From Chloroflexota bacterium (lineage in GTDB: Bacteria; Chloroflexota; Anaerolineae; UBA2200; JACIWT01): 64,000 bases of DNA. Made by a program: the position numbers and the translations under genes. This document shows, in pieces, positions 1 to 64,000 of the stretch (the first letter of the stretch is position 1; each line of letters opens with the position of its first letter). The stretch lies in NCBI GenBank assembly GCA_014360825.1, contig JACIWT010000004.1, forward strand, positions 124,001 to 188,000. The letters are read 5' to 3'. The notes under the pieces were generated by a model. That model saw only the letters and a list, made by a program, of their open reading frames with translations. It ran no database searches and had not been told where the DNA came from.

Positions 1-316
1 GCAAGGGCACGATGGTCAGTCCCTTCTCCTGTACTCGGCTCGCCAGGCGGGCGATCTCCCGTTGGTGCAAGAGGAGTTTTCGATCCCGGCGCGGGTTGGG
101 GTTCTCGCGACTGCCCTGGGCATAAGGGGAAATATGAACGTTCACCATCCAGGCCTCGCCATCCCGGATGATGACATAACTATCGCGCAGGTTCACCCGG
201 CCCTGGCGGATAGACTTGATCTCCGTGCCAGTCAGGACAATCCCCGCCTCCTGGGTCTCCTGGATGGCATAATCGTGATACGCTTTTCGGTTGACGGCGA
301 TGGTCTTAATGGCCAC
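1..316 (-). CDS. smpB: SsrA-binding protein SmpB, 5' part only
   Basis: SmpB binds the tRNA-like part of tmRNA and brings it to stalled ribosomes for trans-translation. The reading frame on the minus strand begins at a GTG at 316-314 and translates as [18 protein letters not shown], then [18 protein letters not shown] and [24 protein letters not shown], which are the conserved SmpB core segments. About 105 codons are present and the C-terminal tail lies beyond the left edge. The start is two bases after the stop of the upstream protease gene, with GGGAAG a few bases before it, so it is probably co-transcribed. The identification is by family resemblance and is secure. The tmRNA gene itself was not seen. 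Confidence 0.93.
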
Positions 317-318
317 AT

Positions 319-1518
319 TCACTTCCCAGATAACAGGTAAGAGACCGCGCGGTCGAGTTGGGGATCGCGGCCCGCCTCCAGGTCCTCGTCGGTCAGTTTC
401 ACTTCGATGTCGGGCGTTAGACCCTGTCCCTCAATCTGGCGGCCTTTGGGCGTATACCAGTGGGTTACCGTCACCCGGAGCGAGGAACTATCGCTGAGCA
501 TAAACGCCTTCTGCACCGAGCCTTTGCCAAAAGTCCGCTCGCCGATGAGCACCGCGCGGCCGTAGTCCTGCAGCGCACCGGCCACAATTTCCGATGCGCT
601 GGCCGTGCCCCTATCCACCAATACCACCAAGGGCACCGAGACGGCCAGCCCTCCTTTCTTCACCGGATGTTGGGTCTCGTGACCATCGCGGTCTCGCTCG
701 ATCAGGACGATGCCATCGCTCAAGAACTGGCTGGCCAGCCGCTGAGCGACGTGCAGGAAGCCACCGGGATTGCCACGCAAGTCGAGGATCAGGCCCTTCG
801 GCTTTTGGCTCATCAGATTGCGCAAAGCAGCCTCTATGCGCTCGCTGGCCGCATCGTTGAATTCGTAAAGGCGCAAGTAGGCGATCCCATCCGGGCGTAT
901 CTCGCTCTCCACCGTCGCCATCTCGATGGTTTCACGGCGGATGGACACTTCGAATGGCTCCGGCTCGCCCTCCCGCAGGATGAGCAGGCGCACCACCGTA
1001 CCCCGTGGCCCGCGGATCAGGGCGATCACATGGATCAGTTCCAGGCCCTCCACCGAGACACCATCCACCTGGAGCACCTCATCGTTGGGGCGCAAGCCCG
1101 CGCGCTCGGCGGGAGAGTTGGGCAGGGGGCGCACGATCACGAAGTGCCCATCTCTCTCGTCAATTTCCGCGCCGATGCCCTCAAAAGTGCCTTGCACGTC
1201 CTCACTGAAAATCCGGGACTCGGTCGGCGTCAAAAAGGTGGTATGGCTATCGCCAAGGGAGCGAACCAACCCCTTGGTCGCACCATAGATCATCTCCTGG
1301 TAATCCAGCGGCTCGGTGTGATAGAATTCATTTTCGAGGATGCGCCAGGCCTCCCAGAACACGCGGAAACGGGCCTGTTGCTCCGCCGGGAGATCATTCG
1401 CCACGTACCCCAATGCTGGCGAGGAGTAGCGGCCCACACCAAAACCGGCGGCAAAGATCATGACAGCCGCCAGTGTGACGAAGAAACTAACCGTGATCCA
1501 CTTTCTCATTCTATCCAT
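319..1518 (-). CDS. S41 family C-terminal processing protease, copy 2
   Basis: This is a membrane-anchored carboxy-terminal processing protease of the CtpA/Prc family, 399 residues, expected to act outside the membrane on secreted proteins. An N-terminal hydrophobic helix (about residues 8-28) is followed by a short helical region, a PDZ domain (around residues 105-190, with [15 protein letters not shown]) and the S41 catalytic domain. The catalytic serine lies in the GTASASEI motif and the lysine in FGKGSVQ. The gene start overlaps the end of the preceding paralogue by 8 bp, and a second in-frame ATG three codons on is an equally good start. It ends two bases before smpB, so the three genes probably form an operon. 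The substrate is unknown. Confidence 0.9.
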
Positions 1519-2797
1519 ACGAACCCACCATCACAGGAATAAACTCTGCCCAATCGGAGAAAGGCCGGCTGCTTGAGGAAACGCCTTGAGTGCGCAGGAG
1601 AGAAATTGCCTCTTCCAATTGTAGGTCTCGACCCGCCGCCAGGTCCTCCGCCTTGGTTTCGACCACCACATCCGGGGTCAGACCCTGGCCATTGATCTCA
1701 TGCCCGTTTGGGGTGAGCCAACGGGCGATGGTAACGTGCACACTGGAACCATCACTCAGTTCGTGGATGCTTTGCACTGAACCTTTGCCGAAGGTCCTCT
1801 GCCCAACCAGCAGGGCGCGATGATAATCCTGGATGGCCCCGGCAACGATCTCGGCAGCGCTGGCAGTCCCACCGTCCACCAGTACCACCAGGGGCCAGTC
1901 CACTGCCTTCCCATCCAGAGGGGCTGAATACCGCGTCTCCTCGTCCGAGGAAGTCCGCTCCCGCAGCACCAGCCCGCCGCGCAGGAATTCTCCCGTTACC
2001 GCCACAGCAGAGTTGACCAGCCCGCCGGGGTTGCCGCGCAAGTCCAGGACAACGGACGACGCATCTTCGCCCTGGAGACTCTCCAGCGCACGCCGTAACT
2101 CCCGTGGCGTGGCATCGCTGAACATCGTGATCTGGATATAGCCGATGCCGTCTTCGAGCACGCGCCAGTTGACAGTGGGCAGGTCTATTTCCTGGCGCAC
2201 GATTTCGAACACCAGGGGTTCTGGCTCGCCAGGCCGCTCGATACGCAGGCGCACGGTTGTCCCCACAGGGCCACGGACGAGGATCACCGCTTCCTCTATG
2301 GAGTAGCCAGCAATATCCGTATCATCCACAGCCAACACCACATCTCCGGCCCTCAGCCCCGCCCGCTCCGCCGGCGCGCCCTCCAGCAACGAGGAGATGA
2401 TGATCCGGCCATCTTCGTCGGTGCCCATGAGCGCGCCAATGCCACCGAATTTGCCCTGGTAGGCATCCTGCTCCAGCCGGTGTTGTGTCGGCTCCACGAA
2501 GGTGGTGAACGGGTCGCCGAGGGATTTCAACATCCCCTCGATGGCCCCGTAGGTCATATTCTTGTAGTCCAAGGACTCGCGGGCGTAGAAATCGCTTTCT
2601 ACGATATGCCAGGCTTCCCAGAATACGCGGAAGTTGTCTTGTTGCTCCACCGGAGTGTTGCCGACAGGGTAGCGCGTGCCTGGGGAGAGAATCTGCCCCA
2701 GTGCAAACCCTGCTCCGAAGATCACCGCAGAGCACACCGCGAAGGCAATCAATAGCCATATCCACTGTCGCCAAACACCGCGCTCCGACTCTATCAT
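1511..2797 (-). CDS. S41 family C-terminal processing protease, copy 1
   Basis: This 428-residue protein is a paralogue of the gene that follows it, with the same order of parts: an N-terminal transmembrane helix (about residues 12-32), a PDZ domain with ERAGLRAGDVVLAVDD, and an S41 protease domain with serine in GTASAAEI and lysine in FGKGSVQ. It is about 30 residues longer at the C-terminus than its neighbour. Members of this family cut at the C-termini of periplasmic or exported proteins. The tandem arrangement with smpB suggests a protein quality control operon, which is an inference. A candidate promoter lies just upstream at 2829-2857 on the same strand. Confidence 0.9.
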   Translation of the reverse strand: MIESERGVWRQWIWLLIAFAVCSAVIFGAGFALGQILSPGTRYPVGNTPVEQQDNFRVFWEAWHIVESDFYARESLDYKNMTYGAIEGMLKSLGDPFTTFVEPTQHRLEQDAYQGKFGGIGALMGTDEDGRIIISSLLEGAPAERAGLRAGDVVLAVDDTDIAGYSIEEAVILVRGPVGTTVRLRIERPGEPEPLVFEIVRQEIDLPTVNWRVLEDGIGYIQITMFSDATPRELRRALESLQGEDASSVVLDLRGNPGGLVNSAVAVTGEFLRGGLVLRERTSSDEETRYSAPLDGKAVDWPLVVLVDGGTASAAEIVAGAIQDYHRALLVGQRTFGKGSVQSIHELSDGSSVHVTIARWLTPNGHEINGQGLTPDVVVETKAEDLAAGRDLQLEEAISLLRTQGVSSSSRPFSDWAEFIPVMVGSYG

Positions 2798-2828
2798 CGC
2801 CCATCCTTCTGCTCGCTAATCTATGGAA

Positions 2829-2857
2829 ATTGTAGCACAACAAATAGCGGCGACCAA
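2829..2857 (-). promoter_or_regulatory. candidate promoter of the protease-smpB operon
   Basis: Read on the minus strand, TTGGTC (2857-2852) and TACAAT (2834-2829) are separated by 17 bases, and the -10 box lies 32 bases before the first protease start. The -35 box is only a partial match. No other convincing pair was seen in this gap. Confidence 0.5.
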
Positions 2858-2989
2858 ACGGCGCCACTTGACGTCAATCCCCACACAGGCGTGAGGACGG
2901 TCAAGAGTGCGGGGAGAGCCAAGAAAATCTGAAGACCAGCGACATAATTTTACATAATAGTTCTTTTGCAATTTTAACCAAAAACATTA

Positions 2990-3018
2990 TTGACAGGATG
3001 AGAGAAGTGTGATAAAAT
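2990..3018 (+). promoter_or_regulatory. sigma-70-type promoter of the nucleotidase gene
   Basis: A perfect TTGACA (2990-2995) is followed after exactly 17 bases by TAAAAT (3013-3018), in an AT-rich stretch unlike its surroundings. The expected transcript start is near 3025, giving a leader of about 190 bases. The leader contains an unused strong ribosome-binding sequence, AAGGAGGTGA, at 3136-3145. Confidence 0.8.
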
Positions 3019-3217
3019 AAAATTGCTTCAACGCCACACCGGATAGGCAAAGTACTTCTCGTCTTACGCTCCCGAACAACTATACTCCGTGCTCGAAACT
3101 TCAACTGCGTGGCAAATTCCACAATATCCGCCCAGAAGGAGGTGAGATTCGGTCACACAAATCGGTTCAAGGGAACAAATCTGAGTGGATGAGAGACGAA
3201 ATTCCGAAGGAGGGAAG

Positions 3218-6200
3218 ATGTCGAGTTCCACGAAAAGAATATTGGTTACTTCGCTTATCTTCGCCACGTTGGCGGTCTTCTTTGTCCTCGCACTGACCGC
3301 GCACGGCGAGGCCAGCCTCCAGAAACAAGTCACTATTCTCCACACCAATGACTTCCACGGCTATCTGGAAACCGACTATAGGGGTCGAGGCGGCTCCGCC
3401 TACATGGCGGGCAAGATCAACGAGATCCGCACCGAAGTCGGCGCGGCCAACGTGGCCCTATTGGACGCCGGCGACATCTATTTGGGCGCAGCGCCCATCT
3501 CCCAGTTGCTATTGGGCGAAAGCGCCATTGACATCTACAATATGATCGGCTACGATGTCGCCGCCTACGGCAACCACGAGTTCGACAAGGGACAGGATGT
3601 GCTCATGCAGCGCACCGCGCAGTCCACCTTCCCTTGGGTGAGCGCCAACATCGTCCTCGAGGGCACCGAATGGGACCACCCCACCTGGACCCAGCCGTAC
3701 GTCATCCTGACCCTGGGCGAACCAGGCAACGAGGTGCGCCTGGGTGTCATCGGCCTGACCACCGACGAGACCCCGCTGGTCACCCTCAAAGGCACGACGG
3801 AGGGGTTGGTGTTCAAAGACCTGACCGAGACCGTTCTCCACTACTACGACGAGGTCAAGGCCCAGTCCGACGCCTTGATCGTCCTGGCCCACATGGGCAC
3901 AGAGGATAGCGGCCCCTACAAGGGCCTCAAGACCGTGGCCCAGGAACTGATCGACGCTGGCAAGCCCGTGGATCTGATGATTGGCGGGCACCAACATCAG
4001 GCCCTCTCGACTCCGACAATGGTCGGCAACACGGCCATCGTGTGCGCCGGATACTACGGCCGCTGGCTGGGGCGGGTCAACGCGACTGTCGATCCCGCGA
4101 CCAAGAAACTAACTGTTGACAGTTACGAGTTAATCACCATCAACAACACCCTCACCCCCGACCCGGCAGTGGCGGATCGAGTAGCCTACTGGGCCAGCGT
4201 GGTGGCTCCCGTCCTCCAGCAACCGGTGGGCTACACCAACGTCAGCTTGGTGCGGAACTACAACGGCGAGTCGAACATTGGCGACCTGGTGGCCGATAGC
4301 ATGCGGTGGAAGGCGGATCAGTACGATGATGGCGAAGTCAACGGCTCGGTGGACATTGCCTTCACCAACCCCGGTGGCCTGCGTGCGGACATCGTCATCC
4401 CCGAGGGTGCTACGCTGCCTTACACCATCACCTGGGGCGATACCTTCAACGTCCTGCCCTTCGCTAACACCCTCTACCTGATGGATCTGACCGGTTGGCA
4501 GATCCAGGCCCTGCTGGATCAGGCTGCCACTTTGTATAAGGGCATCCTCCAGTCCTCGGGCGTCACCTGGTACTGGTACAATAATTGCAGCTGCGCTTCG
4601 CCCACCGCCTGGGGCGCTTACGGGGTGATGGTGAACGGCGAGCCGCTGGACTACAAGAAGACCTACCGCGTTGTTACCAACAACTTCCTGGCCCCTGGTG
4701 GGGACGGCTGGGTCACCTTTATCGAAGGCACCAACCGCTGGGATACCTACTACGATATGCAGGAAGGGCTCAACGAGTACATCCATTGGTACAATGAGAA
4801 CGTCGGTCCCATTGACTACCAAGTGGAGGATCGCATCGTCCAACTGGACAAGGTGGTAACCATCCTGCACACCAACGACGAGCACGGGCGTGCTTACACC
4901 GATACCTACCGCGGCAACCCCATTGGTTTGCCCTACATTGCCTCGTTGGTCAAGCACGAGCGGGCCAAGAACCCCAACGCTCTTCTGATGAGTGCCAGCG
5001 ATACTATCCAGGGCAATGCCTTCGCCTTCTACTTCCGGAATGCACCCGGTCCCACGCCCGGTGGGGAGACCACTCTGGCTAACCCCATGATGGCAGCCAT
5101 GAACTTGATGGGCTATGATGTCTCCACCATTGGCAACCATGAGTACAACTTCGGGCGCGAGACCTTCGCCAAGGCACTTGGGCAGGCGAACTTCCCGTTT
5201 GTAGCCGCCAACGTTAGCGATGACGGCCGCTATGGCTTCATCGAGGACAACGTGCAGGATTACGTCACCTTCGACGTGGAAGGCCTCAAGGTCGCTGTCT
5301 ACGGCCTGACCAACCCGCGGGTGCCCTCCTACGAACTACCCAGCAACATCGAGGGCTTGACCTTCGTGGGCGGGTTCGAGACATCGCAAACCCTAGTGCC
5401 CCAGATACTGGCGGATGAGAATCCCGACCTGATGGTGGCACTGACCCACCTGGGCTACGCTCCCTACGAGGGATCCAGGCCCGAGGACACCGATGTCTTT
5501 ATAGCCGAAAACATGGCCGGCATTGACGTCATCATCGGCGGCCACAGCCATACGAAACTCGACCCGGCGGTGCTGGTCACCTCCGACATCAACCCCGAGG
5601 GCACGCTGATCGCCCAGGCCGAGCGCCATGCTTACTACCTGGGCAAGGTCACTGTGGGCTTCAAGGAGACCGGCCACAGTTATGAGATCGTCCTCCGCGA
5701 GGGTCGGCTGCTGCCGGCTGGCCTGCTACCGCCTGATCCCGAGTTGGAGGCGCTGATGGAGCCATACGTGGCCGAACTGAATGCCTACACCAGCACGGTG
5801 ATCGGCGAGAGCCTGGTGGACCTGGATGCCCGGACGGCGTTCTACGAGGAGACTGCCGCCGCCAACCTGCAGGCCGATGCCTCCAAGTGGGTCCTGGAGC
5901 AGGCTGGCATCCCGGTGGACTTCCACCTGTCCGGCGCGATGACCAACCAGTATGTCCCGGCTGGGACTCTAACCGTGGGCAATATGTTCACCCTGATGCC
6001 CTACGAGAACTCTCTGGTGGTCATGCGCATGAATGGCCCGCAACTCAAGCGCGTCCTGGAGCGCAGTTTCTACAACTACGATCTGTGGCGCCAGGGCCGA
6101 GCCCGCTACACCACTTGCTTCCTGGACATCTCTTCCGGTGGGCAGATCAACTACGATCCTGAAACGCCTGAGTCTGGGGACAACGTAGTGTGGCTGCGCG

Positions 6201-7222
6201 TCAACGGGGTGCCGGTGGACTTCAACGATGCGGACACCTACTACAACGTCTCCACCGTCAACTATCTGGCGGCGGGTGCCTGTTCCTACAGCGATGAGGG
6301 CGTTTCCATCTGGCCGCTGGACCAGATCATCTACGACACCCAGTACTACGTGCGCGATGCGGTCATTGACTACATCAAGGCGCACACGCCCATCTCGCCG
6401 CAGGTAGAGGGCCGCATCCTGTTCGCCGGGCCGCCGTGCAATGCCAGCCCCACGGTCCACACCTATTCCGGGCCTGTCGGTGCCTTCTTCGACCAGAGTG
6501 ATATGACCAAGGTGTACTTCGGCGCCCGCTTCGAGCGCCCCTCGACGACCGGGGCACCTTGCGGGCTCTGCACCGACTTCGTAGAACTCTACGTCGGCGG
6601 GACCGAAGTGCCCATGATCGGCGAGCCCAAGCACGAGTTCTCGAAGAAGTGGGCAGGCCCACCCGGCTATGACTTCTGGACCTACGTCTTCGGCCCGTAC
6701 ACCGTGGACACGGTCGGCAAGCCATTGGCTATCACCCTGGTGTCCAACGGCGTCCCTGTCTGGTCTGGCAATCTGCGACCCAATGCTGTGCTGAACCTCA
6801 ACGAACTCTATGTCTTCAGCGGGCTGTACCAGGATACTGGTAACAACCCGTCCCCAGGCAGAATGCGCCTCTATGCCTACAGGCCGTGGCAAGAGGGCGA
6901 TCCTGAGGTGGAGACGGCGGGCTGGGTGTCCGGCAAAGACTACGACATCTGGCAAGAGGTGTCCGCGAATGTGGCCATCCCCAGCACGGGCTACTGGGCG
7001 TTGTCATACCGGAACGAACTGGCCGACCTGGTGGACCAGATCAAACTCGGCTACATGGTTTGGTTCACTCCGCCATGTCCGGAGGCTAGCAACATCGGTC
7101 CGTCCGTGTTGAACCGCTTCGGCATCCCGTCGCCGAACAACCCGAACGGCATCGAGTTCCACTACGTCTGGCCGGCCCTGTACGGTGGCAACATCATGCA
7201 ACATAGCGGATGCGGGGAGTAG
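3218..7222 (+). CDS. secreted tandem (duplicated) 5'-nucleotidase / metallophosphoesterase
   Basis: This protein of about 1334 residues carries two complete UshA/5'-nucleotidase units in one chain, and should release phosphate from extracellular nucleotides. The start at 3218 is chosen because AGGAGG at 3208-3213 precedes it and it opens directly into a signal peptide (KRILVTSLIFATLAVFFVLA). Unit 1 has the metal motifs HTNDFHG (near residue 42), GDIYLG, GNHEFD, AHMG and GGHQH, then a C-terminal nucleotidase domain with NPGGLRADI. Unit 2 begins near residue 545 and repeats HTNDEHG, GNHEYN, THLG and GGHSH, but its C-domain lacks the matching arginine motif. About 270 further residues (from roughly 1065) are unassigned and aromatic-rich, without a visible cell-wall anchor. 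The usual family length is 500-650 residues. Substrate specificity of each half is unknown. Confidence 0.88.
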   Translation: MSSSTKRILVTSLIFATLAVFFVLALTAHGEASLQKQVTILHTNDFHGYLETDYRGRGGSAYMAGKINEIRTEVGAANVALLDAGDIYLGAAPISQLLLGESAIDIYNMIGYDVAAYGNHEFDKGQDVLMQRTAQSTFPWVSANIVLEGTEWDHPTWTQPYVILTLGEPGNEVRLGVIGLTTDETPLVTLKGTTEGLVFKDLTETVLHYYDEVKAQSDALIVLAHMGTEDSGPYKGLKTVAQELIDAGKPVDLMIGGHQHQALSTPTMVGNTAIVCAGYYGRWLGRVNATVDPATKKLTVDSYELITINNTLTPDPAVADRVAYWASVVAPVLQQPVGYTNVSLVRNYNGESNIGDLVADSMRWKADQYDDGEVNGSVDIAFTNPGGLRADIVIPEGATLPYTITWGDTFNVLPFANTLYLMDLTGWQIQALLDQAATLYKGILQSSGVTWYWYNNCSCASPTAWGAYGVMVNGEPLDYKKTYRVVTNNFLAPGGDGWVTFIEGTNRWDTYYDMQEGLNEYIHWYNENVGPIDYQVEDRIVQLDKVVTILHTNDEHGRAYTDTYRGNPIGLPYIASLVKHERAKNPNALLMSASDTIQGNAFAFYFRNAPGPTPGGETTLANPMMAAMNLMGYDVSTIGNHEYNFGRETFAKALGQANFPFVAANVSDDGRYGFIEDNVQDYVTFDVEGLKVAVYGLTNPRVPSYELPSNIEGLTFVGGFETSQTLVPQILADENPDLMVALTHLGYAPYEGSRPEDTDVFIAENMAGIDVIIGGHSHTKLDPAVLVTSDINPEGTLIAQAERHAYYLGKVTVGFKETGHSYEIVLREGRLLPAGLLPPDPELEALMEPYVAELNAYTSTVIGESLVDLDARTAFYEETAAANLQADASKWVLEQAGIPVDFHLSGAMTNQYVPAGTLTVGNMFTLMPYENSLVVMRMNGPQLKRVLERSFYNYDLWRQGRARYTTCFLDISSGGQINYDPETPESGDNVVWLRVNGVPVDFNDADTYYNVSTVNYLAAGACSYSDEGVSIWPLDQIIYDTQYYVRDAVIDYIKAHTPISPQVEGRILFAGPPCNASPTVHTYSGPVGAFFDQSDMTKVYFGARFERPSTTGAPCGLCTDFVELYVGGTEVPMIGEPKHEFSKKWAGPPGYDFWTYVFGPYTVDTVGKPLAITLVSNGVPVWSGNLRPNAVLNLNELYVFSGLYQDTGNNPSPGRMRLYAYRPWQEGDPEVETAGWVSGKDYDIWQEVSANVAIPSTGYWALSYRNELADLVDQIKLGYMVWFTPPCPEASNIGPSVLNRFGIPSPNNPNGIEFHYVWPALYGGNIMQHSGCGE

Positions 7223-7272
7223 GGTAAAGGCGGAATGTAGACCGCCACACACTTCTTAGCCCGCCCATCCCA

Positions 7273-7306
7273 GGCCGATGGGGCTTCGCGCCCCATCGGC
7301 CTTTTT
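7273..7306 (+). terminator. rho-independent terminator after the nucleotidase gene
   Basis: A perfect 12-bp stem (GGCCGATGGGGC at 7273-7284 with its complement at 7290-7301) closes a 5-base loop and runs straight into a T tract at 7302-7306. It lies about 50 bases after the stop codon. Confidence 0.93.
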
Positions 7307-7339
7307 GTGGGCATTTTTCGGCCTTCCAGGATAATGGGC

Positions 7340-7345
7340 TATAAT
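7340..7345 (+). promoter_or_regulatory. candidate -10 box for gnd-glk-tkt
   Basis: A perfect TATAAT lies between the upstream terminator and the gnd ribosome-binding site. The best -35 at 17 bases is only TTCGGC, so this is a weak promoter call. The transcript would begin near 7352, leaving a leader of about 13 bases that still includes AGGAGG. Confidence 0.45.
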
Positions 7346-7364
7346 GCTGCCAGGAGGGCAACCG

Positions 7365-8261
7365 ATGGAACTAGGAATCGTAGGGCTGGGGCGAATGGGG
7401 AGCAGTATCGCGCGCCGCCTCCTCCGGGGTGGGCACCGGGTGGTCGTCTACAATCGCACGCCGGACAGGACCCGCGAATTGGAAGGGGAGGGGGCCGAGG
7501 GCGTGTACTCACTGTCAGAACTGGCTGCAAAACTGGCCCCGCCGCGGGCTATCTGGCTCATGCTGCCAGCAGGCAATCCGGTGGGCGAGGCCATCGAAGC
7601 GCTTCTTCCCGCCCTTTCTGAAGGCGACATCCTGATGGACGGCGGCAACTCTTATTACAAGGATTCGGTTCACCGTGCTGCGATGCTCCAGGAGCGGGGG
7701 ATTCACTTCCTCGATGTGGGCACAAGCGGAGGTATCTGGGGGCTGAAGGTTGGCTATTGCCTGATGGTCGGTGGGGAAGAAGAGGTGTTCAGACACCTGG
7801 AGCCCATTTTCAAGAGCCTGGCTTCCGAGGGAGGCTACGCCTATGTAGGCCCCAGCGGGGCCGGGCACTTCGTCAAGATGGTGCACAACGGCATCGAGTA
7901 CGGTCTGTTGGAGGCCTATGCCGAGGGCTTCGAGATCCTCAGAGCGTCGCCGTACAACTTGGACCTGGCAGCGGTAGCGCGCCTGTGGAACCACGGCAGT
8001 GTGGTGCGGTCCTGGCTGCTCGAATTGGCAGAGAGCGCCTTTGAGAAGGAGCCAGACTTGGCTTCCATCCGCGGCTACGTGGAAGATTCGGGCGAGGGGC
8101 GCTGGACAATGCTGGAATCCATGGACTTGAATGTGCCAGCACCCGTGATCGCCCTGGCGCTCCTGATGCGTTTCCGCTCGCGGCAAGACGAATCTTTTGC
8201 CGCCAAGGTCATCGCCGCGTTGCGCCGAGAATTCGGTGGACACCCCGTGAAGATGACATAA
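7365..8261 (+). CDS. gnd: 6-phosphogluconate dehydrogenase, short form
   Basis: This enzyme oxidises and decarboxylates 6-phosphogluconate to ribulose 5-phosphate in the pentose phosphate pathway. The protein is about 298 residues, the length of the short, often NAD-preferring class rather than the 470-residue enteric form. It has the Rossmann motif GIVGLGRMG at the N-terminus, the substrate-binding segments GNSYYKDS and DVGTSGGIWG, and the catalytic HNGIEYG segment with its preceding lysine (FVKMVHNG). The ATG at 7365 is chosen over one at 7344 because AGGAGGG sits 8 bases upstream and translation begins MELGIVGLG. It leads an apparent operon with glucokinase and transketolase. Cofactor preference is an inference from the class. 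Confidence 0.92.
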   Translation: MELGIVGLGRMGSSIARRLLRGGHRVVVYNRTPDRTRELEGEGAEGVYSLSELAAKLAPPRAIWLMLPAGNPVGEAIEALLPALSEGDILMDGGNSYYKDSVHRAAMLQERGIHFLDVGTSGGIWGLKVGYCLMVGGEEEVFRHLEPIFKSLASEGGYAYVGPSGAGHFVKMVHNGIEYGLLEAYAEGFEILRASPYNLDLAAVARLWNHGSVVRSWLLELAESAFEKEPDLASIRGYVEDSGEGRWTMLESMDLNVPAPVIALALLMRFRSRQDESFAAKVIAALRREFGGHPVKMT

Positions 8262-8277
8262 CGAAGGAGGATTTACT

Positions 8278-9261
8278 ATGATACTCGCTGGGGATGTGGG
8301 TGCAACGAAAACCCATCTGGCGCTTTACAAATCAGAGGGAGGTCAATTGGTCCAGGTGGCGTTGCGCACGTTCGAGAGCCAGAGGCACCCGAGTCTGGCC
8401 GCCGTGGTGCGCGCATTCTTGGCCCAGGAGAGAGTTATCATCCAGGGCGCCTGCTTCGGGGTGGCGGGCCCTGTGGTGGGCGGCGAGTCCAGCATCACGA
8501 ACCTGTCTTGGGCACTCAACGAGCGAGGCCTGGAGCGGGACTGCGGCATCGCCAAGGTGAAGTTGCTGAATGACCTCGAGGCGACGGCCAACGCCGTGCC
8601 CATCCTTCAACCTAAGGATCTGTTTGTCCTCAACCAGGGAATACGGCAGGAGGGTGGAAACATGGCCGTCATCGCCCCGGGCACGGGACTGGGCGAGGCC
8701 ATCCTGTTCTGGGATGGCGAGAGGTACCGTCCCTCCGCCTCTGAGGGCGGGCACACGGATTTCGGACCCGCCAACGAAATGCAGATCAGACTCTTGGAGT
8801 ATCTCCGCGAACGCAAAGGGTTTGACCACGTGAGTTACGAGCGGGTGGCCTCCGGCTTGGGCCTGATGAATATCTACAATTTCCTGAAGGATTCGGGTTA
8901 CGCCGAGGAGCCGCAGTGGCTGGCCGAACGCTTGGCAGCAAGCAAGGACCCCAATGCGGTGATCTCCCGGGCTGCATTGGCCAAAGAGTGCGAGTTGTGC
9001 GTGATGACGCTGCACATTATGGTGGAAATCTTGGGCGCGGAAGCAGGGAACTTAGCCCTCAAGGCCCTGGCAACGGGCGGCGTGTACGTAGGCGGCGGTA
9101 TCCCGCCCAAGATACTCGATAAACTCAGCGATGGCACTTTCATGAATGCCTTCGTCAACAAAGGGCGATTCAAGCCCTTTATGCCGCGCATCCCAGTGTA
9201 CGTCATCTTGAACGAGCAAGCAGCGCTTCTGGGCGCAGCGCGCTGGGCTTCTGAGATGTAG
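8278..9261 (+). CDS. glk: glucokinase (Glk family)
   Basis: This 327-residue cytoplasmic kinase phosphorylates glucose at carbon 6 with ATP. It belongs to the Glk (non-ROK) family: the N-terminal phosphate motif is LAGDVGATKTHLAL, followed by GVAGPV, the segment LLNDLEATANAVP that holds the catalytic aspartate, APGTGLGEA, and EGGHTDFGP. A strong AGGAGG precedes the ATG. It lies 16 bases after gnd and 9 bases before tkt, so glucose 6-phosphate production and the pentose phosphate enzymes are expressed together. The length is normal for the family. Confidence 0.92.
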   Translation: MILAGDVGATKTHLALYKSEGGQLVQVALRTFESQRHPSLAAVVRAFLAQERVIIQGACFGVAGPVVGGESSITNLSWALNERGLERDCGIAKVKLLNDLEATANAVPILQPKDLFVLNQGIRQEGGNMAVIAPGTGLGEAILFWDGERYRPSASEGGHTDFGPANEMQIRLLEYLRERKGFDHVSYERVASGLGLMNIYNFLKDSGYAEEPQWLAERLAASKDPNAVISRAALAKECELCVMTLHIMVEILGAEAGNLALKALATGGVYVGGGIPPKILDKLSDGTFMNAFVNKGRFKPFMPRIPVYVILNEQAALLGAARWASEM

Positions 9262-9270
9262 GGGGTAGAT

Positions 9271-11292
9271 ATGACTACCCAATCCATTTCCCCGGAACTG
9301 GCCCGGCTGGCCGCCAACACCATCCGCATGTTGAGCGTGGACGCTGTCGAACAGGCCAAATCAGGACACCCGGGCATGCCGATGGGCGCTGCCGATTATG
9401 CCTTTGTTCTCTGGAGCCGCTACTTGCGCTTTCATCCCGAAGATCCCGCCTGGCCCAATCGCGACCGCTTCGTTCTCTCCGCCGGACACGGCGCGACGTT
9501 GCTCTACGCGCTTTTGCATCTTGCTGGCTTCGATTTGCCACTGGAAGAACTGAAGCGCTTCCGCCAGTGGGAGAGTATGACGCCGGGCCACCCCGAATAT
9601 CGCTGTGCTCCGGGCGTGGAGACCACCACCGGCCCACTGGGCCAGGGCTCCGGCAACGGCATAGGGATGGCCATCGCCGCCAAAATGATGGCGGCGCGAT
9701 TCAACACCCCCGACTTCGCCGTCGTGAACCACCGGGTTTATGGTATCGTCAGCGATGGCGATCTGATGGAGGGGATTGCCTCCGAGGCAGCCTCGCTGGC
9801 CGGACATCTGGGCCTGGGCAATCTCATCTATATCTACGACTGCAATCGCATTACCATTGATGGATCAACAGACCTGACCTTCACCGAGGACGTCGGCCGA
9901 CGCTTCGAGGCCTACGGATGGCACGTGATCCACATAGATGGACATGACTATGCTGCCATCGCCGCTGCTATCGAGGAGGCGCAGGCAGAGACAACCCGCC
10001 CAACGCTCATCGTGGCCCACACGCACATCGCCTGGGGCAGCCCTCACAAGCAGGATTCCGCCGAGGCCCACGGCGCACCACTCGGCCCGGAGGAGACCGC
10101 CGCCACAAAGATGAACCTCGGCTGGCCGCTGGAGCCGAGTTTCTATATCCCAGAAGAGGTGCGACGGCTGTTTGCCGATAGGGTAGCCGAACTGAAAGCC
10201 GAGTATGAGGCATGGCAGCGCGGCTTCGCCTCCTGGCGACAAGCGCACCCCGACTTGGCAGCGCAGTGGGACCGCCAGATGACCAAAGCGCTGCCCGACG
10301 ACCTGGAGACCCAACTGCTGGCTGCCATTTCCCCCAATCCAGCGGCGACACGGGCGCACTCCGGCGCGGTGATCCAGCGGGCAGCGAGGCTCGTGCCCGG
10401 CCTGGTGGGCGGCTCGGCGGATCTGACGCCATCGAATCTCACCGCCATCCAAGGCGCTAGGGTCATCCGCCGCGATGATTTCTCAGGGCGGAACTTCCAC
10501 TTCGGCGTGCGTGAGCACAGTATGGGGGCGATCCTCAATGGCCTGGCCCTCTACGGCGGGCTGATCCCCTACGGCGGCACTTTCCTCGTCTTCTCCGACT
10601 ATATGCGACCTGCCATTCGCCTGGCAGCGATGATGGGTCTGCAGGTGATCTACATTTTCACCCATGATAGTTTCCTCCTCGGTGAGGATGGGCCCACCCA
10701 CCAACCCATCGAACAGGCGGCGGCACTGCGGGCGATACCCAACCTCACCGTGTTCCGCCCGGCCGATGGGGTGGAGGTGGCCATGGCTTGGGCTTGGGCG
10801 TTGCGACACACCAGTGGCCCAACTGCCCTCCTGCTAACCCGGCAGACGGTGCCGGTGCTGGCGCGAGAGATGGATTTCGACCCCAAATCGGTGTGGCGCG
10901 GCGGATACATCCTCTCCGATGTGGGGGGTGGGCAGCCCCACCTCATCCTCCTGGCCAGCGGGTCAGAAGTGGCGCTGGCCCTGGGGGCGAAGGCGATCCT
11001 GGCAGAGAAAGGCCTTGCGGTGCGTGTCGTGTCCATGCCCTCCATCGAACTGTTCGAGCAGCAGCCGACATCCTATCGCCGTCAGGTCCTGCCCGTGCCA
11101 CCGGAACGGATCGTGGCCATCGAGGCGGGACGGCCTGAGAGTTGGCACCGCTTCACCGGGCCGGAGGGGCTGGTGATTGGGATGGAGCATTTCGGGGCCT
11201 CGGCGCCGTATAAGGTGCTGGCCGAGAAATTCGGCTTCACCGCAGAGCAAGTGGCGGGACGGATATTGGCCTGGCTCCAACCCAGATATTGA
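9271..11292 (+). CDS. tkt: transketolase
   Basis: Transketolase moves two-carbon units between sugar phosphates using thiamine pyrophosphate, linking pentose phosphates to glycolysis. The 673-residue protein has the full-length three-domain organisation: an N-terminal TPP domain ([29 protein letters not shown], and the GDGDLMEG-like [18 protein letters not shown]), a central pyrimidine-binding domain ([34 protein letters not shown]) and a C-terminal domain. Known catalytic histidines are retained in these motifs. It is the third gene of the gnd-glk-tkt unit. A 15-bp hairpin without a T tract follows it. Confidence 0.95.
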
Positions 11293-11345
11293 CATAATAA
11301 CACGGGAAGAAAACGCCACTTTGCCCGTGCAGCGGGCAGGGGAGA

Positions 11346-11377
11346 GAGTAACCTCTGGCATCTGCCAGAGGTTACTC
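11346..11377 (+). terminator. strong hairpin after tkt
   Basis: A 15-bp perfect inverted repeat (arms 11346-11360 and 11363-11377, core GTAACCTCTGGCA) lies 53 bases after tkt. No T run follows, so it may be an mRNA-end stabiliser or a rho-assisted terminator. A smaller hairpin, TGCCCG with CGGGCA, precedes it at about 11320-11336. Confidence 0.5.
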
Positions 11378-11441
11378 ATTCGGAGACAGAATTCTACCAT
11401 TCAAATGGGCTAAAATTGAGGAAATTTTAAGGAAAAACCTA

Positions 11442-11470
11442 TTGACAAAATGGGCCAATGGTGATATACT
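11442..11470 (+). promoter_or_regulatory. promoter of the PTS operon
   Basis: TTGACA (11442-11447) and TATACT (11465-11470) are 17 bases apart, preceded by an A/T-rich stretch that may act as an UP element. Transcription should start near 11477, giving a leader of about 195 bases before gatC. Confidence 0.85.
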
Positions 11471-11497
11471 ATTCACAGATGTGATATTCTATCACAT
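11461..11497 (+). promoter_or_regulatory. tandem operator over the PTS promoter
   Basis: A perfect palindrome with arms ATGTGATA and TATCACAT around TTC occupies 11479-11497, over the expected transcript start. A degenerate copy, GTGATA-TAC-TATTCAC, occupies 11461-11476, over the -10 box. The two copies are offset by 20 bases, about two helical turns. The position predicts repression. The likely binder is the SorC-family regulator encoded in the same operon, which is an inference. Confidence 0.7.
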
Positions 11498-11576
11498 TTG
11501 TGCAAAGCCGGACCTTCTTTGTTGTGTCGCCATTGTAGCAAGGGCAGGGGGAAGAGTTTTTGAGTTGGTCGGCGTA

Positions 11577-11763
11577 AAAGGAGGTGATGCTTAGCGCTAA
11601 CAGCATCGGCTTACGAAGAGCGGTCGTGTTGAGTGGTTATGTGTTGCCAATGCCTGAAAAAGGAGGATTGAAATGGCACAGTTTTTTGCCGCCTTGCAGG
11701 GTATTCTCTCTGCTCTCGGGGCAACGGTCGTTCTACCCATCATCATCTTCATTCTGGGCCTGA
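11577..11763 (+). promoter_or_regulatory. gatC leader with perfect anti-SD match and overlapping small ORF
   Basis: AAAGGAGGTGAT at 11577-11588 is complementary to the 3' end of 16S rRNA over 12 bases but lies 84 bases before the gatC start. The ATG it overlaps (11587) opens a 58-codon frame that ends inside gatC at about 11763, in a different frame from gatC. It could be a leader peptide coupled to gatC translation or a ribosome standby site. No protein family was recognised, so it is not called a gene. Confidence 0.3.
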
Positions 11764-13061
11764 TTCTCGGGGCCCAACCTGGACGCGCTTTCCGCTCTGG
11801 TGTCACCATCGGTGTAGCCTTCGTCGGCATCAACCTGGTGATCGGTCTGATGTGGACCGCCCTGAGCAATGCAGCCCAGGCCATTGTACAGCGCACAGGC
11901 GTTAGCCTGACGGTAGTGGACGTTGGTTGGCCGTCCGCCGCAGCCATCGCTTTCGCCTCCACTGTTGGAACTTACATCATCCCTGTCGCCATCATCGTCA
12001 ATCTCGTGATGCTGGCACTCAACGCCACCAAGACGCTGAACGTCGATGTCTGGAACTTCTGGCACTTCGCCTTCACCGGCGCTATGGTCGTGGCGGCCAC
12101 GGGCAATTTGCCCTTGGGTCTGGCTGCAGCAGCGGTCAACGCCGCCATCGTCCTGTTCCTCGCCGACTGGACTGCGCGCGGCATTCAAAGCTTCTTCGGC
12201 ATGCCTGGCCTCTCCATCCCGCACGGGTTCTCTGCCGCCTACGTGCCAGTAGCCATCCCCCTCAACTGGGTCGTGAGCAAGATCCCCGGCCTCAAGGACC
12301 TCGAGGCCGATCCGGAGGCCATCCAGAAGCGCTTAGGTGTCATCGGTGAGCCCGTCATCCTGGGATTGGTGATCGGCCTTATCCTTGGCCTGATCGCCTT
12401 CTTCGACCCTGCGAATCTCAAGGACTCCCTGGTAAAGACGTTGCAAACGGGCATCAACCTGAGCGCAGTCATGCTCCTGTTGCCTCGTATGGTGGGGGTC
12501 TTGATGGAGGGCCTGCTGCCACTGTCCGACGCCGCCCGTGAGTTCATGCAGAAGCGCTACGCTGGCCGTGAGATCTACGTCGGCCTCGACTCGGCCATCC
12601 TCATCGGTCACCCGGCCGCCATTGCCGCTTCTCTGGTGCTGGTACCCATCACCATCCTGCTGGCCGTCATCCTGCCCGGCAACAAGGTGCTGCCGTTCGC
12701 CGACCTGGCGGTCATCCCGTTCCTGGTCTGCATGACCGCCCCGATCACCCGTGGCAACGTAGTGCGCATCATTATCATTGGTGCCATCGTGATCGCCATC
12801 GGCTTCTACATCGGCACAGCAGGCTCTGCTCTCTTCACCAGGGCAGCCATTGATGCCAAGTTCAGCATGCCAGCCGGTGCAACGGAGATCTCCAGCATTT
12901 GCGACGGGTTCAACTTCTTAACCTTCGTGCTGTTGACCGCCGCCCGCACCCTCAGCTACGTCGGGCTGGTGATCATCCTGGCCATCTTGGTCGCGGTGAT
13001 GATGGTATATCGGCGCAATACGAAGGCTTGGGAGGTCGCTGCAGGCGGGCCCAGCGAGTAA
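11673..13061 (+). CDS. gatC: PTS galactitol-type permease, EIIC subunit
   Basis: This 462-residue integral membrane protein is the channel subunit of a galactitol-family phosphotransferase system, which imports and phosphorylates a polyol or sugar. It is hydrophobic throughout, with roughly ten or more predicted membrane segments, and shows family features such as NVDVWNFWHFAF, GMPGLSIPHGFS and the GHPAAIAAS segment. AAGGAGG lies 9 bases before the ATG. It is the first gene of an operon that also encodes separate IIA and IIB proteins and a SorC regulator, and its promoter carries a tandem operator. The real substrate is not known: galactitol is only the family name. Confidence 0.9.
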   Translation: MAQFFAALQGILSALGATVVLPIIIFILGLILGAQPGRAFRSGVTIGVAFVGINLVIGLMWTALSNAAQAIVQRTGVSLTVVDVGWPSAAAIAFASTVGTYIIPVAIIVNLVMLALNATKTLNVDVWNFWHFAFTGAMVVAATGNLPLGLAAAAVNAAIVLFLADWTARGIQSFFGMPGLSIPHGFSAAYVPVAIPLNWVVSKIPGLKDLEADPEAIQKRLGVIGEPVILGLVIGLILGLIAFFDPANLKDSLVKTLQTGINLSAVMLLLPRMVGVLMEGLLPLSDAAREFMQKRYAGREIYVGLDSAILIGHPAAIAASLVLVPITILLAVILPGNKVLPFADLAVIPFLVCMTAPITRGNVVRIIIIGAIVIAIGFYIGTAGSALFTRAAIDAKFSMPAGATEISSICDGFNFLTFVLLTAARTLSYVGLVIILAILVAVMMVYRRNTKAWEVAAGGPSE

Positions 13062-13093
13062 GGCAGGATTGGACAGCCTAGAGAAGGGGTTTG

Positions 13094-13224
13094 GACAAGG
13101 GGCTTAAGCCCCTTGTCTCGGTCCTGTCCGGGTCCTGGGTCTTAAGCCCCCTGTCCTGGAACTCTCTGCACAACGAGAAGATAAACCGGCTGCAAGGGGG
13201 TGGGCGACTTTTCCCACCCCCTTG
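13094..13224 (+). repeat. two strong hairpins between gatC and the next gene
   Basis: The 186-base gap after gatC holds a perfect 24-base palindrome at 13094-13117 (arm GACAAGGGGCTT), a partial second copy of it near 13140-13156 (CTTAAGCCCC), and a 12-bp hairpin with an 8-base loop at 13193-13224 (arm CAAGGGGGTGGG). The second hairpin is followed by TTGAATATG, not by a T tract. They probably protect the gatC message from 3' decay or partly terminate it, lowering expression of downstream genes. Confidence 0.6.
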
Positions 13225-13247
13225 AATATGCAAGGGGAGGCCACACA

Positions 13248-13682
13248 ATGATAGAGGTAATGATCCGCAGTATGCTCGGAGCGAGCGGGGGCGCAGCCCT
13301 CGACTGGCTGAGAGGCCACCCGGAAGTCACAACAGTGATATTTGCGCTGTTAGTGATAGTATATCTCCTGGGCCGGTTACAGTTGTACCGCATCGAGCAG
13401 CGCACCGCCCAACTCGTCTTGGAAATGAGCCAGGAATGGCTGGTCAAAAAACCGAATATCACCGCTAGTGGCCTATACAAACGCATCTACCCTCGCTGGA
13501 GCAAGTCGGTAGGCCAGTGGGGATTGTTCATACCACATCGGCTGGAAATCTGGCCGGTGCCGGTGCGACCTGAGACCGTGCAGCGCAAATTAGGTTTCTC
13601 TCCACAGTGGATCGCTGCTCTGCTCACGAAGCACGGAGTGACACTGAAAGAGAAGGAGGACGATGCCCAGCATGAATCCTGA
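13248..13682 (+). CDS. unknown single-pass membrane protein in the PTS operon
   Basis: I do not recognise this 144-residue protein. The ATG at 13248 is preferred over upstream starts because GGGGAGG lies about 8 bases before it and the hairpin would otherwise fall inside the coding region. Residues about 27-46 (TVIFALLVIVYLLGRL region) form one transmembrane helix, followed by a basic linker and a soluble part with IYPRWSKSVGQWGLFIPHRLE and a helical LGFSPQWIAALLTKHG end. The gene overlaps gatA by 20 bp and sits between IIC and IIA, so it is surely translated with them. It may be an accessory or regulatory partner of the transporter, which is inference from position only. Confidence 0.7.
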   Translation: MIEVMIRSMLGASGGAALDWLRGHPEVTTVIFALLVIVYLLGRLQLYRIEQRTAQLVLEMSQEWLVKKPNITASGLYKRIYPRWSKSVGQWGLFIPHRLEIWPVPVRPETVQRKLGFSPQWIAALLTKHGVTLKEKEDDAQHES

Positions 13683-14148
13683 CCACACGCAATGGTTCTA
13701 TGAAGACCTGGTCCTCAAACCCATGAGCGCGGAAAGCGCGGTGGACGCCATCACCCAACTGGGCACACTTCTGCAGAAGGGCGGGTTCGTCAAAGAAACT
13801 TTCATCCCCGCGGTGATACAGCGTGAGCAAGAGTTCTCCACAGGATTGCCCACAGCGGAAGTCGGCGTGGCCATACCGCACACCGATGTGGAACACGTGC
13901 TCCGAGAGGCCATCGCCGTGGGCGTGCTCGACAAGCCGGTGGATTTTGGCGAAATGGGCAACCCGGGCAATAACGTCCCTGTTCAAATCATCTGCCTTTT
14001 GGCAGTTGCCAAATCCGAAATGATGGTTAAAATATTACAATCGTTGGTCGAGATGTTCCAAACCCCCGGCGTGCTAAAACAGATTATCCAAGCCAAAGAT
14101 GCGTTCGAAATCGTCGATATCTTCCGCCAGCATTGTCAAACGGAATGA
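13663..14148 (+). CDS. gatA: PTS EIIA protein, fructose/mannitol (GatA) type
   Basis: This soluble protein accepts phosphate from HPr and passes it to EIIB. It belongs to the PTS EIIA type 2 family: the phosphorylated histidine is in the VAIPHTD motif (His73 counting from 13663), and length (about 160 residues) is normal for a stand-alone domain. AAGGAGGA at 13653-13660 is very close to the ATG at 13663, and the ATG at 13672 is 11 bases away, so the exact start is ambiguous. The gene overlaps the unknown membrane protein and is followed 16 bases later by gatB. Confidence 0.88.
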   Translation: MPSMNPDHTQWFYEDLVLKPMSAESAVDAITQLGTLLQKGGFVKETFIPAVIQREQEFSTGLPTAEVGVAIPHTDVEHVLREAIAVGVLDKPVDFGEMGNPGNNVPVQIICLLAVAKSEMMVKILQSLVEMFQTPGVLKQIIQAKDAFEIVDIFRQHCQTE

Positions 14149-14164
14149 AGGAGGTGCAGAATCC

Positions 14165-14464
14165 ATGGTGAGCGAGAAACGCGTGTTGGTTGCCTGTGGG
14201 ACCGCCATTGCCACGGCGACAGTGGTAGCAGAGAAAGTGAAGGAAATCGCCAAAGAAGCGGGCATCCCGGTGAGCGTGATCCAGTGCAAATCGGCTGAGA
14301 CCCGCGGCCGGGCGATGGTGTTCAAACCACACGTGATTGTGGCTACTACGACAGTACCCCAGGACCTGGGCGTGCCAGTGATCAACGGCGTGCCTTTCCT
14401 TTCTGGCATCGGCATAGATGCCGTCAAGGCCCAGATCCTCGAGGTGCTGCGGAAGGAAGAATAG
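14165..14464 (+). CDS. gatB: PTS EIIB protein, galactitol type
   Basis: This 99-residue soluble protein takes phosphate from EIIA on a cysteine and gives it to the incoming sugar. The active-site cysteine is Cys11 in VLVACGTAIATAT, the P-loop-like position of the GatB family, and the rest follows the lactose/galactitol IIB fold (KPHVIVATTTVPQDLGVPVINGVPFL region). The ATG at 14165 is preceded by AAGGAGGTG at the optimal distance, which rules out the longer upstream frame overlapping gatA. With gatC and gatA it makes a complete enzyme II set. Confidence 0.9.
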   Translation: MVSEKRVLVACGTAIATATVVAEKVKEIAKEAGIPVSVIQCKSAETRGRAMVFKPHVIVATTTVPQDLGVPVINGVPFLSGIGIDAVKAQILEVLRKEE

Positions 14465-14548
14465 GCCCGGCCATCGGCAACTGGCTCTATTGACCGCAGG
14501 CCTTTCCAAAGTCGGCCAATGAATAGCAGAGATTTTGAGGAAGCCTGA

Positions 14549-15511
14549 GTGTCAGAACTCAATGAAGAACGGGCTCGTCTGTTAGTCCGTGTAGCAAGTT
14601 TATATTACGAACAGGGCCTTACGCAAAAGGAAGTAGCCCAGAGGATTGGTCTCTCGCGTTCCAACGTTTCCCGTCTGCTCACCGAGGCCCACCGCCAGGG
14701 CATCGTTGAGATCCGCATCAATCATCCCTGGGCCACTTCCAGCGAACTGGCCGCAACTCTGATTCGTCGCTTCGGCCTGCAAGATGCCTTGGTGCTGGCG
14801 TCTGGCTCGCCAGACAGAAATGAGGTGCTACGCGGCATGGGAGTGTTGGCGGCCAGGTATTTGGAGCGCATCCTCAAGCCCAACTCCATCCTGGGCATCG
14901 GCTGGGGCACGGCGCTCTACGAGGTAGTCCACGAACTGCGACACACCCGCATACCGGGCATCGAAGTAGTGCAAATCATCGGGGGCACAGGGTCGCTGAA
15001 CCCACAAATTGACGGCACCGAACTGGCTCGCCAACTGGCCCGGGCCTTGGGAGCACGTTACAGATACTTACATGCCCCCTTGATCGTCGAGACGGCGGAA
15101 CTGTGTCGCGCCTTGATGCAAGATCGCAATATCCACGAGTCGCTGGAGGTGGGGCGCAAAGCCGATGTGGCACTGGTGGGCATCGGTGCGGTGGTGCGAG
15201 AGATCTCCAGCCTCACCCGATCGGGCCACCTGCGAGAGAATGAACTGTCGTGGCTCCAGGCCATCGGTGCCGTGGGTGACATCTGTGCCCAACACTTCGA
15301 CATCCATGGCCGAATATGCGCCCCCGAACTCAACAGCCGTGTTGTAGGTCTGCGGCTCGACGAATTACAAAGGATCCCCTGCGTAATTGGTGTGGCTGGC
15401 TGGCGAGAAAAGGCTCCGGCCATCCTGGGCGCATTGCGGGGCAAATACGTGGATGTGCTGGTCACAGATGATGCCGCTGCCCAAGAAGTGCTGCGCCTGG
15501 CAGGGGAATAG
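14549..15511 (+). CDS. SorC-family sugar-responsive transcriptional regulator
   Basis: The 320-residue protein has an N-terminal helix-turn-helix (residues about 20-45, GLTQKEVAQRIGLSRSNVSRLLTEA) and a C-terminal SorC/CggR-type sugar-phosphate-binding domain with GIGWGTALYEVV, IIGGTGS and CVIGVAGWREKAPAI. Such proteins bind DNA as oligomers and respond to a phosphorylated sugar. The start codon is GTG with GAGGAAG upstream. Its place within the operon, 84 bases after gatB, and the tandem palindromes over the PTS promoter suggest that it controls its own operon by repression relieved by the transported sugar phosphate. That link is inferred. Confidence 0.9.
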   Translation: MSELNEERARLLVRVASLYYEQGLTQKEVAQRIGLSRSNVSRLLTEAHRQGIVEIRINHPWATSSELAATLIRRFGLQDALVLASGSPDRNEVLRGMGVLAARYLERILKPNSILGIGWGTALYEVVHELRHTRIPGIEVVQIIGGTGSLNPQIDGTELARQLARALGARYRYLHAPLIVETAELCRALMQDRNIHESLEVGRKADVALVGIGAVVREISSLTRSGHLRENELSWLQAIGAVGDICAQHFDIHGRICAPELNSRVVGLRLDELQRIPCVIGVAGWREKAPAILGALRGKYVDVLVTDDAAAQEVLRLAGE

Positions 15512-15525
15512 TCGGGGAAATCACG

Positions 15526-16491
15526 ATGGTGGATATCAGTCGAGAGAAACTCTTGGACATGTTGGAAAAGATGTATACCATCCGCTACTTCGAACAGAAG
15601 GCAGATGAATTGTTCGGACGCGGGAAGATCCATGGCACGATGCACCTTTCTGTTGGCCAGGAAGCCACTGCAGTTGGCTCCATCGCCCCCTTGCGACCGA
15701 ACGACTACATCGCCAGCACTCACCGCGGTCACGGCCATTGCATCGCCAAGGGTGCGGACGTGCGCCGGATGATGGCCGAGTTCCTCGGCAAAGAGACGGG
15801 CTACTGCCGTGGCCGGGGTGGTTCCATGCACATCGCCGATGTGGAGGCTGGCAACCTGGGCGCCACCGGCGTAGTGGGCGGAGGCATACCCACCGCCGTC
15901 GGCGCGGCCTTGGCGAGTAAACTCGCCGGCGATGACAAGGTAACCATTTGCTTTTTCGGCGATGGGGCAGCCAACTTGGGCATTTTCCACGAAGGTCTCA
16001 ACCTGGCCGCCATTTGGCAACTACCCGTGGTCTTCGTTTGCGAGAACAACCAGTATGGCATGTCTATGCCGGTGCAGAAATCCATGCCGGTGAAGGATGT
16101 GGCGGAGCGAGCCGCCTCCTACGCTATGCCAGGCGTGGTAGTGGACGGCAACGATGTGCTACAAGTCTACGAGGCGGTTTCAGAAGCAGTCCAGCGGGCC
16201 AGGGAAGGCAAGGGGCCCAGTCTGATCGAATGCAAAACCTACCGCTGGAAGGGGCATTCCAAGAGCGACCAGGAGCGCTATCGCACCCGCGAAGAAGTCG
16301 AGGCGTGGAAGAAAAAGGATCCCATAGCACGCTTTCAGAAGTGGCTGCTCGAAAAGGGGATAGCCACAGAAGAAGAGATAGAGGCCATCTCCGCGCGAGC
16401 CCGGCAGATAATTGAGGATGCGGTAGCCTTCGCCGAAACGAGCCCGGAGCCCTCACCGGATACCATTATGGAGGGGGTCTACGCCGAATGA
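15526..16491 (+). CDS. pdhA: 2-oxoacid (pyruvate/acetoin) dehydrogenase E1 alpha
   Basis: This is the thiamine pyrophosphate-binding alpha subunit of a heterotetrameric E1 that decarboxylates pyruvate, acetoin or a related 2-oxoacid. The 321-residue protein shows [32 protein letters not shown] and the TPP/Mg motif from FGDGAANLG to NNQYGMS. Sequence segments resemble AcoA-type enzymes closely, so acetoin dehydrogenase is a real alternative to pyruvate dehydrogenase. It starts 14 bases after the SorC gene and overlaps E1 beta by 4 bp. No E3 (dihydrolipoamide dehydrogenase) gene lies in the window. Confidence 0.9.
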
Positions 16492-17471
16492 GAGAGATCA
16501 CTTACGCAGAAGCCATTCGAGAGGCCCTCCGGCAAGAAATGCAACGCGACCCACGGGTCTTTTTGATGGGCGAGGACATCGGAGTCTACGGAGGCGCGTT
16601 TGGAGTAACCCTGGGGCTACTGGAGGAATTCGGCAGCGAGCGCGTCCGCGACACCCCCATCTCCGAAGGCGTGATCGCCGGCGCGGCGGCCGGGGCAGCA
16701 CTGGCAGGCATGCGCCCAGTGGCCGAGATCATGTTCATGGACTTCACCACCCTGGCCATGGAGCAGATCGTCAACCAGGCCGCCAAGACGCGGTTCATGT
16801 TCGGTGGGAAAGCACAAGTGCCTATGGTCTTGCGCACTCCCGCTGGTTCGGGCACGGGTGCCGCGGCGCAACATTCGCAGAGCCTGGAAGCGTGGTTCGT
16901 CCATGCCCCCGGCCTGAAGGTAGTGATGCCCAGCACCCCATACGACGCCAAAGGGCTGCTCATCTCATCCATCCGCGACAACAACCCGGTGATTTTCGTC
17001 GAACACAAGTTGCTCTACCGCACCACCGGGCCCGTCCCTGAAGAGCCCTATACCATCCCACTGGGTGTGGCTGATGTGAAGAGGGAAGGAGTTGACATAA
17101 CAATTATCGCCACTTCGATTATGGTTACCCGCGCCCTGGCCGCCGCCGAGACGTTGGCCAAAGAGGGCATCGAAGTAGAGGTTGTGGATCCACGCACCTT
17201 GAAGCCTTACGACGACGAAACCGTGAACCGTTCTGTGAAGAAGACGGGGCGGGTGCTCATCGTGCACGAGGCCTACAAGACCAACGGTTTCGGAGCAGAG
17301 ATAGCCGCCCGCATCACCGAGGGCGAGACGTTCTTCCATCTCGTTGCCCCGGTGAAGCGTCTGGCCGGACTGGACATCCCGATCCCATATAACCGCACCC
17401 TGGAAAGGCACGCCGTCCCCCAGGAGGAAGACATCGTGCGCGCTGCCCGCGAACTCATGGCCTATAAATGA
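16488..17471 (+). CDS. pdhB: 2-oxoacid dehydrogenase E1 beta
   Basis: The 327-residue beta subunit completes the E1 active site and binds the pyrimidine end of thiamine pyrophosphate. Characteristic segments are [47 protein letters not shown], and the C-terminal [11 protein letters not shown] with [15 protein letters not shown]. Length is normal for the family. The ATGA overlaps at both ends (with E1 alpha and with E2) show tight translational coupling. Substrate assignment between pyruvate and acetoin cannot be made from sequence by eye. Confidence 0.92.
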
Positions 17472-17482
17472 GGAGTCTTGAA

Positions 17483-18640
17483 TTGGCCACCGAAGTGATA
17501 ATGCCCAAGATGGGCATGGCTCAAGAAACAGGAACGCTCCTGCAGTGGCTGAAGAAAGAAGGGGAGTGGGTAAACGAGGGTGAACCCCTCTTCGAGGTCA
17601 TGACCGATAAGGTCAACATGCAGGTGGAAGCGCCCGCCTCCGGCTACCTCAAAGGCATCCGCGCCCATCCAAACGATGTGGTGCCCGTAACGGAGGTCAT
17701 CGCCTACATCGTCGCGGAGGGTGAGGAGGTGGAGGCAGCGCCCCGCCCGGCAGAGGTGGCCGCGCCTTCGGAAGAGGCAGCGAGAGCAGAGGCGCCCTCA
17801 CGCGTGACCGCGCCAGCCCCAACGATCGAGGCCAGAGGGCCGGTCCGGGCTACACCCGTGGCCCGCAAGATGGCGCAAGAGTTCGGCCTAGACCTAAGCC
17901 GCATCCGAGGTACGGGACCAGGAGGGATCATCGTGCAGGCCGATGTGCTGGCAGCCCGTGCCGCCCCACAGCCAGCCGGGAGACCAGGACGCCGGGTACC
18001 TTTGGTAGGCAGGCGGCGCATCATCGCCGAGCGGATGCTGCGCAGCGCCCAACAGGCACCGCACATCGCCCTGACCATCGAGGTGGATATGTCCCACGCC
18101 GAGCGCACGCGTGGCGAGGCCTCTTTCACCGCCGTGCTGGTGGCCAAGGTAGCGCCACTCTTAGTCAAGCACCCGTTTATGAACGCTACATTAGAGGGCG
18201 AGGAGATCGTCCTCTTGGACGAGGTGAACGTAGGCGTGGCTGTGGCGGCGGAGGAGGGGCTGATTGTGCCGGTGGTGAAAGCGGCGCACCGCAAGTCGTT
18301 GGCGCAGATTGACGCCGAGATCCGCGACCTGGCTCGCCGAGCGCGAGAGGGCAAACTGACGCTGGACGATGTCACTGGGGGCACCTTCACCATCTCAAAT
18401 CTCGGGATGTTCGGCATCGAGGAATTCCGAGCCATCATCAACCCGCCCGAGAGCGCCATCCTGGCGGTGGGCGCTATCATTCGCAAGCCAGTGGTCATCG
18501 GCGATGGCATCGCCATCCGTCCTATGATGAAGATCACCGCCTCCGCTGACCATCGGATCGTGGATGGGGCAGTGGTGGCGGAGTTCCTGCGCGATCTCAA
18601 GGCCGACCTGGAGGGCCAGCCAAGCAATGCAGGAACTTGA
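17483..18640 (+). CDS. pdhC: dihydrolipoamide acyltransferase (E2)
   Basis: E2 is the core of the 2-oxoacid dehydrogenase complex and transfers the acyl group from lipoyl-lysine to CoA. The protein has one lipoyl domain (lipoyl-lysine in TDKVNM, about residue 43), an alanine/glutamate-rich linker, a peripheral subunit-binding domain (ATPVARKMAQEFGLDLSRI, then GTGPGGIIVQADV) and the catalytic domain with the DHRIVDG motif. An ATG at 17468 overlaps the E1 beta stop, but the TTG at 17483 gives the family-typical beginning MATEVIMPKMGM and has GAGGAG 7 bases upstream, so it is preferred. One lipoyl domain is usual for this size. Confidence 0.88.
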   Translation: MATEVIMPKMGMAQETGTLLQWLKKEGEWVNEGEPLFEVMTDKVNMQVEAPASGYLKGIRAHPNDVVPVTEVIAYIVAEGEEVEAAPRPAEVAAPSEEAARAEAPSRVTAPAPTIEARGPVRATPVARKMAQEFGLDLSRIRGTGPGGIIVQADVLAARAAPQPAGRPGRRVPLVGRRRIIAERMLRSAQQAPHIALTIEVDMSHAERTRGEASFTAVLVAKVAPLLVKHPFMNATLEGEEIVLLDEVNVGVAVAAEEGLIVPVVKAAHRKSLAQIDAEIRDLARRAREGKLTLDDVTGGTFTISNLGMFGIEEFRAIINPPESAILAVGAIIRKPVVIGDGIAIRPMMKITASADHRIVDGAVVAEFLRDLKADLEGQPSNAGT

Positions 18641-18708
18641 TTTTGCATCAGGATTGATGACGCATTACAATTATGCGCAAATTTCGGTAGGAGAATTGGA
18701 GAGTCAAC

Positions 18709-18978
18709 TTGGAAGAGGTCAATCTCATCGTCCGCCACAAAGTAGGTCTGCATGCCAGACCTGCGGCCATTTTCGTGAAGACCGCATCGGGTTTCAAATC
18801 CGACATCCATGTGATTGCCGGGGAGCGGAACGGCAACGCAAAAAGCATCCTTTCTGTATTGACCCTGGGCGTCTCCCAGGGCACGCCCATTACTATCCGG
18901 GCCAGTGGCCCGGACGAATCAGAGGCTATCCAGGCCCTCAAACAATTGATCGAGAGCAACTTCGGTGAGCCTGAGTAG
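18709..18978 (+). CDS. ptsH: phosphocarrier protein HPr
   Basis: HPr carries phosphate from PEP-dependent enzyme I to the EIIA proteins. The 89-residue protein has the catalytic His15 in VGLHARPA exactly at the canonical position, and Ser46 in the AKSILSV segment, the site used by HPr kinase in Gram-positive-type regulation. It starts at TTG with GGAG upstream, 68 bases after the E2 gene. Its presence at the end of this operon supplies one general PTS component. Enzyme I is not encoded in the window and must lie elsewhere. Whether Ser46 is phosphorylated is unknown. Confidence 0.93.
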   Translation: MEEVNLIVRHKVGLHARPAAIFVKTASGFKSDIHVIAGERNGNAKSILSVLTLGVSQGTPITIRASGPDESEAIQALKQLIESNFGEPE

Positions 18979-18998
18979 GGCTTATGGCTGTATGCCCC

Positions 18999-21389
18999 TC
19001 ATCCCCCGGGGCCATATAATAGCCGATATGCGGCGTACTGCCTGTAAATCTCTCGCACGAAAGCCTGCGCTTGTTCGGCAGGCAATTCCTCGTAGAACAA
19101 GTCCCGATCAAACGGTGTGAACGCCTCGCTCCAACGCCTGGCGTTGCTCAGACCCGCATTGTAGGCTACCAGGGCCCGGAAAGGATCATCCTCAAATGCC
19201 TGCAGCGCCGTCACCAGATAGTACATGCCATAACTCACGCTGATGACGGGGCGATAGAGATCGCGAGTGGTGAAGCCTTTTTCTCCTAATTGCCGCGCAA
19301 TCCATTCGCCAGTGGCAGGCATGACTTGGGTCAGGCCAATAGCGCCAGAAGACGATTTCGCCTCTGGATCAAAACGGCTTTCCTGGCGCATCAGCGCGTA
19401 GAAGAGCAGGGGGTCCACCCCAGCCGCTGCTGTCTTAGGCAGCACCAGATCCGCGAAAGGCGTTGGATACGCCAGTTCGAGCAGGAAACGCGGCGGGGTT
19501 TGATCTCGCGGGGTCAGTTGGAGTAACCGTTCTGCGGCCGACGTGGAGAGGCGGTAGAGTTCTCGCTCGTCGAAGTAAAGGGCCAGGGAGTAGAGGGTTC
19601 GTGGCTGCGACCAGGCACTGGCAAGCACCGTCCGGTACTCCTCAATCGCCTCATCGCGCAAGCCGACCCTCAGCAATGCCTCGGCGCGGCGGAAGGCTGG
19701 TGTGGCCACGACGTCTGACGGCAGATCGCCCCATTTCTCTTCCCCGACACCCAGCCAGGACGCAAGCCATGCCTCGGCCTCGTCGCGTTGCCCACGTCGC
19801 TGGTATGCAGAGGGGGCGGAAGATGGCTCGAGCGGTGTTCCCACCCACACAGATCCCTGGAGTTCATCCTTCGCCCGCCGGCCATAGTGCCCCTCCGAGT
19901 CAGCAGCCACCGCCTCCATCCAATATGCCTCCGCGTCCTCGCGCTCTCCCGCTCCCAATGCTGCCTTGCCCAACCAGAAGAGCAAGCGCGCTTTCTCGGA
20001 GTCTGTCGGAGCGTGGGACAGGGCCTGCTGCCATATACTCATCGCCTGGGGCCAGTCGCTGGCAGTATAGGCGCACATCCCATCGCGGAACCAAGCCTCG
20101 GCTACGTGCGCTCCTTCGGGGTAAGCGCGGATGAGATCGCGATAGGCTTCCTGCGCGCCCACACAATCGCTCGCCAATGCCGCCGCCCGCCACAAGGCAT
20201 CCTCGGCTTGTGGATGGGCAGGATAGAGGGCAGCAAAGTGACGGTAGGCCCGCACTGCGTCTTCGGTCCGGCCCATAGTGGCCAGTGTTCGTGCCTTTTC
20301 CAGCCATCCCTGGGGGACCAATTCGTTGCGCGGGTGGGTCTCGATAAGGTAGTCGAATTCTCGCAACGCCTTTTCATACTCCCCGCGACGGAAGAACGAG
20401 AGGCCGGCGTAGTAATGCGCGTCGCCCAGGTGCCCAGCTAGGTCCGCCCAAATGTAGCGGCGCAGTGCCGCTATCGCCTCGTCGTATTGGCCAGCGTGGT
20501 AATAGACGATCCCCTGGGTGAGGTCACCGGGCAGTCGGGCGTTTCTGGCGACGAGTTCCTGTAGCGAGGTGTAGGCCGCCCAGGTATCGGGATAATTCTC
20601 CATGATATCCAACCACCGTTTGAAGGCGCTATCGGTCTGGCCTGACTCATACTCCGCCAGGCCGATCTTGTAACTGATAGAGGCCCGATAAGGGACCCTG
20701 CGCGCCTCCGCGAGGATAGCGTTGTAAGCAGCGATAGCGTCACTGTATCGTTCCAGCCGCCGCAGGGCATCGCCCATATTCTCCAGGACTAAGACGCGAA
20801 GAGATAGAGGGGCATCGGCTTTTGCAGCCAAGGCGTAAGCATCCATGGCAGCGGCATCGTCGCCGCCTTTGATCAGGGCATCACCGAGGCGGGAGTACAG
20901 GTAGGCAGCGATGTCTGGCTCTAAGGGCAAGGCACTAGTCCAGGCCCCTGCCGCCTCCAGCCACTGACCAAGGCTCTCATAAGTACGAGCGAGCGTCACC
21001 AGTGCGCGGGACAGCGAGGTACTGGACGGATAGTGTGCCACAAAGCCCTGTAAAGTCTCCACAGCCCGCGGGTAGTCTCCGGCCCTGAAGAAAGCGAGGC
21101 CCAAGTGGAGCCATGCCCGTTCCTGCACGACATCAGAAGCGGTGGTCAGCAGAGTCTGGTACTGCGCAATAGCCTCGGCGTATTCTCCATTTGTTAGCAG
21201 GCGGTCAGCGGCGGCCAAGCGCTCACCAGGCGTTGGCGTTATGGTGGGGGTGGGGGTTGGCGCTAACTCAGTGGGGTAGGGGGCTATAGTGGGATGGGTA
21301 GAAGGCGACAGATTAGGGGTCGCCGCACAACTCTCGCCAAGCGCTATTGCCAAGGCCAGTAGTAAGACAAGTCGCCATTTCGAATACAC
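18999..21389 (-). CDS. TPR-repeat lytic transglycosylase (Slt-type), exported
   Basis: This protein of about 796 residues cleaves peptidoglycan glycan strands. It begins with a signal sequence (WRLVLLLALAIALG, then a cysteine that could be lipidated although the lipobox is poor), a Pro/Thr linker, a long array of TPR-like helical repeats (about residues 60-620) and a C-terminal SLT domain with the catalytic glutamate in MRQESRFDP, GAIGLTQVMPAT and ALVAYNAG. The GTG at 21389 is preferred because TGAGG lies 5 bases before it; a GTG two codons earlier is possible. It converges on ptsH with only 20 bases between stops and no clear terminator there. Soluble Slt70 has the same general design. Confidence 0.9.
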   Translation of the reverse strand: MYSKWRLVLLLALAIALGESCAATPNLSPSTHPTIAPYPTELAPTPTPTITPTPGERLAAADRLLTNGEYAEAIAQYQTLLTTASDVVQERAWLHLGLAFFRAGDYPRAVETLQGFVAHYPSSTSLSRALVTLARTYESLGQWLEAAGAWTSALPLEPDIAAYLYSRLGDALIKGGDDAAAMDAYALAAKADAPLSLRVLVLENMGDALRRLERYSDAIAAYNAILAEARRVPYRASISYKIGLAEYESGQTDSAFKRWLDIMENYPDTWAAYTSLQELVARNARLPGDLTQGIVYYHAGQYDEAIAALRRYIWADLAGHLGDAHYYAGLSFFRRGEYEKALREFDYLIETHPRNELVPQGWLEKARTLATMGRTEDAVRAYRHFAALYPAHPQAEDALWRAAALASDCVGAQEAYRDLIRAYPEGAHVAEAWFRDGMCAYTASDWPQAMSIWQQALSHAPTDSEKARLLFWLGKAALGAGEREDAEAYWMEAVAADSEGHYGRRAKDELQGSVWVGTPLEPSSAPSAYQRRGQRDEAEAWLASWLGVGEEKWGDLPSDVVATPAFRRAEALLRVGLRDEAIEEYRTVLASAWSQPRTLYSLALYFDERELYRLSTSAAERLLQLTPRDQTPPRFLLELAYPTPFADLVLPKTAAAGVDPLLFYALMRQESRFDPEAKSSSGAIGLTQVMPATGEWIARQLGEKGFTTRDLYRPVISVSYGMYYLVTALQAFEDDPFRALVAYNAGLSNARRWSEAFTPFDRDLFYEELPAEQAQAFVREIYRQYAAYRLLYGPGG

Positions 21390-21738
21390 CAGCACCTCAA
21401 GACTCCCAGCATCTTTTCTTTTATGACGTCAGTAGGGGAGTGGAGTTCCGTCTGAATTCGAGGGGAATTTGCCCCTGAAAAGGCCCTAAATAAACTTCGC
21501 ACTATATATCTTATGTTAATATATGGCCGTTCAGTTGACATAACCAAGAATAGGGGTTTTTCTCTTGCAGGCCGGTGCCATGTCTGTATTTGCGGGTATT
21601 GCGCGTTCCTCTCCGGGTCTGCGCTGGCGAAATGTATTGCCGCAGCGCACATTCTAGCCCCAATCCGTCCTGCATCTGAGAGTGTATCGCTCGCAGCCTT
21701 AGGATTCGGCTTTTCGTTATGTCAATTACGAGCGGGCC

Positions 21739-21766
21739 TTGTGTTTTCATCTGGAACCATTATAAT
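21739..21766 (+). promoter_or_regulatory. promoter of truD, predicting a leaderless mRNA
   Basis: TTGTGT (21739-21744) and a perfect TATAAT (21761-21766) are 16 bases apart. Only six bases separate the -10 box from the truD ATG at 21773, so transcription should start at or within a base or two of the start codon. The rest of the 21390-21772 gap is AT-rich with no gene seen, and should also hold the start of the divergent transglycosylase transcript. Confidence 0.75.
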
Positions 21767-21772
21767 GTAATT

Positions 21773-22933
21773 ATGCGCTACAAAGTCATCCCTGAAGATT
21801 TCGTCGTGGAGTCGCTGCTACAGCGGTCTCCTCTGTCACAGGGGCGCTACTCCGTGTATCGGGTGCAGAAGCGAGGCGTCACCACCCTGCACGCACAGCG
21901 CCACATGGCGGCGCGTTTGGGCATCCGCCACTCGGCGGTGGTCTTCCCTGCCCTCAAAGACAAGGACGCTGTCGCCATCCAGTATGCCTGTGTCCGCGGT
22001 TCTGGCCCTGCCCGACTGGACGGGCCTGGCTACACCGCTACCCTCGTCGGATACTCTGACGAGCGGCTACAGCCTCGCCACCTAAGGGGTAATCGTTTCA
22101 CGGTGGTCTTGCGCGATCTCTCGTCATCAGAGGCGGCACATATCCAGCGCCGCGCCGCCGAGATATCCCAGTGCGGCCTGCCCAACTATTATGATGAACA
22201 GCGTTTCGGCTCCTACGCGCCCGAGTTCGGCTTCATCGGCAAACTCATCTTGCAGCGCGACGCCGAGAGCGCTCTTCGCGCCTACCTGAGCCAACCCTTC
22301 ACCGGCGACCCGCCGCGCGATGCGGCCTTCAAAGCCCTCGTCCAGACGCGCTGGGGTGACTGGTCAGCGCTCTTCGAGGCAGCGCCAAAGCCCTCCAATG
22401 CCCGCAGCATACTCACCTACCTAACAGATCATCCTCAGGACATCCGTCACGCGCTCAACCTGATCCCAGCCCGCCTGCTTTCGCTGTACCTGGTGGCCTA
22501 CCAGAGTTATCTCTGGAACCGGGTGGCCGGCCGCTATCTCGGTGGGCTCCTGCCCACGACACGCGCTCTCGCGGTGCTGGGAGAGCATTTGCCCCTCTAC
22601 GAGACGCTGCCAGAGGACTTGGCCACACAACTCCGGGACGTTCAGATACCCCTCTTGCATCATCGCGCTGTTTTCTCCGAGGCCCGAGTGGCAGCCTTGG
22701 TGAGCGCGGTCCTGTCCGAGGAGGGACTGACCCTGCGCGATTTCAAGGCGCGGATTCTCCAGAAAGCGTATCTACCTGCCGGCTCCCGTGCACTGCTGGT
22801 CTTCCCTGCCCAACTCTCCGTGACTGAGGCGCAGCCCGATGACCTATTTTCAGGCAGGAGCAAGATGACGGTGAGTTTCTCTTTGCCGCGTGGAAGTTAC
22901 GCCACACTGCTGATACAGGCCCTGGGAGCCTGA
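21773..22933 (+). CDS. truD: tRNA pseudouridine synthase D
   Basis: TruD converts uridine 13 of tRNA to pseudouridine. The 386-residue protein has the catalytic aspartate motif ALKDKDAVAIQ, LRGNRFTVVLRDL, the family signature GLPNYYDEQRFGS and a central insertion domain. The ATG at 21773 is chosen because translation then begins RYKVIPEDFVVE, the usual N-terminus, and because the -10 box lies six bases upstream. An ATG at 21719 would lie upstream of the promoter. There is no Shine-Dalgarno sequence. The downstream phosphoesterase gene follows after 9 bases. Confidence 0.92.
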   Translation: MRYKVIPEDFVVESLLQRSPLSQGRYSVYRVQKRGVTTLHAQRHMAARLGIRHSAVVFPALKDKDAVAIQYACVRGSGPARLDGPGYTATLVGYSDERLQPRHLRGNRFTVVLRDLSSSEAAHIQRRAAEISQCGLPNYYDEQRFGSYAPEFGFIGKLILQRDAESALRAYLSQPFTGDPPRDAAFKALVQTRWGDWSALFEAAPKPSNARSILTYLTDHPQDIRHALNLIPARLLSLYLVAYQSYLWNRVAGRYLGGLLPTTRALAVLGEHLPLYETLPEDLATQLRDVQIPLLHHRAVFSEARVAALVSAVLSEEGLTLRDFKARILQKAYLPAGSRALLVFPAQLSVTEAQPDDLFSGRSKMTVSFSLPRGSYATLLIQALGA

Positions 22934-22942
22934 AAATCCGCT

Positions 22943-24199
22943 ATGACAAGCCCCCAAAATGGATTTGTTATGTCGAATTACCCCCCTACCCCGCCCAATC
23001 GAGACGTACGAAGGTATATTTCAGACGCTACAGACCCGCTGGATCGCGGCTTCGCGAACCCGATGCACGAGCCATTGGTTTTCACCGACCGTCTGGCCCG
23101 GCTGCCCGCTTGGGTGAGCCTGGCGCTGCTATTGATCCTCTTGGCGGCCTTGGGAGCGCTGGGACGGCGCATAGGAGATGGCAGGGCGACCATCCTCGTG
23201 CTGGCCTACGTCACCTTCGCCTTGGCCGATTGGCTCCTACTGGCCGCACTGCCCCGCCTTGGGCTCTCCTTCGGTCCTCCAGTGCCCACGCTGTGGGCGC
23301 TCTGGGCCTTGCGCCTGCTCATAGCGCTGATCCCTCTACTGATTGCACCAGCCAGCGCTCTGACCATCGGCATTTCCCTGCTCTGCCAGGCGGTCCTGTT
23401 CGCGCTCTCCATCTACGCCCTGGCGGTGGAACCCTCTCGGGTGACGGTAACCCACCTGGCCCTGACCAACCCGCACGCGGCGGCCAACGCCCGGCCCTTG
23501 CGCATCGCCCACATCACCGACATCCACATGGAGCGCCTCACCCGCCGCGAGCGCCAGGTGGTGCGTCTGGTGAACGATTGGCAGCCCGACCTCATCCTGA
23601 TGACGGGCGATTTCCTCAACCTATCCAACGTCGGTGACGAGCGGGCCATCGCCGACGTGCGGGAGATGCTCGGATGTATGCGCTCTGTCTGCGGCACGAT
23701 CTACGCGGTGCGCGGCACTTCGCCCGTGGACCCAGAATGGGTAATGCCTCCCATAGTCGAGGGGATGGCGCTGCGAGTGTTAGAGAGGGAGGTAGCCGAC
23801 ATCGAGTTGGGCGGACATCGCCTCTGCCTCCTCGGCCTGCCCTGCCTGCGCAACCTGCCCGTGGATGGCCAGAGACTGCGGGACCTGATGGAGCACGTGT
23901 CCCGGGGGGCGTTCACTATCCTATTATACCACATGCCCGATCTGATGCCCCTCGCCGCCCGCCTGGGGGTTGACCTCTACTTGGCCGGACACACCCATGG
24001 CGGCCAGGTGCGTCTACCGATCATCGGCGCGCTGGCCACCAGTTCCCAGTATGGCAGGCGCTACCAGATGGGCCTGTACCGCGAGGGAGGGACGACGCTG
24101 TACGTCTCCCGAGGCCTGGGGATGGAGGGCATGGGCGCGCCACGCATCCGCTTCCTGGCCCCGCCGGAGATCCTCTTCATCACCCTCCATCCGGGTTGA
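22943..24199 (+). CDS. membrane metallophosphoesterase with incomplete metal motif
   Basis: The 418-residue protein has about five N-terminal transmembrane helices (residues 50-175) and a C-terminal calcineurin-like phosphoesterase domain of the YkuE type. The first, second and last motifs are present: HITDIHM, MTGDFLN, LLYHMPD and GHTHGGQVRLP. The normally invariant GNHD is replaced: the sequence reads YAVRGTSPVDPEW, so the asparagine and histidine that bind metal and phosphate are missing. It may be inactive, altered in specificity, or regulatory. It follows truD by 9 bases. The start could also be the ATG nine codons further on. Confidence 0.82.
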   Translation: MTSPQNGFVMSNYPPTPPNRDVRRYISDATDPLDRGFANPMHEPLVFTDRLARLPAWVSLALLLILLAALGALGRRIGDGRATILVLAYVTFALADWLLLAALPRLGLSFGPPVPTLWALWALRLLIALIPLLIAPASALTIGISLLCQAVLFALSIYALAVEPSRVTVTHLALTNPHAAANARPLRIAHITDIHMERLTRRERQVVRLVNDWQPDLILMTGDFLNLSNVGDERAIADVREMLGCMRSVCGTIYAVRGTSPVDPEWVMPPIVEGMALRVLEREVADIELGGHRLCLLGLPCLRNLPVDGQRLRDLMEHVSRGAFTILLYHMPDLMPLAARLGVDLYLAGHTHGGQVRLPIIGALATSSQYGRRYQMGLYREGGTTLYVSRGLGMEGMGAPRIRFLAPPEILFITLHPG

Positions 24200-24282
24200 T
24201 TTACCACCAAGACCCAAAGACACAAAGAACACAAGGTCTCTCTATTTTACCCTTCGTGACTTCGTGTCTTCGTGGTTAAGGT
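24200..24282. repeat. dispersed CACAAAGA / CACGAAG-type repeat
   Basis: The segment contains copies of ACCAAGACCCAAAGACACAA and, in the opposite sense, TTCGTGACTTCGTGTCTTCGTGG, the kind of low-complexity intergenic element also seen at about 25092-25108 and 40055-40128 in this window. It extends into the 3' end of the Nudix gene, where it encodes the last residues. No gene lies in the short gap itself. Confidence 0.65.
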
Positions 24283-24952
24283 CGTCCAGCACCGCTTGTA
24301 ACAGGGCCCCGAATTCAGCCAAGATCATGGCCGTGGCCCCCCAGACCCTGTGCCCGCTGACGTGGTAGTACGGGATGGTCAGCGATATGCCCTCGATCAC
24401 CCGTGTCTCGACGGCGCGGGCAGAACGGTCCAGGAGCAACGACAGGGGCATCTCGATGACCTCGGCCACCTCGATGGGGTCGGGGCGGAAGGTTGGCCGC
24501 CGGGGGATGTGGCCCACGTAGGGGTAGATGCAGAAGCGGCTGACGGGCACGTAGAGCGGGGTCAGAGAGCCCAGGATCTCCACTCGGCGAGCCAATATCC
24601 CCAGTTCCTCCGTCGTCTCCCGCCGGGCCGTCTCCTCGAATGAGGCATCGCCTGGCTCGCGTGCGCCGCCGGGCAGCGAGATCTGTCCTTTGTGGGCGAA
24701 GACGTTCTCCGTGCGCCGCGTGAGGGGGAAGCACAGTTCGCCGCCCTGAGGATATAGCAGGATCAGGACTGCCGCCTCGTTGGGACAGGGGTTCGGCAAC
24801 TCCGCACGGTCGCCGGGACGTGGCTGGACGGCCATTTCGACCTGGGCGGCGCGTCCGGGGAGCGGCAAGGAGAGCGCTCGGCGCACCAGGTCGAGGGTGA
24901 GTGGGGATGCACTGCCCTGCTTGGGATGAGGTCGGCGAATATGGGTGTTCAT
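24242..24952 (-). CDS. Nudix hydrolase, CoA pyrophosphatase type
   Basis: This 236-residue protein belongs to the NUDT7/NudL-like Nudix group that hydrolyses CoA and related diphosphates. The extended Nudix box is SLPGGAREPGDASFEETA followed by RRETTEELGI, preceded by ENVFAHKGQISLPGG, the CoA-specific NuCoA region. The N-terminus contains LDLVRRALSLPLPGRAAQ, typical for the family. The last 11 residues (NHEDTKSRRVK) are encoded by a dispersed intergenic repeat, so the original end was probably a little shorter. No clear ribosome-binding site precedes the ATG. It is convergent with the phosphoesterase gene. Confidence 0.87.
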   Translation of the reverse strand: MNTHIRRPHPKQGSASPLTLDLVRRALSLPLPGRAAQVEMAVQPRPGDRAELPNPCPNEAAVLILLYPQGGELCFPLTRRTENVFAHKGQISLPGGAREPGDASFEETARRETTEELGILARRVEILGSLTPLYVPVSRFCIYPYVGHIPRRPTFRPDPIEVAEVIEMPLSLLLDRSARAVETRVIEGISLTIPYYHVSGHRVWGATAMILAEFGALLQAVLDDLNHEDTKSRRVK

Positions 24953-25117
24953 TATGTCAATTTACGCCCCGACCATGTGAAGTCTCACAGCCCTCTAATA
25001 GGACGCGCTTGGCATCGCTCAATTCGGTCATCCTGAGACCCCCTTCTCGTTGCCCGGGCTTCCCAATTTTCGCTTATTATACCATCCCACACCACAAAGA
25101 CACAAAGCCCACCCCGC

Positions 25118-25204
25118 CCTATCAGCGGATGACCTCCGGCATAGCGGATTAGCGGATACGCCGCCCCCATCCATCCGCTAATCCGCTACCTATCCGCTGA
25201 CAGG
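25118..25204. repeat. nested inverted repeats in the 24953-25300 gap
   Basis: A perfect 16-bp inverted repeat (TAGCGGATTAGCGGAT at 25142-25157, complement at 25173-25188) with a 15-base loop lies inside an outer 13-bp pair with one mismatch (25118-25130 and 25192-25204). All arms are built from the unit AGCGGAT. A CACAAAGA-type repeat precedes it at about 25092-25108. The rest of the 348-base gap shows no gene, only the promoter of the next gene. Confidence 0.75.
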
Positions 25205-25248
25205 CCTATCATCGCCGTCTGGAGACGGCTCCCACGGGTCATTCTCAC

Positions 25249-25277
25249 TTGCCAATCTGCCGCCTTCGCGTTACAAT
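25249..25277 (+). promoter_or_regulatory. promoter of the two unknown genes at 25.3-26.2 kb
   Basis: TTGCCA (25249-25254) and TACAAT (25272-25277) are 17 bases apart, and the -10 box lies 23 bases before the next start codon. The match is good but not perfect. Confidence 0.65.
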
Positions 25278-25300
25278 CTCATTGCACAGGGAGGGCAGAG

Positions 25301-25705
25301 ATGTTGCGACCAAAAGCCCGCATCAGGCGTTTCGATGTCTTCGCCGAGTACAATCGGCTGAAAGCGCTGGAAGACGGCATGGCCGAAGACGAAGCCAAGG
25401 GCTATGCCCTGTGGCTGGCCAAGATCGTTGCCGCGCGGCGCTTCTCCTCCGCCCTGACCGAAACCCGCAGGCCCCGCGAACTGCGAGAGGCAGTGCCGGT
25501 GGAAAGGGGCGAGGAGCCCAAGCGCAAGTTCCGCTCTCTCAGCGGGATCGAGCAGACCGACGCCCTATTCGAAAAGGAGATCGTGCAGCGCATGGGCCCG
25601 GATTTCTACGAGAACGTGTTCGCCCCCGCCATTCGCGAAGCCTTCGCCCACCGCCGCAGTTACGTCAGCATCCGCGACAGCATTCGCAAGGATTGGGTGC
25701 CCTGA
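25301..25705 (+). CDS. hypothetical protein, 134 residues
   Basis: I do not recognise this protein. It is soluble, strongly charged and mostly helical (DVFAEYNRLKALEDGMAEDEAKGYALW, KEIVQRMGPDFYENVFAPAI), with no cysteines, no signal peptide and no membrane segment. GGGAGGGC lies at a good distance before the ATG, and a promoter lies just upstream, so it is likely a real gene. It is followed after 8 bases by a small membrane protein, and the two probably form a unit. No function is proposed. Confidence 0.75.
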   Translation: MLRPKARIRRFDVFAEYNRLKALEDGMAEDEAKGYALWLAKIVAARRFSSALTETRRPRELREAVPVERGEEPKRKFRSLSGIEQTDALFEKEIVQRMGPDFYENVFAPAIREAFAHRRSYVSIRDSIRKDWVP

Positions 25706-25713
25706 GGAGGGAG

Positions 25714-26154
25714 ATGGGTAAGAGAACGGCCAGCGAAACGAGAGAACGTTGGGTGGCCGCCCTCCTGTGGGGCGGAGTGGGCATCATCGCCCAGTACACG
25801 GCGCTCTTCCTGACCATCGTCCAGCGCATCCAGGTCGAGTTCGAGAACCAGGCCCCGGTCATATCCGTAACACCGTCGGGCCCCATTGCGCTGACTTGGG
25901 GGGCAGCGCTGGCCGCAGTGTGGGCTGGCACGTTCGCCTTCGGGATGCTGGTGGTGGCGGCTTACGTGGCGGAGCGACGACCGTCAAGGGTACAATGGCT
26001 GGCAGGGGCAATGGCCGCACTGGCCATGGCGGTGATCGCCGCCCTGGCCGAACCGACCTGGGGGTTGGTGATCCTGGCCGACGCCCTGGTCTTGGCCTGG
26101 GTTCTCCGTGGGAAGGGCGCCCCAGGTGTGAAGGGAAGCCCCGCGGAGAAATAA
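25714..26154 (+). CDS. hypothetical four-helix membrane protein, 146 residues
   Basis: I do not recognise this protein. After a short basic N-terminus (GKRTASETRERW) it has a hydrophobic helix (residues about 14-34), a polar extracytoplasmic-looking loop (VQRIQVEFENQAPVISV), and three further helices to about residue 132, ending in a basic tail. The ATG at 25714 is chosen because GAGGAGGGAG precedes it; the frame is open much further upstream but would overlap the previous gene. It is probably co-expressed with the 134-residue protein before it. A shared hairpin terminator follows. Confidence 0.72.
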   Translation: MGKRTASETRERWVAALLWGGVGIIAQYTALFLTIVQRIQVEFENQAPVISVTPSGPIALTWGAALAAVWAGTFAFGMLVVAAYVAERRPSRVQWLAGAMAALAMAVIAALAEPTWGLVILADALVLAWVLRGKGAPGVKGSPAEK

Positions 26155-26155
26155 A

Positions 26156-26182
26156 GAAGCGGCCGTTGTGGTCGGCCGCTTC
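26156..26182 (-). terminator. terminator between convergent genes
   Basis: A perfect 10-bp stem (GAAGCGGCCG at 26156-26165, complement at 26173-26182) with a 7-base loop. Read on the minus strand it is followed by TTTATTTC, so it best serves the zinc-finger gene ending at 26205. On the plus strand it lies directly after the membrane protein gene but has no T tract. Confidence 0.75.
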
Positions 26183-26204
26183 GCACAGGGCAACGTCATC
26201 CGAC

Positions 26205-26540
26205 TCAGCGCATAGAGCGCCCCCGCGCACAGGCCACGCACAGTGTTGTATCAGGCAAGATCTCCAGGCGTTCTGGTTCAATGGGCTGGCCGCAACGTTC
26301 GCAAATGCCGTAGCGATCCCGCTCCAGTTTCTGCAAAGCCTCACGGATGGACTCGATCCTTTGGCGCGCCCGTTCCCGCAAGGCCAGATTGAATTCCCAA
26401 TCGTATATGGCCGGATCGCCCAAGCCCGGTCCGTAATCCGCCTTATGCTCCAGTCGCTTTTCGATTATCTCCAGTTCAGCCAGTGCTTCCTGGAGTTCTT
26501 TTTCCAGTTTCGCTCTGATCTCAGCACTCATCTCGATCAT
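26205..26540 (-). CDS. DksA/TraR-type zinc-finger protein
   Basis: The 111-residue protein has the DksA/TraR design: an N-terminal coiled coil (EIRAKLEKELQEALAELEIIEKRL) with the acidic-turn region, and a C-terminal four-cysteine zinc finger (CERC, then CVAC). Related proteins act on RNA polymerase through its secondary channel. The coiled-coil tip lacks the DxxDxA motif in an obvious form, so DksA-like activity is not certain. The ATG at 26540 is preferred since GGGAGCG precedes it; a TTG four codons upstream is possible. It lies 114 bases downstream of rpsA. Confidence 0.82.
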   Translation of the reverse strand: MIEMSAEIRAKLEKELQEALAELEIIEKRLEHKADYGPGLGDPAIYDWEFNLALRERARQRIESIREALQKLERDRYGICERCGQPIEPERLEILPDTTLCVACARGRSMR

Positions 26541-26654
26541 CACCGCTCCCAAGGGACGAACAACTCGGTGGGAAGATGAAATCCGATCTCACAACACACT
26601 TGCCGCTGAGGATACGGGATGCACAGAGGCATAGGATTGCGGTTTCGGCGTCCC

Positions 26655-28178
26655 CTATGGTTTAATCAGCCCTCGTTCCTCATCGGCAGCCAGGCTTTTC
26701 CACAGGCTCTCGTTTTCATCAGGCGGGGTTACGGGTATCTCCTCCGTCGCCTCGGCGGGCGCGTTGGCGGCAGGTTGGACTTCCTCGGAGGACGATACCA
26801 GAACGGTCTCGACGCCCGTTTCCTTCGGCTCGGCTTCCCCTGTGCTTCCCGACGCAACGATAGCGCTGGCGGGTGCACTCGCCTCCTCCTCTTCTTGCCG
26901 AGCCAGCCATTCTTCCCGCTCTTCATCGGTCACGCGTCTCAGGCTCAGACCAATGCGCCGGCGGCGGGCATCCACCTTGATCACACGGAACAGGTGTCGC
27001 TCCCCCTCGGCGATGACCCGGCGCGGATCGGCTGGGGGCTTGTTGGCTAGTTCGGAGACGTGGACCAGGCCCTCAATGCCCTCCTCCAACTCCACAAAGG
27101 CCCCGAAATCCACCACCCTGCTGACGGTGCCCTCCACCAACTGGTCCACCCAGTAGTTGTCTTCCGCGAACAGCCAGGGATCTGGGCGCAGGCGCTTCAG
27201 GCTCAGGGCGATGCGGTTGTGCTCTCGGTCCACCCGCAGCACATGGGCCTCCAATTCATCGCCGACCTTGACCAGTTTCCGCGGGTTCTGGACCTGGCCC
27301 CAAGAGAGTTCGGAGATGTGGATCAGGCCATCCGCCCCGCCAAGGTCCACAAAGACCCCGAAATCGGCGATGCTGCTCACCCGGCCCCGCACCGTGCTGC
27401 CCTCCTGAAGGCTGTTCAATAATTGCTCCCGCCGGATGGCACGCCACTCTCGCATTGCCAGGCGCACCGAGAAGACCAAGCGCCTGTGTTCGCGGTCCAC
27501 CTCAATGACTTTCAGGGGCAGTTTCTGGCCCACCAGTTTTGCCATGCGCTCCTCGCGCTGGGCAGGGCTCAGACTACGCGGCATATTCGCGAGATGAGAG
27601 GCGGGGACAAAGCCGCGTATCCTCCCGAAGGGCACGATAAGCCCACCACGGTTGTACCCTGTCACCTGGCCCTCCCAAATCCCCCGGGACGAGGCCAGCT
27701 CTTCGGCTCGGATCCAGTCCTGCTCCATCCACCCGCGATGCAAAGAGACGATGAGGTTGCCTTCGTGATCTCGCGGTCGGAGCACATACACCGGCACCAC
27801 ATCACCTGGGTGAATGCCGGCCAAAACCTTTTTGTCCACCCTCTGTAGGTCGTTGGCAGGTACCAGGCCCTCGCGCTTGAGCCCCAAATCCACGATCATG
27901 CCATCGGGATTCATAGCCAACACCGTCCCGCGCCGGAGTTCCCCTCGCCGTGGACCCTGATAGTCGTACTCTCCGGCCAGCGCTTGCTCCATGCTATGGC
28001 TGTTCTCTTTTGCGACCTCCTGCTCCGAGGACTGTTCTGGCACTGAGATTGGGACACTCTCTTCTGCGCTTAGCGAGACTCGTCCGACGTGTTCAGCACC
28101 TCCTGTTATCGCAGGCGCCTCTGGCGCTTGCTCCTGCGGCTGCGTTTCGGGCGCAGCGCTTCCGGCTACATATTCCAT
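26655..28178 (-). CDS. rpsA: ribosomal protein S1 homologue with four S1 domains
   Basis: The 507-residue protein has an acidic, disordered N-terminus (residues 1-75), four consecutive S1 RNA-binding domains (about 78-150, 165-245, 262-332 and 347-417) and an acidic C-terminal tail. Domains 3 and 4 are the most canonical (SIADFGVFVDLGGADGLIH, VVDFGAFVELEEGIEGLVH). Ribosomal protein S1 brings mRNA to the small subunit. Four domains are usual outside Proteobacteria. GGAGG lies 4 bases before the ATG. Upstream there is a structured, terminated RNA that may be its regulatory leader. Whether it is a true ribosomal S1 or an S1-like regulator is not decided by sequence alone. Confidence 0.87.
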   Translation of the reverse strand: MEYVAGSAAPETQPQEQAPEAPAITGGAEHVGRVSLSAEESVPISVPEQSSEQEVAKENSHSMEQALAGEYDYQGPRRGELRRGTVLAMNPDGMIVDLGLKREGLVPANDLQRVDKKVLAGIHPGDVVPVYVLRPRDHEGNLIVSLHRGWMEQDWIRAEELASSRGIWEGQVTGYNRGGLIVPFGRIRGFVPASHLANMPRSLSPAQREERMAKLVGQKLPLKVIEVDREHRRLVFSVRLAMREWRAIRREQLLNSLQEGSTVRGRVSSIADFGVFVDLGGADGLIHISELSWGQVQNPRKLVKVGDELEAHVLRVDREHNRIALSLKRLRPDPWLFAEDNYWVDQLVEGTVSRVVDFGAFVELEEGIEGLVHVSELANKPPADPRRVIAEGERHLFRVIKVDARRRRIGLSLRRVTDEEREEWLARQEEEEASAPASAIVASGSTGEAEPKETGVETVLVSSSEEVQPAANAPAEATEEIPVTPPDENESLWKSLAADEERGLIKP

Positions 28179-28240
28179 AAAGCCTCCACTATAGCGGGAT
28201 GAATCCCACCCATATCGGTGGTGATGAGTGCGACCTTTTC

Positions 28241-28444
28241 ACAACACAAAACTCGGTGCCCTGCCCGGCACAAAAGCCGATGGGAACCGAGTCTCACCAT
28301 TCGAACTGATGCAACGGATAAGCGCAAAAAGTGCAGCCCGTGTCCCAGCCGTTCTTGGACGGTAAGCGGCAGGACGTACTATGCCCCACAACGCGGCCCT
28401 GACCTCAAGACTATAAGGTCGGCCCCGAGATATGAGATTACCCT
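28241..28444 (-). ncRNA. structured RNA upstream of rpsA (small RNA or attenuated leader)
   Basis: A 28451-28479 promoter predicts an RNA starting near 28444. It contains a hairpin with arms GACCT and AGGTC, an elongated arm that can pair GCG, GTG and GTCC with GGGAC, CAC and CGC around an apical CCGT-ACGG hairpin, and a possible closing pairing of TCTCAT with ATGGTGAGA. It ends in a two-step hairpin (ACTCGGT at 28292-28286 with ACCGAGT at 28257-28251, inner CGGC-GCCG) followed by TTTTGTGTTGT. There is no open frame. The total of about 200 bases and the elongated shape recall 6S RNA, but the position 63 bases before rpsA equally suits an rpsA attenuator. The foldings were made by eye. Confidence 0.5.
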
Positions 28445-28450
28445 GTGATT

Positions 28451-28479
28451 ATTCTACACCAATCCAGGGGAATTGTCAA
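28451..28479 (-). promoter_or_regulatory. promoter of the RNA upstream of rpsA
   Basis: On the minus strand TTGACA (28479-28474) and TAGAAT (28456-28451) are 17 bases apart. It is the only strong promoter in the 371-base gap between the LacI gene and rpsA. Confidence 0.82.
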
Positions 28480-28549
28480 CAAAGTTGTGCGGAGTGCGGA
28501 CATTTACGTTCAGGGCCGAGCATGAGGTTGGGCTCTCCTGCAAAGGGGT

Positions 28550-29593
28550 CTAATGGGACTCGCTGCGGGGCGCAGCAACGGATGCGCGAATGACCAATTC
28601 TGTGGGCAAGGTGCGGCGCTCGCTGGTCAGTTCGCCCCACAGGACTTTGACCAGCAATTCGGCCGCCTGTTCGCCCTTGTCCACAATAGGTTGGCGCACC
28701 GTGGTCAACGGAGGGGTAGCGCACCCGGCTTCTGGAATGTCATCGTAGCCGATCACGGAGAGGTCCCTTGGCACTTCCAGACCGTACTGCTGAGCAGCGC
28801 CCATCACTCCCAAGGCAATGATGTCGCTCATGGCGATGATGACAGTGGGTGGCGACGGCGCTTGCCATAGGCGATGGAAAACTTCTGCCCCGCCCTCGAT
28901 GCTGTTTTCACACTCCACTATTTGGACCTCCGAGTGGTCGAGGGACAAACCAACAGTTGCCAGCGCCTCTGAGTAGCCCGCTAAGCGCCAGCGAAGTGTA
29001 CCAGTGTACTCGTGCCATCCCCCTTCTTTGCCTGACTCAAATGCGGCAATGGCAATGCGCCGATGCCCACAGTGAAGGGCATACATCATAGCCGCCCGCG
29101 CACCCTGGTAGTCCTCGATATTGATGCCGGGTACCCCATCCAGCGGCTCGCTATCCACCATCACAAAGGGCACGTGCCGCTGGCGAAGGATGTTCACGAC
29201 CGGGTCTTGAGGTTCCAGGCCCAGGACCACGAACCCATCCGCAATGGCGTGATCCACCGCCTTGAGCATCGAACCCTCGACTGGGGGAATCAGCATCAGC
29301 GACAAGGCTTCCTGATCACAAGTCCGCCCAATTCCACGTATGAACTGGATGAAGAAAGGGTTTTCCAGAATCGTGGGAATATCTTGGGGCAGAAGTAACC
29401 CCAATACTCCAGCCCGCCCGATGTTCAGGCTGCGCGCGATCGGGTGGGGAGCGTATCCTAATTCCTTCGCCACTGCTAAGATCTTCTGAACCGTAGCCTC
29501 CGAAAGGCGCGAAGGGTCATTGAAGGCGAAGGAGACGGCAGTCTTCGAAACACCGGCTCGTTCGGCAACATCTTTGATCGTCACTCGGGCCAT
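28550..29593 (-). CDS. LacI-family repressor of the maltose-type operon
   Basis: The 347-residue protein has a LacI helix-turn-helix at the N-terminus (VTIKDVAERAGVSKTAVSFAFN, hinge GYAPHPIARSLN) and a periplasmic-binding-like effector domain (HCGHRRIAIAAFES, VIGYDDIPEAG, TTVRQPIVDKGEQA). It ends the operon of the binding protein, permeases and amylase, 51 bases after the amylase. The perfect palindrome at 34570-34590 over the operon promoter has the size and symmetry of a LacI-family site and is the likely target. The effector is presumably a maltodextrin or related sugar, which is inference. AGGAGAG precedes the ATG. Confidence 0.92.
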   Translation of the reverse strand: MARVTIKDVAERAGVSKTAVSFAFNDPSRLSEATVQKILAVAKELGYAPHPIARSLNIGRAGVLGLLLPQDIPTILENPFFIQFIRGIGRTCDQEALSLMLIPPVEGSMLKAVDHAIADGFVVLGLEPQDPVVNILRQRHVPFVMVDSEPLDGVPGINIEDYQGARAAMMYALHCGHRRIAIAAFESGKEGGWHEYTGTLRWRLAGYSEALATVGLSLDHSEVQIVECENSIEGGAEVFHRLWQAPSPPTVIIAMSDIIALGVMGAAQQYGLEVPRDLSVIGYDDIPEAGCATPPLTTVRQPIVDKGEQAAELLVKVLWGELTSERRTLPTELVIRASVAAPRSESH

Positions 29594-29614
29594 TTATCTC
29601 TCCTGAGAACAACC

Positions 29615-29648
29615 GTAAACATACGCGCGGTCGACGGTCGTATTTTAC
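29615..29648. promoter_or_regulatory. imperfect palindrome between amylase and LacI genes
   Basis: GTAAACATACG (29615-29625) and CGTATTTTAC (29639-29648) are complementary except for one extra base, around a GTCGAC centre. It overlaps the amylase stop codon and lies 22 bases before the repressor start. It could be an operator or an RNA hairpin; its sequence differs from the operator at 34570. Confidence 0.35.
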
Positions 29649-31027
29649 TCCGTTTCGCCCACTAAGACCAGGGCAGAGCGCCCCCCGATCTCAATAGGCT
29701 CTGTGCTCTGATAAACCCTGCCGGACAGTTCATCACGCCACACGGGCTTGGCACACCAATACTCCTCCGGCAGCCGAAAAGCCTGGGCCATGGCTCCCCG
29801 GTTGACACACACAACAACCCGATCAGTCTCCAACCCCCGTTCAAAGGCGTATACGTCATCTGAGGCATACACGGTGCGGATAGTTCCCCGACGCAGAGCG
29901 GGGTGCGCCTTGCGGATGCGGATCAGGTGGCGATGCCACCCCAGTAGTTCCCCATCCTGCGCCGCAGGGTCCCATACCATTGGGCGACGGCAGTCAGGAT
30001 CGTTCTCCCCGGTCATCCCCACCTCGTCCCCGTAGTAGATCATCGGGACGCCAATGTAGGTGAAGAGGAAGGTGGTCGCCGCCCTGAAGCGCTCCTTATC
30101 ACCCTGACATAAGGTGAGGAAGCGGGGCGTATCGTGACTCCCCAGCAGGTTCAGCATCGTATAGGCTGTCTCTCCCGGATGCTCCGCCCGCAGAGCGGCC
30201 AGTTCGCGGTCGAAAGCCGGGCCATCCAACTTCCCACGCAGGAAGAAATCCAGGATGAGGTCGCGCAGGCGATAGTTCATCGCCCCATCACACTCATCTC
30301 CCTGGAGCCAATCCGTCGCCTGCTGCCAGATCTCGGCCACAATGTACAATTCTGGGTTGATCTCTTTCACCGCCCGACGAAACCCCTTCCAGAAGCGGTG
30401 GTTCATCAAGAACGGGACATCTAATCGCCAACCATCAATCCCTTCGCGGGTCCAGTGTCGTGCCACGTCATATAAATAGTGACGGACCTCCGGATTATGG
30501 ACATTCAGTTTCACCAGGTAATCGGCGTTTTCGAAGGTGGCGTAGTTTGGCGTTGGCTTCTTGGTAACCGGGAGGTCCTCGATGTAGAACCAGTTCACAT
30601 ACGGTGATGCTTCGCCCCGCTCGACCACGTCCCGAAAGGCCCAGAATCCCTCCCCCACATGGTTGAAGACTGCGTCCAACACGATCCGAATGCTCCGCCG
30701 GTGGGCCTCTCGGAGGAGTCGCCGGAAGGTCTCCAGGTCTCCAAAATGGGGGTCAATGCGATAGTAGTCCACCGTGTCGTATTTGTGGTTCGTATTGGCA
30801 GCGAAGATGGGTGTCAGATAGAGGGCATTGATGCCCAACGTTTCCAGGTACTCCAATCCATTGATGATCCCCTGCAAATCGCCGCCGAAGAAATTCGTCC
30901 GGGTCGGGATTCCGCCCCACGGTTCGACACCGGGCGGGTCGTTGCTGGGGTCACCGTTGGCGAAGCGCTCGGGGAAGATCTCGTAGAAAACAGCGTCTTT
31001 GACCCAGTCTGGGATTGGATATGTCAT
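29645..31027 (-). CDS. GH13 alpha-amylase / cyclomaltodextrinase-like
   Basis: This 460-residue glycoside hydrolase of family 13 should cleave alpha-1,4-glucans or maltodextrins. The conserved regions are present: DAVFNHVG, GWRLDVPF (nucleophile aspartate), IVAEIW (acid/base glutamate) and GSHDTPR (transition-state aspartate). The opening WVKDAVFYEIFPERFANGD is typical of neopullulanase/cyclomaltodextrinase-like enzymes, but the separate N-terminal domain of those enzymes is absent. There is no signal peptide, so it works on imported oligosaccharides. It lies 80 bases downstream of the second permease gene in the maltose-type operon. Confidence 0.9.
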   Translation of the reverse strand: MTYPIPDWVKDAVFYEIFPERFANGDPSNDPPGVEPWGGIPTRTNFFGGDLQGIINGLEYLETLGINALYLTPIFAANTNHKYDTVDYYRIDPHFGDLETFRRLLREAHRRSIRIVLDAVFNHVGEGFWAFRDVVERGEASPYVNWFYIEDLPVTKKPTPNYATFENADYLVKLNVHNPEVRHYLYDVARHWTREGIDGWRLDVPFLMNHRFWKGFRRAVKEINPELYIVAEIWQQATDWLQGDECDGAMNYRLRDLILDFFLRGKLDGPAFDRELAALRAEHPGETAYTMLNLLGSHDTPRFLTLCQGDKERFRAATTFLFTYIGVPMIYYGDEVGMTGENDPDCRRPMVWDPAAQDGELLGWHRHLIRIRKAHPALRRGTIRTVYASDDVYAFERGLETDRVVVCVNRGAMAQAFRLPEEYWCAKPVWRDELSGRVYQSTEPIEIGGRSALVLVGETE

Positions 31028-31107
31028 GGTTCACCTGAACACCTATTATGATGATATGTTACCCTGCCAATAGCAAAACGCAAGGGCGATTCTCTACATT
31101 CCCCTCG

Positions 31108-31956
31108 TTAACCTTTCATGCCACCCAAAGTCATCCCGGCCTCCATCTGCTGATGAGATAGCACAAACAACAGGATCATCGGCAGGCTGTATATGAGGGA
31201 CATCGCTGCAAAGCGGTTCCATGGCGTTTCCCACCGGACTTGGAGGGTAACAAGGCCTACGGGTAGAGTGAAATGCTCTGGTCCCAAAAGCGTCCCTGCG
31301 ATAACCCATTCACTCCAGGTGAAGATGGAGATGAAAATGATGGCAACGAGAATTCCAGGTCTTGCTATCGGTACGATGACATAACGCAAGTTCTGGATGA
31401 ATGAGGCCCCATCGAGAAATGCTGCTTCATCAAAATCCCGCGGCAAGGAGTCGAAGTATGTTTTCAGGTACCAGGTGACGAAGGGCACATTGCTGGCCGC
31501 GTAAATCAAGCCCACAACCGCTAACGAGTCTATCAATCCGAGACGAACTAATAATAGATAAAGTCCTATCAAGCCCACTACACTCATGCCACTCATGAAC
31601 TGCGCCAGAACAAAGTAGGAGTAAAGAAGACTTTCCTTTCCATAAAACTTGAATCTCGAAAAACCATAAGCCGCTGGGACCGTTACTACCAGTGAAGAGA
31701 CAAGCGTTATGGCATAAACGATCAGGCTGTTTTTCGCGTAAAGCCAGAATTTGGACTCCAGGAAAACCCATCGAAACGCATCTAATGTTGCCTGAGCAGG
31801 GATGATCCTGGTCTCGGTTGTGTACAAAGTCGAATAAGGTCTGACTGAGGACGAGATTATCCAAACGAGTGGGTAGAGTAATACGAATAAAATCAGAATC
31901 GCGATCGCTGTGAAGCCCGCGCTGAGCACTTTGCGCCTGATTCCACCCATTTTCAC
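31108..31956 (-). CDS. ABC sugar transporter permease, MalG type
   Basis: The 282-residue inner-membrane protein has six hydrophobic segments and the EAA loop EAAFLDGASFIQNLRYVIVPIARPG, the contact with the ATPase. It matches the MalG/CUT1 permease class. It overlaps the MalF-type gene by 4 bp. Together with the lipoprotein upstream it forms an importer of an oligosaccharide, probably maltodextrin given the amylase in the operon. No ATPase (MalK/MsmK type) gene is present nearby, so a shared ATPase encoded elsewhere is implied. Confidence 0.92.
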   Translation of the reverse strand: MKMGGIRRKVLSAGFTAIAILILFVLLYPLVWIISSSVRPYSTLYTTETRIIPAQATLDAFRWVFLESKFWLYAKNSLIVYAITLVSSLVVTVPAAYGFSRFKFYGKESLLYSYFVLAQFMSGMSVVGLIGLYLLLVRLGLIDSLAVVGLIYAASNVPFVTWYLKTYFDSLPRDFDEAAFLDGASFIQNLRYVIVPIARPGILVAIIFISIFTWSEWVIAGTLLGPEHFTLPVGLVTLQVRWETPWNRFAAMSLIYSLPMILLFVLSHQQMEAGMTLGGMKG

Positions 31957-32855
31957 GCCTCTTCGGTCAGCCTGGATGTCTTGGAAAAGAGGACCACCAA
32001 TATGATCAAAATGCCGAAAACGAGCACCATAAAGGCTGCCGCATAGCCGTAGCGTCCCAAGTCAAATGCTCGCTTATATCCGTGAACCAAGAGGAATTCA
32101 TTGCTCCCCGCTGGACCCCCTTTGTTCATCAGGAATGGAACTCCAAAAATCATATAGGAAGCAATGGTTGTCATTAGCGTTGCCCATAGAAAAGGTCTCT
32201 TGATCAGCGGCAGGGTAATATACCGGAATGTATCCCATGAACTGGCTCCGTCCACGATAGCCGACTCATAAAGGTCAGGGGGGATGCTTTGTATCGCGGC
32301 TAACGTGACCGTCATCATGAATGGGTAAGCCAGGTAGGTTTCTACCACGTTGTAGGCGAAAAAGGCGTTCCGCGCATCATTCAGCCAATTCACCGCTGGT
32401 AAACTCATGGACCGGAGCACCTGATTGATCACCCCGAAATCCTGATTAAACATGCCCCTCCAGATCAGGACCAGGAAAAACCAAGGCACAGCCCATGGGG
32501 TGAGGAAAAAAGGACGGAGTACCCGCTGCAACTTCAGGTAAGGAGAGCTAAGCAAGCTGGCAAAAAAGAGGCCTGCAAGAACCTTTAGAGAGACGCTCGT
32601 GAGCATGAAGAGAAAAGTTCTCAATAAAGGAGAGAAGAACTTGCCTTCAACAAGCAACTTCCGGTAATTGTCCAAACCTATTGATTCATACCCGCTCACA
32701 AAGTTGAAGAAGTTTGCGTTTGTGGTGGACAATCGTATCGAATAAGCAATCGGGTACAGGAAGAAAAACAGGAAGAACGCCAGACCGGGCAGAACGAGCA
32801 AATAGGCTGTTCTCGTGCGCCAGATTGGCGATCCCCCACGCTTCTGAAAGGACAT
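31953..32855 (-). CDS. ABC sugar transporter permease, MalF type
   Basis: This 300-residue permease has six membrane segments and the EAA loop ESAIVDGASSWDTFRYITLPLIKRP. It is the partner of the MalG-type protein in a CUT1 importer. The short N-terminus without the extra MalF periplasmic domain of enterobacteria is common outside that group. A 216-base gap with a strong hairpin separates it from the binding-protein gene upstream, so it is probably made in smaller amount than that protein. Confidence 0.92.
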   Translation of the reverse strand: MSFQKRGGSPIWRTRTAYLLVLPGLAFFLFFFLYPIAYSIRLSTTNANFFNFVSGYESIGLDNYRKLLVEGKFFSPLLRTFLFMLTSVSLKVLAGLFFASLLSSPYLKLQRVLRPFFLTPWAVPWFFLVLIWRGMFNQDFGVINQVLRSMSLPAVNWLNDARNAFFAYNVVETYLAYPFMMTVTLAAIQSIPPDLYESAIVDGASSWDTFRYITLPLIKRPFLWATLMTTIASYMIFGVPFLMNKGGPAGSNEFLLVHGYKRAFDLGRYGYAAAFMVLVFGILIILVVLFSKTSRLTEEA

Positions 32856-32974
32856 TTTTCCCTTCCATCCTATTTACTCAGGATAGATAACCAATTGTGC
32901 CAAACTCTGACGAAATCTGCAAAACTACGGTAACCGACGAACGGTTTGCTCAGACCCTTCCGTTGCCCTAAAGC

Positions 32975-33008
32975 CGCCCAAGGCTGAACATGTGTTCAGC
33001 CTTGGGCG
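32975..33008 (-). repeat. 16-bp intercistronic hairpin between binding protein and permease genes
   Basis: Arms 32975-32990 and 32993-33008 (CGCCCAAGGCTGAACA and its exact complement) can form a very stable stem. There is no T tract on either side. Such hairpins after a binding-protein gene usually protect its message and set the excess of binding protein over permease. Confidence 0.7.
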
Positions 33009-33071
33009 CTGAAAGTCACGGCGATAATGTTGAGTGCACCTTATTTGCCCTCGGTCGCTGCGCAACACAGG

Positions 33072-34364
33072 CTATTGTATTTCCTTTATCGCTTCTAAGA
33101 TCTCCGCTTGCGCATCGTCCAAGGCTTTGTCTACTGGCTTGGCCCCCGTGAATATCGCTCGGAGAGCCTCGTCGAACGGCCCCCACACAGCCACCATCTC
33201 TGGGCTTGATGACATGGGCCTACCGAGCGCTACCTGCTGCGCAAACCCGCTGATGATCGGGTCCTCCTGTATTTCGGGGAGCACCAGTGCCTCCTTGAGA
33301 ACCGGGATGTAACCCAGTTGGGTAGCCCTTTGCAGAATGCGCTCCCTGCTTGTCGTCGCCCAGACCATGAAGGTAAACGCTGCTTCTTTGTCTCTGACAC
33401 CCTTGGTCATGTAGATGCTTTTTACCCCCATATATGGTTCTGGCTTTCTGCCGATCTCGGAGATCTCTGGCAGCGGGGCGATCCCGAAGTCAATGCCCGC
33501 ATCTCTCCACGAACCAGTCATCCATGGGCCATTGACGGCGAAGGGCGCTTTTTTCTCCGTGAACAACACCACTTGCGGGTCCCAAGACGGGTCATCCGAC
33601 ATATAGGGCTTAAACGTCTTCAGCATCCACTCCATTGCCATCTTCGTCCCGGGGCTATTGACACCCAGGGTTTTTGTTGCATCGTCCCAGAGCCAACCCC
33701 CGTATGCGTGTATGAATCCGGAGGCTAGGAATGGCACCATGGGGAAACTGATCCCATAATATCCTTGTGCTTTGAACTCCGCCATGAGGGCCACCAATTC
33801 GTCCGTCGTCTTAGGCACCGGTCGCGAACCCAGTAGATCCTTGTTCCAGGCAAAAGCGCCTGCCTCTGCGGATATTGGTAGAGTGTAGAGTCTCCCCTCG
33901 TATTGGCCTGCTTTGAACGCTGATTCGACGAACTGCTCTTCGAGTTTTACAGTTACGAGGTCATCGATCGGTTCGAGGAGCCCCGCTTTTACGAAGGTTC
34001 CTATCCAGTCATGGTTCCATTCAAAAAGGTCAGGCCCTGTTCCGGCAGGAATTGCCACCAGGAGCTTCTCCTTGAATGGCTCCGGAGCCAACTCGTATTT
34101 GACCTCGATGTCCGGATACAGTTTGTTGAACTCTGTTTGAATGAGGTTTTCGGTAATTCTCGCCACAGGCTCTGCATCCCCATGCCAAACCACTACGACT
34201 CGCTTTGCTGGTGTGGGGGTTGGCGGCGGTACGGTGGGTGGTGGTACGGTTGGGGGCAGCACAGTCGGTGGTGGCGGTGCCGGCGTGGGCGTGGCCGCAG
34301 GCGCACATCCTGCCAGAACTAGCGCGAACAGCACGCTTATCACCATCAGTTTTCTGACTTTCAT
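33072..34364 (-). CDS. sugar-binding lipoprotein of the maltose-type ABC importer
   Basis: The 430-residue protein begins MKVRKLMVISVLFALVLAGC: a lipoprotein signal with the acylated cysteine at residue 20, followed by a Pro/Thr-rich tether (residues 22-55) and an extracellular solute-binding protein of family 1 (VVVWHGDAEPVARITENLI, GTGPDLFEWNHD, AVNGPWMTGSW). The start at 34364 is chosen for GGGGAGGAG upstream; an open extension to 34469 lies in the leader and is not expected to be translated. It is the first gene of the operon. Maltose-type specificity is inferred from the amylase and from family. Confidence 0.9.
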   Translation of the reverse strand: MKVRKLMVISVLFALVLAGCAPAATPTPAPPPPTVLPPTVPPPTVPPPTPTPAKRVVVVWHGDAEPVARITENLIQTEFNKLYPDIEVKYELAPEPFKEKLLVAIPAGTGPDLFEWNHDWIGTFVKAGLLEPIDDLVTVKLEEQFVESAFKAGQYEGRLYTLPISAEAGAFAWNKDLLGSRPVPKTTDELVALMAEFKAQGYYGISFPMVPFLASGFIHAYGGWLWDDATKTLGVNSPGTKMAMEWMLKTFKPYMSDDPSWDPQVVLFTEKKAPFAVNGPWMTGSWRDAGIDFGIAPLPEISEIGRKPEPYMGVKSIYMTKGVRDKEAAFTFMVWATTSRERILQRATQLGYIPVLKEALVLPEIQEDPIISGFAQQVALGRPMSSSPEMVAVWGPFDEALRAIFTGAKPVDKALDDAQAEILEAIKEIQ

Positions 34365-34569
34365 CGCTTCTCCTCCCCACTTGGATTCATTCGTGATACT
34401 CTTTCCCCTGCCCTCATAAGGGCATTCCCAACTGAAAGCCATTGGCATTATGTAAAATCTCGCGACCACCCCCTCTCATCCCTTAACAGCAGACTCCGGA
34501 TACTAGACAAAATCCGCATCGCGTGGTTGCCCAGCCTGACGCAGAACCCAAGGCTCAAGACGATTGTTG

Positions 34570-34590
34570 AACCGATTTACTAAATCGGTT
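34570..34590. promoter_or_regulatory. perfect palindromic operator of the maltose-type operon
   Basis: Arms AACCGATTTA and TAAATCGGTT flank one central base. The symmetry extends to 34567-34593 with one mismatch. The site lies immediately downstream of the -10 box and covers the expected transcript start near 34586, a position that blocks initiation. Confidence 0.85.
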
Positions 34591-34592
34591 TA

Positions 34593-34621
34593 ATTATACC
34601 ACGTTTCGGCTTATTTGTCAA
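34593..34621 (-). promoter_or_regulatory. consensus promoter of the maltose-type operon
   Basis: On the minus strand TTGACA (34621-34616) and TATAAT (34598-34593) are separated by exactly 17 bases: both boxes match the consensus perfectly. It drives a leader of about 220 bases before the binding-protein gene. Confidence 0.92.
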
Positions 34622-34769
34622 GACCCTTGGGCCAAATTTCCCCAGGGGACGAAAACGCGATGGCATGCATCTTGGGTGTGGTTCAGAATCTCCACCGCTG
34701 AGCACGTCGAGAGCGCAGAGAATTTTGTTTTTTGGCTGCCTTTCTTAGGAAAAAGACTATCCCGGCATA

Positions 34770-34798
34770 TTGTCAAAATCGCCCCAAGCCTTTATAAT
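34770..34798 (+). promoter_or_regulatory. promoter of the metallo-hydrolase gene
   Basis: TTGTCA (34770-34775) and TATAAT (34793-34798) are 17 bases apart, 62 bases before the start codon. It is divergent from the maltose-type promoter. Confidence 0.82.
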
Positions 34799-34859
34799 GG
34801 GTGGCTACGGAGAGAGTGTCTGAGGGAACGATCCGTCATCCCGCTGAGGAGGGCGCGAT

Positions 34860-35669
34860 ATGCTAAGGCTGCACGTGTTCGATACCGGCTGGGTGACCGT
34901 AAAGGAGAAATACCTTTTCGTAGGCGGGGGAGAAAAGGAACGCAGGTTGCCGGTGTTAGCCTTTGTCATCGAACACCCCGCCGGCCTGGTGGTCTTCGAT
35001 ACCGGCCTCAGTAGCCAGGTCGCCCACAACCCGGCCTCCTACCTGGGCCCTCTCTACAACCGCCTCCTCCCCTTCCGTTCCCTGCCGGACATGGACCTGC
35101 CCAGCCAGATGCGACAGCGTGGCCTCGCCCCCGAGAATGTCCGCACCGTCATCCTCTCCCACTTGCATTTCGATCACACCGGTGGGTTGCGGGCTTTCCA
35201 GAACGCGGAGGTGAAAGTTTCGGAAGTGGAGTGGACAGCCGCCCAGGGCCGGCTGACCTTCGTCAGGGGTTACAAGAAGCAAGAGTACGCCGGCTTGCCC
35301 ATCCAGCCCATCGTTTACGGCGGAAGCCCCGACGCGGACAGCCGCTCGTCCTACGATGTGATGGGCGATGGCCAGATCGTGCTGGTGCCCACCTACGGCC
35401 ACACCCGCGGCCATCAATCCCTTTTGCTGGACTTGGATTCTGGCCTGGTTTTACTGGCTGGCGACGCGGTCTATTGCGCGGAGAATTACACCAAACCCGC
35501 CGCCCAGCCCATGGCCGACCACGGCACCGCCGGCTGGCAGAGCGTGGTCAACATCCGGGGGCTCTGGCGCGCCCACCCCGACATACTCATCCTGCCCGCC
35601 CACGATGCCTTGAGCCTGCAGAATCCCAGGCCGGATATCCTCGTCGGCCCACAATGGCAATGGGCCTAA
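34860..35669 (+). CDS. metallo-beta-lactamase-fold hydrolase, lactonase-like
   Basis: The 269-residue protein carries the dinuclear metal motif SHLHFDHTGG, the histidine in GHTRGHQS and the aspartate in LAGDAVYCAENY. Overall layout resembles the AttM/AiiA N-acyl-homoserine lactonase group and related lactone hydrolases, but these motifs do not fix the substrate. No signal peptide is present. GAGGAGGGCGAT precedes the ATG. It ends tail to tail with the next gene, the two stop codons overlapping by 4 bp. Confidence 0.85.
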   Translation: MLRLHVFDTGWVTVKEKYLFVGGGEKERRLPVLAFVIEHPAGLVVFDTGLSSQVAHNPASYLGPLYNRLLPFRSLPDMDLPSQMRQRGLAPENVRTVILSHLHFDHTGGLRAFQNAEVKVSEVEWTAAQGRLTFVRGYKKQEYAGLPIQPIVYGGSPDADSRSSYDVMGDGQIVLVPTYGHTRGHQSLLLDLDSGLVLLAGDAVYCAENYTKPAAQPMADHGTAGWQSVVNIRGLWRAHPDILILPAHDALSLQNPRPDILVGPQWQWA

Positions 35670-36244
35670 GCCCCCAGCCGAGGCTTGCACAGGATTTCCA
35701 TCACCCTCAGGTCGAAGAAACTCTGGGCGTTGGCAGGCTGGAGCACCAGCGCCGTATCGGCCCCTCGTCCGGTCCCGGCGATGGCGATGCACGGCTCGCC
35801 CGTGCGCACCAAACCCGCATCGGCTGCCATCAGGGCGATCTCCACGCACACTTTCGTGCCCTCGCCGAAGATGCGCAACGTGTTGGCCACGATCTCCTCG
35901 AGTTCGTAGGTGCCCCACTTCTTGCGCACCGCTCGCCCCACACCCCCGAAGGCGTGCTGACAGGTGAGGATCTTCGCCCCCAGGGCCTCGATGCGCGCCC
36001 GGTTCTCCGGCGTCAGTTCCTGGGCGTTGGGCGCAGCAAAGCCCGTGGAGTGTGTAACTACCACCAGATCATATCCGGTGAATAGTTCTGCCGCCGCCAC
36101 CCCGGTATCCCCGAAAGTGGAAGCAACCAGGATGGAGCGGATGCCCAGTTCGTCGGCGCGGCGTTTGGCGATTTGCAAGACGGCGTCGGTATTGCCGCGC
36201 CCTGGTTTCGCAAAGTAGGTGCCTGGCACTGTAATGTCGCTCAT
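35666..36244 (-). CDS. free-standing pyruvate kinase C-domain-like protein
   Basis: The 192-residue protein resembles the alpha/beta C-terminal domain of pyruvate kinase without the catalytic barrel, like the uncharacterised COG1751 group. Segments such as KPGRGNTDAVLQIAKRRADELG, SILVASTFGDTGVAAAELF and VVVTHSTGFAAPN show the domain. The ATG at 36244, with GAGGAGAGCG before it, is chosen; the frame is open further upstream but would overlap the DUF559 gene. It is 8 bases from that gene and is probably co-transcribed with it. Its role is unknown. Confidence 0.8.
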   Translation of the reverse strand: MSDITVPGTYFAKPGRGNTDAVLQIAKRRADELGIRSILVASTFGDTGVAAAELFTGYDLVVVTHSTGFAAPNAQELTPENRARIEALGAKILTCQHAFGGVGRAVRKKWGTYELEEIVANTLRIFGEGTKVCVEIALMAADAGLVRTGEPCIAIAGTGRGADTALVLQPANAQSFFDLRVMEILCKPRLGA

Positions 36245-36252
36245 CGCTCTCC

Positions 36253-37077
36253 TCAGAATAGTTCTAATTGGATGGGTTCTCCGGTATCGTGATGGCGGAA
36301 GAGCCTGGAGATGGTTCCCTTCCGGCTCATCCCTCCCAAGCCATTGATGGTCTCCTTCACGGCGTGAACGCAGGCCGGCAACTCCCTCTCTATCTGCGCC
36401 GACCCGAAGCGCAGCACGGCCCAGCCCTTGCTCGTCAGGTAGTTGTTGCGGGCGTTGTCCTGCGGGATGCGCTCGGGGTCCGCGTGCCAGGTGTCGCCGT
36501 CGCATTCCACGTCAATCCGGCCCCGCTCACAGAAGACGGCGAAATCCAGGCAGTAGGCTTCTTGTCCCTCGCCGATGTAGTACTGCCGCTCGGCTTCGAT
36601 CTCCGCCTGCTTGAGCGCGTACCAGAGGGTATCTTCGAGAGGGCTCTCGTCGAAGAGGTCGTTGATTTCCTCGGCGCGCAGCAATTTGGGGAGCGTGGTG
36701 GGGATGAAGGTGATGCGTCGCCAGCGCTTGCTGACGATGGGGCGCGGCAGGCGCATCAGTGGGCCGATATCCACCCGGTAGTACCAATCATCGGCGCGGG
36801 GGTGGTCCCTCTCCTCGGGCAAAAGGTCGGCGCGGCGGACGGTGGCGTAGCGTCGGACCCGGGCGTAGTAGTTCACCGCCCATTTCTCGGGCCCGAAGAC
36901 CTTGGTCTGGTAGAAGGCGAGGTAAGCAGCGCGCAGGCGTTTGGGAGCCGAACGCAAAGGGATGCGATACCAATGTTGGTCTCGGGCGATTTCGAAATCG
37001 CGCCGGCTGTTCATGACCGCGACAAGCACCTGGGGCGCTGAGGAGTCTTTGCCTGTAACCTTGGTCCTTGGCGACAT
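36253..37077 (-). CDS. DUF559-type endonuclease-like protein
   Basis: About 274 residues. The C-terminal half (from about residue 165) holds a Vsr-like/DUF559 restriction-endonuclease fold: YCLDFAVFCERGRIDVECDGDTWH supplies the acidic residues, followed by QDNARNNYLTSKGWAVLRFGS. The N-terminal half contains a basic region with RRITFIPTTLPKLLRAEEINDLF and may bind nucleic acid. The ATG at 37077 is preferred over 37083 because GGGGA sits six bases upstream. The Mrr-type gene diverges from it, suggesting an accessory nuclease cluster. The substrate is not known. Confidence 0.82.
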   Translation of the reverse strand: MSPRTKVTGKDSSAPQVLVAVMNSRRDFEIARDQHWYRIPLRSAPKRLRAAYLAFYQTKVFGPEKWAVNYYARVRRYATVRRADLLPEERDHPRADDWYYRVDIGPLMRLPRPIVSKRWRRITFIPTTLPKLLRAEEINDLFDESPLEDTLWYALKQAEIEAERQYYIGEGQEAYCLDFAVFCERGRIDVECDGDTWHADPERIPQDNARNNYLTSKGWAVLRFGSAQIERELPACVHAVKETINGLGGMSRKGTISRLFRHHDTGEPIQLELF

Positions 37078-37136
37078 GATCATTCCCCGAGCAGGATTTT
37101 AACTGCAAGGGGCGATTTTGGCAAAACTCGCCTTGA

Positions 37137-37165
37137 TTGACGCAGAGTGGGTTTCGTGATATGAT
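37137..37165 (+). promoter_or_regulatory. promoter of the Mrr-type gene
   Basis: TTGACG (37137-37142) and TATGAT (37160-37165) are 17 bases apart in the 162-base gap between divergent genes, giving a leader of about 70 bases. Confidence 0.7.
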
Positions 37166-37239
37166 AACATGGAAAGTTGGAGCCCGTAGGACACATTGAG
37201 CCTGGATGAGGCCCAGGAGCAACAAGAGGAGGTGTTATT

Positions 37240-38238
37240 GTGACCAAACCAAAACGCGCCTGGATGGTACGTGCTGGGAGCGAGAACGAACTCGCAGATC
37301 TAGTTGAGGTGAACAGCGCTGTAGCCATCGGTTGGGCCAAAATGGGGGACGTTTCAGGCCTTAGGGGACGCGAGCAATTCAAGCAACGCTTCCAAGAAGT
37401 CTATCCAGATGTGTCCCCAGCGCGCATTAGTGTTAACGCTGGCCAAATGTATCGCTTCGCACAGGAGATGCACGAGGATGACTATGTCCTCACTTATATC
37501 AAGGCGAGCCGAGAAGTGCTGATTGGACTGGTGGAGGGGCCATACGAATACCGCAAAGATGTGTTCCCCGACCGTTACCCTCATATGCGCCGGGTCCAGT
37601 GGCTAAGAAAGGTATCACGGGATGACTTTAGTGCCCCAGCACGCAATTCTATGGGTGGTCTCGCGACTGTTTTCCAACTAGACGAGCATCTGGAAGAAAT
37701 TCACAGAATCGCCACTGCTACAGAAGAGGCGCCTGCTACCCCAGGTGAAGGCGAGGAACTCCCCTTCTTTTTTGAAGAAGTGAAGGCAAGGGCCGATGAA
37801 CTGATCGCCGATATCATCAGCCGCCTAGATCCTTACGACTTTCAAGATTTGGTGGCGGCAGTGTTGCGAGCCATGGGCTTCCGGGCCGTGAGTACTTCGC
37901 CTGGATCAGATCGTGGAGTAGATATCATAGCCCATTCAGACCCATTTGGTTTTGAGCAACCCCGGATCAAAGTGCAGGTCAAGCATCGGAAAGGAACAGT
38001 AGGCGGACCAGAAATGCGTGCATTTCTGGGATCACTGCGCACCGGCGACAGTGGTTTGTACGTGTCTACTGGTGGATTTTCCGATGACGCAAAGCGAGAG
38101 ACAGAACGCTCCCGCGAACCGGTAGCCTTGCTTGACCGGGATGGCTTCATCCAACTGCTACTAGAACATTACGAAGCGCTGGACCCCGAGTACAAGGCCC
38201 GAGTTCCGTTGCGTAAGCTGTGGGTGCCGGCAGGATAG
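37240..38238 (+). CDS. Mrr-type restriction endonuclease-like protein
   Basis: The 332-residue protein has an N-terminal domain (residues 1-130, RAWMVRAGSENELADLVEVNSAVAIGW) of a kind found before Mrr nucleases and probably binding DNA or modified bases, and a C-terminal Mrr catalytic domain (about 205-300): DFQDLVAAVLRAMGF, GSDRGVDIIAHSDPFG and KVQVKHRKG give the D-QxK form of the nuclease core. Mrr proteins cut modified DNA (type IV restriction). It starts at GTG behind GAGGAGG. No methyltransferase lies next to it. Confidence 0.85.
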   Translation: MTKPKRAWMVRAGSENELADLVEVNSAVAIGWAKMGDVSGLRGREQFKQRFQEVYPDVSPARISVNAGQMYRFAQEMHEDDYVLTYIKASREVLIGLVEGPYEYRKDVFPDRYPHMRRVQWLRKVSRDDFSAPARNSMGGLATVFQLDEHLEEIHRIATATEEAPATPGEGEELPFFFEEVKARADELIADIISRLDPYDFQDLVAAVLRAMGFRAVSTSPGSDRGVDIIAHSDPFGFEQPRIKVQVKHRKGTVGGPEMRAFLGSLRTGDSGLYVSTGGFSDDAKRETERSREPVALLDRDGFIQLLLEHYEALDPEYKARVPLRKLWVPAG

Positions 38239-38311
38239 AAGGCAACGTGTATGTCCATCTCATAGAGTGAGGGAGACAACTAGAGTTACACCACTGTCTG
38301 GGAGGAACTAT

Positions 38312-38455
38312 ATGCTGACCATTCGTGATTTCATTTATCTTGATGTCGAAAGGCACAAATCGATACTTTCTCAAATAGACCGTGGCTTGCTGGAAAGTAC
38401 GGCACAGGCTACTCTGAGCAAAGAGGAAATCAAGATCAGCGAGGAAACAGCATGA
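38312..38455 (+). pseudogene. N-terminal fragment of a DUF6414-like gene
   Basis: The frame from the ATG at 38312 (GGAGGAAC before it) gives 47 residues starting LTIRDFIYLDVERHKSILSQ, which resembles the N-terminus of DUF6414-type proteins (normally a few hundred residues), then stops in a 4-bp overlap with the transposase gene. The remaining coding sequence is not found downstream of the transposase. The gene appears cut off by insertion of the element. The family assignment is from memory of the N-terminal pattern and is only moderately sure. Confidence 0.55.
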
Positions 38456-39054
38456 CACACGACCCGGAAAAACACCACCGCCGTTCAATCAGGTTGCAGG
38501 ATTACGATTATTCCCAGCCTGGCGCCTATTTCCTGACCATCTGCACCCAGGATCAGCAGTGCCTTTTCGGAGAAATCGTTGACGGAGAAATGCAGTTGAA
38601 CGACGCCGGGCGAATGATTGCGCGATGGTGGGAAGAATTACCAAACAAATTCCCATCGGCCGAAACGGACGAATACGTCGTTATGCCCAATCATTTTCAC
38701 GGCATCGTCATAATCGTAGGGGCGGACCTGTGTGTCCGCCCCGATCCGGGCACACACGTCGGTGTGCCCCTACCGGAAATGGTGCAATGGTTCAAAACTA
38801 TGACGACCAATGAATATATTCGCGGGGTCAAGCAACACGGCTGGCACCCATTCCCCGGCAAATTGTGGCAACGAAATTACTACGAACATGTCATCCGTAA
38901 CGAACAATCGTTGCACAGAATCCGTGAATACATTGCGACTAATCCCCAGCGTTGGTCACTCGACAAGGAGAATCCCCAGCGCCGGGGTGCAGATGATTTC
39001 GATCTCTGGTTAGAGTCGTTCAGGACGCGCCCGGCCTCAGGGCGCGAAACATGA
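38452..39054 (+). mobile_element. REP-associated Y1 (IS200-like) transposase
   Basis: The 200-residue protein is a Y1 transposase of the RAYT group: SIRLQDYDYSQPGAYFLTI at the start, the HUH motif in VVMPNHFHGIVI and the catalytic tyrosine region NYYEHVIRNE. Such enzymes act on REP hairpins as single strands. A double REP-like hairpin lies inside the gene (38717-38773), in frame, encoding about VGADLCVRPDPGTHVGVPLP, and another lies just downstream (39073-39097). Frame is intact, so it may be active. It abuts a truncated gene on the left. Confidence 0.88.
38717..38773. repeat. double REP-like element inside the transposase gene
   Basis: Two hairpins, arms GGGGCGGAC (38719-38727 with 38734-38742) and GGGCACAC (38748-38755 with 38762-38769), are enclosed by GTAGGGGC (38717-38724) and GCCCCTAC (38766-38773). 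It is translated in frame as part of the transposase. Confidence 0.8.
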
Positions 39055-39072
39055 ACTACCACGTTTGTAGTA

Positions 39073-39097
39073 GGGGCAGACCTGCGTGTCTGGCCCC
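39073..39097. repeat. single REP-like hairpin between transposase and cysK
   Basis: GGGGCAGAC (39073-39081) and GTCTG-G-CCCC (39088-39097) pair with one bulged base around CTGCGT. It is the same family as the element inside the transposase. A partial copy, CCTGCGTGTCTG, follows at about 39096-39107. Confidence 0.72.
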
Positions 39098-39124
39098 TGC
39101 GTGTCTGACCCTGGAGGGAACGAC

Positions 39125-40051
39125 ATGAAAATCGCCAATAGCATCACCGAACTGGTCGGCAATACCCCTCTGGTGCGGCTCAATCGGCTGACCGCTGGCG
39201 CCGTCGCCGAGGTAGTGGCCAAGTTGGAATATTTCAACCCCGCAGGGAGCGTAAAGGACCGCATCGGCGTCTCCATGATCGAGGCGGCCGAGAAGGCCGG
39301 CCTCATCGGGCCCGACACGGTCATCATCGAGCCCACCAGTGGCAACACCGGCATCGCGCTGGCCTTCGTCGCTGCGGCCAAAGGCTACCGGCTAATCCTG
39401 ACCATGCCCGAGACCATGAGTGCGGAGCGCCGTCGCCTGCTCCAAGCCTATGGCGCAAAACTGGTCCTCACCCCCGGCACAGAAGGCATGCGCGGCGCCA
39501 TCCGCAAGGCCGAAGAACTGGTGGCCCAGATGCCCAACGCCTTCATGCCCCAGCAATTCAAGAACCCCGCCAACCCCGAAATCCACCGCCGCACCACGGC
39601 CGAGGAAATCTGGCGCGACACTGACGGCCGGGTAGACATCCTGGTGGCCGGCGTGGGCACCGGTGGCACCATCACCGGCGTGAGCGAGGTCATCAAGGCC
39701 CGCAAGCCGGACTTTAAGGCCATCGCCGTGGAACCTGCCGCCTCGCCGGTGCTGTCGGGCGGCAAGCCAGGGCCACACAAGATCCAGGGCATCGGGGCAG
39801 GCTTCATTCCCGATGTGCTGAACACGGCGGTCGTTGACGAAGTCATCCAGGTGACGGACGAGGATGCCTTCGACACAGCTCGGCGGATGGCGAAAGAGGA
39901 AGGGCTGCTAGTAGGTATCTCATCGGGCGCGGCCACGTGGGCGGCGCTTCAGGTGGCGCGGCGGCCGGAAAATAAAGACAAGTTGATCGTGGTCATTATT
40001 CCCAGTTGCGGGGAGCGCTACCTGAGCACGCTCCTCTTCGCCGAGGCTTAG
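39125..40051 (+). CDS. cysK: cysteine synthase A
   Basis: O-acetylserine sulfhydrylase makes cysteine from O-acetylserine and sulfide. The 308-residue protein has the start [18 protein letters not shown], the PLP-lysine in [10 protein letters not shown], the substrate loop [19 protein letters not shown], and the cofactor phosphate loop [10 protein letters not shown]. The ATG at 39125 is chosen because GGAGGG precedes it and the N-terminus fits the family. Length is normal. It lies directly after REP-like repeats, so its own promoter is not obvious, and it may be read from one within the transposase region. Confidence 0.95.
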
Positions 40052-40054
40052 GCT

Positions 40055-40128
40055 AACCACAAAGCCACGAGGATGCTAAGCGGCAATTTTTATGTAACCT
40101 TCGTGCCCTCGAGCCTTCGTGGCAGAGA
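40055..40128. repeat. dispersed CACAAAG / CTTCGTGG-type repeat
   Basis: The gap between the convergent genes cysK and the HD-domain gene holds ACCACAAAGCCACGAGG on one side and CCTTCGTGCCCTCGAGCCTTCGTGG on the other, an imperfect inverted pair of the same repeat type seen near 24.2 and 25.1 kb. It may double as a terminator. Confidence 0.6.
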
Positions 40129-40764
40129 CTAGATCTCCCCCCTCACCTCTCGATCCAGGCGCTCGAAGAAGGCGGCCATATAAGCGTGGCGCTCCTCGGC
40201 TAGGCGACGCGCCGTCGGGGTATAGAGCATATCCTTCAGGTGCGAGAGTTTGTAGACGTACTCGTGGCAGGGCGTGTGGCATGGCGCGGCATTCTCCTCC
40301 AGAGAAGACACAGGGCGCTCAACGTAGTCTGGCGGGACCTCCGCCCAGAGGCGCTGCCCCTCGCGTCCAGCCACGGCGTAGGCCCGGGCCACACCAATGG
40401 CCCCGATAGCGTCCAGTTTGTCGGCGTCGTAGAGCACCTGCGCCTCCAGTGTGCGCGGGGCCCGACGCTCTCGAAAACGATGCGAGGCAATGGCCTCCGC
40501 CACTGCCTCCACCCGTTCCGGTGGATGCCCGGCCAGGATCACCCGTGCCCGTGCTGCTCCCGCCGCCGCGTGGGGTGGCCCGCCACGGGCCTCATCGGCG
40601 CGAGCCACATCGTGTAGCAATGCTGCCGCCCGCACGATCTCCACATCTGCGCCCTCGGCCAGGGCGATGCGCTCAGCCAGCCGCATCACCCGCAGGACGT
40701 GGTCGAAATCATGCGCCGCCTCTGCCCCCTGGTAGTAAGCGCGCGCCTCTTCCACCGTGATCAC
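40129..40764 (-). CDS. HD-domain phosphohydrolase
   Basis: The 211-residue protein belongs to the HD superfamily: HDFDHVLRVMRLAERIA gives the first histidine, ALLHDVARADEARGG the HD pair, and YDADKLDAIGAIGVARAYAV the last aspartate. It resembles YedJ-like predicted phosphohydrolases acting on nucleotides. The GTG at 40764 overlaps the stop of the membrane protein gene by 4 bp and has AGGAGG before it, so the start is fairly secure. It is the last gene of the ygfK-ssnA run, although a link to selenium metabolism is not established. Confidence 0.86.
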   Translation of the reverse strand: MITVEEARAYYQGAEAAHDFDHVLRVMRLAERIALAEGADVEIVRAAALLHDVARADEARGGPPHAAAGAARARVILAGHPPERVEAVAEAIASHRFRERRAPRTLEAQVLYDADKLDAIGAIGVARAYAVAGREGQRLWAEVPPDYVERPVSSLEENAAPCHTPCHEYVYKLSHLKDMLYTPTARRLAEERHAYMAAFFERLDREVRGEI

Positions 40765-41450
40765 ACCCCCATCCCTCCTGCTGTCCGGCGTCCCAGCCAC
40801 AGGGCAGCCAAGCCCAATAGTGCCGCCTCGGTGAGAGCCAAGACCGCCAACACCAACGTTCCATCCATCCAGAACTCCAGCGGGAAAAGTTGGATGAGCG
40901 TATCGCTGTAGGCGAAAAGCCACGTCTCGCCCTCAAAGAACATGCGGTGGAAGAGGACGAAGAAGGCGTCGAAGTTCAGAAATGCCACCAGGCCGACGCC
41001 CAGGATGAAGGCTATCAGCAAGATACATCCGCGCACCACGTAGGAGGCCGCCACCGGGCGGGTCTCTGGGTCGAGGAGCAAGAGCGCCAGCCCGGCGAGC
41101 ATCACCACGCCGCAGATGAACTGCGCCGCCATCATCCCACCCACCACCGCCTTCACGTCCACCATATGGCGGATCTCCCGCTCGTTGTAGGCGGGGCCCT
41201 GCCGCGTGGACATACTCCGCAGATAACCTTCATCCTCGTTGGACCGCAGGTAGTGGACGGTCTGTAGCGCCAGCCCCAGCCGCTCGTTGGCAGTGTAGCG
41301 CTCAGATGGCGGAAAGCCGGGGCGGCTGTATTCCCAAGCGATGTAGGCTGGCGTCAGCAGGAAATAGAGGTTGGAAAGCAATAGGAAGCCGGGGACTGCC
41401 AGCACGACCAGTGTTTTTGTCAGGGTCCTTACCACAGGTGGTAATCGCAT
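40761..41450 (-). CDS. integral membrane protein, TIGR01906/DUF1461 family
   Basis: The 229-residue protein has four hydrophobic segments (about residues 8-34, 105-127, 138-160 and 198-221) and the family signature NFDAFFVLFHRMFFEGETWLF with LFPLEFWMD. The function of this family is not known. It begins right after the deacetylase stop, with GGGGAG before the ATG, and overlaps the HD gene by 4 bp, so translation of the three is coupled. Confidence 0.87.
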   Translation of the reverse strand: MRLPPVVRTLTKTLVVLAVPGFLLLSNLYFLLTPAYIAWEYSRPGFPPSERYTANERLGLALQTVHYLRSNEDEGYLRSMSTRQGPAYNEREIRHMVDVKAVVGGMMAAQFICGVVMLAGLALLLLDPETRPVAASYVVRGCILLIAFILGVGLVAFLNFDAFFVLFHRMFFEGETWLFAYSDTLIQLFPLEFWMDGTLVLAVLALTEAALLGLAALWLGRRTAGGMGV

Positions 41451-41451
41451 C

Positions 41452-42237
41452 TCACTCCCCCATCCAGAAACGTTCCGCGTACCCTTGGCCCCCCGCTACC
41501 GAGGCGCAATATGCCCGCACGCGCTGAGCCATGGCTTCCGCGCTGCCGAAAAGCATGCCTATTTGTGAGACGTAATGCCGGATGGCGGCGATACGTGCTG
41601 CCACATCCTCTTCTGCCAGCGGACGCACGAGGGGCCGTACAGGAAGCGTGTGGGCCGAAAGGGCCATCTCCAGTCCGGTGGGATTCTCCACGTACGGGAA
41701 GTCCTCGTAGAAGACGATTCGCGGCGACACGGTCACAACATATCGCGCCACCCGGCTGACCACCTGGTGGTCTACGTGACGACCTGCTCCCAACGGCAGA
41801 TACACGCTCGTGAGCCCTGGCTTGATGTGAGGCCGCACCGCCCCCGCGATGTCGGCGCTCAGATTCTCCTCGCCGGGGTGCACCTCGCCGAGGATGGCAT
41901 CCTCGGAAGCGTACAGGAACGTCCCGTCCGTCGGATGGCGGCGGTAGATACAATCGAGGAAATCGAGGTGCAGGTAATCGGCGCCCAGGAAGCGCAGGGC
42001 AATACTATCCTCCGCCCGTCGCACCCTCACCGGGTCTGGTGGACTCCCCCAGCGGCGGTGCTGTTCCAGGGCGAAAGGTGACAGGTTCTCGTAGTCCGGG
42101 ATACCCGCACAGCAGGTGATGACGAGCACGCCCTCGCCATGGGATGTCTGCTGGTAGATAGTTCCCCCGCAGGACAGTACTGCGTCGTCCGGGTGCGGCG
42201 ACAGATACACATGTTGATACGAGCGGTCTGGAGGCAT
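41452..42237 (-). CDS. PIG-L (LmbE) family deacetylase
   Basis: This 261-residue protein has the zinc-binding start HVYLSPHPDDAVLSCGG, and the third ligand in GAGRHVDHQVV, which define the PIG-L family of N-acetylglucosamine-type deacetylases. The substrate cannot be told from sequence: members act on GlcNAc derivatives in bacillithiol, mycothiol and antibiotic pathways. TGAGG precedes the ATG. It lies 17 bases after ssnA in the same run of genes. Confidence 0.9.
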   Translation of the reverse strand: MPPDRSYQHVYLSPHPDDAVLSCGGTIYQQTSHGEGVLVITCCAGIPDYENLSPFALEQHRRWGSPPDPVRVRRAEDSIALRFLGADYLHLDFLDCIYRRHPTDGTFLYASEDAILGEVHPGEENLSADIAGAVRPHIKPGLTSVYLPLGAGRHVDHQVVSRVARYVVTVSPRIVFYEDFPYVENPTGLEMALSAHTLPVRPLVRPLAEEDVAARIAAIRHYVSQIGMLFGSAEAMAQRVRAYCASVAGGQGYAERFWMGE

Positions 42238-42254
42238 GTGTGCCTCAGTGTTGT

Positions 42255-43598
42255 TTATTCCAGCTCCTTATATCGCTGCCACACCGCTGCCGACAGTTCC
42301 CGCGCTCTGGCCGCAATCGTGGCCTCATCCAGCGTCAGCAGTACCCGATCGCGCATCAGCCACCTGCCAGCAACCATAGTGGAGGTAATGGCACTGGCCT
42401 CGAAGCCAAACAGGATGTGCCAGGGCAGGTTGCCCGCTGTCAACTCGGTGAAGGGGTGATAGTCCACCAGAATCAGATCCGCATAGGCACCAGGTGAAAT
42501 CTCCCCCACCGCTGCCTCAGGCCAGAATATCCGCGCCAGGGCTGCGTTGTTGGTAACTGCCATCCGTATGATGTCATACCCGTTCGCCCGTCGCGGGTCA
42601 CCGTGCCAGAGTTTGTGCACCAGATAGGCCGCCTTCCACTCGGCCCACATGTTGTTGCTGAAACCATCGTTCCCCATCGCCACCTTGATTCCGCCGCGCA
42701 GCATCGTCTCCACTGGGGCGACGCCAACGGCGTTGTTCATGTTAGAGCGGGGTTGGTGCGTGACCCAGGTGCCTGTATCGCGCAGGATCTCCATCTCCCA
42801 GGCGTCCACGTGCACGCAGTGTGCCAGGATGCTCTTGGGGCCGAGGATGCCGGCGTCGTGGAGGCGCTCGATGACCCGCTTCCCGCTGCGGCGCAGACTG
42901 TCTTCCTGGTCCGCCACCCCCTCGGCCGCGTGGATGTGAAAGCCAGTGTCCAGCCCTTTCGCCGCCGCCACGCAGTCCGCCAACGTCTCGTCCGAGAGAG
43001 TGAGGGAGGCGTGCAGGCCGAAGGATGCCCCCAGCAACGGATTGTCCATTCCCCGAACGGCCTTCAGGAAGCGGACGTTCTCCTCGATGCCAGCCAAAGC
43101 CTGGCCTCGGCCGTTGCGATCGGTTACCTCGTAGCACAGGCTGGCCCGCAGGCCGGCCCCAGTCACTGCGTCGGCGATCTGATCCAGGCTGCCACCAATG
43201 GCGGACGGACTGGCATGATGGTCTATCAGCGTGGTGGTCCCGTGTTTGATGGCATCCACCAGGCACACCAGCGCACTGTACTTGACGTCTTCATCCAACA
43301 GTGCGCGGTCCAATCGCCACCACAGTTTTCCCAGGATCTCGGGGAAGTCGCGCGGTGGGTCGCCGGGGATGGCCATGCCCCGGGCAAACGCGCCGTAGAA
43401 GTGGGTGTGGGCGCAGATATTCCCCGGCATAATCAATTGTCCCCGCGCATCCACGATTTCGTCGTTTGGGTAAGCCTTCTTCAGGCTGGGGGTCGCGCCC
43501 ACATCTGTGATCAGCGCTCCTTCCACGCGAACAGCGCCGTTCTCGATAATCTTGTTCGCCTCGCCAAAGGTAATCACACGACCATTTGTGATGAGCAT
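42255..43598 (-). CDS. ssnA: SsnA-type aminohydrolase
   Basis: The 447-residue protein is a metal-dependent amidohydrolase of the SsnA type, a family of uncertain substrate genetically tied to selenium-dependent molybdenum hydroxylases. Metal ligands are seen in HTHFYG, HIHAAEG, LAHCVH and GNDGFSN. The second motif DHHASPSAIGGSL and the general length agree with SsnA rather than with guanine deaminase, although the difference is subtle. AGGAGG precedes the ATG. It follows ygfK after 20 bases, the pairing seen in E. coli and Clostridia. Confidence 0.85.
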   Translation of the reverse strand: MLITNGRVITFGEANKIIENGAVRVEGALITDVGATPSLKKAYPNDEIVDARGQLIMPGNICAHTHFYGAFARGMAIPGDPPRDFPEILGKLWWRLDRALLDEDVKYSALVCLVDAIKHGTTTLIDHHASPSAIGGSLDQIADAVTGAGLRASLCYEVTDRNGRGQALAGIEENVRFLKAVRGMDNPLLGASFGLHASLTLSDETLADCVAAAKGLDTGFHIHAAEGVADQEDSLRRSGKRVIERLHDAGILGPKSILAHCVHVDAWEMEILRDTGTWVTHQPRSNMNNAVGVAPVETMLRGGIKVAMGNDGFSNNMWAEWKAAYLVHKLWHGDPRRANGYDIIRMAVTNNAALARIFWPEAAVGEISPGAYADLILVDYHPFTELTAGNLPWHILFGFEASAITSTMVAGRWLMRDRVLLTLDEATIAARARELSAAVWQRYKELE

Positions 43599-43618
43599 AA
43601 TCTTTCCTCCTCGTTTGG

Positions 43619-46600
43619 CTACACCAACAAGAAAGGCAAAGATGCAGTAACGCCCTTGAGGATCAGCGCCATCTCGGCCGCTTCCCTCAGGGAGAGAATG
43701 CCCGCGAACGCCTCTTTCAATGCTATCTCCTTGACCTGAAAATCGGGCGAGAATCGCACTTTTACCCGTGCGTTCTCGAATTCGACTCCATCATCCATCA
43801 TCGTGAGTCGCGACTCCTGGCCCCCTTCCCGCCACCGGATGGTGCTCCCCCGGATAACAAACGCGTTATCGCTCTCTTTGGCGAAGTCGCTTTCCTGCAA
43901 GAAAAGCCGGGGCTTTTCCTGATAAGGCTTGCCGGCGTGGACGCAGAACGTGGCGCAGTTGCCGCACTCGTTGCAGAAATCGTCCACGTGGATGATCTGC
44001 CGCACCTGCTTCACCTGGAATGGCTCCGTCCCGGCTACTGTTAGTTTGCCATCACGGCATGAGAGTTGGGGGATCATCAGGCTCACTGGCGAGACCAGGT
44101 AAGTGTAGTTGGCCCGGTTGGGGCAGACTTCGACGCACTTATCGCAGAGGGTGGAGCATTGCAGGCAGCGAGCAGCCTCGCTGCGCGCTACGCTTTCCGT
44201 CAGCGTGTGCTCGACGAGATCAAAGCCACCACGCTGGGTCACCGGGAGCATCTCCGGCTGATGTTGCAACTCTTTTCTGGCCCGGATGCGCTTCACTTTC
44301 CAGATATCTTCCCCGGAGAGCAGCGCCGGATGGGAGGGCAAGGGTTCAAACGCGATGCCCAGTTGCGCGCAAATTGCTTCGGCTGCCCGGCGACCATCGG
44401 CGCAGGCCTCGATGACGGTAGCCGGCCCACGCACGATATCCCCACCCGCATACACCCGCGGTGTGCCCGCCTGCCCGGTCTTAGGATCCACCAGGATCGT
44501 CCCATCCTTGCCCAGGGAGACGCCACTGCCATGCAGGAAGGCGACATCCGGCGCTTGCCCGATGGCTACGATAATGGAATCGGCCTCTAACTTGAACTCG
44601 CTTCCTGGGATGGGAACCGGCTTCCGGCGACCATCCGCCTCGGGCTCGCCCAATCTATTGCGGATGCATTCCAACGCTGCCACGTGCCCGTTCTCTCGGA
44701 TCACCCGGAGGGGAGAAACGAGTTCTTCCAAGATATTGCCCTCTTCCAACAGAGCCTCTATTTCTTCCTCTGCGGCCGGCATCTCCGCCCGTGTGCGGCG
44801 GTAGAGGACGGTTGCTGGCCGACCGGAGAGCCTTTGTGCCGTTCGGGCGGCATCCATCGCCGTGTTGCCGCCGCCGATCACCAACACCCTGGAACCCAGA
44901 TGCAGTCTTTCCCCCCGAGCCACCCGACCCAGAAAATCGAGGGCGCCAAAGACGCCTTCTCCCTCGATCCCTTCTATGCGGAGTGGAGCATCCTTTTGAA
45001 AGCCACAAGCGACATACACCGCATCGAAACCCTGCTGCAAGAGGCTTTCTGGCGGCGTGGTGATGGGGTGATGGAGTCGGATAGCGACGCCCATCGCGGC
45101 GATGCGGTCAATATCCCCCTGGACGATACTTGGAGGCAAGCGGAAGTGTGGTGCAATTGCCAACATTCCGCCGGCCACGTCCTTGGCCTCGAAGATAGTG
45201 ACCTGGACGCCCTTCAGCGCCAGGAAGTAGGCAGCCGCCAGCCCGGAAGGACCGCTGCCGATGATAGCCACCTTGTGGTCGGTTTTCTTGGTCGGCGACA
45301 CGGGAACGCTCCCGCTTTCAGCGGCAAACCGCTTCAGCGTCCGGATGGCCACTGGCTCGTCGTAGTTGTTCCGCGTGCAGCGGGTCTGGCAGAGATGGGT
45401 GCAGACGTAGCCAGTCACGCCCGGCAGTGGGTTGCGGGCCAGGATGACCTCCAGCGCCCGGTCGTATTCGCCCTGAGCGATCCACCAGGTATATTCGGGC
45501 ACATCCTGGCATACCGCGCACTGCTCCACACAGGGAGCAGCCACGCAGTCGAATAATTCCAGCCCCGATTCGACCTTGGGCAGGCCGTAGGGATGGTATT
45601 GTTTTTTGTAACGCCGGGCACGCAGGGCGTCGGCAGCCGCGTGCTCCAAATTCGCCAATTTGTCCCGCGCCAGTTCATCCAGGCTGGCCACACCTCGCTC
45701 GCGCATATCGGCTTCCAGGCGTTCCAAGTATTGGAGCAGCCTGGAATAACCACCGGGCTTGAGCAGGTCTGTGACCGCCGTGACTGGCTTAGCGCCAGCA
45801 GCCAGGATGGTGGTAACATTGAATGCATCGGCCCCGGCCGAATACGAGACGTTCAGATCGCCATTGAACTCCCGAGACAGTTTGTAGAACAGGTTCATGG
45901 TGATAGGATAGAGGGCGCGCCCCGACATGTACATCTCATTGCCGGGGAGATACCCCTTGTGATTCGTCATCGCTAGGGTATTGCTCAGTTTGATGCCGAA
46001 GGTCAGGTTGTGCGCGGCAGCCACCTGCTGGAGCGCGCGAATCAATGTCACTGCCCGATCGTATTGCAGATCGTGCTCGAACACGGCGTCGGGGATCTGG
46101 ATCTCGCCATATCCCAGGTCCTCGTGGAGGATGCGCATCACCATTTCTTTGCCCAGTAGGGTGGGATTCAGCTTGACGATGGTGTGCAGGCCCCTCTCCA
46201 CCAAGAGGTAGCGGGCGATCCGCTCGATCTCGTCGGGAGGGCAGCCGTGCATCGTGGACAGAGTAACATTATTGGTCAAACGGGATGGGATTTCCACGTC
46301 GGCGAACTGGGGGAACCGCTCGCGCAGAACGCCCCGGATCTCGGCGATCTCCTCCGACGCATCCACCAGCCGGTCCATGAAACGGGTCATAGGCGGACTC
46401 TGAATCCCCTCCAGATTGTAGCCCACGCTCATATTGAAGATAGTGCCCAGGGGGAAGTCCTCAAAACCGAGAAGTCGGCGCAAGATGTGGATCAGCGCCC
46501 AGGCCTTGATGTATTCGTAAGCGGACTGGTCAAGTTTGAGTTCCTGCGACCATTCTACGTTATATCCCTCATCCTCCATGTCAATGCAAGGCCGGGGGAT

Positions 46601-46885
46601 CTGCAGTTCGTCCATAATTTGCACGGTCTTCAGTTCGATGAAACGCCCGCCGGAGAGCCAGGCACAGAGGATGTTCTGCGCCAACTGGGTGTGCGGTCCC
46701 GCGCCCGGACCGATAGGAGTAGCCAAGTATTGCCCGAACATGTTTGCAATGGCGTAGGGGCTCTCGTTCCTGGGGGTGTAGAAGAGAGAGCGGTGAATCC
46801 CGAAGATGGATTCGTGCTGCTGGTATTCAGTCAGGATGCGGCTGAGAAGGATGTCAAAGGGTTGCACTCTCATCTTGTCGGACAT
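43619..46885 (-). CDS. ygfK: YgfK-type putative selenate reductase / Fe-S flavoprotein
   Basis: The 1088-residue protein starts MSDKMRVQPFDILLSRILTEYQQ, nearly the YgfK pattern, behind GAGGAGG. The N-terminal third resembles dihydropyrimidine/dihydroorotate dehydrogenase barrels (PIGPGAGPHTQLAQN, FIELKTVQIMD). The middle is a GltD-like unit with cysteine-rich region (CVEQCAVCQDVPEY) and two dinucleotide folds (IIGSGPSGLAAAYFLALKG, VLVIGGGNTAMDAARTAQRL). The C-terminus has ferredoxin-type clusters (CLQCSTLCDKCVEVCPN, CNECGNCATFCVHAGK). It likely transfers electrons in the selenium/molybdenum hydroxylase pathway; its exact reaction is not established. Confidence 0.9.
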   Translation of the reverse strand: MSDKMRVQPFDILLSRILTEYQQHESIFGIHRSLFYTPRNESPYAIANMFGQYLATPIGPGAGPHTQLAQNILCAWLSGGRFIELKTVQIMDELQIPRPCIDMEDEGYNVEWSQELKLDQSAYEYIKAWALIHILRRLLGFEDFPLGTIFNMSVGYNLEGIQSPPMTRFMDRLVDASEEIAEIRGVLRERFPQFADVEIPSRLTNNVTLSTMHGCPPDEIERIARYLLVERGLHTIVKLNPTLLGKEMVMRILHEDLGYGEIQIPDAVFEHDLQYDRAVTLIRALQQVAAAHNLTFGIKLSNTLAMTNHKGYLPGNEMYMSGRALYPITMNLFYKLSREFNGDLNVSYSAGADAFNVTTILAAGAKPVTAVTDLLKPGGYSRLLQYLERLEADMRERGVASLDELARDKLANLEHAAADALRARRYKKQYHPYGLPKVESGLELFDCVAAPCVEQCAVCQDVPEYTWWIAQGEYDRALEVILARNPLPGVTGYVCTHLCQTRCTRNNYDEPVAIRTLKRFAAESGSVPVSPTKKTDHKVAIIGSGPSGLAAAYFLALKGVQVTIFEAKDVAGGMLAIAPHFRLPPSIVQGDIDRIAAMGVAIRLHHPITTPPESLLQQGFDAVYVACGFQKDAPLRIEGIEGEGVFGALDFLGRVARGERLHLGSRVLVIGGGNTAMDAARTAQRLSGRPATVLYRRTRAEMPAAEEEIEALLEEGNILEELVSPLRVIRENGHVAALECIRNRLGEPEADGRRKPVPIPGSEFKLEADSIIVAIGQAPDVAFLHGSGVSLGKDGTILVDPKTGQAGTPRVYAGGDIVRGPATVIEACADGRRAAEAICAQLGIAFEPLPSHPALLSGEDIWKVKRIRARKELQHQPEMLPVTQRGGFDLVEHTLTESVARSEAARCLQCSTLCDKCVEVCPNRANYTYLVSPVSLMIPQLSCRDGKLTVAGTEPFQVKQVRQIIHVDDFCNECGNCATFCVHAGKPYQEKPRLFLQESDFAKESDNAFVIRGSTIRWREGGQESRLTMMDDGVEFENARVKVRFSPDFQVKEIALKEAFAGILSLREAAEMALILKGVTASLPFLLV

Positions 46886-46925
46886 GTGTTTCCTCCTCAC
46901 CAAATGTGCCTGCCGAGTCAACTGT

Positions 46926-46954
46926 ATTATGCCATAGATCAGCCGATTTGTCCA
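46926..46954 (-). promoter_or_regulatory. promoter of the ygfK-ssnA run
   Basis: On the minus strand TGGACA (46954-46949) and CATAAT (46931-46926) are 17 bases apart, giving a leader of about 34 bases before ygfK. Confidence 0.65.
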
Positions 46955-46997
46955 GCATTGCCATCGAATAGCCCAGGAGCAAGGACTCCCGCTGGCC

Positions 46998-47027
46998 TTG
47001 CCATTTGTGAACTGCGTCCAGTATAAT
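46998..47027 (+). promoter_or_regulatory. promoter of the small membrane protein - yqeC/mocA genes
   Basis: TTGCCA (46998-47003) and TATAAT (47022-47027) are 18 bases apart. It is divergent from the ygfK promoter with about 45 bases between the -35 boxes. Confidence 0.68.
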
Positions 47028-47064
47028 TATTTGCTAAGCAGAGAGCGTGGTAGAGGAGGATATT

Positions 47065-47319
47065 ATGTCAACAGAAAAGGCGAAGCCTACACTGTGGCAA
47101 CGCATCAGTGGGCCGGTCAAAGTGGGGCTTTTCTTCGCCCTGGTCGCCATCATCCTCTCGCTGATCGGCCTGATCCGCGATTCCAACCTGTCGCTGCAGA
47201 ATTTCGTCTTGGTGGTGCTGATTTCCGGCGGGTCGTGGGGCCTGGTCAGTTGGGCCATCGCCCAGGCTGTGGTGGACGTGGACCGCGACGTAGCCGAGCG
47301 AAAGCCCGACGATGACTGA
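47065..47319 (+). CDS. hypothetical small membrane protein, 84 residues
   Basis: I do not recognise this protein. It has a basic start (STEKAKPTLWQRISGPVK), two transmembrane helices (about residues 19-39 and 45-66) and an acidic end (DRDVAERKPDDD). The ATG at 47065 is preferred over 47047 because GAGGAGG sits six bases before it. It lies 32 bases before the yqeC-mocA fusion gene and shares its promoter. It may be unrelated to selenium metabolism. Confidence 0.75.
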   Translation: MSTEKAKPTLWQRISGPVKVGLFFALVAIILSLIGLIRDSNLSLQNFVLVVLISGGSWGLVSWAIAQAVVDVDRDVAERKPDDD

Positions 47320-47351
47320 GAACCCTTCTGGCCCATCCCACGGAGGACCCA

Positions 47352-48713
47352 TTGAGAATCGCGCGGGCGCTCGGTGAAGTCCGTCCGGGTACATTCTGCG
47401 TCTCTTTCGTCGGTGCGGGAGGAAAGACCAGCGCCATGTTTGCCCTGGCCCAGGAACTGGCAGCAGCAAATCGGCGTGTGGTCGTTACCACAACCACCCA
47501 CATCCGCCCTCCCACACCTGAGCAAGCAGGTGCTCTTTGTCTCAGCGAGGATGCAGATGCACTGCGGCACGATATCGGCGCGGCTTTCGAAAAGACCCCC
47601 ATCGTCTGCGCTGCGGCCGGACACACGCCCGAAAACAAGTTGCGCGGACTTGAGCCCGATGTCGTTTGCTTGCTGATGGGCGTGGCCGATGCCATTCTCG
47701 TAGAGGCCGATGGAGCGCGAGGGCTCTCTATCAAAGCGCCGGCTGAGTACGAGCCGGTCATCCCACCGTGCACCCACATCGTCATCCCTGTGGTGGGGAT
47801 GGACGCCTTAGGTGCTCCTCTGGACTCCCGCATCGCCCACCGCCCCGACCGGATAGCAACGCTGACGGACACCCCACCGGGAACACCCATCACCGAGGAC
47901 ACCATCACCCGCTTGCTCACCCACCCCGACGGCGCCCTTAAAGGCGTTCCGCCAGGGGCAAAGGTGATGCCCCTGCTGAACAAAGTGGAAGATGAATCCA
48001 CGCTGGTCGCAGCCCGTGCCATCGCCCGGCATCTCAAAAATCACCATGCGATCTCGCGGGTCCTGCTCGGTTCGGTTTCCAGTCCAGATCCCATAACCGA
48101 GGTATGGCGCAAAGTGGGGGCGGTGATCCTCGCCGCGGGCGGATCGCGCCGCTTCGGGCGACCCAAACAGCTCCTCCTCTACCGAGGCACGACGCTATTG
48201 CAGCACGCAATTCGCGTTGTCTGCGATGCTCCATTGGATCAAGTCGTCCTGGTTCTGGGCTATGGGGCTATGCGAATCCGGGAGGCCCTTGACTTGAGCG
48301 CACTGCCCTACCCCGTGGACGTAGTGGTCAACAAGCGCTGGGCAGAAGGCATCTCTACATCCATTCGGGTTGGGCTCGGCGTGCTACGCCCGGAAATAGA
48401 CGCTGCCCTCTTCATCCTGGCGGATTATCCGGGCATTTCAACTCGCCTGATGGAGGAACTACTGCTCGCCTATTATGGTTGCGAGTATCCCATCGTAGCG
48501 CCCACCTACCGGGGGCAACGGGGCAACCCCGTTCTCTTCGACCGCCTACTCTTCGACGAATTAGCGAGTTTGCAGGGCGACATAGGTGGTCGCACGCTCA
48601 TAGCCCGTTATCAGGACCGCACGCATTTGGTAGAAGTGGAGGATGATGCCATTCTGTACGATGTGGATACTCTGGCCGATTACCAGCAGGTTATGGAAAG
48701 GTGGGGAAAGTGA
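47352..48713 (+). CDS. yqeC-mocA: YqeC-MocA fusion: selenium/molybdenum hydroxylase accessory protein
   Basis: The 453-residue protein joins two normally separate accessory factors. Residues about 1-215 are YqeC-like, with a P-loop (FVGAGGKTSAMF), TTTTHIRPP and VEADGARGLSIKAP. Residues about 255-450 are a MocA/YgfJ-type nucleotidyltransferase that attaches CMP or similar to the molybdenum cofactor: GAVILAAGGSRRFGRPKQLLLYRG, EGISTSIRVGL and ADYPGIS. The start is TTG with GGAGG five bases upstream. Both parts belong to the same pathway as ygfK-ssnA nearby. The fusion ties YqeC function to cofactor maturation. Confidence 0.85.
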   Translation: MRIARALGEVRPGTFCVSFVGAGGKTSAMFALAQELAAANRRVVVTTTTHIRPPTPEQAGALCLSEDADALRHDIGAAFEKTPIVCAAAGHTPENKLRGLEPDVVCLLMGVADAILVEADGARGLSIKAPAEYEPVIPPCTHIVIPVVGMDALGAPLDSRIAHRPDRIATLTDTPPGTPITEDTITRLLTHPDGALKGVPPGAKVMPLLNKVEDESTLVAARAIARHLKNHHAISRVLLGSVSSPDPITEVWRKVGAVILAAGGSRRFGRPKQLLLYRGTTLLQHAIRVVCDAPLDQVVLVLGYGAMRIREALDLSALPYPVDVVVNKRWAEGISTSIRVGLGVLRPEIDAALFILADYPGISTRLMEELLLAYYGCEYPIVAPTYRGQRGNPVLFDRLLFDELASLQGDIGGRTLIARYQDRTHLVEVEDDAILYDVDTLADYQQVMERWGK

Positions 48714-49513
48714 CTGAACTCCGCGATATCGAGTGCTTCCTGATAGACTTGGATGGTGTACTGTACCGTGGCTCCCAGCCCACCCCCGGCGCGGACTCCT
48801 TCCTGGCGCTCCTGCGGCGAGCGGGGCGGAAGTTCCTCCTGCTCACCAACAATTCCACCCGCACGCCGGAGCAAAACGTGGATCATTTGGCCAGTATGGG
48901 CATCCATATATCGCCTGCAGAATTACTCACTTCGGCCCAGGCAACGGCAGCCTACCTGGCTACAATGGTCCCCGCTGGCACGGGTGTATATTTCATCGGC
49001 GAGGATGGTGTGCGCGAGGCGCTACGGCAGGCCGGCTTTATGGACGCGGGGATGGATGCCACCGTTGTAGTGGTGGGGTTGGACCGCCAACTCACTTACG
49101 CGAAACTGCGCACCGCTGCACTGGCCGTCCGGCGCGGCGCGCAATTGATTGCCACCAACTCCGACCGCACCCTGCCCTTAGAAGAGGGCCTGGTGCCCGG
49201 TGCTGGTGCTATCCTCGCCGCGGTCGAGACCGCCACAGACGTTCGCGCCACCGTGATCGGGAAGCCACACCGACCGATGTTCGACATCGCCCTGCGCCAG
49301 ATAGGTGCTTGCCCAGAACGCACTGCTATTATCGGCGACCGATTGGATACAGACATCCTGGGTGGCCACAATGCCGGATTGGCCACGATCCTGGTGCTCA
49401 CCGGGGTCGCGCGACGCGAAGAAATCGAGGGTGCCCCAGTGAAGCCAGACTGGGTTTTCGACAACCTGGAGGTTCTGGGTCAAGCCTGCGCCCGGGCTTG
49501 GAAGATGGATTGA
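48710..49513 (+). CDS. HAD-IIA phosphatase (NagD-like)
   Basis: This 267-residue haloacid-dehalogenase phosphatase has the nucleophile motif [24 protein letters not shown] for motif II, and the Mg-binding [11 protein letters not shown] at the end, with the NagD-type cap between. The GTG at 48710 overlaps the previous stop in GTGA, which is favoured over a GTG three codons earlier. The group dephosphorylates small metabolites such as UMP or phosphoglycolate; the substrate here is not defined. rlmN follows after 2 bases. Confidence 0.88.
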
Positions 49514-49515
49514 CA

Positions 49516-50577
49516 ATGGCTGAGCAAATTCCGCTCACGGAATTAAGCTACGAAGAACTGGGGAAGTGGCTGTCCAATCTAGGTCAGCCTAATTACCGTA
49601 GGGATCAACTCTACCGCTGGATTTACCGATCATTGGCGGCGGACTTCGAAGAGATGACCAATTTGCCGGCTTCTCTACGCGCTGATCTCTCCAAGCAGGC
49701 CACCTTGAGAACGCTGACACCAGTGAGCGAGCAGGTCTCGGCCGACAGCCTGACGCGCAAGGTTCTCTTCCGACTGCGCGATGGCGAGGCCATCGAAGCG
49801 GTGCTCATGTTCTACGAGGGTCGCCGTACGGTATGCGTTTCCTCTCAGGTGGGTTGCCCGATCGGCTGCCCGTTTTGCGCCACCGGTCAAGCCGGCTTCG
49901 CTCGCGACCTCACCGCCGGCGAGATCGTAGAACAGGTGCTCTATTTCGCCCGAGAACTCAAAGCATCTGACCAAAGCCTGACCAACGTGGTGATCATGGG
50001 CATGGGCGAACCCCTGCTCAATTACGACGCCACTTGGGCGGCGATCGAAAGGCTGAATGACAAACGGGGGTTTGGCCTGGGGGCACGGCGCATTACCATC
50101 TCCACGGCTGGCTATGTGCCTGGCATCCGCCGTCTGGCCGAGGCCGACCGCGAGGTAGGGCTGGCCATCTCCCTCCATGCCCCCAACGACGAACTGCGGG
50201 ACAAACTGGTGCCTCTGAACCGGCGCTATCCTCTCGACGAATTGCTCGCCGCTTGTCGCTACTATCTTGGCAAGACCCACCGCCGCCTCACTTTCGAGTA
50301 CGCACTGATGGATGGGGTCAACGATTCCAACGCCCTGGCCGAGGAGACTGCCGATCTCCTACATGGATTATTATGTCATGTGAATCTCTTTGCCCTCAAC
50401 CCGACGCCCGACTGCCCTTACCAACCCTCTCCTCGCAAGCGCGTCGTTGCATTCCAGCGCATCCTCACCGCGAGGGGCATCCCGGCCACGGTGCGGTTGG
50501 GTCGGGGCCTGGACATCGCCGCCGGCTGTGGGCAACTGCGGGGACAAGTGCAGGCCAAACAACGACGAGGCAAATAG
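49516..50577 (+). CDS. rlmN: 23S rRNA (adenine2503-C2)-methyltransferase
   Basis: RlmN is a radical SAM enzyme that methylates A2503 of 23S rRNA and A37 of some tRNAs. The 353-residue protein has the CxxxCxxC cluster in CPIGCPFC, the methyl-carrying cysteine upstream in VCVSSQVGC and the second catalytic cysteine near the C-terminus in DIAAGCGQL. Other hallmarks are [15 protein letters not shown] and ISLHAPND. The ATG at 49516 is two bases after the HAD gene stop, and the frame stays open far upstream through that gene, which is not coding in this frame. Confidence 0.95.
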
Positions 50578-50643
50578 CACGGGCGAAATACCCTCCCCCA
50601 TTCGATTCCGCCATAAATTCGGGATTTTTCCCTTCAAAAAGTC

Positions 50644-50672
50644 TTGCTTTTTTGCCCAAACGTGTGTATTAT
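50644..50672 (+). promoter_or_regulatory. promoter of rpe, predicting a leaderless mRNA
   Basis: TTGCTT (50644-50649) and TATTAT (50667-50672) are 17 bases apart. Six bases separate the -10 box from the GTG start at 50679, the same distance as at truD. Confidence 0.72.
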
Positions 50673-50678
50673 TAGCGT

Positions 50679-51359
50679 GTGAGCAAGCAAAAACCAGTCC
50701 AGATCGCAGCATCCATTTTGTCCGCCGATTTCAGCCGCTTGGGCGAAGAAGTGCGCCTGGCCGAAACAGGCGGTGCCGACGTGATCCACGTGGACGTCAT
50801 GGATGGGCACTTCGTCCCCAACATCACGGTCGGTCCACTGGTGGTCCAGGCTGTGCGGCGGGTCACGGGGCTGCCGATATTCACCCATCTCATGATCGAA
50901 TCGCCGGAGCGGTATATCCCGGTGTTCATTGAGGCAGGGGCATCGTGCGTGACTGTGCACCAGGAGACATGCCCACACCTACACCGCACGGTGCAACAGA
51001 TCAAAGAGTTGGGGGCGAAGGCAGGGGTAGCGATCAACCCTGCCACCCCGGTCGCTCTCCTGGAGGAGATCGTGCCCTACGCGGACCTGGTGCTGGTGAT
51101 GACGGTGAATCCTGGATTTGGGGGGCAGGAATTCATCGAAGGGATGCTGGACAAGGTGCGCCGGGTGCGGGAACTACTCGACGCCCGCGCTTCCGAGGCT
51201 TACCTGGAGGTAGATGGAGGGGTCAACCCGATCACTGCCCCCCGCCTGGTTGCAGCCGGTGCGGATATGCTCGTGGCGGGGGCTGCCATCTTCGCTGCCC
51301 CCGAGGGAGTAGTGACAGCCATCGCTGCCATTCGCAAGGCAGCGAGTCGAGCGCGATAA
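50679..51359 (+). CDS. rpe: ribulose-phosphate 3-epimerase
   Basis: Rpe interconverts ribulose and xylulose 5-phosphates in the pentose phosphate pathway. The 226-residue TIM-barrel protein has IAASILSADFSRLG, the metal/catalytic segments VIHVDVMDGHFVPN and THLMIE, LVMTVNPGFGGQ with LEVDGGVN, and the phosphate-binding VAGAAIFA. It starts at GTG with no Shine-Dalgarno sequence, and its promoter places the transcript start at the codon itself. It is separate from the gnd-glk-tkt operon 40 kb away. Confidence 0.95.
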   Translation: MSKQKPVQIAASILSADFSRLGEEVRLAETGGADVIHVDVMDGHFVPNITVGPLVVQAVRRVTGLPIFTHLMIESPERYIPVFIEAGASCVTVHQETCPHLHRTVQQIKELGAKAGVAINPATPVALLEEIVPYADLVLVMTVNPGFGGQEFIEGMLDKVRRVRELLDARASEAYLEVDGGVNPITAPRLVAAGADMLVAGAAIFAAPEGVVTAIAAIRKAASRAR

Positions 51360-51366
51360 AAGCAAA

Positions 51367-51393
51367 ACCAGCGTCCCAGAACGGGACACTGGT
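51367..51393 (-). terminator. terminator of rpmB, shared with rpe
   Basis: ACCAG-GTCCC pairs with GGGAC-CTGGT with one mismatch (51367-51393). On the minus strand it is followed by TTTTGCTTTT, so it terminates rpmB; it lies 7 bases after the rpe stop on the other strand. Confidence 0.78.
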
Positions 51394-51426
51394 CTTGGGT
51401 GTTGTGGGGATAATGGGATCGGAAGG

Positions 51427-51612
51427 TCACTTCGCCTTATACAGTGAGCGCAGACAGCGGGTGCACAGCATCATCACTCGCTTTTGGCCATCCACACGGA
51501 TGGTGACTTTCTGGAGATTGGGTCTCCATTGGCGGTTCGTGGCCCGCTTGGAAAAACTGACGTTGTGACCGAATAGCGGTCCCTTGCCACAGATATCGCA
51601 TTTTGCAGACAT
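51427..51612 (-). CDS. rpmB: 50S ribosomal protein L28
   Basis: This 61-residue protein is a complete L28: [20 protein letters not shown], then [12 protein letters not shown] and the end [13 protein letters not shown]. It is the zinc-binding form with two CxxC pairs. GAGGTTG precedes the ATG. It has its own promoter on the minus strand and a terminator, so it is a single-gene unit lying between plus-strand genes. Confidence 0.95.
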
Positions 51613-51679
51613 GAAACAACCTCTTTCCAGAGCCAGGTTTGGATTTCTGCCCCTTCTCCTGGCTGATTTTTCGGGGCAA

Positions 51680-51708
51680 ATGATACCACAATTATCGGCT
51701 TTTCGCAA
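51680..51708 (-). promoter_or_regulatory. promoter of rpmB
   Basis: On the minus strand TTGCGA (51708-51703) and TATCAT (51685-51680) are 17 bases apart, 67 bases before rpmB. Confidence 0.65.
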
Positions 51709-51737
51709 ACTGGTAGTGGAGTACAAGTGAGGTTCGC

Positions 51738-52094
51738 ATGAAAGAGAGTATGATCTTGGGCCGTGTTGAGGTCGCACCCTCGGCTATTGCCAGCCTGGCT
51801 GGCCAGGCCGTTCTGGAATGCTACGGAGTGGTGGGTATGGCAGCGGTAACTCTACGCCACGGCCTGGCAGAACTATTACACCCTGAAAGTTACCGCCGCG
51901 GCGTGGAAGTAACCCTGCAAGATGGCAAGATCATCATTGACCTGTATGTGATCATAGAATATGGCACTCGCATCTCCGAGGTAGCACAAAACATCATGGA
52001 GAACGTGAAGTTCCAAGTGGAACGCTCCCTCGGCGTCCCCATACATCAGATCAACGTGCACGTCCAAGGATTGCGAGTGAGCGAGCAAGATTGA
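51738..52094 (+). CDS. Asp23/Gls24 family protein, copy 1
   Basis: The 118-residue protein belongs to the Asp23 (DUF322) family: [26 protein letters not shown], then [22 protein letters not shown] and [12 protein letters not shown]. Family members sit near the membrane in Gram-positive bacteria and are linked to envelope stress. It lies just before fakA, a conserved order in Firmicutes and Chloroflexota. A second copy is found at 62613. Its exact job is unknown. Confidence 0.9.
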
Positions 52095-52125
52095 GGAATG
52101 AGAAAGGCAGTGGAGGTATCCGAAC

Positions 52126-53781
52126 TTGGACCAAGATAAACCGGGCGCAACGAAAGGAGAAACCCATACCTACCCGGAAATGCGGTCTTGTGATGGAGCC
52201 ATTTTCAAGCGCATGATCCAGGCGGGACTTGCCTGGCTTGAAAACCAGATGGAGTACGTCAATTCGTTGAACGTTTACCCGGTTCCGGACGGAGATACAG
52301 GCACCAACATGTATCTGACCATGCAGGCTGCACTTCGGGAGATGTCCAGTGTCTCCGAACAATCGCTATCTGCTGTGGTGCGGAGTGTGGCACACGGGGC
52401 ACTAATGGGAGCGCGCGGTAACTCCGGCGTCATTCTCTCGCAGATTTTCCGCGGCATGGCAAAGAGCCTCGACGGCAAAGATCGTTGCGGCGCTGCTGAG
52501 TTCGCCGCCGCCCTACAAGAGGGCGCTGCCATAGCCTACAAAGGCGTCATCCGTCCCGTAGAGGGCACGATTCTTACGGTGGCCCGCGAGGCCGCCGCCG
52601 CCGCCGTGGCCGCTGCTGCCAAGTGCAGCGACCTCGTCTACGTGCTCGAACGAATGGTGGCGGAGGCCAAACAATCTCTGGCACGCACGCCTCTCCTGCT
52701 GGATGTTCTGCGGGAGGCCGGGGTTGTGGATGCCGGCGGCCAGGGGTTGGTGCTCATTTTCGAGGGTGCGTTGCGTGCCCTTCAGGGTCAGACGGTAAGT
52801 CCCGCGCCACAGGCTGTGCAAGTACCACAGGCGACCGTTGCACCTGGCAGACAATACGGTTATGATGTCCAATTCATCCTCAAGGGCGAGAATCTCGACT
52901 TGGAGGGCATCCGCGATGCCATCTCCAAGATGGGAGAATCGGCACTGGTCGTAGGTGACCAGCACACCATCAAAGTGCACGTTCACGCCGAGAAGCCCGG
53001 GGCCATCCTGGACTACGCTGTGAGACAGGGCAGCATCAGCGATGTTGTAGTCGAGGACATGCAGGCTCAATATGAGGCTTACACCGCTGCTCAAGAGCGC
53101 GTGGTCACGCCGGCGGCCAGTCTGAGCGACATTGCCGTTGTCGCTGTGGTGAATGGGCCAGGGTTCGAGCGCATCTTCGAGAGCCTGGGGGCCAGTCGCA
53201 TCGTTCCGGGTGGACCCACGATGAACCCCAGCACCGAGCAACTCCTGAACGCAATCGAGGGGCTCGAGAATGAAAAGGTCATTGTCCTGCCCAACAACGG
53301 GAATATTCTCCTGGCGGCAGAGCAGGCGCGCCAACTGAGCCGCAAGCAGACCGCAGTGGTGCCTACCAAGACCATCCCACAGGGAATCAGCGCACTATTG
53401 GCCTTCAATTATCAAGCAGATCTGGAAGAGAACCTGGCACTGATGGAGCGCGCAGCGCAACACATCCAGACTGCCGAGATCACCCGGGCAGTGCGTGCTG
53501 CTCAGGTCAACGGCTTGGACATAAAGGAGGGGCAGATCATCGGCCTGCTCAATGGCGTTCTAACCACAGCCAGCGATGAACTTTTAGCCGTGGTGCGCGA
53601 AATGCTCAGGCAAATGAATGCTCAAGACTACGAGATCATCACTGTTTACTACGGGGCCACAACCACACCCCAAGAAGTGGAAGAGGTGGCCGCTATGATC
53701 CGCGAACTCTATCCAAAGCAAGAAGTCGAAATCTTGGATGGCGGCCAACCTTATTACGACTATATTATTTCAGTGGAATAA
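52126..53781 (+). CDS. fakA: fatty acid kinase-like DAK2/DhaL protein
   Basis: FakA phosphorylates fatty acids held by FakB (DegV) proteins. The 551-residue protein has an N-terminal DhaL/DAK2 domain with the Mg/ATP motif YPVPDGDTGTNMYLTM and ARGNSGVILSQIFRG, a middle domain and the C-terminal FakA domain (VLPNNGNILLAAEQA, PTKTIPQGISALLAF, YYGATT). It starts at TTG with GGAGG upstream. Two DegV/FakB genes follow directly, which supports this function. Dihydroxyacetone is unlikely as the substrate because DhaK is absent. Confidence 0.88.
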   Translation: MDQDKPGATKGETHTYPEMRSCDGAIFKRMIQAGLAWLENQMEYVNSLNVYPVPDGDTGTNMYLTMQAALREMSSVSEQSLSAVVRSVAHGALMGARGNSGVILSQIFRGMAKSLDGKDRCGAAEFAAALQEGAAIAYKGVIRPVEGTILTVAREAAAAAVAAAAKCSDLVYVLERMVAEAKQSLARTPLLLDVLREAGVVDAGGQGLVLIFEGALRALQGQTVSPAPQAVQVPQATVAPGRQYGYDVQFILKGENLDLEGIRDAISKMGESALVVGDQHTIKVHVHAEKPGAILDYAVRQGSISDVVVEDMQAQYEAYTAAQERVVTPAASLSDIAVVAVVNGPGFERIFESLGASRIVPGGPTMNPSTEQLLNAIEGLENEKVIVLPNNGNILLAAEQARQLSRKQTAVVPTKTIPQGISALLAFNYQADLEENLALMERAAQHIQTAEITRAVRAAQVNGLDIKEGQIIGLLNGVLTTASDELLAVVREMLRQMNAQDYEIITVYYGATTTPQEVEEVAAMIRELYPKQEVEILDGGQPYYDYIISVE

Positions 53782-53811
53782 AATCGGCTCTACGGAGAAA
53801 GCGGTATTCGC

Positions 53812-54657
53812 ATGGAGAGCGTGAAGATAGTTACCGATAGCGCCTCAGAGATTCCGCCGGAGCGAGCGGAAGAGTTGGGCATCACCGTGGTGCCCATGCA
53901 TATCCATATCGGCTCCAAAGTATATCGGGATGGCGTAGACCTCAGTAAGGCGGATTTCTATCGCTTAGCCACTCGCGGCCAAGGGATGCCTTACATTTCA
54001 GCACCTACGCCTGAGGAATTCGCCGACGTCTACGGCCGGCTGAGCAGAGACAGGGAGAGCATTCTTTCTATTCACTCCTCTTCCAGGCTGTCTGATGCTT
54101 ACCGCGCTGCATTAAGGGCAGCCAATGAGTTCATCGGTCGCAACGAAATCGTGGTTCTGGACTCGCGTTTGATTTCCTGCGGTCTGGAGATCCTGGTTAC
54201 TGCCGCTGCCGAGGCCGCTGCCCGGGGCATGCCCGTGGATGACCTCGTCCGTATGTTGCGGGGCATGATCCCCCACATCTACGTGGTCTTCTTCGTCGAG
54301 AACATGAGTTACTTGGAACGCGGGGGCTGGCTACAACGCACTCGCACCGCGCTGGGTATGCCCGGCATCAGACCCCTCCTGATCCTGGAGGAGGGAGAGA
54401 TACAACCGCTGGAGAGGGTGCGTTCTCGGGGGCGAGCGGTGGACCGATTGTTCGAGTTCGTGGCGGAGTTCGTGCATCTGGAACAGATCACCATCTTACA
54501 GGGCCGCATCACCGAAGAAGCCAACATGCTGGCGGAACGCATCAACGAGATCTACCCGGAAAAAGAGGTGGATATCCGTACCTATGGCCCAGTGTTGGCC
54601 ACGCAACTGGGCCCCGAAGCAATTGGCGTTATCGTTTACGAGGGTCTGCTGCAATGA
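53812..54657 (+). CDS. fakB: DegV/FakB fatty acid-binding protein, copy 1
   Basis: The 281-residue protein is a DegV-family protein that binds a fatty acid and presents it to FakA: IVTDSASEIPPE, ISAPTPEEFADVY, ILSIHSSSRLSDAYRAA and LDSRLISCGLEI are the family motifs. The mRNA overlap ATGA with the next paralogue and the 30-base gap from fakA suggest one unit. Which acyl chain is bound is unknown; two paralogues commonly prefer saturated versus unsaturated chains. Confidence 0.88.
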   Translation: MESVKIVTDSASEIPPERAEELGITVVPMHIHIGSKVYRDGVDLSKADFYRLATRGQGMPYISAPTPEEFADVYGRLSRDRESILSIHSSSRLSDAYRAALRAANEFIGRNEIVVLDSRLISCGLEILVTAAAEAAARGMPVDDLVRMLRGMIPHIYVVFFVENMSYLERGGWLQRTRTALGMPGIRPLLILEEGEIQPLERVRSRGRAVDRLFEFVAEFVHLEQITILQGRITEEANMLAERINEIYPEKEVDIRTYGPVLATQLGPEAIGVIVYEGLLQ

Positions 54658-55514
54658 GCGACAGGATCGCTGTTGTTACCGACAGCGTCGCGGATATCCC
54701 ATCTGCGATAGCCAAAGAACTGGATATCACTGTGATCCCCATCCACATTCACGTGGGCGAGAAATGCTATTGGGATTCAGATTTGGGCCCAGATGAATTC
54801 TACGCCCTCCTTGCCCACGGCCAAGAAGTACCGAAGACCGCTGCACCAGCCCCCGGTGTGTTCGCAGAGGTCTACACGCAGTTGGCGAAGAGAGCCGAAC
54901 ACGTCCTGGCCATCCACCTGTCCCGGCGTCTGAGCGCGTTGTATAACGCTGCCCTCCTGGGTGCGCAGATGCTCTCCGATGTGGACATCGAGGTTGTGGA
55001 TTCCGAGTCACTCACGATGGGCATGGGGCTCTTGGTGATCGCCGCCGCACGCGCCGTCCGCCAGGGCTGTTCGTTCCCTGAGGTCATCGCCCTAGTGCGC
55101 GACTTGGTGCCCCGCATTCGCGTCGTTGCTTGCGTAGATAACTTATATTTCTTGGCCCGAAGTGGGCGTATCAGTTGGGTGATATCCTTCCTCGGGACGA
55201 TCTTTCAAATCAAGCCGGTGATCCTGATAGACCGAGGTGACCCTATTCTCAAAGGGCGGGCACGCACTATGCAAAGGGGGCTTGATTACCTGATGGACAT
55301 CGTGCGCGGTTTCGGGCCGTTACAGGAAGCGTCTGTGATCCACACTAATGCCCCAGAGGCAGCGGCGAGACTGGCCGAGATGCTGGCAGCGCTTTACCCT
55401 AAAGAGCGCATCATCATGGCCCGGGCGGATGTCGGCATCGGCAGCCACGCTGGGCCGGGCGCTGTGGGTGTGGCCTGCGTCCTGGCCTCATCAGAGCGAG
55501 TAGAGCCATTATGA
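54654..55514 (+). CDS. fakB: DegV/FakB fatty acid-binding protein, copy 2
   Basis: The second DegV-family protein (286 residues) is similar in layout to the first: AVVTDSVADIPSAIAKELDI, TAAPAPGVFAEVYTQL, LAIHLSRRLSALYNAAL and VVDSESLTMGMGLLVI. It overlaps the first copy and recG by 4 bp each. Having two adjacent FakB proteins implies different acyl preferences, which is inference. Length is normal. Confidence 0.88.
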   Translation: MSDRIAVVTDSVADIPSAIAKELDITVIPIHIHVGEKCYWDSDLGPDEFYALLAHGQEVPKTAAPAPGVFAEVYTQLAKRAEHVLAIHLSRRLSALYNAALLGAQMLSDVDIEVVDSESLTMGMGLLVIAAARAVRQGCSFPEVIALVRDLVPRIRVVACVDNLYFLARSGRISWVISFLGTIFQIKPVILIDRGDPILKGRARTMQRGLDYLMDIVRGFGPLQEASVIHTNAPEAAARLAEMLAALYPKERIIMARADVGIGSHAGPGAVGVACVLASSERVEPL

Positions 55515-57916
55515 TCACTTCTGCGATTCAGAAACTGACCAAGATATTAGCCGAGGAGCAAAAGCAAGGTTGCCAAGACCGGGTGGTCATCGGCGGGCTC
55601 GACAAATTGCTCCGGAGGTGGGTGGAAGAGACCAAGCAGGCTGCCGAGAACGAGGCAGAACACAGGCTTGTTGATGAGATCAAGACCACCCTGCATGACT
55701 ACGCTAGCAAAGCGGATGCTGAACGGCGCACCGCCATCGAGGTCGCTCTAAAGAGGCTGAGGGAGTTTTCGCCAGTGACGAAGCCAGGTGAGCCAACGCC
55801 TGCGCCCGTCCCCAGTCAGCCCAAAGAGCCGGCTTTCACCCTCGACTCCCCTGTTACATCCATCCGAGGCGTCAGCACCGCCTATGCCAGGCGGCTGGCA
55901 CGCCTGGGTGTGCGCACTGTGGGAGACCTAGTATACCTTTTCCCACGCCGTTATGACGACTTCAGTGCCCTCAAGACCATCGCCCAACTCCGATATGGCG
56001 AAGAGGCCACCATTATCGCCACCATCTGGGAAGTGCAGAACCGCGAGAGCCGCCGTGGCCAAGTCATCACCAAGGCCCTGGTCTCCGATGGCACCGCTAC
56101 CATGCAGGTAACTTGGTTTAACCAGCCCTATCTTGCCCAGCGGCTACAGCCAGGACGCCAGATTGTCCTGAGTGGCAAGGTCGAAGCCTATCTGGGGCGC
56201 TTGACTATGTCTTCGCCAGCCTGGGAACCCCTGGAACGGGAATTGATTCACACCGCGCGCCTGGTCCCGGTCTATCCGCTCACCGAAGGGATTGGAGCGC
56301 GATGGTTGCGCCGATTGATCAAGTCTCTGATCGATCTCTGGGCCCCACATCTTCGTGATCCCCTCCCAGAAGAATTGCGCCGGAAATACGATCTGATCAG
56401 TCTGCCAACTGCAATGAGTCAGATCCACTTCCCAGATAATCGCCAGATGTTAGAAGCAGCCCGACGGAGGTTGTGCTTCGACGAGTTCTTGCTCATCCAA
56501 CTGGGTGTTTTGCGCCAACGCTGGGAATGGCAGCAATGGCCAGGGCGGCCGCTCACGATTGACCATGACCTGATCCACGCCTTTGTCAGTTCTTTACCTT
56601 ACGTGCTGACTAATGCTCAGCAACGCGCCCTGGAGGAGATACTGGCCGACCTCGCCAAGGCCAAGCCTATGAGCCGCTTGCTCCAGGGCGATGTGGGTTC
56701 TGGCAAGACCGTCGTCGCCACTGCCGCCCTCTTGAATGCCGTTGCCAATGGGGCACAGGCAGCCATTATGGCCCCCACGGAGATCTTAGCCGAACAACAT
56801 TATCAAACTATCTCCGCTTTGCTTGAGGCTGCCGCCGACTGCGCCGCCAGGCAAGGGCGAACGTTTCCTCGCCCCGTCATACGCCTGCTGATAGGCAGTC
56901 TCAGCCAAGGGGAGAAAGAAACCCTCCATCGCAACATCGCTGCCGGGGAAGTGGACATCGTGATCGGCACCCACGCTCTGATTCAGGAAAGCGTGGTTTT
57001 CAAAGACTTGGCCCTGGCCGTGATTGATGAGCAGCACCGTTTCGGAGTGAACCAGCGTGCGGCCTTGCGCAGCAAAGGATATAGTCCCCATGTCCTGGTC
57101 ATGACCGCCACGCCCATCCCCCGAACCCTGGCCCTCACCATCTACGGCGACCTCGACCTCTCGGTCATTGATGAGATGCCACCTGGACGGCAGCGGATTG
57201 AAACTCGTTGGCTCTCCGCCTTGGAGCGCGAACGCGCTTACAACTTCGTCCGCGCCCAGGTGGAGCAAGGGCGACAAGCCTTCATCATTTGCCCCTTGGT
57301 AGAGGAATCCGAGAAAATCGAGGCTCGCGCCGCCACCGCCGAATACGAGCGCCTCCAATCGGAGATATTCCCTGACCTGAAACTGGGACTACTCCACGGT
57401 CGCATGAAGGGCGAGGAGAAGGAAGCGATCATGAATGCGTTCCGCCGCGGGGAGTATCATATCTTGGTCTCCACTGCCGTCGTGGAGGTGGGCATTGATG
57501 TGCCAAATGCCACCGTCATGCTGGTGGAAGGGGCCAATCGCTTCGGCTTGGCCCAACTTCACCAGTTCCGCGGGCGCGTGGGGCGGGGCGAGTATCCGTC
57601 GTACTGTCTTCTGCTCGCCGACACCCCCAGCCTGGAGGGCGAACAGCGCCTGCGCATCATCGAGGAGACCGATGACGGCTTCAAACTGGCCGAAGAAGAC
57701 CTGAAAATGCGCGGGCCCGGCGAGTTTTTCGGCACCAGGCAAGCGGGGTTACCCGACTTAAAGGTGGCGAGGCTCAGCGACGTGCACGTTTTAGAGACGG
57801 CTCGAACAGCGGCAAAGGAAATTTTCGAGCGCGATCCAACGCTCTCCCTGCCAGAATATCAGGCCCTGGCCCAACAGGTAGCCGAGTTCTGGCAGACGAA
57901 GGGCGATCTCAGTTAG
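55511..57916 (+). CDS. recG: ATP-dependent DNA helicase RecG
   Basis: RecG reverses stalled replication forks and moves Holliday junctions. The 801-residue protein has an N-terminal extension (about 110 charged residues, helical), an HhH-like start (IRGVSTAYARRLARLGVRTVGDL), the wedge/OB domain (ATIWEVQNRESRRGQ), Walker A in GDVGSGKTVVA, the DEQH motif in VIDEQHRFGVNQRAAL, TATPIPRTLALT, and the C-terminal helicase half (STAVVEVGIDVPNATVML, QFRGRVGRGE). It overlaps the preceding gene by 4 bp. The N-terminal extension is longer than in E. coli. Confidence 0.95.
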   Translation: MITSAIQKLTKILAEEQKQGCQDRVVIGGLDKLLRRWVEETKQAAENEAEHRLVDEIKTTLHDYASKADAERRTAIEVALKRLREFSPVTKPGEPTPAPVPSQPKEPAFTLDSPVTSIRGVSTAYARRLARLGVRTVGDLVYLFPRRYDDFSALKTIAQLRYGEEATIIATIWEVQNRESRRGQVITKALVSDGTATMQVTWFNQPYLAQRLQPGRQIVLSGKVEAYLGRLTMSSPAWEPLERELIHTARLVPVYPLTEGIGARWLRRLIKSLIDLWAPHLRDPLPEELRRKYDLISLPTAMSQIHFPDNRQMLEAARRRLCFDEFLLIQLGVLRQRWEWQQWPGRPLTIDHDLIHAFVSSLPYVLTNAQQRALEEILADLAKAKPMSRLLQGDVGSGKTVVATAALLNAVANGAQAAIMAPTEILAEQHYQTISALLEAAADCAARQGRTFPRPVIRLLIGSLSQGEKETLHRNIAAGEVDIVIGTHALIQESVVFKDLALAVIDEQHRFGVNQRAALRSKGYSPHVLVMTATPIPRTLALTIYGDLDLSVIDEMPPGRQRIETRWLSALERERAYNFVRAQVEQGRQAFIICPLVEESEKIEARAATAEYERLQSEIFPDLKLGLLHGRMKGEEKEAIMNAFRRGEYHILVSTAVVEVGIDVPNATVMLVEGANRFGLAQLHQFRGRVGRGEYPSYCLLLADTPSLEGEQRLRIIEETDDGFKLAEEDLKMRGPGEFFGTRQAGLPDLKVARLSDVHVLETARTAAKEIFERDPTLSLPEYQALAQQVAEFWQTKGDLS

Positions 57917-57929
57917 AGGGAGCAATGAA

Positions 57930-58460
57930 ATGAAGACCATTGGATTGTACCCAGGCACCTTCGATCCCATCACCAATGGGCACATCGATATTGCTAGCCG
58001 GGCAGCTATCCTGTTCGATCAGTTGGTGATCGGCATCTACGACCGGCCATTGAAGAGCCTGCTTTTCTCCACCGAAGAACGGATCGCGATGGCCAACGAA
58101 GCGCTGAAGGACCTCCCCCACGTGAGGGTGGAGGGTTACTCTGGTCTCACGGTCAATTTCGCCCGCCAACTGGGAGCCAGGTTTATCGTGCGGGGCTTGC
58201 GAGTGATCTCCGACTTTGAGTTAGAATTCCAGATGGCCCAGATCAACCGCAAACTCGCACCGGAGATAGATATGATCTGCCTGATGACAGATATCCGATA
58301 CGCTTTTCTCAGTTCGAGCATCGTGAAAGAAGTCGCTATGGCCGGTGGCTGTCTGGAAGAAATGGTACCGCCCCACGTCGCAGGTGCTCTGGCCAAGAAA
58401 TTTGCAGATGCCAAAGCACGCGCGGAAGCGAACGTGAAACTCATCTCACTGCGCGATTGA
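57930..58460 (+). CDS. coaD: phosphopantetheine adenylyltransferase
   Basis: CoaD makes dephospho-CoA from 4'-phosphopantetheine and ATP, the penultimate step of CoA synthesis. The 176-residue protein has the nucleotidyltransferase motif GLYPGTFDPITNGHID, FIVRGLRVISDFELEFQMA and the C-terminal FLSSSIVKEVAMAGG. Length is slightly above the usual 160. It is 13 bases after recG, in the order recG-coaD that is common in several phyla. Confidence 0.95.
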   Translation: MKTIGLYPGTFDPITNGHIDIASRAAILFDQLVIGIYDRPLKSLLFSTEERIAMANEALKDLPHVRVEGYSGLTVNFARQLGARFIVRGLRVISDFELEFQMAQINRKLAPEIDMICLMTDIRYAFLSSSIVKEVAMAGGCLEEMVPPHVAGALAKKFADAKARAEANVKLISLRD

Positions 58461-58478
58461 CACGAAAAAGGGGGCTTT

Positions 58479-58982
58479 ATGGAGATCCTTGCTTGGGTGG
58501 ACCAATTGGAGGCCCTTCTTAACGAGGGGTGGCGTGTGCCATTGACCAACAAGACCGTGATTGATGAGGAGCGTTTCCTGTACGCCATTGATCAATTGCG
58601 TGTCAGCATTCCCAAACAGGTGCGAGAGGCAGAGAAAATCCTGCAAGAGAAAGAGGCTGTCATTGCCCAGGGGCGAGCGGAAGCAGAACACATCATTGCG
58701 GAGGCTCGAAACGAGGTGGCAAAGTTGGTCAATGACAATGAAATCAGCGCCGCGGCGCGCAAGGAGGCTGAGGAAATCCTCGCTAAGGCCCGACAGGAAG
58801 CCGAAGAGATGCGCCGCGGGGCGGATGAATACGCCTACGAGGTGCTCAGCCAGATAGAAGAGCAATTGAGCACTCTTCACCAGACCATTCTCAACGGCCT
58901 ACGCATTTTGGAGCGACGGCAGGCGGAGTCCGGCAAGCCGCCCGAGGCGGCTGAAGGCGAACGCCTGCCGGAAGAGGTTTGA
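58479..58982 (+). CDS. coiled-coil protein after coaD
   Basis: The 167-residue protein is mainly a long coiled coil (about residues 35-145) rich in Glu, Ala, Arg and Gln, preceded by a short ordered N-terminus (LAWVDQLEALLNEGWRVPLTNKTVIDEE). It resembles proteins found beside coaD in Chloroflexota and Firmicutes, whose role is not known; the coiled coil also recalls ATP synthase subunit b, but there is no membrane anchor. The TGA stop lies inside the -35 box of the next promoter. Confidence 0.8.
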   Translation: MEILAWVDQLEALLNEGWRVPLTNKTVIDEERFLYAIDQLRVSIPKQVREAEKILQEKEAVIAQGRAEAEHIIAEARNEVAKLVNDNEISAAARKEAEEILAKARQEAEEMRRGADEYAYEVLSQIEEQLSTLHQTILNGLRILERRQAESGKPPEAAEGERLPEEV

Positions 58983-59007
58983 CACAACACCCGCTGGCGT
59001 CTATAAT
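58979..59007 (+). promoter_or_regulatory. perfect consensus promoter of the yceD-rpmF-fab operon
   Basis: TTGACA (58979-58984) and TATAAT (59002-59007) are exactly 17 bases apart. The -35 box contains the stop codon of the coiled-coil gene. The leader of about 70 bases begins near 59014. Confidence 0.93.
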
Positions 59008-59086
59008 GTGCGCGATTCCGCGAACGATCCGCGGAGGCACAGGTGCCCGGAATACCGAATCCTGAGGGCACCAGAAGGTGTTTAAC

Positions 59087-59605
59087 ATGCAATATAATGT
59101 TTCACAACTGTTGAAGCAACCCACCGGCACGACGCGCCAATACCCAATCGAGGCGGATATCTCAGACCTTGACCCTGAACTCGAAGTGGCAGCACCGCTG
59201 GTGGGTTCGATTCGGTTGATACGCACTGCCAAAGGCATTCTCGTGACGGGAGGTCTGCATACGGAAGTTTGGGTAAACTGCCGACGCTGTCTGGAGCCCT
59301 TTCGCATTCCCGTTTCCATCACATTGGAGGAGGAATTCCGGCCCACAATAGATATCAACACTGGGGCCACTCTTCCCCTCCCTGATGATGACGAGGAGGC
59401 AACGCGCATTGATGCCCACCACACCCTTGATTTGCGAGAGGTGGTGCGTCAGAGCATCCTGTTGGCGTTACCACCGTTCCCTCTTTGCCGTGAGGATTGT
59501 AAGGGCCTCTGTCCGCAGTGCGGCGCTAACTTGAATACCGAGACCTGCAACTGCGAGAGTGATAGCGCTGATCTGCCATTATCGAAGTTGCGGGAATTGC
59601 TATAG
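59087..59605 (+). CDS. YceD/DUF177 family protein
   Basis: The 172-residue protein belongs to the YceD (DUF177) family implicated in ribosomal RNA accumulation and fatty-acid/ribosome gene context. Key parts are VNCRRCLEPFRIPV, a CxxC, and the C-terminal cysteine cluster CREDCKGLCPQCGANLN. The ATG at 59087 is preferred to GTG 59078 because AGAAGGTG lies about six bases before it. It precedes rpmF, the classic order. Its molecular activity is not known. Confidence 0.88.
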   Translation: MQYNVSQLLKQPTGTTRQYPIEADISDLDPELEVAAPLVGSIRLIRTAKGILVTGGLHTEVWVNCRRCLEPFRIPVSITLEEEFRPTIDINTGATLPLPDDDEEATRIDAHHTLDLREVVRQSILLALPPFPLCREDCKGLCPQCGANLNTETCNCESDSADLPLSKLRELL

Positions 59606-59633
59606 TCTATCAAGAAAGGAGTTTGTAAGCGAT

Positions 59634-59828
59634 ATGCCACCGTTACCGAAAAGAAGGATTTCTAAGGGTCGGCGAGATCGCCGTCGCAGCCACATGGCGT
59701 TGAAGGCCAGGCAAGTCATCCTTTGCCCTCAATGCCACGAACCGCGGCTCCCACATCACGCCTGTCCTTCCTGCGGCACCTACAAGGGTGTAGAAATCAT
59801 CGAGATCAAAACCAAGAAAAAGGCCTAA
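59634..59828 (+). CDS. rpmF: 50S ribosomal protein L32
   Basis: The 64-residue protein is L32: PPLPKRRISKGRRDRRRSHMAL at the start, then a zinc ribbon (CPQC ... CPSC) and a Lys-rich end. It lies between yceD and the fatty acid synthesis genes, the standard order. AAAGGAG is about 13 bases before the ATG, a little far but acceptable. Confidence 0.94.
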   Translation: MPPLPKRRISKGRRDRRRSHMALKARQVILCPQCHEPRLPHHACPSCGTYKGVEIIEIKTKKKA

Positions 59829-59902
59829 TGGTCTTGGAATGCCATTGGTCTGACTTTCGCTTTGCTATCGGCAGACATTGCCCAGCGTAGGTAAAGGAAG
59901 GG

Positions 59903-60853
59903 ATGATGATCAAGACAGTGCTTTGCGATCTGCTCGGAATAGAGCATCCTATCATCCAGGGAGGCATGGCCTGGGTCTCAACCCCCGAACTGGTTTCTGC
60001 TGTATCGGAGGCAGGTGGGCTTGGTATCATTGGTGCGGGCAACGCTCCGGCGCATCTGGTGAGGGATTGGATCCATCGCACCCGCGAGATGACGAGCAAA
60101 CCATTCGGGGTTAACATACCCCTCTTCACGCCAGAGTTGGACAGCGTCATGAGGGTATGTATCGAGGAAAAGGTGCCTGTGGTCGCCACTGGGGCGGGCA
60201 ACCCGGCCCCCTATATCCCGGCCCTGCGCCAGGCGGGCATCAAAGTTATCCCTGTGGTCGCCGGAGTCGCTCTGGCGAAGCGACTGGAGCGCGCCGGTGC
60301 CGATGCCATCGTGGCCGAGGGCATGGAAAGTGGCGGGCACATCGGAGATGTGTGCACCTTCCCGCTCGTGCCGCAAGTTGTGGACGCGGTCAAAGTCCCG
60401 GTCATTGCTGCAGGTGGCATAGGCGATGGCCGGGGCCTGGCGGCGGCCCTGGCCCTTGGCGCAGCCGGCATTCAAATGGGCACGCGCTTCATTTGCACCA
60501 CGGAGTGCGTGGTGCATGAGAACTACAAACAGATGATCATCCGCGCGGGCGACCGGGCTACCATCACGACTGGGGAAAGCGTTGGCCATGCCGTACGGGC
60601 TTTGCGCAACCCGATGACCCGTAAATTCGAGGAAATGGAGAAGAAAGGCGGCTTCACCGAAGCGGAACTGATAGAGTTCGGCACAGGCAAGTTGCGATTG
60701 GCTGTCGTGGAGGGAGATGTCGAAAACGGTTCCTTCATGGCCGGACAGATCGCGGGGATGATCCATGACGTGGTGCCCTGCCGAGAACTGATCGAACGCA
60801 TTGTGACAGAAGCCGAAGGGATTATCCGGCGGATGCCACATTTCATCCAATAG
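59903..60853 (+). CDS. fabK: enoyl-ACP reductase II (FabK type)
   Basis: FabK is an FMN enzyme that reduces trans-2-enoyl-ACP, the last step of the fatty acid elongation cycle. The 316-residue protein has LGIEHPIIQGGMAWVS, GIIGAGNA, VVATGAGNP, the FMN-phosphate region ESGGHIGD and AAGGIGDGRGLAAALALGAAG. It resembles nitronate monooxygenase, but the fabD-fabG context points to FabK. No FabI is nearby. ATG 59903 or the following ATG could be the start, both close to AAAGGAAGGG. Confidence 0.9.
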   Translation: MMIKTVLCDLLGIEHPIIQGGMAWVSTPELVSAVSEAGGLGIIGAGNAPAHLVRDWIHRTREMTSKPFGVNIPLFTPELDSVMRVCIEEKVPVVATGAGNPAPYIPALRQAGIKVIPVVAGVALAKRLERAGADAIVAEGMESGGHIGDVCTFPLVPQVVDAVKVPVIAAGGIGDGRGLAAALALGAAGIQMGTRFICTTECVVHENYKQMIIRAGDRATITTGESVGHAVRALRNPMTRKFEEMEKKGGFTEAELIEFGTGKLRLAVVEGDVENGSFMAGQIAGMIHDVVPCRELIERIVTEAEGIIRRMPHFIQ

Positions 60854-60862
60854 GAGCGTGGG

Positions 60863-61798
60863 GTGGATACAGCGTTCGTGTTTCCTGGCGGCGGTTCCCA
60901 ATTCGTGGGCATGGGTCGCGACTTGTATGCTGCCTATCCCGAGGCCAGGCGAACTTTCGAGGAGGCAGATGAGGCCCTTGGCTTTGCCCTCAGCACTCTC
61001 TGCTTCGAGGGGCCAGAGGAGGTCCTCACCGACACCCTCAACGCCCAGCCGGCTATTTTCACGGTCAGCATCGCCTGCCTGCGCGCATTGGAGGGCAGGC
61101 TGCCGTGGCAGCCCGCTTATGTCGCGGGTCACAGTTCGGGAGAATACGCCGCCTTAGTTGCCGCCGACGCCCTGGACTTTGCGGACGGCATTCGCCTGAT
61201 CCGCGAACGCGGGCGCGTGATGCAGGAAGCAGGAGAGAAAAATCCCGGCGGTATGGCTGCCATTATGGGCATCGCGGATGAGGTGCTGGATGACATCTGC
61301 CGCGAGTCCAGCCAGGAAACAGGCCAAGTGGTCCAGGTAGCGAATTACAACTCACCGGGACAGGTGGTTATCTCCGGGCACAAACAAGCGCTGCAGATGG
61401 CCATCGCTCGAGCCCGTGAGCGGGGAGCCAAGCGAGTGATAGAACTGGCGGTGACCGTTGCCTCGCACTCGCCGCTGATGGCCGAGGCCGCACGGGCTCT
61501 CGCTTTGGCAGTGGAGCGAACGCCCATCCACGCCGCCCGTGTACCCATTATCGGCAATGTTTCGGCCAGGCCAATCCGCCGAGCCGAGGAAATCCGCGCC
61601 GAATTGGTGGCCCAACTCACCTCCCCAGTGCGCTGGGTAGAGTCAGTGCACCATCTGGCACGACAAGGTGTGAAGCGTTTCGTGGAGTTCGGCCCAAAGA
61701 ATGTCCTCACCGGGTTGATCCGCCGCACTGAGGAAGGCGTGGAACTGGTAAACGTCGGCGATGCAGCCTCGGTGGCTGCCCTGCGAGGAGATGGATAA
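60863..61798 (+). CDS. fabD: malonyl-CoA:ACP transacylase
   Basis: FabD loads malonyl groups onto acyl carrier protein. The 311-residue protein has the [12 protein letters not shown] start, the active serine in [11 protein letters not shown], the histidine region [12 protein letters not shown] and the arginine-bearing [10 protein letters not shown]. It starts at GTG behind AGGAGC, nine bases after fabK. Length is normal. Confidence 0.94.
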
Positions 61799-61807
61799 GG
61801 AGCAAGT

Positions 61808-62557
61808 ATGAGGTTCGAGGGACGGGTAGCTGTAGTCACAGGGGGCACTCGCGGCATCGGGCGCGCTATCTGCGAGCGTCTGGCTGCCGAGGGGGCCAAG
61901 GTGGTGGTCAACTATCGCGCCAGCGCCAAGGAGGCCGAGGAAGTCGTCGCCGCCATCAAGGCCAAGGGTGGTGAGGCAATGGCCGTCCAAGGCGACGTCA
62001 GCGATGCGGCTCAGGCGGAGGCTCTCATCCAGAAGGCGATCGAGTCGTATGGCAAGGTGGACATTCTGGTCAACAATGCCGGTACCACGCGCGACGCCCT
62101 GCTCATGCGCATGTCCGAAGAAGACTGGGACATCGTCCTGGATACCAACCTGAAGGGCACTTTTCACACCTGCCGCGCAGTCCAGCGCCACATGATGAAA
62201 AACCGCTACGGACGCATTGTGAACATCACATCGGTCGCTGGCTTGGCGGGTAACCCTGGGCAAGTCAACTACTGTGCAGCCAAGGCAGGCATCATTGGCC
62301 TCACCAAGGCGATCGCCAAGGAGTCCGGAGCACGCGGGGTCACGTGTAACGCCGTGGCACCGGGCTACGTGCCCACTGTGCTCACTTCCACTCTGCCACA
62401 GGAATACGTGGACCTGGCCATCAAGATGACGCCTTTGGGCCGGGCGGGCACACCGGAAGACATCGCTGCTGCCGTGGCGTTCCTGGCCTCCGACGAAGCC
62501 AGTTTCATCACCGGTCAAGTGCTCGCCGTAGATGGCGGCTTGTCCATGAGTGGCTGA
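61808..62557 (+). CDS. fabG: 3-oxoacyl-ACP reductase
   Basis: FabG reduces 3-ketoacyl-ACP with NADPH. The 249-residue short-chain dehydrogenase has [31 protein letters not shown], the serine in NITSVAG, the catalytic YCAAKAG, and the C-terminal [16 protein letters not shown]. The TRDALLMRM segment is specific to FabG. AAGGAGC precedes the ATG. acpP and fabF are not in the window; the run continues with an Asp23 protein. Confidence 0.96.
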
Positions 62558-62612
62558 AACAGTCGCGGCTGGCGGATGTTCAGCGGGTCGCCCTTATAGG
62601 AGGGAACTCTTT

Positions 62613-62960
62613 ATGGAAGGTCAACCTGGTCGTGTTACCGTCGCTCCCAACGTCCTGGCCACCATCGCCCGGCTAACCACGCTCAGCGTGCCGGGCGTGG
62701 TGCGGATGAGCAAGGGTTTCATGCAAGGCGTGAAGGGTTTGCTGCGGCCGTACTTCAGCGAGGGAGTGTATCTGAGCGTCGAAGACAACGTTGTTTCCAT
62801 GGACCTTTACATTACCGTGCAACGCGACGTCAACATGTTGAAAGTCAGTCGCGAGATCCAGACCCAAGTGGCGCGCGCCATCCAGGACATCGTCGGGATG
62901 CCAGTGCGCGAGATCAACGTGCACATCGTGGACGTCGAGGAACCAGCGACGAAGAAGTGA
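62613..62960 (+). CDS. Asp23/Gls24 family protein, copy 2
   Basis: This 115-residue Asp23-family protein begins GQPGRVTVAPNVLATIARLTTL, with YLSVEDNVVSMDLYITVQRDVNM and PVREINVHIVDV. Its place just before nusB is the usual one for this family. It is clearly related to the gene at 51738 but more divergent at the N-terminal half. The ATG at 62613 follows AGGAGGG, so the longer frame from 62550 is not used. Confidence 0.92.
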   Translation: MEGQPGRVTVAPNVLATIARLTTLSVPGVVRMSKGFMQGVKGLLRPYFSEGVYLSVEDNVVSMDLYITVQRDVNMLKVSREIQTQVARAIQDIVGMPVREINVHIVDVEEPATKK

Positions 62961-62970
62961 GAGCAAGACC

Positions 62971-63426
62971 GTGAGGCCCCGACATCTGGCTCGTGTTACC
63001 GCTTTGCAGACGCTTTTCGAAGTGGATCTGGTAGGCCATGCCCCAGAGAAGGTGTTGGCTTATCTGACGGAAGAGGATGATCTCTCTGAGGCAGTGGTAG
63101 CGTTTGCCAGAAAACTGGTACAAGGGGTATTGGACCACCGCTCTGCACTGGATGCCATCATTGCCCGGGTGGCACCCAACTGGCCGGTGGAGCAATTGCC
63201 GGGCGTAGACCGTAACGTGTTGCGAATGGCCATATATGAAATGCTATCGGACAACGAGACGCCGGTTAAGGTGATCATCAATGAGGCTGTCGAACTGGCG
63301 AAAACGTTCGGGAGCGAGAGTTCGCGTCGGTTTGTAAACGGGGTCCTGGGGACGGTCGCGGCCCAGTCCGCTGACCTGACCGCCAAATATTTCCAACACG
63401 AGACCGCCTCCACTACCCAGTCTTGA
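62971..63426 (+). CDS. nusB: transcription antitermination factor NusB
   Basis: NusB binds boxA RNA with S10 to support rRNA transcription. The 151-residue helical protein has RHLARVTALQTLFEVDL, ARKLVQGVLDH, DRNVLRMAIYEML and VIINEAVELAKTFGSESSRRFVNGVLG, the family signature. It starts at GTG with a weak ribosome-binding site, ten bases after the Asp23 gene. Length is normal. Confidence 0.94.
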   Translation: MRPRHLARVTALQTLFEVDLVGHAPEKVLAYLTEEDDLSEAVVAFARKLVQGVLDHRSALDAIIARVAPNWPVEQLPGVDRNVLRMAIYEMLSDNETPVKVIINEAVELAKTFGSESSRRFVNGVLGTVAAQSADLTAKYFQHETASTTQS

Positions 63427-63435
63427 GAGGAAAAG

Positions 63436-63825
63436 ATGAATTTTCTGAACATTGGGCCGATGGAGGCCTTTGTCATCTTGATCATTGCTCTCATCGTTCT
63501 GGGGCCAGAGCGGCTACCCGAGGTAGCGCGCAGCCTGGGCAATGCGATGCGCCAATTACAGCAAGCGTCTTCAGAATTCACTTCGCAACTGATGCACGAG
63601 TTACAAGAAACGGAGAAAGAGGTTGCCCCACTCCAGGATGCCTCCCGCGCACTCGAGGGCCTGCAGGAAGATATACAGAGAACCACTGCCCTGCCAAACC
63701 TGCGGGAGGGAACGGAGAAAACGACAAAGGCAGGCCATCTCAGCGAGAGGCCAGGCGAGACCTCAGGGGAAGTCGCACCCGCTCGGAATGAGGAGGAAGC
63801 GGCGTGGCCAACGAGAGCCGGATGA
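63436..63825 (+). CDS. tatA: Tat translocase subunit TatA/TatB
   Basis: The 129-residue protein has one N-terminal membrane helix (NIGPMEAFVILIIALIVLG), the hinge PERLPEVARSLGNAMRQ and an amphipathic helix followed by a charged tail, the TatA/B pattern. The glutamate early in the helix (PMEAF) is more TatB-like, but the two cannot be told apart safely in this phylum. It overlaps tatC by 22 bp. It is the protein-export component of the twin-arginine pathway. Confidence 0.88.
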   Translation: MNFLNIGPMEAFVILIIALIVLGPERLPEVARSLGNAMRQLQQASSEFTSQLMHELQETEKEVAPLQDASRALEGLQEDIQRTTALPNLREGTEKTTKAGHLSERPGETSGEVAPARNEEEAAWPTRAG

Positions 63826-64000
63826 CCATCCTGGAGCATCTCTCTGAACTCCGGGCCCGGCTCATCATCTGTGTGGTGACATTGGTGCTAACTACATTTA
63901 TTAGTTTCGCTTTCACCGATCGGATATTACGTCTTCTCATCGCCCCGGCGGGCATCAAGCCCATCTTTCTTCGGCCCACCGAGATGTTCGTCACCTATTT
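63804..64000 (+). CDS. tatC: Tat translocase subunit TatC, 5' part only
   Basis: TatC is the receptor for twin-arginine signal peptides. The frame starts at GTG (63804) behind GAGGAGGAAG and gives about 65 codons to the window edge: MTILEHLSELRARLIICVV shows the conserved HLxELRxRL start and the first membrane helix, followed by LLIAPAGIKPIFLRPTEMFVTY. The 3' end lies outside the window. It overlaps the tatA gene by 22 bp, a tight coupling. Confidence 0.9.
   Translation, partial: MANESRMTILEHLSELRARLIICVVTLVLTTFISFAFTDRILRLLIAPAGIKPIFLRPTEMFVTY

Follow-up and report, generated by a model that had tools for sequence, protein, structure and literature searches.

A probable transcription attenuator in the leader of a ribosomal protein S1 gene of Anaerolineae

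The window analysed here is a stretch of 64,000 nucleotides from a Chloroflexota bacterium of the class Anaerolineae, and it carries on its minus strand a gene for ribosomal protein S1 (rpsA) preceded by a long untranslated segment. This segment is probably the 5′ leader of the S1 messenger, acting in cis as a transcription attenuator of S1. Sequence comparison brings out a conserved order of promoter, leader, terminator and S1 gene, a covarying terminator with a CYCGG motif, and an association with a single S1 clade. A sequence-only reading of the same DNA had offered two possibilities, a small RNA resembling 6S or an rpsA attenuator of a novel kind. The second is upheld by the conserved order, the restriction to one clade, the covarying terminator and a match to a model from which the window had been left out, while the first is not. 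An S1 attenuator leader attached to one S1 branch across the class seems to be previously undescribed.

Organization of the S1 locus

All features described below lie on the minus strand. The segment begins with a sigma-70-type promoter, TTGACA-17-TAGAAT (28451..28479), which matches the consensus at 11 of 12 positions and confirms what had been read from the letters; promoters of the same kind are found 160-450 nt before S1 in relatives. One such site was found at the locus and 0.6 are expected in shuffled sequences, so that the count alone is not beyond chance, whereas its position and its conservation are. Judging from the promoter, transcription would start at about 28444.

The leader (28241..28444, about 204 nt) extends up to the terminator. 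Its body sequence is unconserved and has no Rfam match, and no open reading frame of at least 60 amino acids is present on its strand, in agreement with the earlier description of some 200 bases lacking an open frame. The intrinsic terminator (28240..28295) had likewise been recognised correctly as bipartite with a T tract: it is a two-part hairpin folding at -27 kcal/mol in isolation and matched by a covariance model (see below), made of a 5′ arm GAGACTCGGTTCCC, an inner hairpin CGGCTTTTGTGCCG, a 3′ arm GGGCACCGAGT and the tract TTTTGTGTTGTG. It ends about 62 nt upstream of the S1 ATG at 28178, hence directly before S1, as previously stated, and no second promoter was found between it and this ATG. 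The start codon is preceded by a Shine-Dalgarno-like site, GTGGAGG (28183..28189). The S1 gene itself, the one proposed to be controlled (26655..28178), encodes 507 amino acids with four S1 domains. The locus thus has a promoter, an untranslated leader and a terminator before a ribosomal protein gene with no later promoter, the layout of a ribosomal-protein-leader attenuator.

Downstream of S1 is a DksA/TraR-type zinc-finger gene (26205..26552), possibly on the same transcript; the two genes could form an operon under one attenuator. Around 20 further S1 loci carry a homologue of this gene, most of them in the branch with leaders.

Conservation of the arrangement

The S1 genes compared came from 41 genomes, 80 GTDB contigs and 396 genomes of the class Anaerolineae. 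When the whole leader was searched by BLAST against 40 relatives, the window itself was the sole match; although the leader sequence finds no relatives in this way, they can be found by position. In all five same-order relatives from which an S1 was recovered, S1 comes after a strong promoter, a 270-320 nt leader and a terminator whose 5′ arm reads CACTCGG. Under a fixed rule applied to the first set (a promoter scoring 11/12 or better, placed 140-430 nt upstream, together with a terminator), 22 of 108 S1 loci qualified against 4 of 231 other genes with an upstream gap of at least 180 nt (Fisher p 1e-8), and in a larger set a strong promoter 140-450 nt upstream together with a terminator was found at 75 of 190 S1 loci, these locus counts not being all independent since some species are present in two of the collections. 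None of 73 S1 leaders has a second promoter between terminator and ATG. The arrangement found in the window is therefore conserved in its relatives, as expected of an attenuator.

What is conserved is the layout rather than the leader itself. Alignment of six same-order leaders with MAFFT and RNAalifold gave no convincing common fold except the terminator and, the leader body being unconserved, no sensor domain was found in it. A lack of compensatory changes in relatives had been named as the finding that would refute the earlier reading, and it is not refuted in this way: the terminator stem covaries, while no conserved structure was found in the rest of the leader. In one group of related S1 leaders (L076, L078, L083, L084 and L090), an early segment is shared, with TCGT..AGACGA in several, and the terminator stands much farther from the start codon than in most leaders.

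A shared terminator signature

The terminators before S1 resemble one another. CYCGG occurs in the 5′ arm in 49 of 73 S1 leaders, against 26 of 547 other terminator-like hairpins drawn from the same loci and from the window. In an alignment of 33 S1 terminators, with that of the window left out, 95% of the stem cells are paired, and double changes fill 32 cells where shuffles give 11, none of the 500 being as good, whereas register-slid controls pair in only 26-50% of cells. Because the hairpins had been chosen partly for their ability to fold, this covariation result leans in favour, but the slid controls show that it is not trivial.

A covariance model was built from 33 other loci, blind to the window. 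Searched against the window's own genome of 2.9 Mb, it has a sole match, the window's S1 terminator (28294-28242, 27.7 bits, E 0.003). Over the 396 genomes, 26 of its 30 best matches adjoin an S1 gene, many of the matches, unlike the window, having been in the training set. The model's second-best hit within the window, at 17033-16978 on the minus strand (16.2 bits), is a hairpin with GGGCCCGG that is probably unrelated.

Fold of the leader and other explanations

Is the leader as a whole a structured RNA? Compared with shuffled sequences it is slightly more stable (z -1.74, with 12 of 200 shuffles as stable), and since this is barely above the shuffles, the word structured fits chiefly the terminator. 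An elongated 6S-like hairpin with a central bubble had been described, closed by a stem between TCTCAT and ATGGTGAGA. The whole-leader score lends the hairpin no confirmation, and the minimum-energy fold pairs TCTCAT elsewhere. Pairing of TCTCA with TGAGA is possible in principle and would partly exclude the terminator; no relatives supporting it were found. Of the original description, then, promoter, leader and terminator stand, and the elongated fold does not.

The covariance search that had been suggested, against Rfam with 6S RNA and ribosomal protein leaders included, was carried out and gave no match at the locus. No family reached its gathering score anywhere in the window, and around the locus, with E values up to 10, nothing relevant appeared, only spurious matches to unrelated models. 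Known riboswitches, the T-box and the Rfam ribosomal protein leaders were in this way set aside as identities for the S1 leader.

The least improbable of the other explanations, though an unlikely one, is that the RNA of about 200 nt released at the terminator acts in trans as a small RNA, S1 being transcribed by incidental read-through. It would account for the strong promoter and terminator of its own and for the length of the leader; yet the leader is single copy in the genome, and its sequence is unconserved even within the order while the place before S1 and the terminator are kept. Slightly less probable still is a metabolite riboswitch, or another sensor of a small ligand, controlling S1. 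A leader followed by a terminator is typical riboswitch architecture, but the absence of any Rfam riboswitch match, the failure to find a conserved aptamer-like core between leader families, and the link of the leaders to S1 only all speak against it.

Two further explanations have very little probability, to about the same degree. Attenuation mediated by ribosomes translating a leader peptide is a classical mechanism for terminators preceding genes, and a terminator does precede S1 here; small open reading frames with a ribosome-binding site, however, numbered 37 in the leaders against 45 expected in shuffles, and none is conserved. The hairpin could also be the ordinary terminator, devoid of any regulatory role, of the lacI-family gene whose end lies upstream at 28550, also on the minus strand, were it not that a promoter lies between this gene and the terminator, and that the terminator is conserved before S1 despite different upstream genes. 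Finally, a 6S-type RNA mimicking a promoter resembles the S1 leader in its length of about 200 nt and in having its own promoter in front, but can be practically discarded, as there is no fold or sequence match between them (RF00013 finds nothing at the locus at E up to 10, below the Rfam gathering cut-off), the relatives of the S1 leader do not fold like 6S, and the canonical 6S RNA of the same genome lies on another contig (G000:C19:13444-13621, 63 bits, above the cut-off).

A candidate antiterminator and the proposed mechanism

How might read-through into S1 be controlled? The best indication comes from one family of leaders, f36, whose sequences are highly variable except for two islands, a 5′ element GGCTGAGT and the terminator AACTCGGCC..GGCCGAGT. 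The 5′ element lies 5-25 nt from the -10 box. It is complementary to the terminator 5′ arm and resembles the 3′ arm, which is what would be expected of an antiterminator. Element and 5′ arm pair in 93.8% of cells, a share that falls to 15-49% in slid registers, and their true covariation is marginal (13/500). A promoter combined with the pattern GGCYGAGT marks a single S1 leader per genome in 10 genomes, the only additional hit being a tRNA gene, on reading a true tRNA-Ser gene, and the combination is therefore tied to S1. As GGCYGAGT resembles a tRNA D-arm, a tRNA-like element was also considered and rejected, no tRNA being found on 29 leader loci.

Beyond this family the signal fades. Measured by duplex energy over the whole leader, antiterminator pairing is not enriched over shuffles; contiguous pairing of the first 45 nt did better, and folding of truncated transcripts better again. 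In this last test, on transcripts of 48 leaders folded as if stopped before the 3′ arm, pairing of the 5′ arm with the first 40 nt reaches 0.40, and 0.20 in shuffled leaders (p 1e-4), but p is 0.09 once f36 is removed, so that the family drives the signal. In the window, the candidate element is GGGGCCGA (28419..28426, minus strand), complementary to TCGGTTCC in the terminator 5′ arm (28290-28283). Contiguous pairing of this kind has p ~0.05 for the first 45 nt, and ensemble folding of the window transcript does not favour it (0.09). An antiterminator is thus a supported feature of f36 and a putative one in the window.

Attenuation of S1 could then proceed as follows. RNA polymerase would start at the strong promoter about 270 nt upstream of S1, copy the untranslated leader and reach the intrinsic terminator shortly upstream of the S1 ribosome-binding site. 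With no promoter beyond the terminator, only read-through transcripts would yield S1. Read-through may be regulated by alternative pairing, the 5′ end of the transcript sequestering the 5′ arm of the terminator. The signal, the least certain step, might be the level of free S1 or of a partner RNA-binding protein: once bound, either would free the 5′ arm, and the terminator could then form, which amounts to a negative feedback on S1. The exclusive link of the leader with S1 suggests feedback by the product, and free S1 is our guess for the trigger. The fuller proposal, a class-wide regulatory RNA attached to one S1 clade in which the 5′ end mimics the 3′ arm as antiterminator and S1, an RNA-unwinding protein, is the likely sensor and regulator, is distinctly more tentative than attenuation as such, and we hold it to be possible rather than probable. 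If true, the autogenous control of S1 would here be exerted on transcription.

Comparison with known systems

Several ribosomal protein leaders in Rfam act by attenuation. Those described there (L10, L13, L19, L20, L21, S4, S15 and others) are, like the S1 leader, untranslated and located before a ribosomal protein gene, but they have conserved protein-binding folds, none of which was found in the S1 leader, where they give no match at E up to 10. Closer in character are the rimP-leader, in which a terminator signature is conserved but no larger element is, and the multiform rpsL-leader, whose form varies from group to group (Naville and Gautheret, 2010, PMC2965389). Both are transcription attenuators before translation genes, as the S1 leader would be. 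The rimP-leader has a GGGc..gCCC terminator motif before rimP, whereas the present one has ACTCGG..CCGAGT before S1 and so does not belong to it; neither rpsA nor Chloroflexi is named in that attenuator survey (PMC2965389).

The S1 protein of gamma-proteobacteria binds the leader of its own messenger and thereby represses translation of S1 (PMC10931766). This E. coli type rpsA operator, responsible for autogenous control by bS1, resembles the window's leader in being an S1-gene leader proposed to control S1 synthesis. It acts on translation, however, and needs the absence of a canonical Shine-Dalgarno site (PMC10931766), whereas the window's leader has both a GGAGG site and an intrinsic terminator. 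In the literature searched, S1 autoregulation is described at translation only and in gamma-proteobacteria, and nothing was found on the control of ribosomal proteins in Anaerolineae. Nor was an S1 attenuator found in the open literature, subscription papers being outside the scope of the search. Most likely, the S1 leader joins the known ribosomal-protein-leader attenuators as an addition with class-wide distribution. It suggests that terminator and role can persist in a leader even as almost all the remaining sequence drifts, a type of element that Rfam-style searches miss.

Two branches of S1

The leader follows the phylogeny of the protein. A tree of 111 S1 proteins includes 24 genes with leaders, 22 that satisfy the fixed rule and two added on inspection by eye. 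Every one of them belongs to a single clade of 42 rows (SH-aLRT 100), and none is among the other 69 rows. A tree of 183 proteins places 71 of 72 leader-bearing genes on the side of the window's S1, the exception (L026) being in an uncertain group; both trees are quick ones with a midpoint root and some long branches. The other side has mostly short leaders. Within the clade that carries the long leaders, some members have short leaders or none.

The genome of the window contains at least two further S1-type proteins, one of them a second full S1 (L062, G000:C33:4011-5168), which sits on the short-leader side, devoid of attenuator leaders. In the same-order family, the leader-bearing S1 is the only one per genome to pass E 1e-60, so that it is probably the working ribosomal S1 there. 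The attenuator would thus be tied to one S1 branch, the other branch, in the same genome, being mostly without it, and this offers a direct approach to the questions of why two S1 proteins are retained in these bacteria and what determines their supply.

Some other S1 genes deserve mention. A further S1-type protein of the window's genome, L063 (G000:C21:9638-10387), is a long-branch relative. In family f29 (L006, L144 and L145), the S1 leader is only about 75 nt long and seems to retain just a strong hairpin, its T tract displaced, immediately ahead of the start codon. At L016, L072 and L192, an S1 of the leader branch seems to come immediately after rpoC (identified by eye from where the reading frame ends), without the long leader.

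What the first reader, a model, noticed from the sequence alone, without database searches (positions are those of the whole stretch)
38717..38773. Double REP element embedded in frame in the transposase gene
Seen: two hairpins with enclosing GTAGGGGC/GCCCCTAC arms inside the RAYT coding region, between the HUH motif and the catalytic tyrosine, translated without breaking the frame. A related hairpin lies after the gene. Known: RAYT proteins move REP sequences. Inference: the transposase gene carries its own substrate, perhaps feeding back on its own mRNA or gene.
Basis: partly seen in the sequence, partly recalled or inferred. Interest (0 to 1): 0.55.

Follow-up and report, generated by a model that had tools for sequence, protein, structure and literature searches.

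The report
Transposase gene carries translated REP hairpins
A bacterial transposase gene contains, inside its protein-coding part, a translated copy of the type of small DNA hairpin that such enzymes are thought to copy around genomes; this arrangement is already published, but here the DNA hairpin can be seen to dictate some of the protein's amino acids.

Summary
A 58-nt REPIN (two inverted GTAG-tagged REP hairpins) lies at 38716-38773, one base earlier than stated, in frame in a RAYT/TnpAREP gene (38452-39054), between the HuH motif and the tyrosine, in a low-confidence loop between a strand and a helix. The kind is known: Quentin et al. 2018 (PMC6006769) describe in-frame REP insertions at this place as a feature of TnpAREP subclass 2.4.

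The refutation named in the finding fails. Homologues with and without the insert exist, and most inserts are DNA-symmetric. Stem pairing persists across RAYTs whose fourfold sites are saturated, and base pairing alone accounts for amino-acid pairs (42 of 42 left, 29 of 29 right hairpins). In-gene REPs share loop and stem with REPs beside the gene more often than chance. The five strong RAYT matches in this genome all carry a palindrome there, each with a different stem.

No binding, movement or feedback on gene or mRNA was tested. In this genome the window's own REP sequence has no exact second copy. Best reading: an old REPIN in a tolerant loop, kept paired at the DNA level. A bolder reading, not excluded: a transferable founder copy of the RAYT's own substrate.

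The parts
38452..39054 (+). RAYT / TnpAREP gene, 200 aa (HuH = NHFH, residues 80-83; WQ 139-140; YIATNP with the putative catalytic Tyr at residue 160)
   Evidence: ORF; NCBIfam NF047646 56.5 bits, E 2.7e-15, under its 80-bit cut-off; Pfam Y1_Tnp 20.2 bits, under its cut-off of 23; predicted fold matches IS608, ISDra2 and E. coli TnpAREP 4er8
38716..38773 (.). in-frame REPIN: two inverted GTAG-tagged REPs, encoding residues 89-107
38716..38742 (+). left REP: GTAG foot plus hairpin GGGCGGAC|CTGTGT|GTCCGCCC; a ninth G-C pair uses the last G of the foot (encodes VGADLCVRP)
38748..38773 (-). right REP, inverted: GTAG foot plus hairpin GGGCACAC|CGACGT|GTGTGCCC (encoded on + within PGTHVGVPL)
39070..39097 (+). 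degenerate single REP after the gene, stem GGGCAGAC/GTCTGGCC with one mismatch, loop CTGCGT

Best explanation
A REPIN of the type handled by this class of transposase sits in frame in the RAYT gene, in the variable loop between the strand that follows the HuH motif and the next helix. Shown: its place, frame, two hairpins, absence from some homologues, stem pairing across saturated RAYTs, and matching to nearby REPs. Inferred: the insertion at this site is old; the loop tolerates it because it lies away from the active site; stems are held paired, and loops partly held, because the RAYT recognises folded single-stranded REP DNA by GTAG foot, paired stem and loop. That would keep the in-gene copy a REP through selection on the DNA, or through re-copying or gene conversion from neighbouring REPs. 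The protein follows the DNA in this stretch.
For: 81 of 85 loci gave an intact linker; 69 of 81 hold a REP hairpin there. In a second set chosen by a query without the insert, 26 of 52 intact genes do, and 0 of 52 in the flanking gene core. Stem pairing with anchors that ignore the variable stem: 135 of 140 cells left (shuffle maximum 89), 149 of 156 right (maximum 98). Synonymous recoding: 7.89 of 8 pairs observed against 4.97; 103 of 106 hairpins at P<0.05. DNA-dictated residues: 42 of 42 and 29 of 29 hairpins (several hairpins can come from one gene). Fourfold sites: core 0.30 identical, free element sites 0.70, over 203 pairs of 21 sequences. Left foot at the same 33-nt offset in 28 of 63. 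In-gene against flanking REPs in 44 loci: same loop 25 (permuted mean 6.3, maximum 15), same stem 24 (8.3, maximum 17), both 17 (1.7, maximum 8). Strand 81-88, helix 107-129, residues 93-102 below pLDDT 50. Experiments on other TnpAREPs show roles for GTAG, for stem pairing and, in group 3, for loop bases (PMC8266576).
Against: In this genome the window's own REP sequence is not amplified, so 'cognate' rests on relatives. 11 of 57 genomes with in-gene copies show no outside copies beyond the control count, so an active dispersed population is not required. The right REP of the window has a divergent loop (CGACGT against CTGTGT), so the two halves are not uniform here. In 19 of 44 loci no in-gene loop equals a flanking one. 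The E. coli enzyme needs a bulge in the stem and shows no loop preference (PMC8266576), so recognition rules differ between groups and none is known here for this subclass. Related rows inflate permutation and pair counts. Selection, gene conversion and repeated insertion are not separated.
Confidence: 0.8

Rival explanations
1. Ordinary protein sequence: the segment is a conserved surface loop and the DNA symmetry is a by-product of its amino acids.
For: Motifs such as VGAD...PL recur across phyla.
Against: Symmetry at synonymous sites is far above recodings of the same peptide; residues change in pairs as base pairing demands; the peptide is unlike in other clades while the DNA symmetry stays.
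Confidence: 0.03
2. Recurrent fresh insertion: REPINs keep landing in this loop because it is a tolerated spot, with no selection or conversion afterwards. (Partly compatible with the best explanation.)
For: Different architectures (two-hairpin REPINs, 28/29-nt double-foot palindromes) and different left frames occur at the site; each of the five strong RAYT matches of the own genome has a different stem; sequences that look like decayed remnants are seen (e.g. L068, L088, L093; my reading); REPs in genes are known in several species (PMC3733652).
Against: One offset (33 nt) in 28 of 63 left feet and one distance (17 nt) in 30 of 62 right feet point to shared ancestry in the main clade; 6 of 57 genomes show no copy outside the gene with the strict pattern.
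Confidence: 0.3
3. Autoregulation: the RAYT binds the hairpins in its own gene or mRNA and lowers its own expression.
For: The region also folds strongly as RNA; the site is inside the gene; loops match flanking REPs.
Against: No expression data; the characterised TnpAREPs act on single-stranded DNA (PMC8266576); 26 of 52 intact homologues of the second set lack a hairpin.
Confidence: 0.1
4. Portable founder copy: the RAYT gene carries its substrate so that a horizontally acquired gene can seed a new REP population. (Compatible with the best explanation.)
For: RAYTs of this type occur in genomes named after many phyla; of 57 genomes with in-gene copies, 6 have none outside and 11 none beyond control, while 30 have at least 10 beyond control; in-gene and flanking REPs match; the window's RAYT holds the only exact copy of its left REP in the genome.
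Against: No copying from the in-gene REP was observed; by their titles 61 of the 64 genomes counted are MAGs; the order of events (population before or after) is unknown; dispersed stems can differ from in-gene ones (L051/G027: loop shared, but many GGAC stems where the in-gene right REP has GAAC).
Confidence: 0.2

Closest known systems
TnpAREP subclass 2.4 with in-gene REPs (Quentin et al. 2018, PMC6006769)
   Same: In-gene GTAG REPs, in frame, between HuH and Y, in a variable insertion between beta3 and alphaC; REPs near the gene; two-hairpin and double-foot REPs
   Different: One residue of the published YIxNNP motif differs (YIATNP); the downstream REP is degenerate. The covariation, recoding and cognate-matching tests made here are not in the passages I read; the supplement (Figs S6, S10) was not seen
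GTAG REPs inside ORFs and REP heterodimers (PMC3733652)
   Same: Translated REP inserts; dimers of unlike stems, which the authors suggest may escape clearance
   Different: The passages read list repair, replication and other genes, not the RAYT gene itself
Rickettsia palindromic elements (RPE) in genes (mentioned in PMC3733652)
   Same: Short palindromes translated in frame
   Different: CGTC-tagged, in other genes; no link to a gene's own transposase in the passages read
E. coli TnpAREP with REP hairpin (PDB 4er8)
   Same: Fold of the HUH core
   Different: 18% identity; belongs to subclass 2.2, which lacks the beta3-alphaC insertion (PMC6006769); E. coli REPs carry a bulge (PMC8266576)

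Membership tests
TnpAREP subclass 2.4 (PMC6006769) | HuH motif NH[IFV]H | tested here: met
   NHFH, residues 80-83
TnpAREP subclass 2.4 (PMC6006769) | W motif WQ | tested here: met
   W139 Q140, invariant among 28
TnpAREP subclass 2.4 (PMC6006769) | Y motif YIxNNP | tested here: inconclusive
   YIATNP: one residue off; that column varies among relatives while Y160, N164, P165 are invariant among 28
TnpAREP subclass 2.4 (PMC6006769) | variable insertion between beta3 and alphaC | tested here: met
   insert residues 89-107 run from the end of strand 81-88 to the first residue of helix 107-129; HuH-to-W lengths vary widely among relatives
TnpAREP subclass 2.4 (PMC6006769) | in-frame REP inside the gene between HuH and Y | tested here: met
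TnpAREP subclass 2.4 (PMC6006769) | REPs flanking the gene | tested here: inconclusive
   one degenerate REP at 39070-39097
TnpAREP subclass 2.4 (PMC6006769) | subclass HMM profile and tree position of the paper | not testable with these tools
   profiles not held
GTAG REP / REPIN | GTAG foot, palindrome, two units in inverted orientation | tested here: met
GTAG REP / REPIN | many dispersed copies of this sequence in the host genome | tested here: not met
   hairpin 1 has no other exact copy and two at 3 mismatches; the wider GTAGGGGC class has 100 matches. So it is filed as a REPIN by structure, not as one of an amplified family in this genome
HUH Y1 transposase fold | structural match to IS200/IS605-type enzymes | tested here: met
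   4er8 E 1.2e-6, IS608 5.4e-7
NCBIfam NF047646 REP_Tyr_transpos | score over the curated cut-off | tested here: not met
   56.5 of 80 bits

The most novel reading that the evidence does not exclude
The in-gene REPIN is a built-in, horizontally transferable founder copy and specificity tag: the RAYT gene keeps a foldable copy of the hairpin that its own protein recognises, held at the DNA level at the cost of letting DNA base pairing choose part of the protein sequence, and dispersed REP populations with the same loop are seeded from it.
Probability: 0.2. Interest if true: 0.65.

Novelty: new member of a known kind. Interest (0 to 1): 0.4.

Why it matters
How REP populations start and stay matched to one RAYT is, to my knowledge, open. 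A gene that holds a folded copy of its presumed substrate makes this testable: the in-gene loop predicts which dispersed REPs a RAYT should handle. The clean DNA-forced residue pairs (E-S, A-A, G-P, T-V; C, R or G after GCA, GCG or GCC) are also a caution for methods that read protein contacts from coevolution.

Tried and rejected
Chance symmetry: rejected. Ordinary protein: rejected. The window element as one of an amplified family in its own genome: rejected. Identical left and right stems: 1 of 45 in-gene pairs and 0 of 28 flanking pairs have the same stem, while the loop is the same in 21 and 15; for in-gene pairs the stem count equals the permuted mean (1.13), so stem 'avoidance' is not shown there; no permutation was run for the flanking pairs. 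Heterodimers are already described (PMC3733652). A first fourfold-site count (0.85) was biased by the search anchors; the corrected one is 0.70. The tree has only 7 of 78 inner branches starred and was used only for the depth of divergence. The literature searches cover only open-access papers; their listings showed no report of the covariation, but supplements were not read.

Rows dropped: 4 of 85 loci without an extractable linker (L046, L048, L064, L097). In the second set of 65 loci, 4 had no motif found (L143, L151, L163, L167), L103 (the window itself) was dropped, and 8 of the remaining 60 were broken, cut, masked or lacked a W motif in reach; one further hit at a contig end (G256) and the own genome's paralogues were not put in that set. 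The best 80 of 582 relatives were kept by the tool, ranked with a query that contains the insert, so 69 of 81 overstates its frequency; 26 of 52 is the fairer figure for the window's phylum. Genome-wide counts were made for 64 of the 80 relatives' genomes, with a strict pattern and listed places incomplete. In one search a double-foot palindrome counts once on each strand.

Full report
What is there. The window's ORF 38452-39054 encodes a 200-aa RAYT-type HUH transposase. It scores under the curated cut-offs of NCBIfam NF047646 (56.5 of 80 bits) and Pfam Y1_Tnp (20.2 of 23), but its predicted model (mean pLDDT 81.9) matches IS608, ISDra2 and the E. coli REP transposase 4er8. Inside it, 38716-38773 is a 58-nt REPIN: GTAG foot, a 9-bp hairpin (its first pair uses the foot's last G), a 5-nt spacer, an 8-bp hairpin, CTAC foot. 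The finding's start is one base late. It is read without a stop as VGADLCVRPDPGTHVGVPL, residues 89-107, from the end of strand 81-88 to the first residue of helix 107-129, and residues 93-102 are the only internal stretch below pLDDT 50. The HuH is at residues 80-83; Tyr160 is the putative catalytic residue. A degenerate related REP follows the gene at 39070-39097.

Is it more than chance? No shuffle of 200 folds as stably, and 2 of 2000 synonymous recodings do. A scan for GTAG hairpins in 442 kb of 81 loci found 330 against 3 in the reversed sequences. In the 64-kb window the same scan gives 5 hits against 3 in the reversed control, and only the two in-gene hairpins are without mismatch.

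The kind is known. Quentin et al. 2018 (PMC6006769; abstract passages, sections 11 and 13 in full, further passages) state that in subclass 2.4 REP sequences occur inside the tnpAREP genes, without disrupting the frame, generally between HuH and Y, in a variable region they model as peripheral. PMC3733652 (passages) describes REPs translated inside genes, and REP heterodimers. I therefore file this as a new member of a known kind. One residue of the published Y motif differs, in a column that varies among relatives.

Homologues with and without it. I took 80 relatives from genomes named after many phyla and the five strong matches of the own genome (a sixth, weak match and four loci of other RAYT-like genes, L010-L014, show no GTAG hairpin). 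81 of 85 gave an intact linker; 59 of 81 have both feet and 69 of 81 at least one REP hairpin. That set was ranked with a query holding the insert. A second set, found in 41 of 201 genomes of the phylum with a query lacking it, has the hairpin in 26 of 52 intact genes, and none of the 52 has one in the flanking gene core. Some homologues have only a short loop and no hairpin (e.g. L104-L108). The five strong matches of the own genome each carry a palindrome there, each with a different stem; the window's is the only two-hairpin REPIN, the other four being 28/29-nt double-foot palindromes, one of them with extra left-arm repeats.

DNA, not protein, is conserved. With anchors that do not look at the variable stem, 135 of 140 stem cells pair in 35 distinct left hairpins (10,000 shuffles: mean 71.5, maximum 89) and 149 of 156 in 39 right ones (mean 78.9, maximum 98). 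Synonymous recodings of the same peptides keep 4.97 of 8 pairs against 7.89 observed; 103 of 106 hairpins are at P<0.05, 63 at P<0.01. The residues follow the pairing. In the left hairpin (frame GTA GGG GCN, 6-nt loop) the third base of the Ala codon goes with residue 8: GCA with Cys 29, GCG with Arg 11, GCC with Gly 2 (42 of 42 hairpins, some from one gene). In the right hairpin of the GxHxGxPL frame the pairs are E-S 16, A-A 6, G-P 4, T-V 3 (29 of 29). The window has R with GCG, and T-V. Between RAYTs with saturated core (fourfold identity 0.30 over 203 pairs of 21 sequences; pairs above 0.5 were left out), free fourfold sites in the element are 0.70 identical (pairs are not independent). 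For the window against L023 this is 7 of 7 against 9 of 28 (P 0.0017), and against L024 6 of 7 against 8 of 27 (P 0.012).

Link to neighbouring REPs. In 44 loci with in-gene and flanking REPs, the in-gene loop recurs outside in 25 (permuted mean 6.3, maximum 15), the stem in 24 (8.3, maximum 17), both in 17 (1.7, maximum 8). Left and right in-gene REPs share the loop in 21 of 45 (permuted 4.0, maximum 11) but the stem in 1 of 45 (permuted 1.1); flanking REPINs share the loop in 15 of 28 and the stem in 0. Genome-wide, 57 of 64 relatives' genomes have in-gene copies of the strict pattern: 30 have at least 10 further copies beyond the control, 11 none beyond the control, and 6 none at all (by title 61 of 64 are MAGs). 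In the own genome the class is common (100 matches, control 2), yet the window's own left hairpin has no exact second copy.

How it probably works. Shown elsewhere for other TnpAREPs (PMC8266576; passages and part 1 of the discussion): single-stranded REP is recognised on one strand, GTAG takes part in binding or in the choice of cleavage site, stem mismatches harm cleavage in the two group 3 enzymes tested, and loop bases are critical there but not in E. coli, whose REPs instead need a bulge. Inferred here: the in-gene copy stays foldable, with a loop shared with neighbours, because it behaves as a REP for its own RAYT, through selection or through copying from neighbours. The loop of the protein merely tolerates it. 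Main-clade inserts share one left offset (28 of 63) and one right distance (30 of 62), which favours an old insertion followed by change in place; other frames and architectures suggest additional insertions.

What is not shown. Binding, cleavage, copying, and any effect on expression. Related sequences inflate the permutation tests. The rival readings overlap with the best explanation, so their confidences do not add up to one.

Noticed in passing
L137 and L135 (G214:C3): Two nearby RAYT copies in one genome differ in a 15-nt left-arm repeat of the in-gene REP (GAKNV/F units: 15 against 3); another RAYT of that genome (L139, contig C1) has 279 aa from HuH to the W motif. The loop seems to tolerate very large tandem growth.
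   Followed up: partly
L029 and L030: Nearly identical RAYTs (109 of 116 compared core codons encode the same residue) keep both stems but changed both loops.
   Followed up: no
L051 / G027: Dispersed REPs share the in-gene loop CCATGT, but many have a GGAC stem where the in-gene right REP has GAAC.
   Followed up: partly
own genome contig C22, 2-33 kb, and C4, 1-40 kb: Most listed REP-pattern matches fall in clusters such as these; the 64-kb window itself holds the in-gene REPIN and one degenerate copy, plus two weak hits no better than the control.
   Followed up: no
window 37240-38238 and 38267-38455: A protein with an Mrr-type restriction endonuclease domain, then a 62-aa ORF matching only the first 40 positions of DUF6414 (likely a remnant), upstream of the RAYT.
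   Followed up: no
L037, L079, L129, L156: In-gene REPs or whole REPIN units repeated three to five times in tandem, still in frame.
   Followed up: partly
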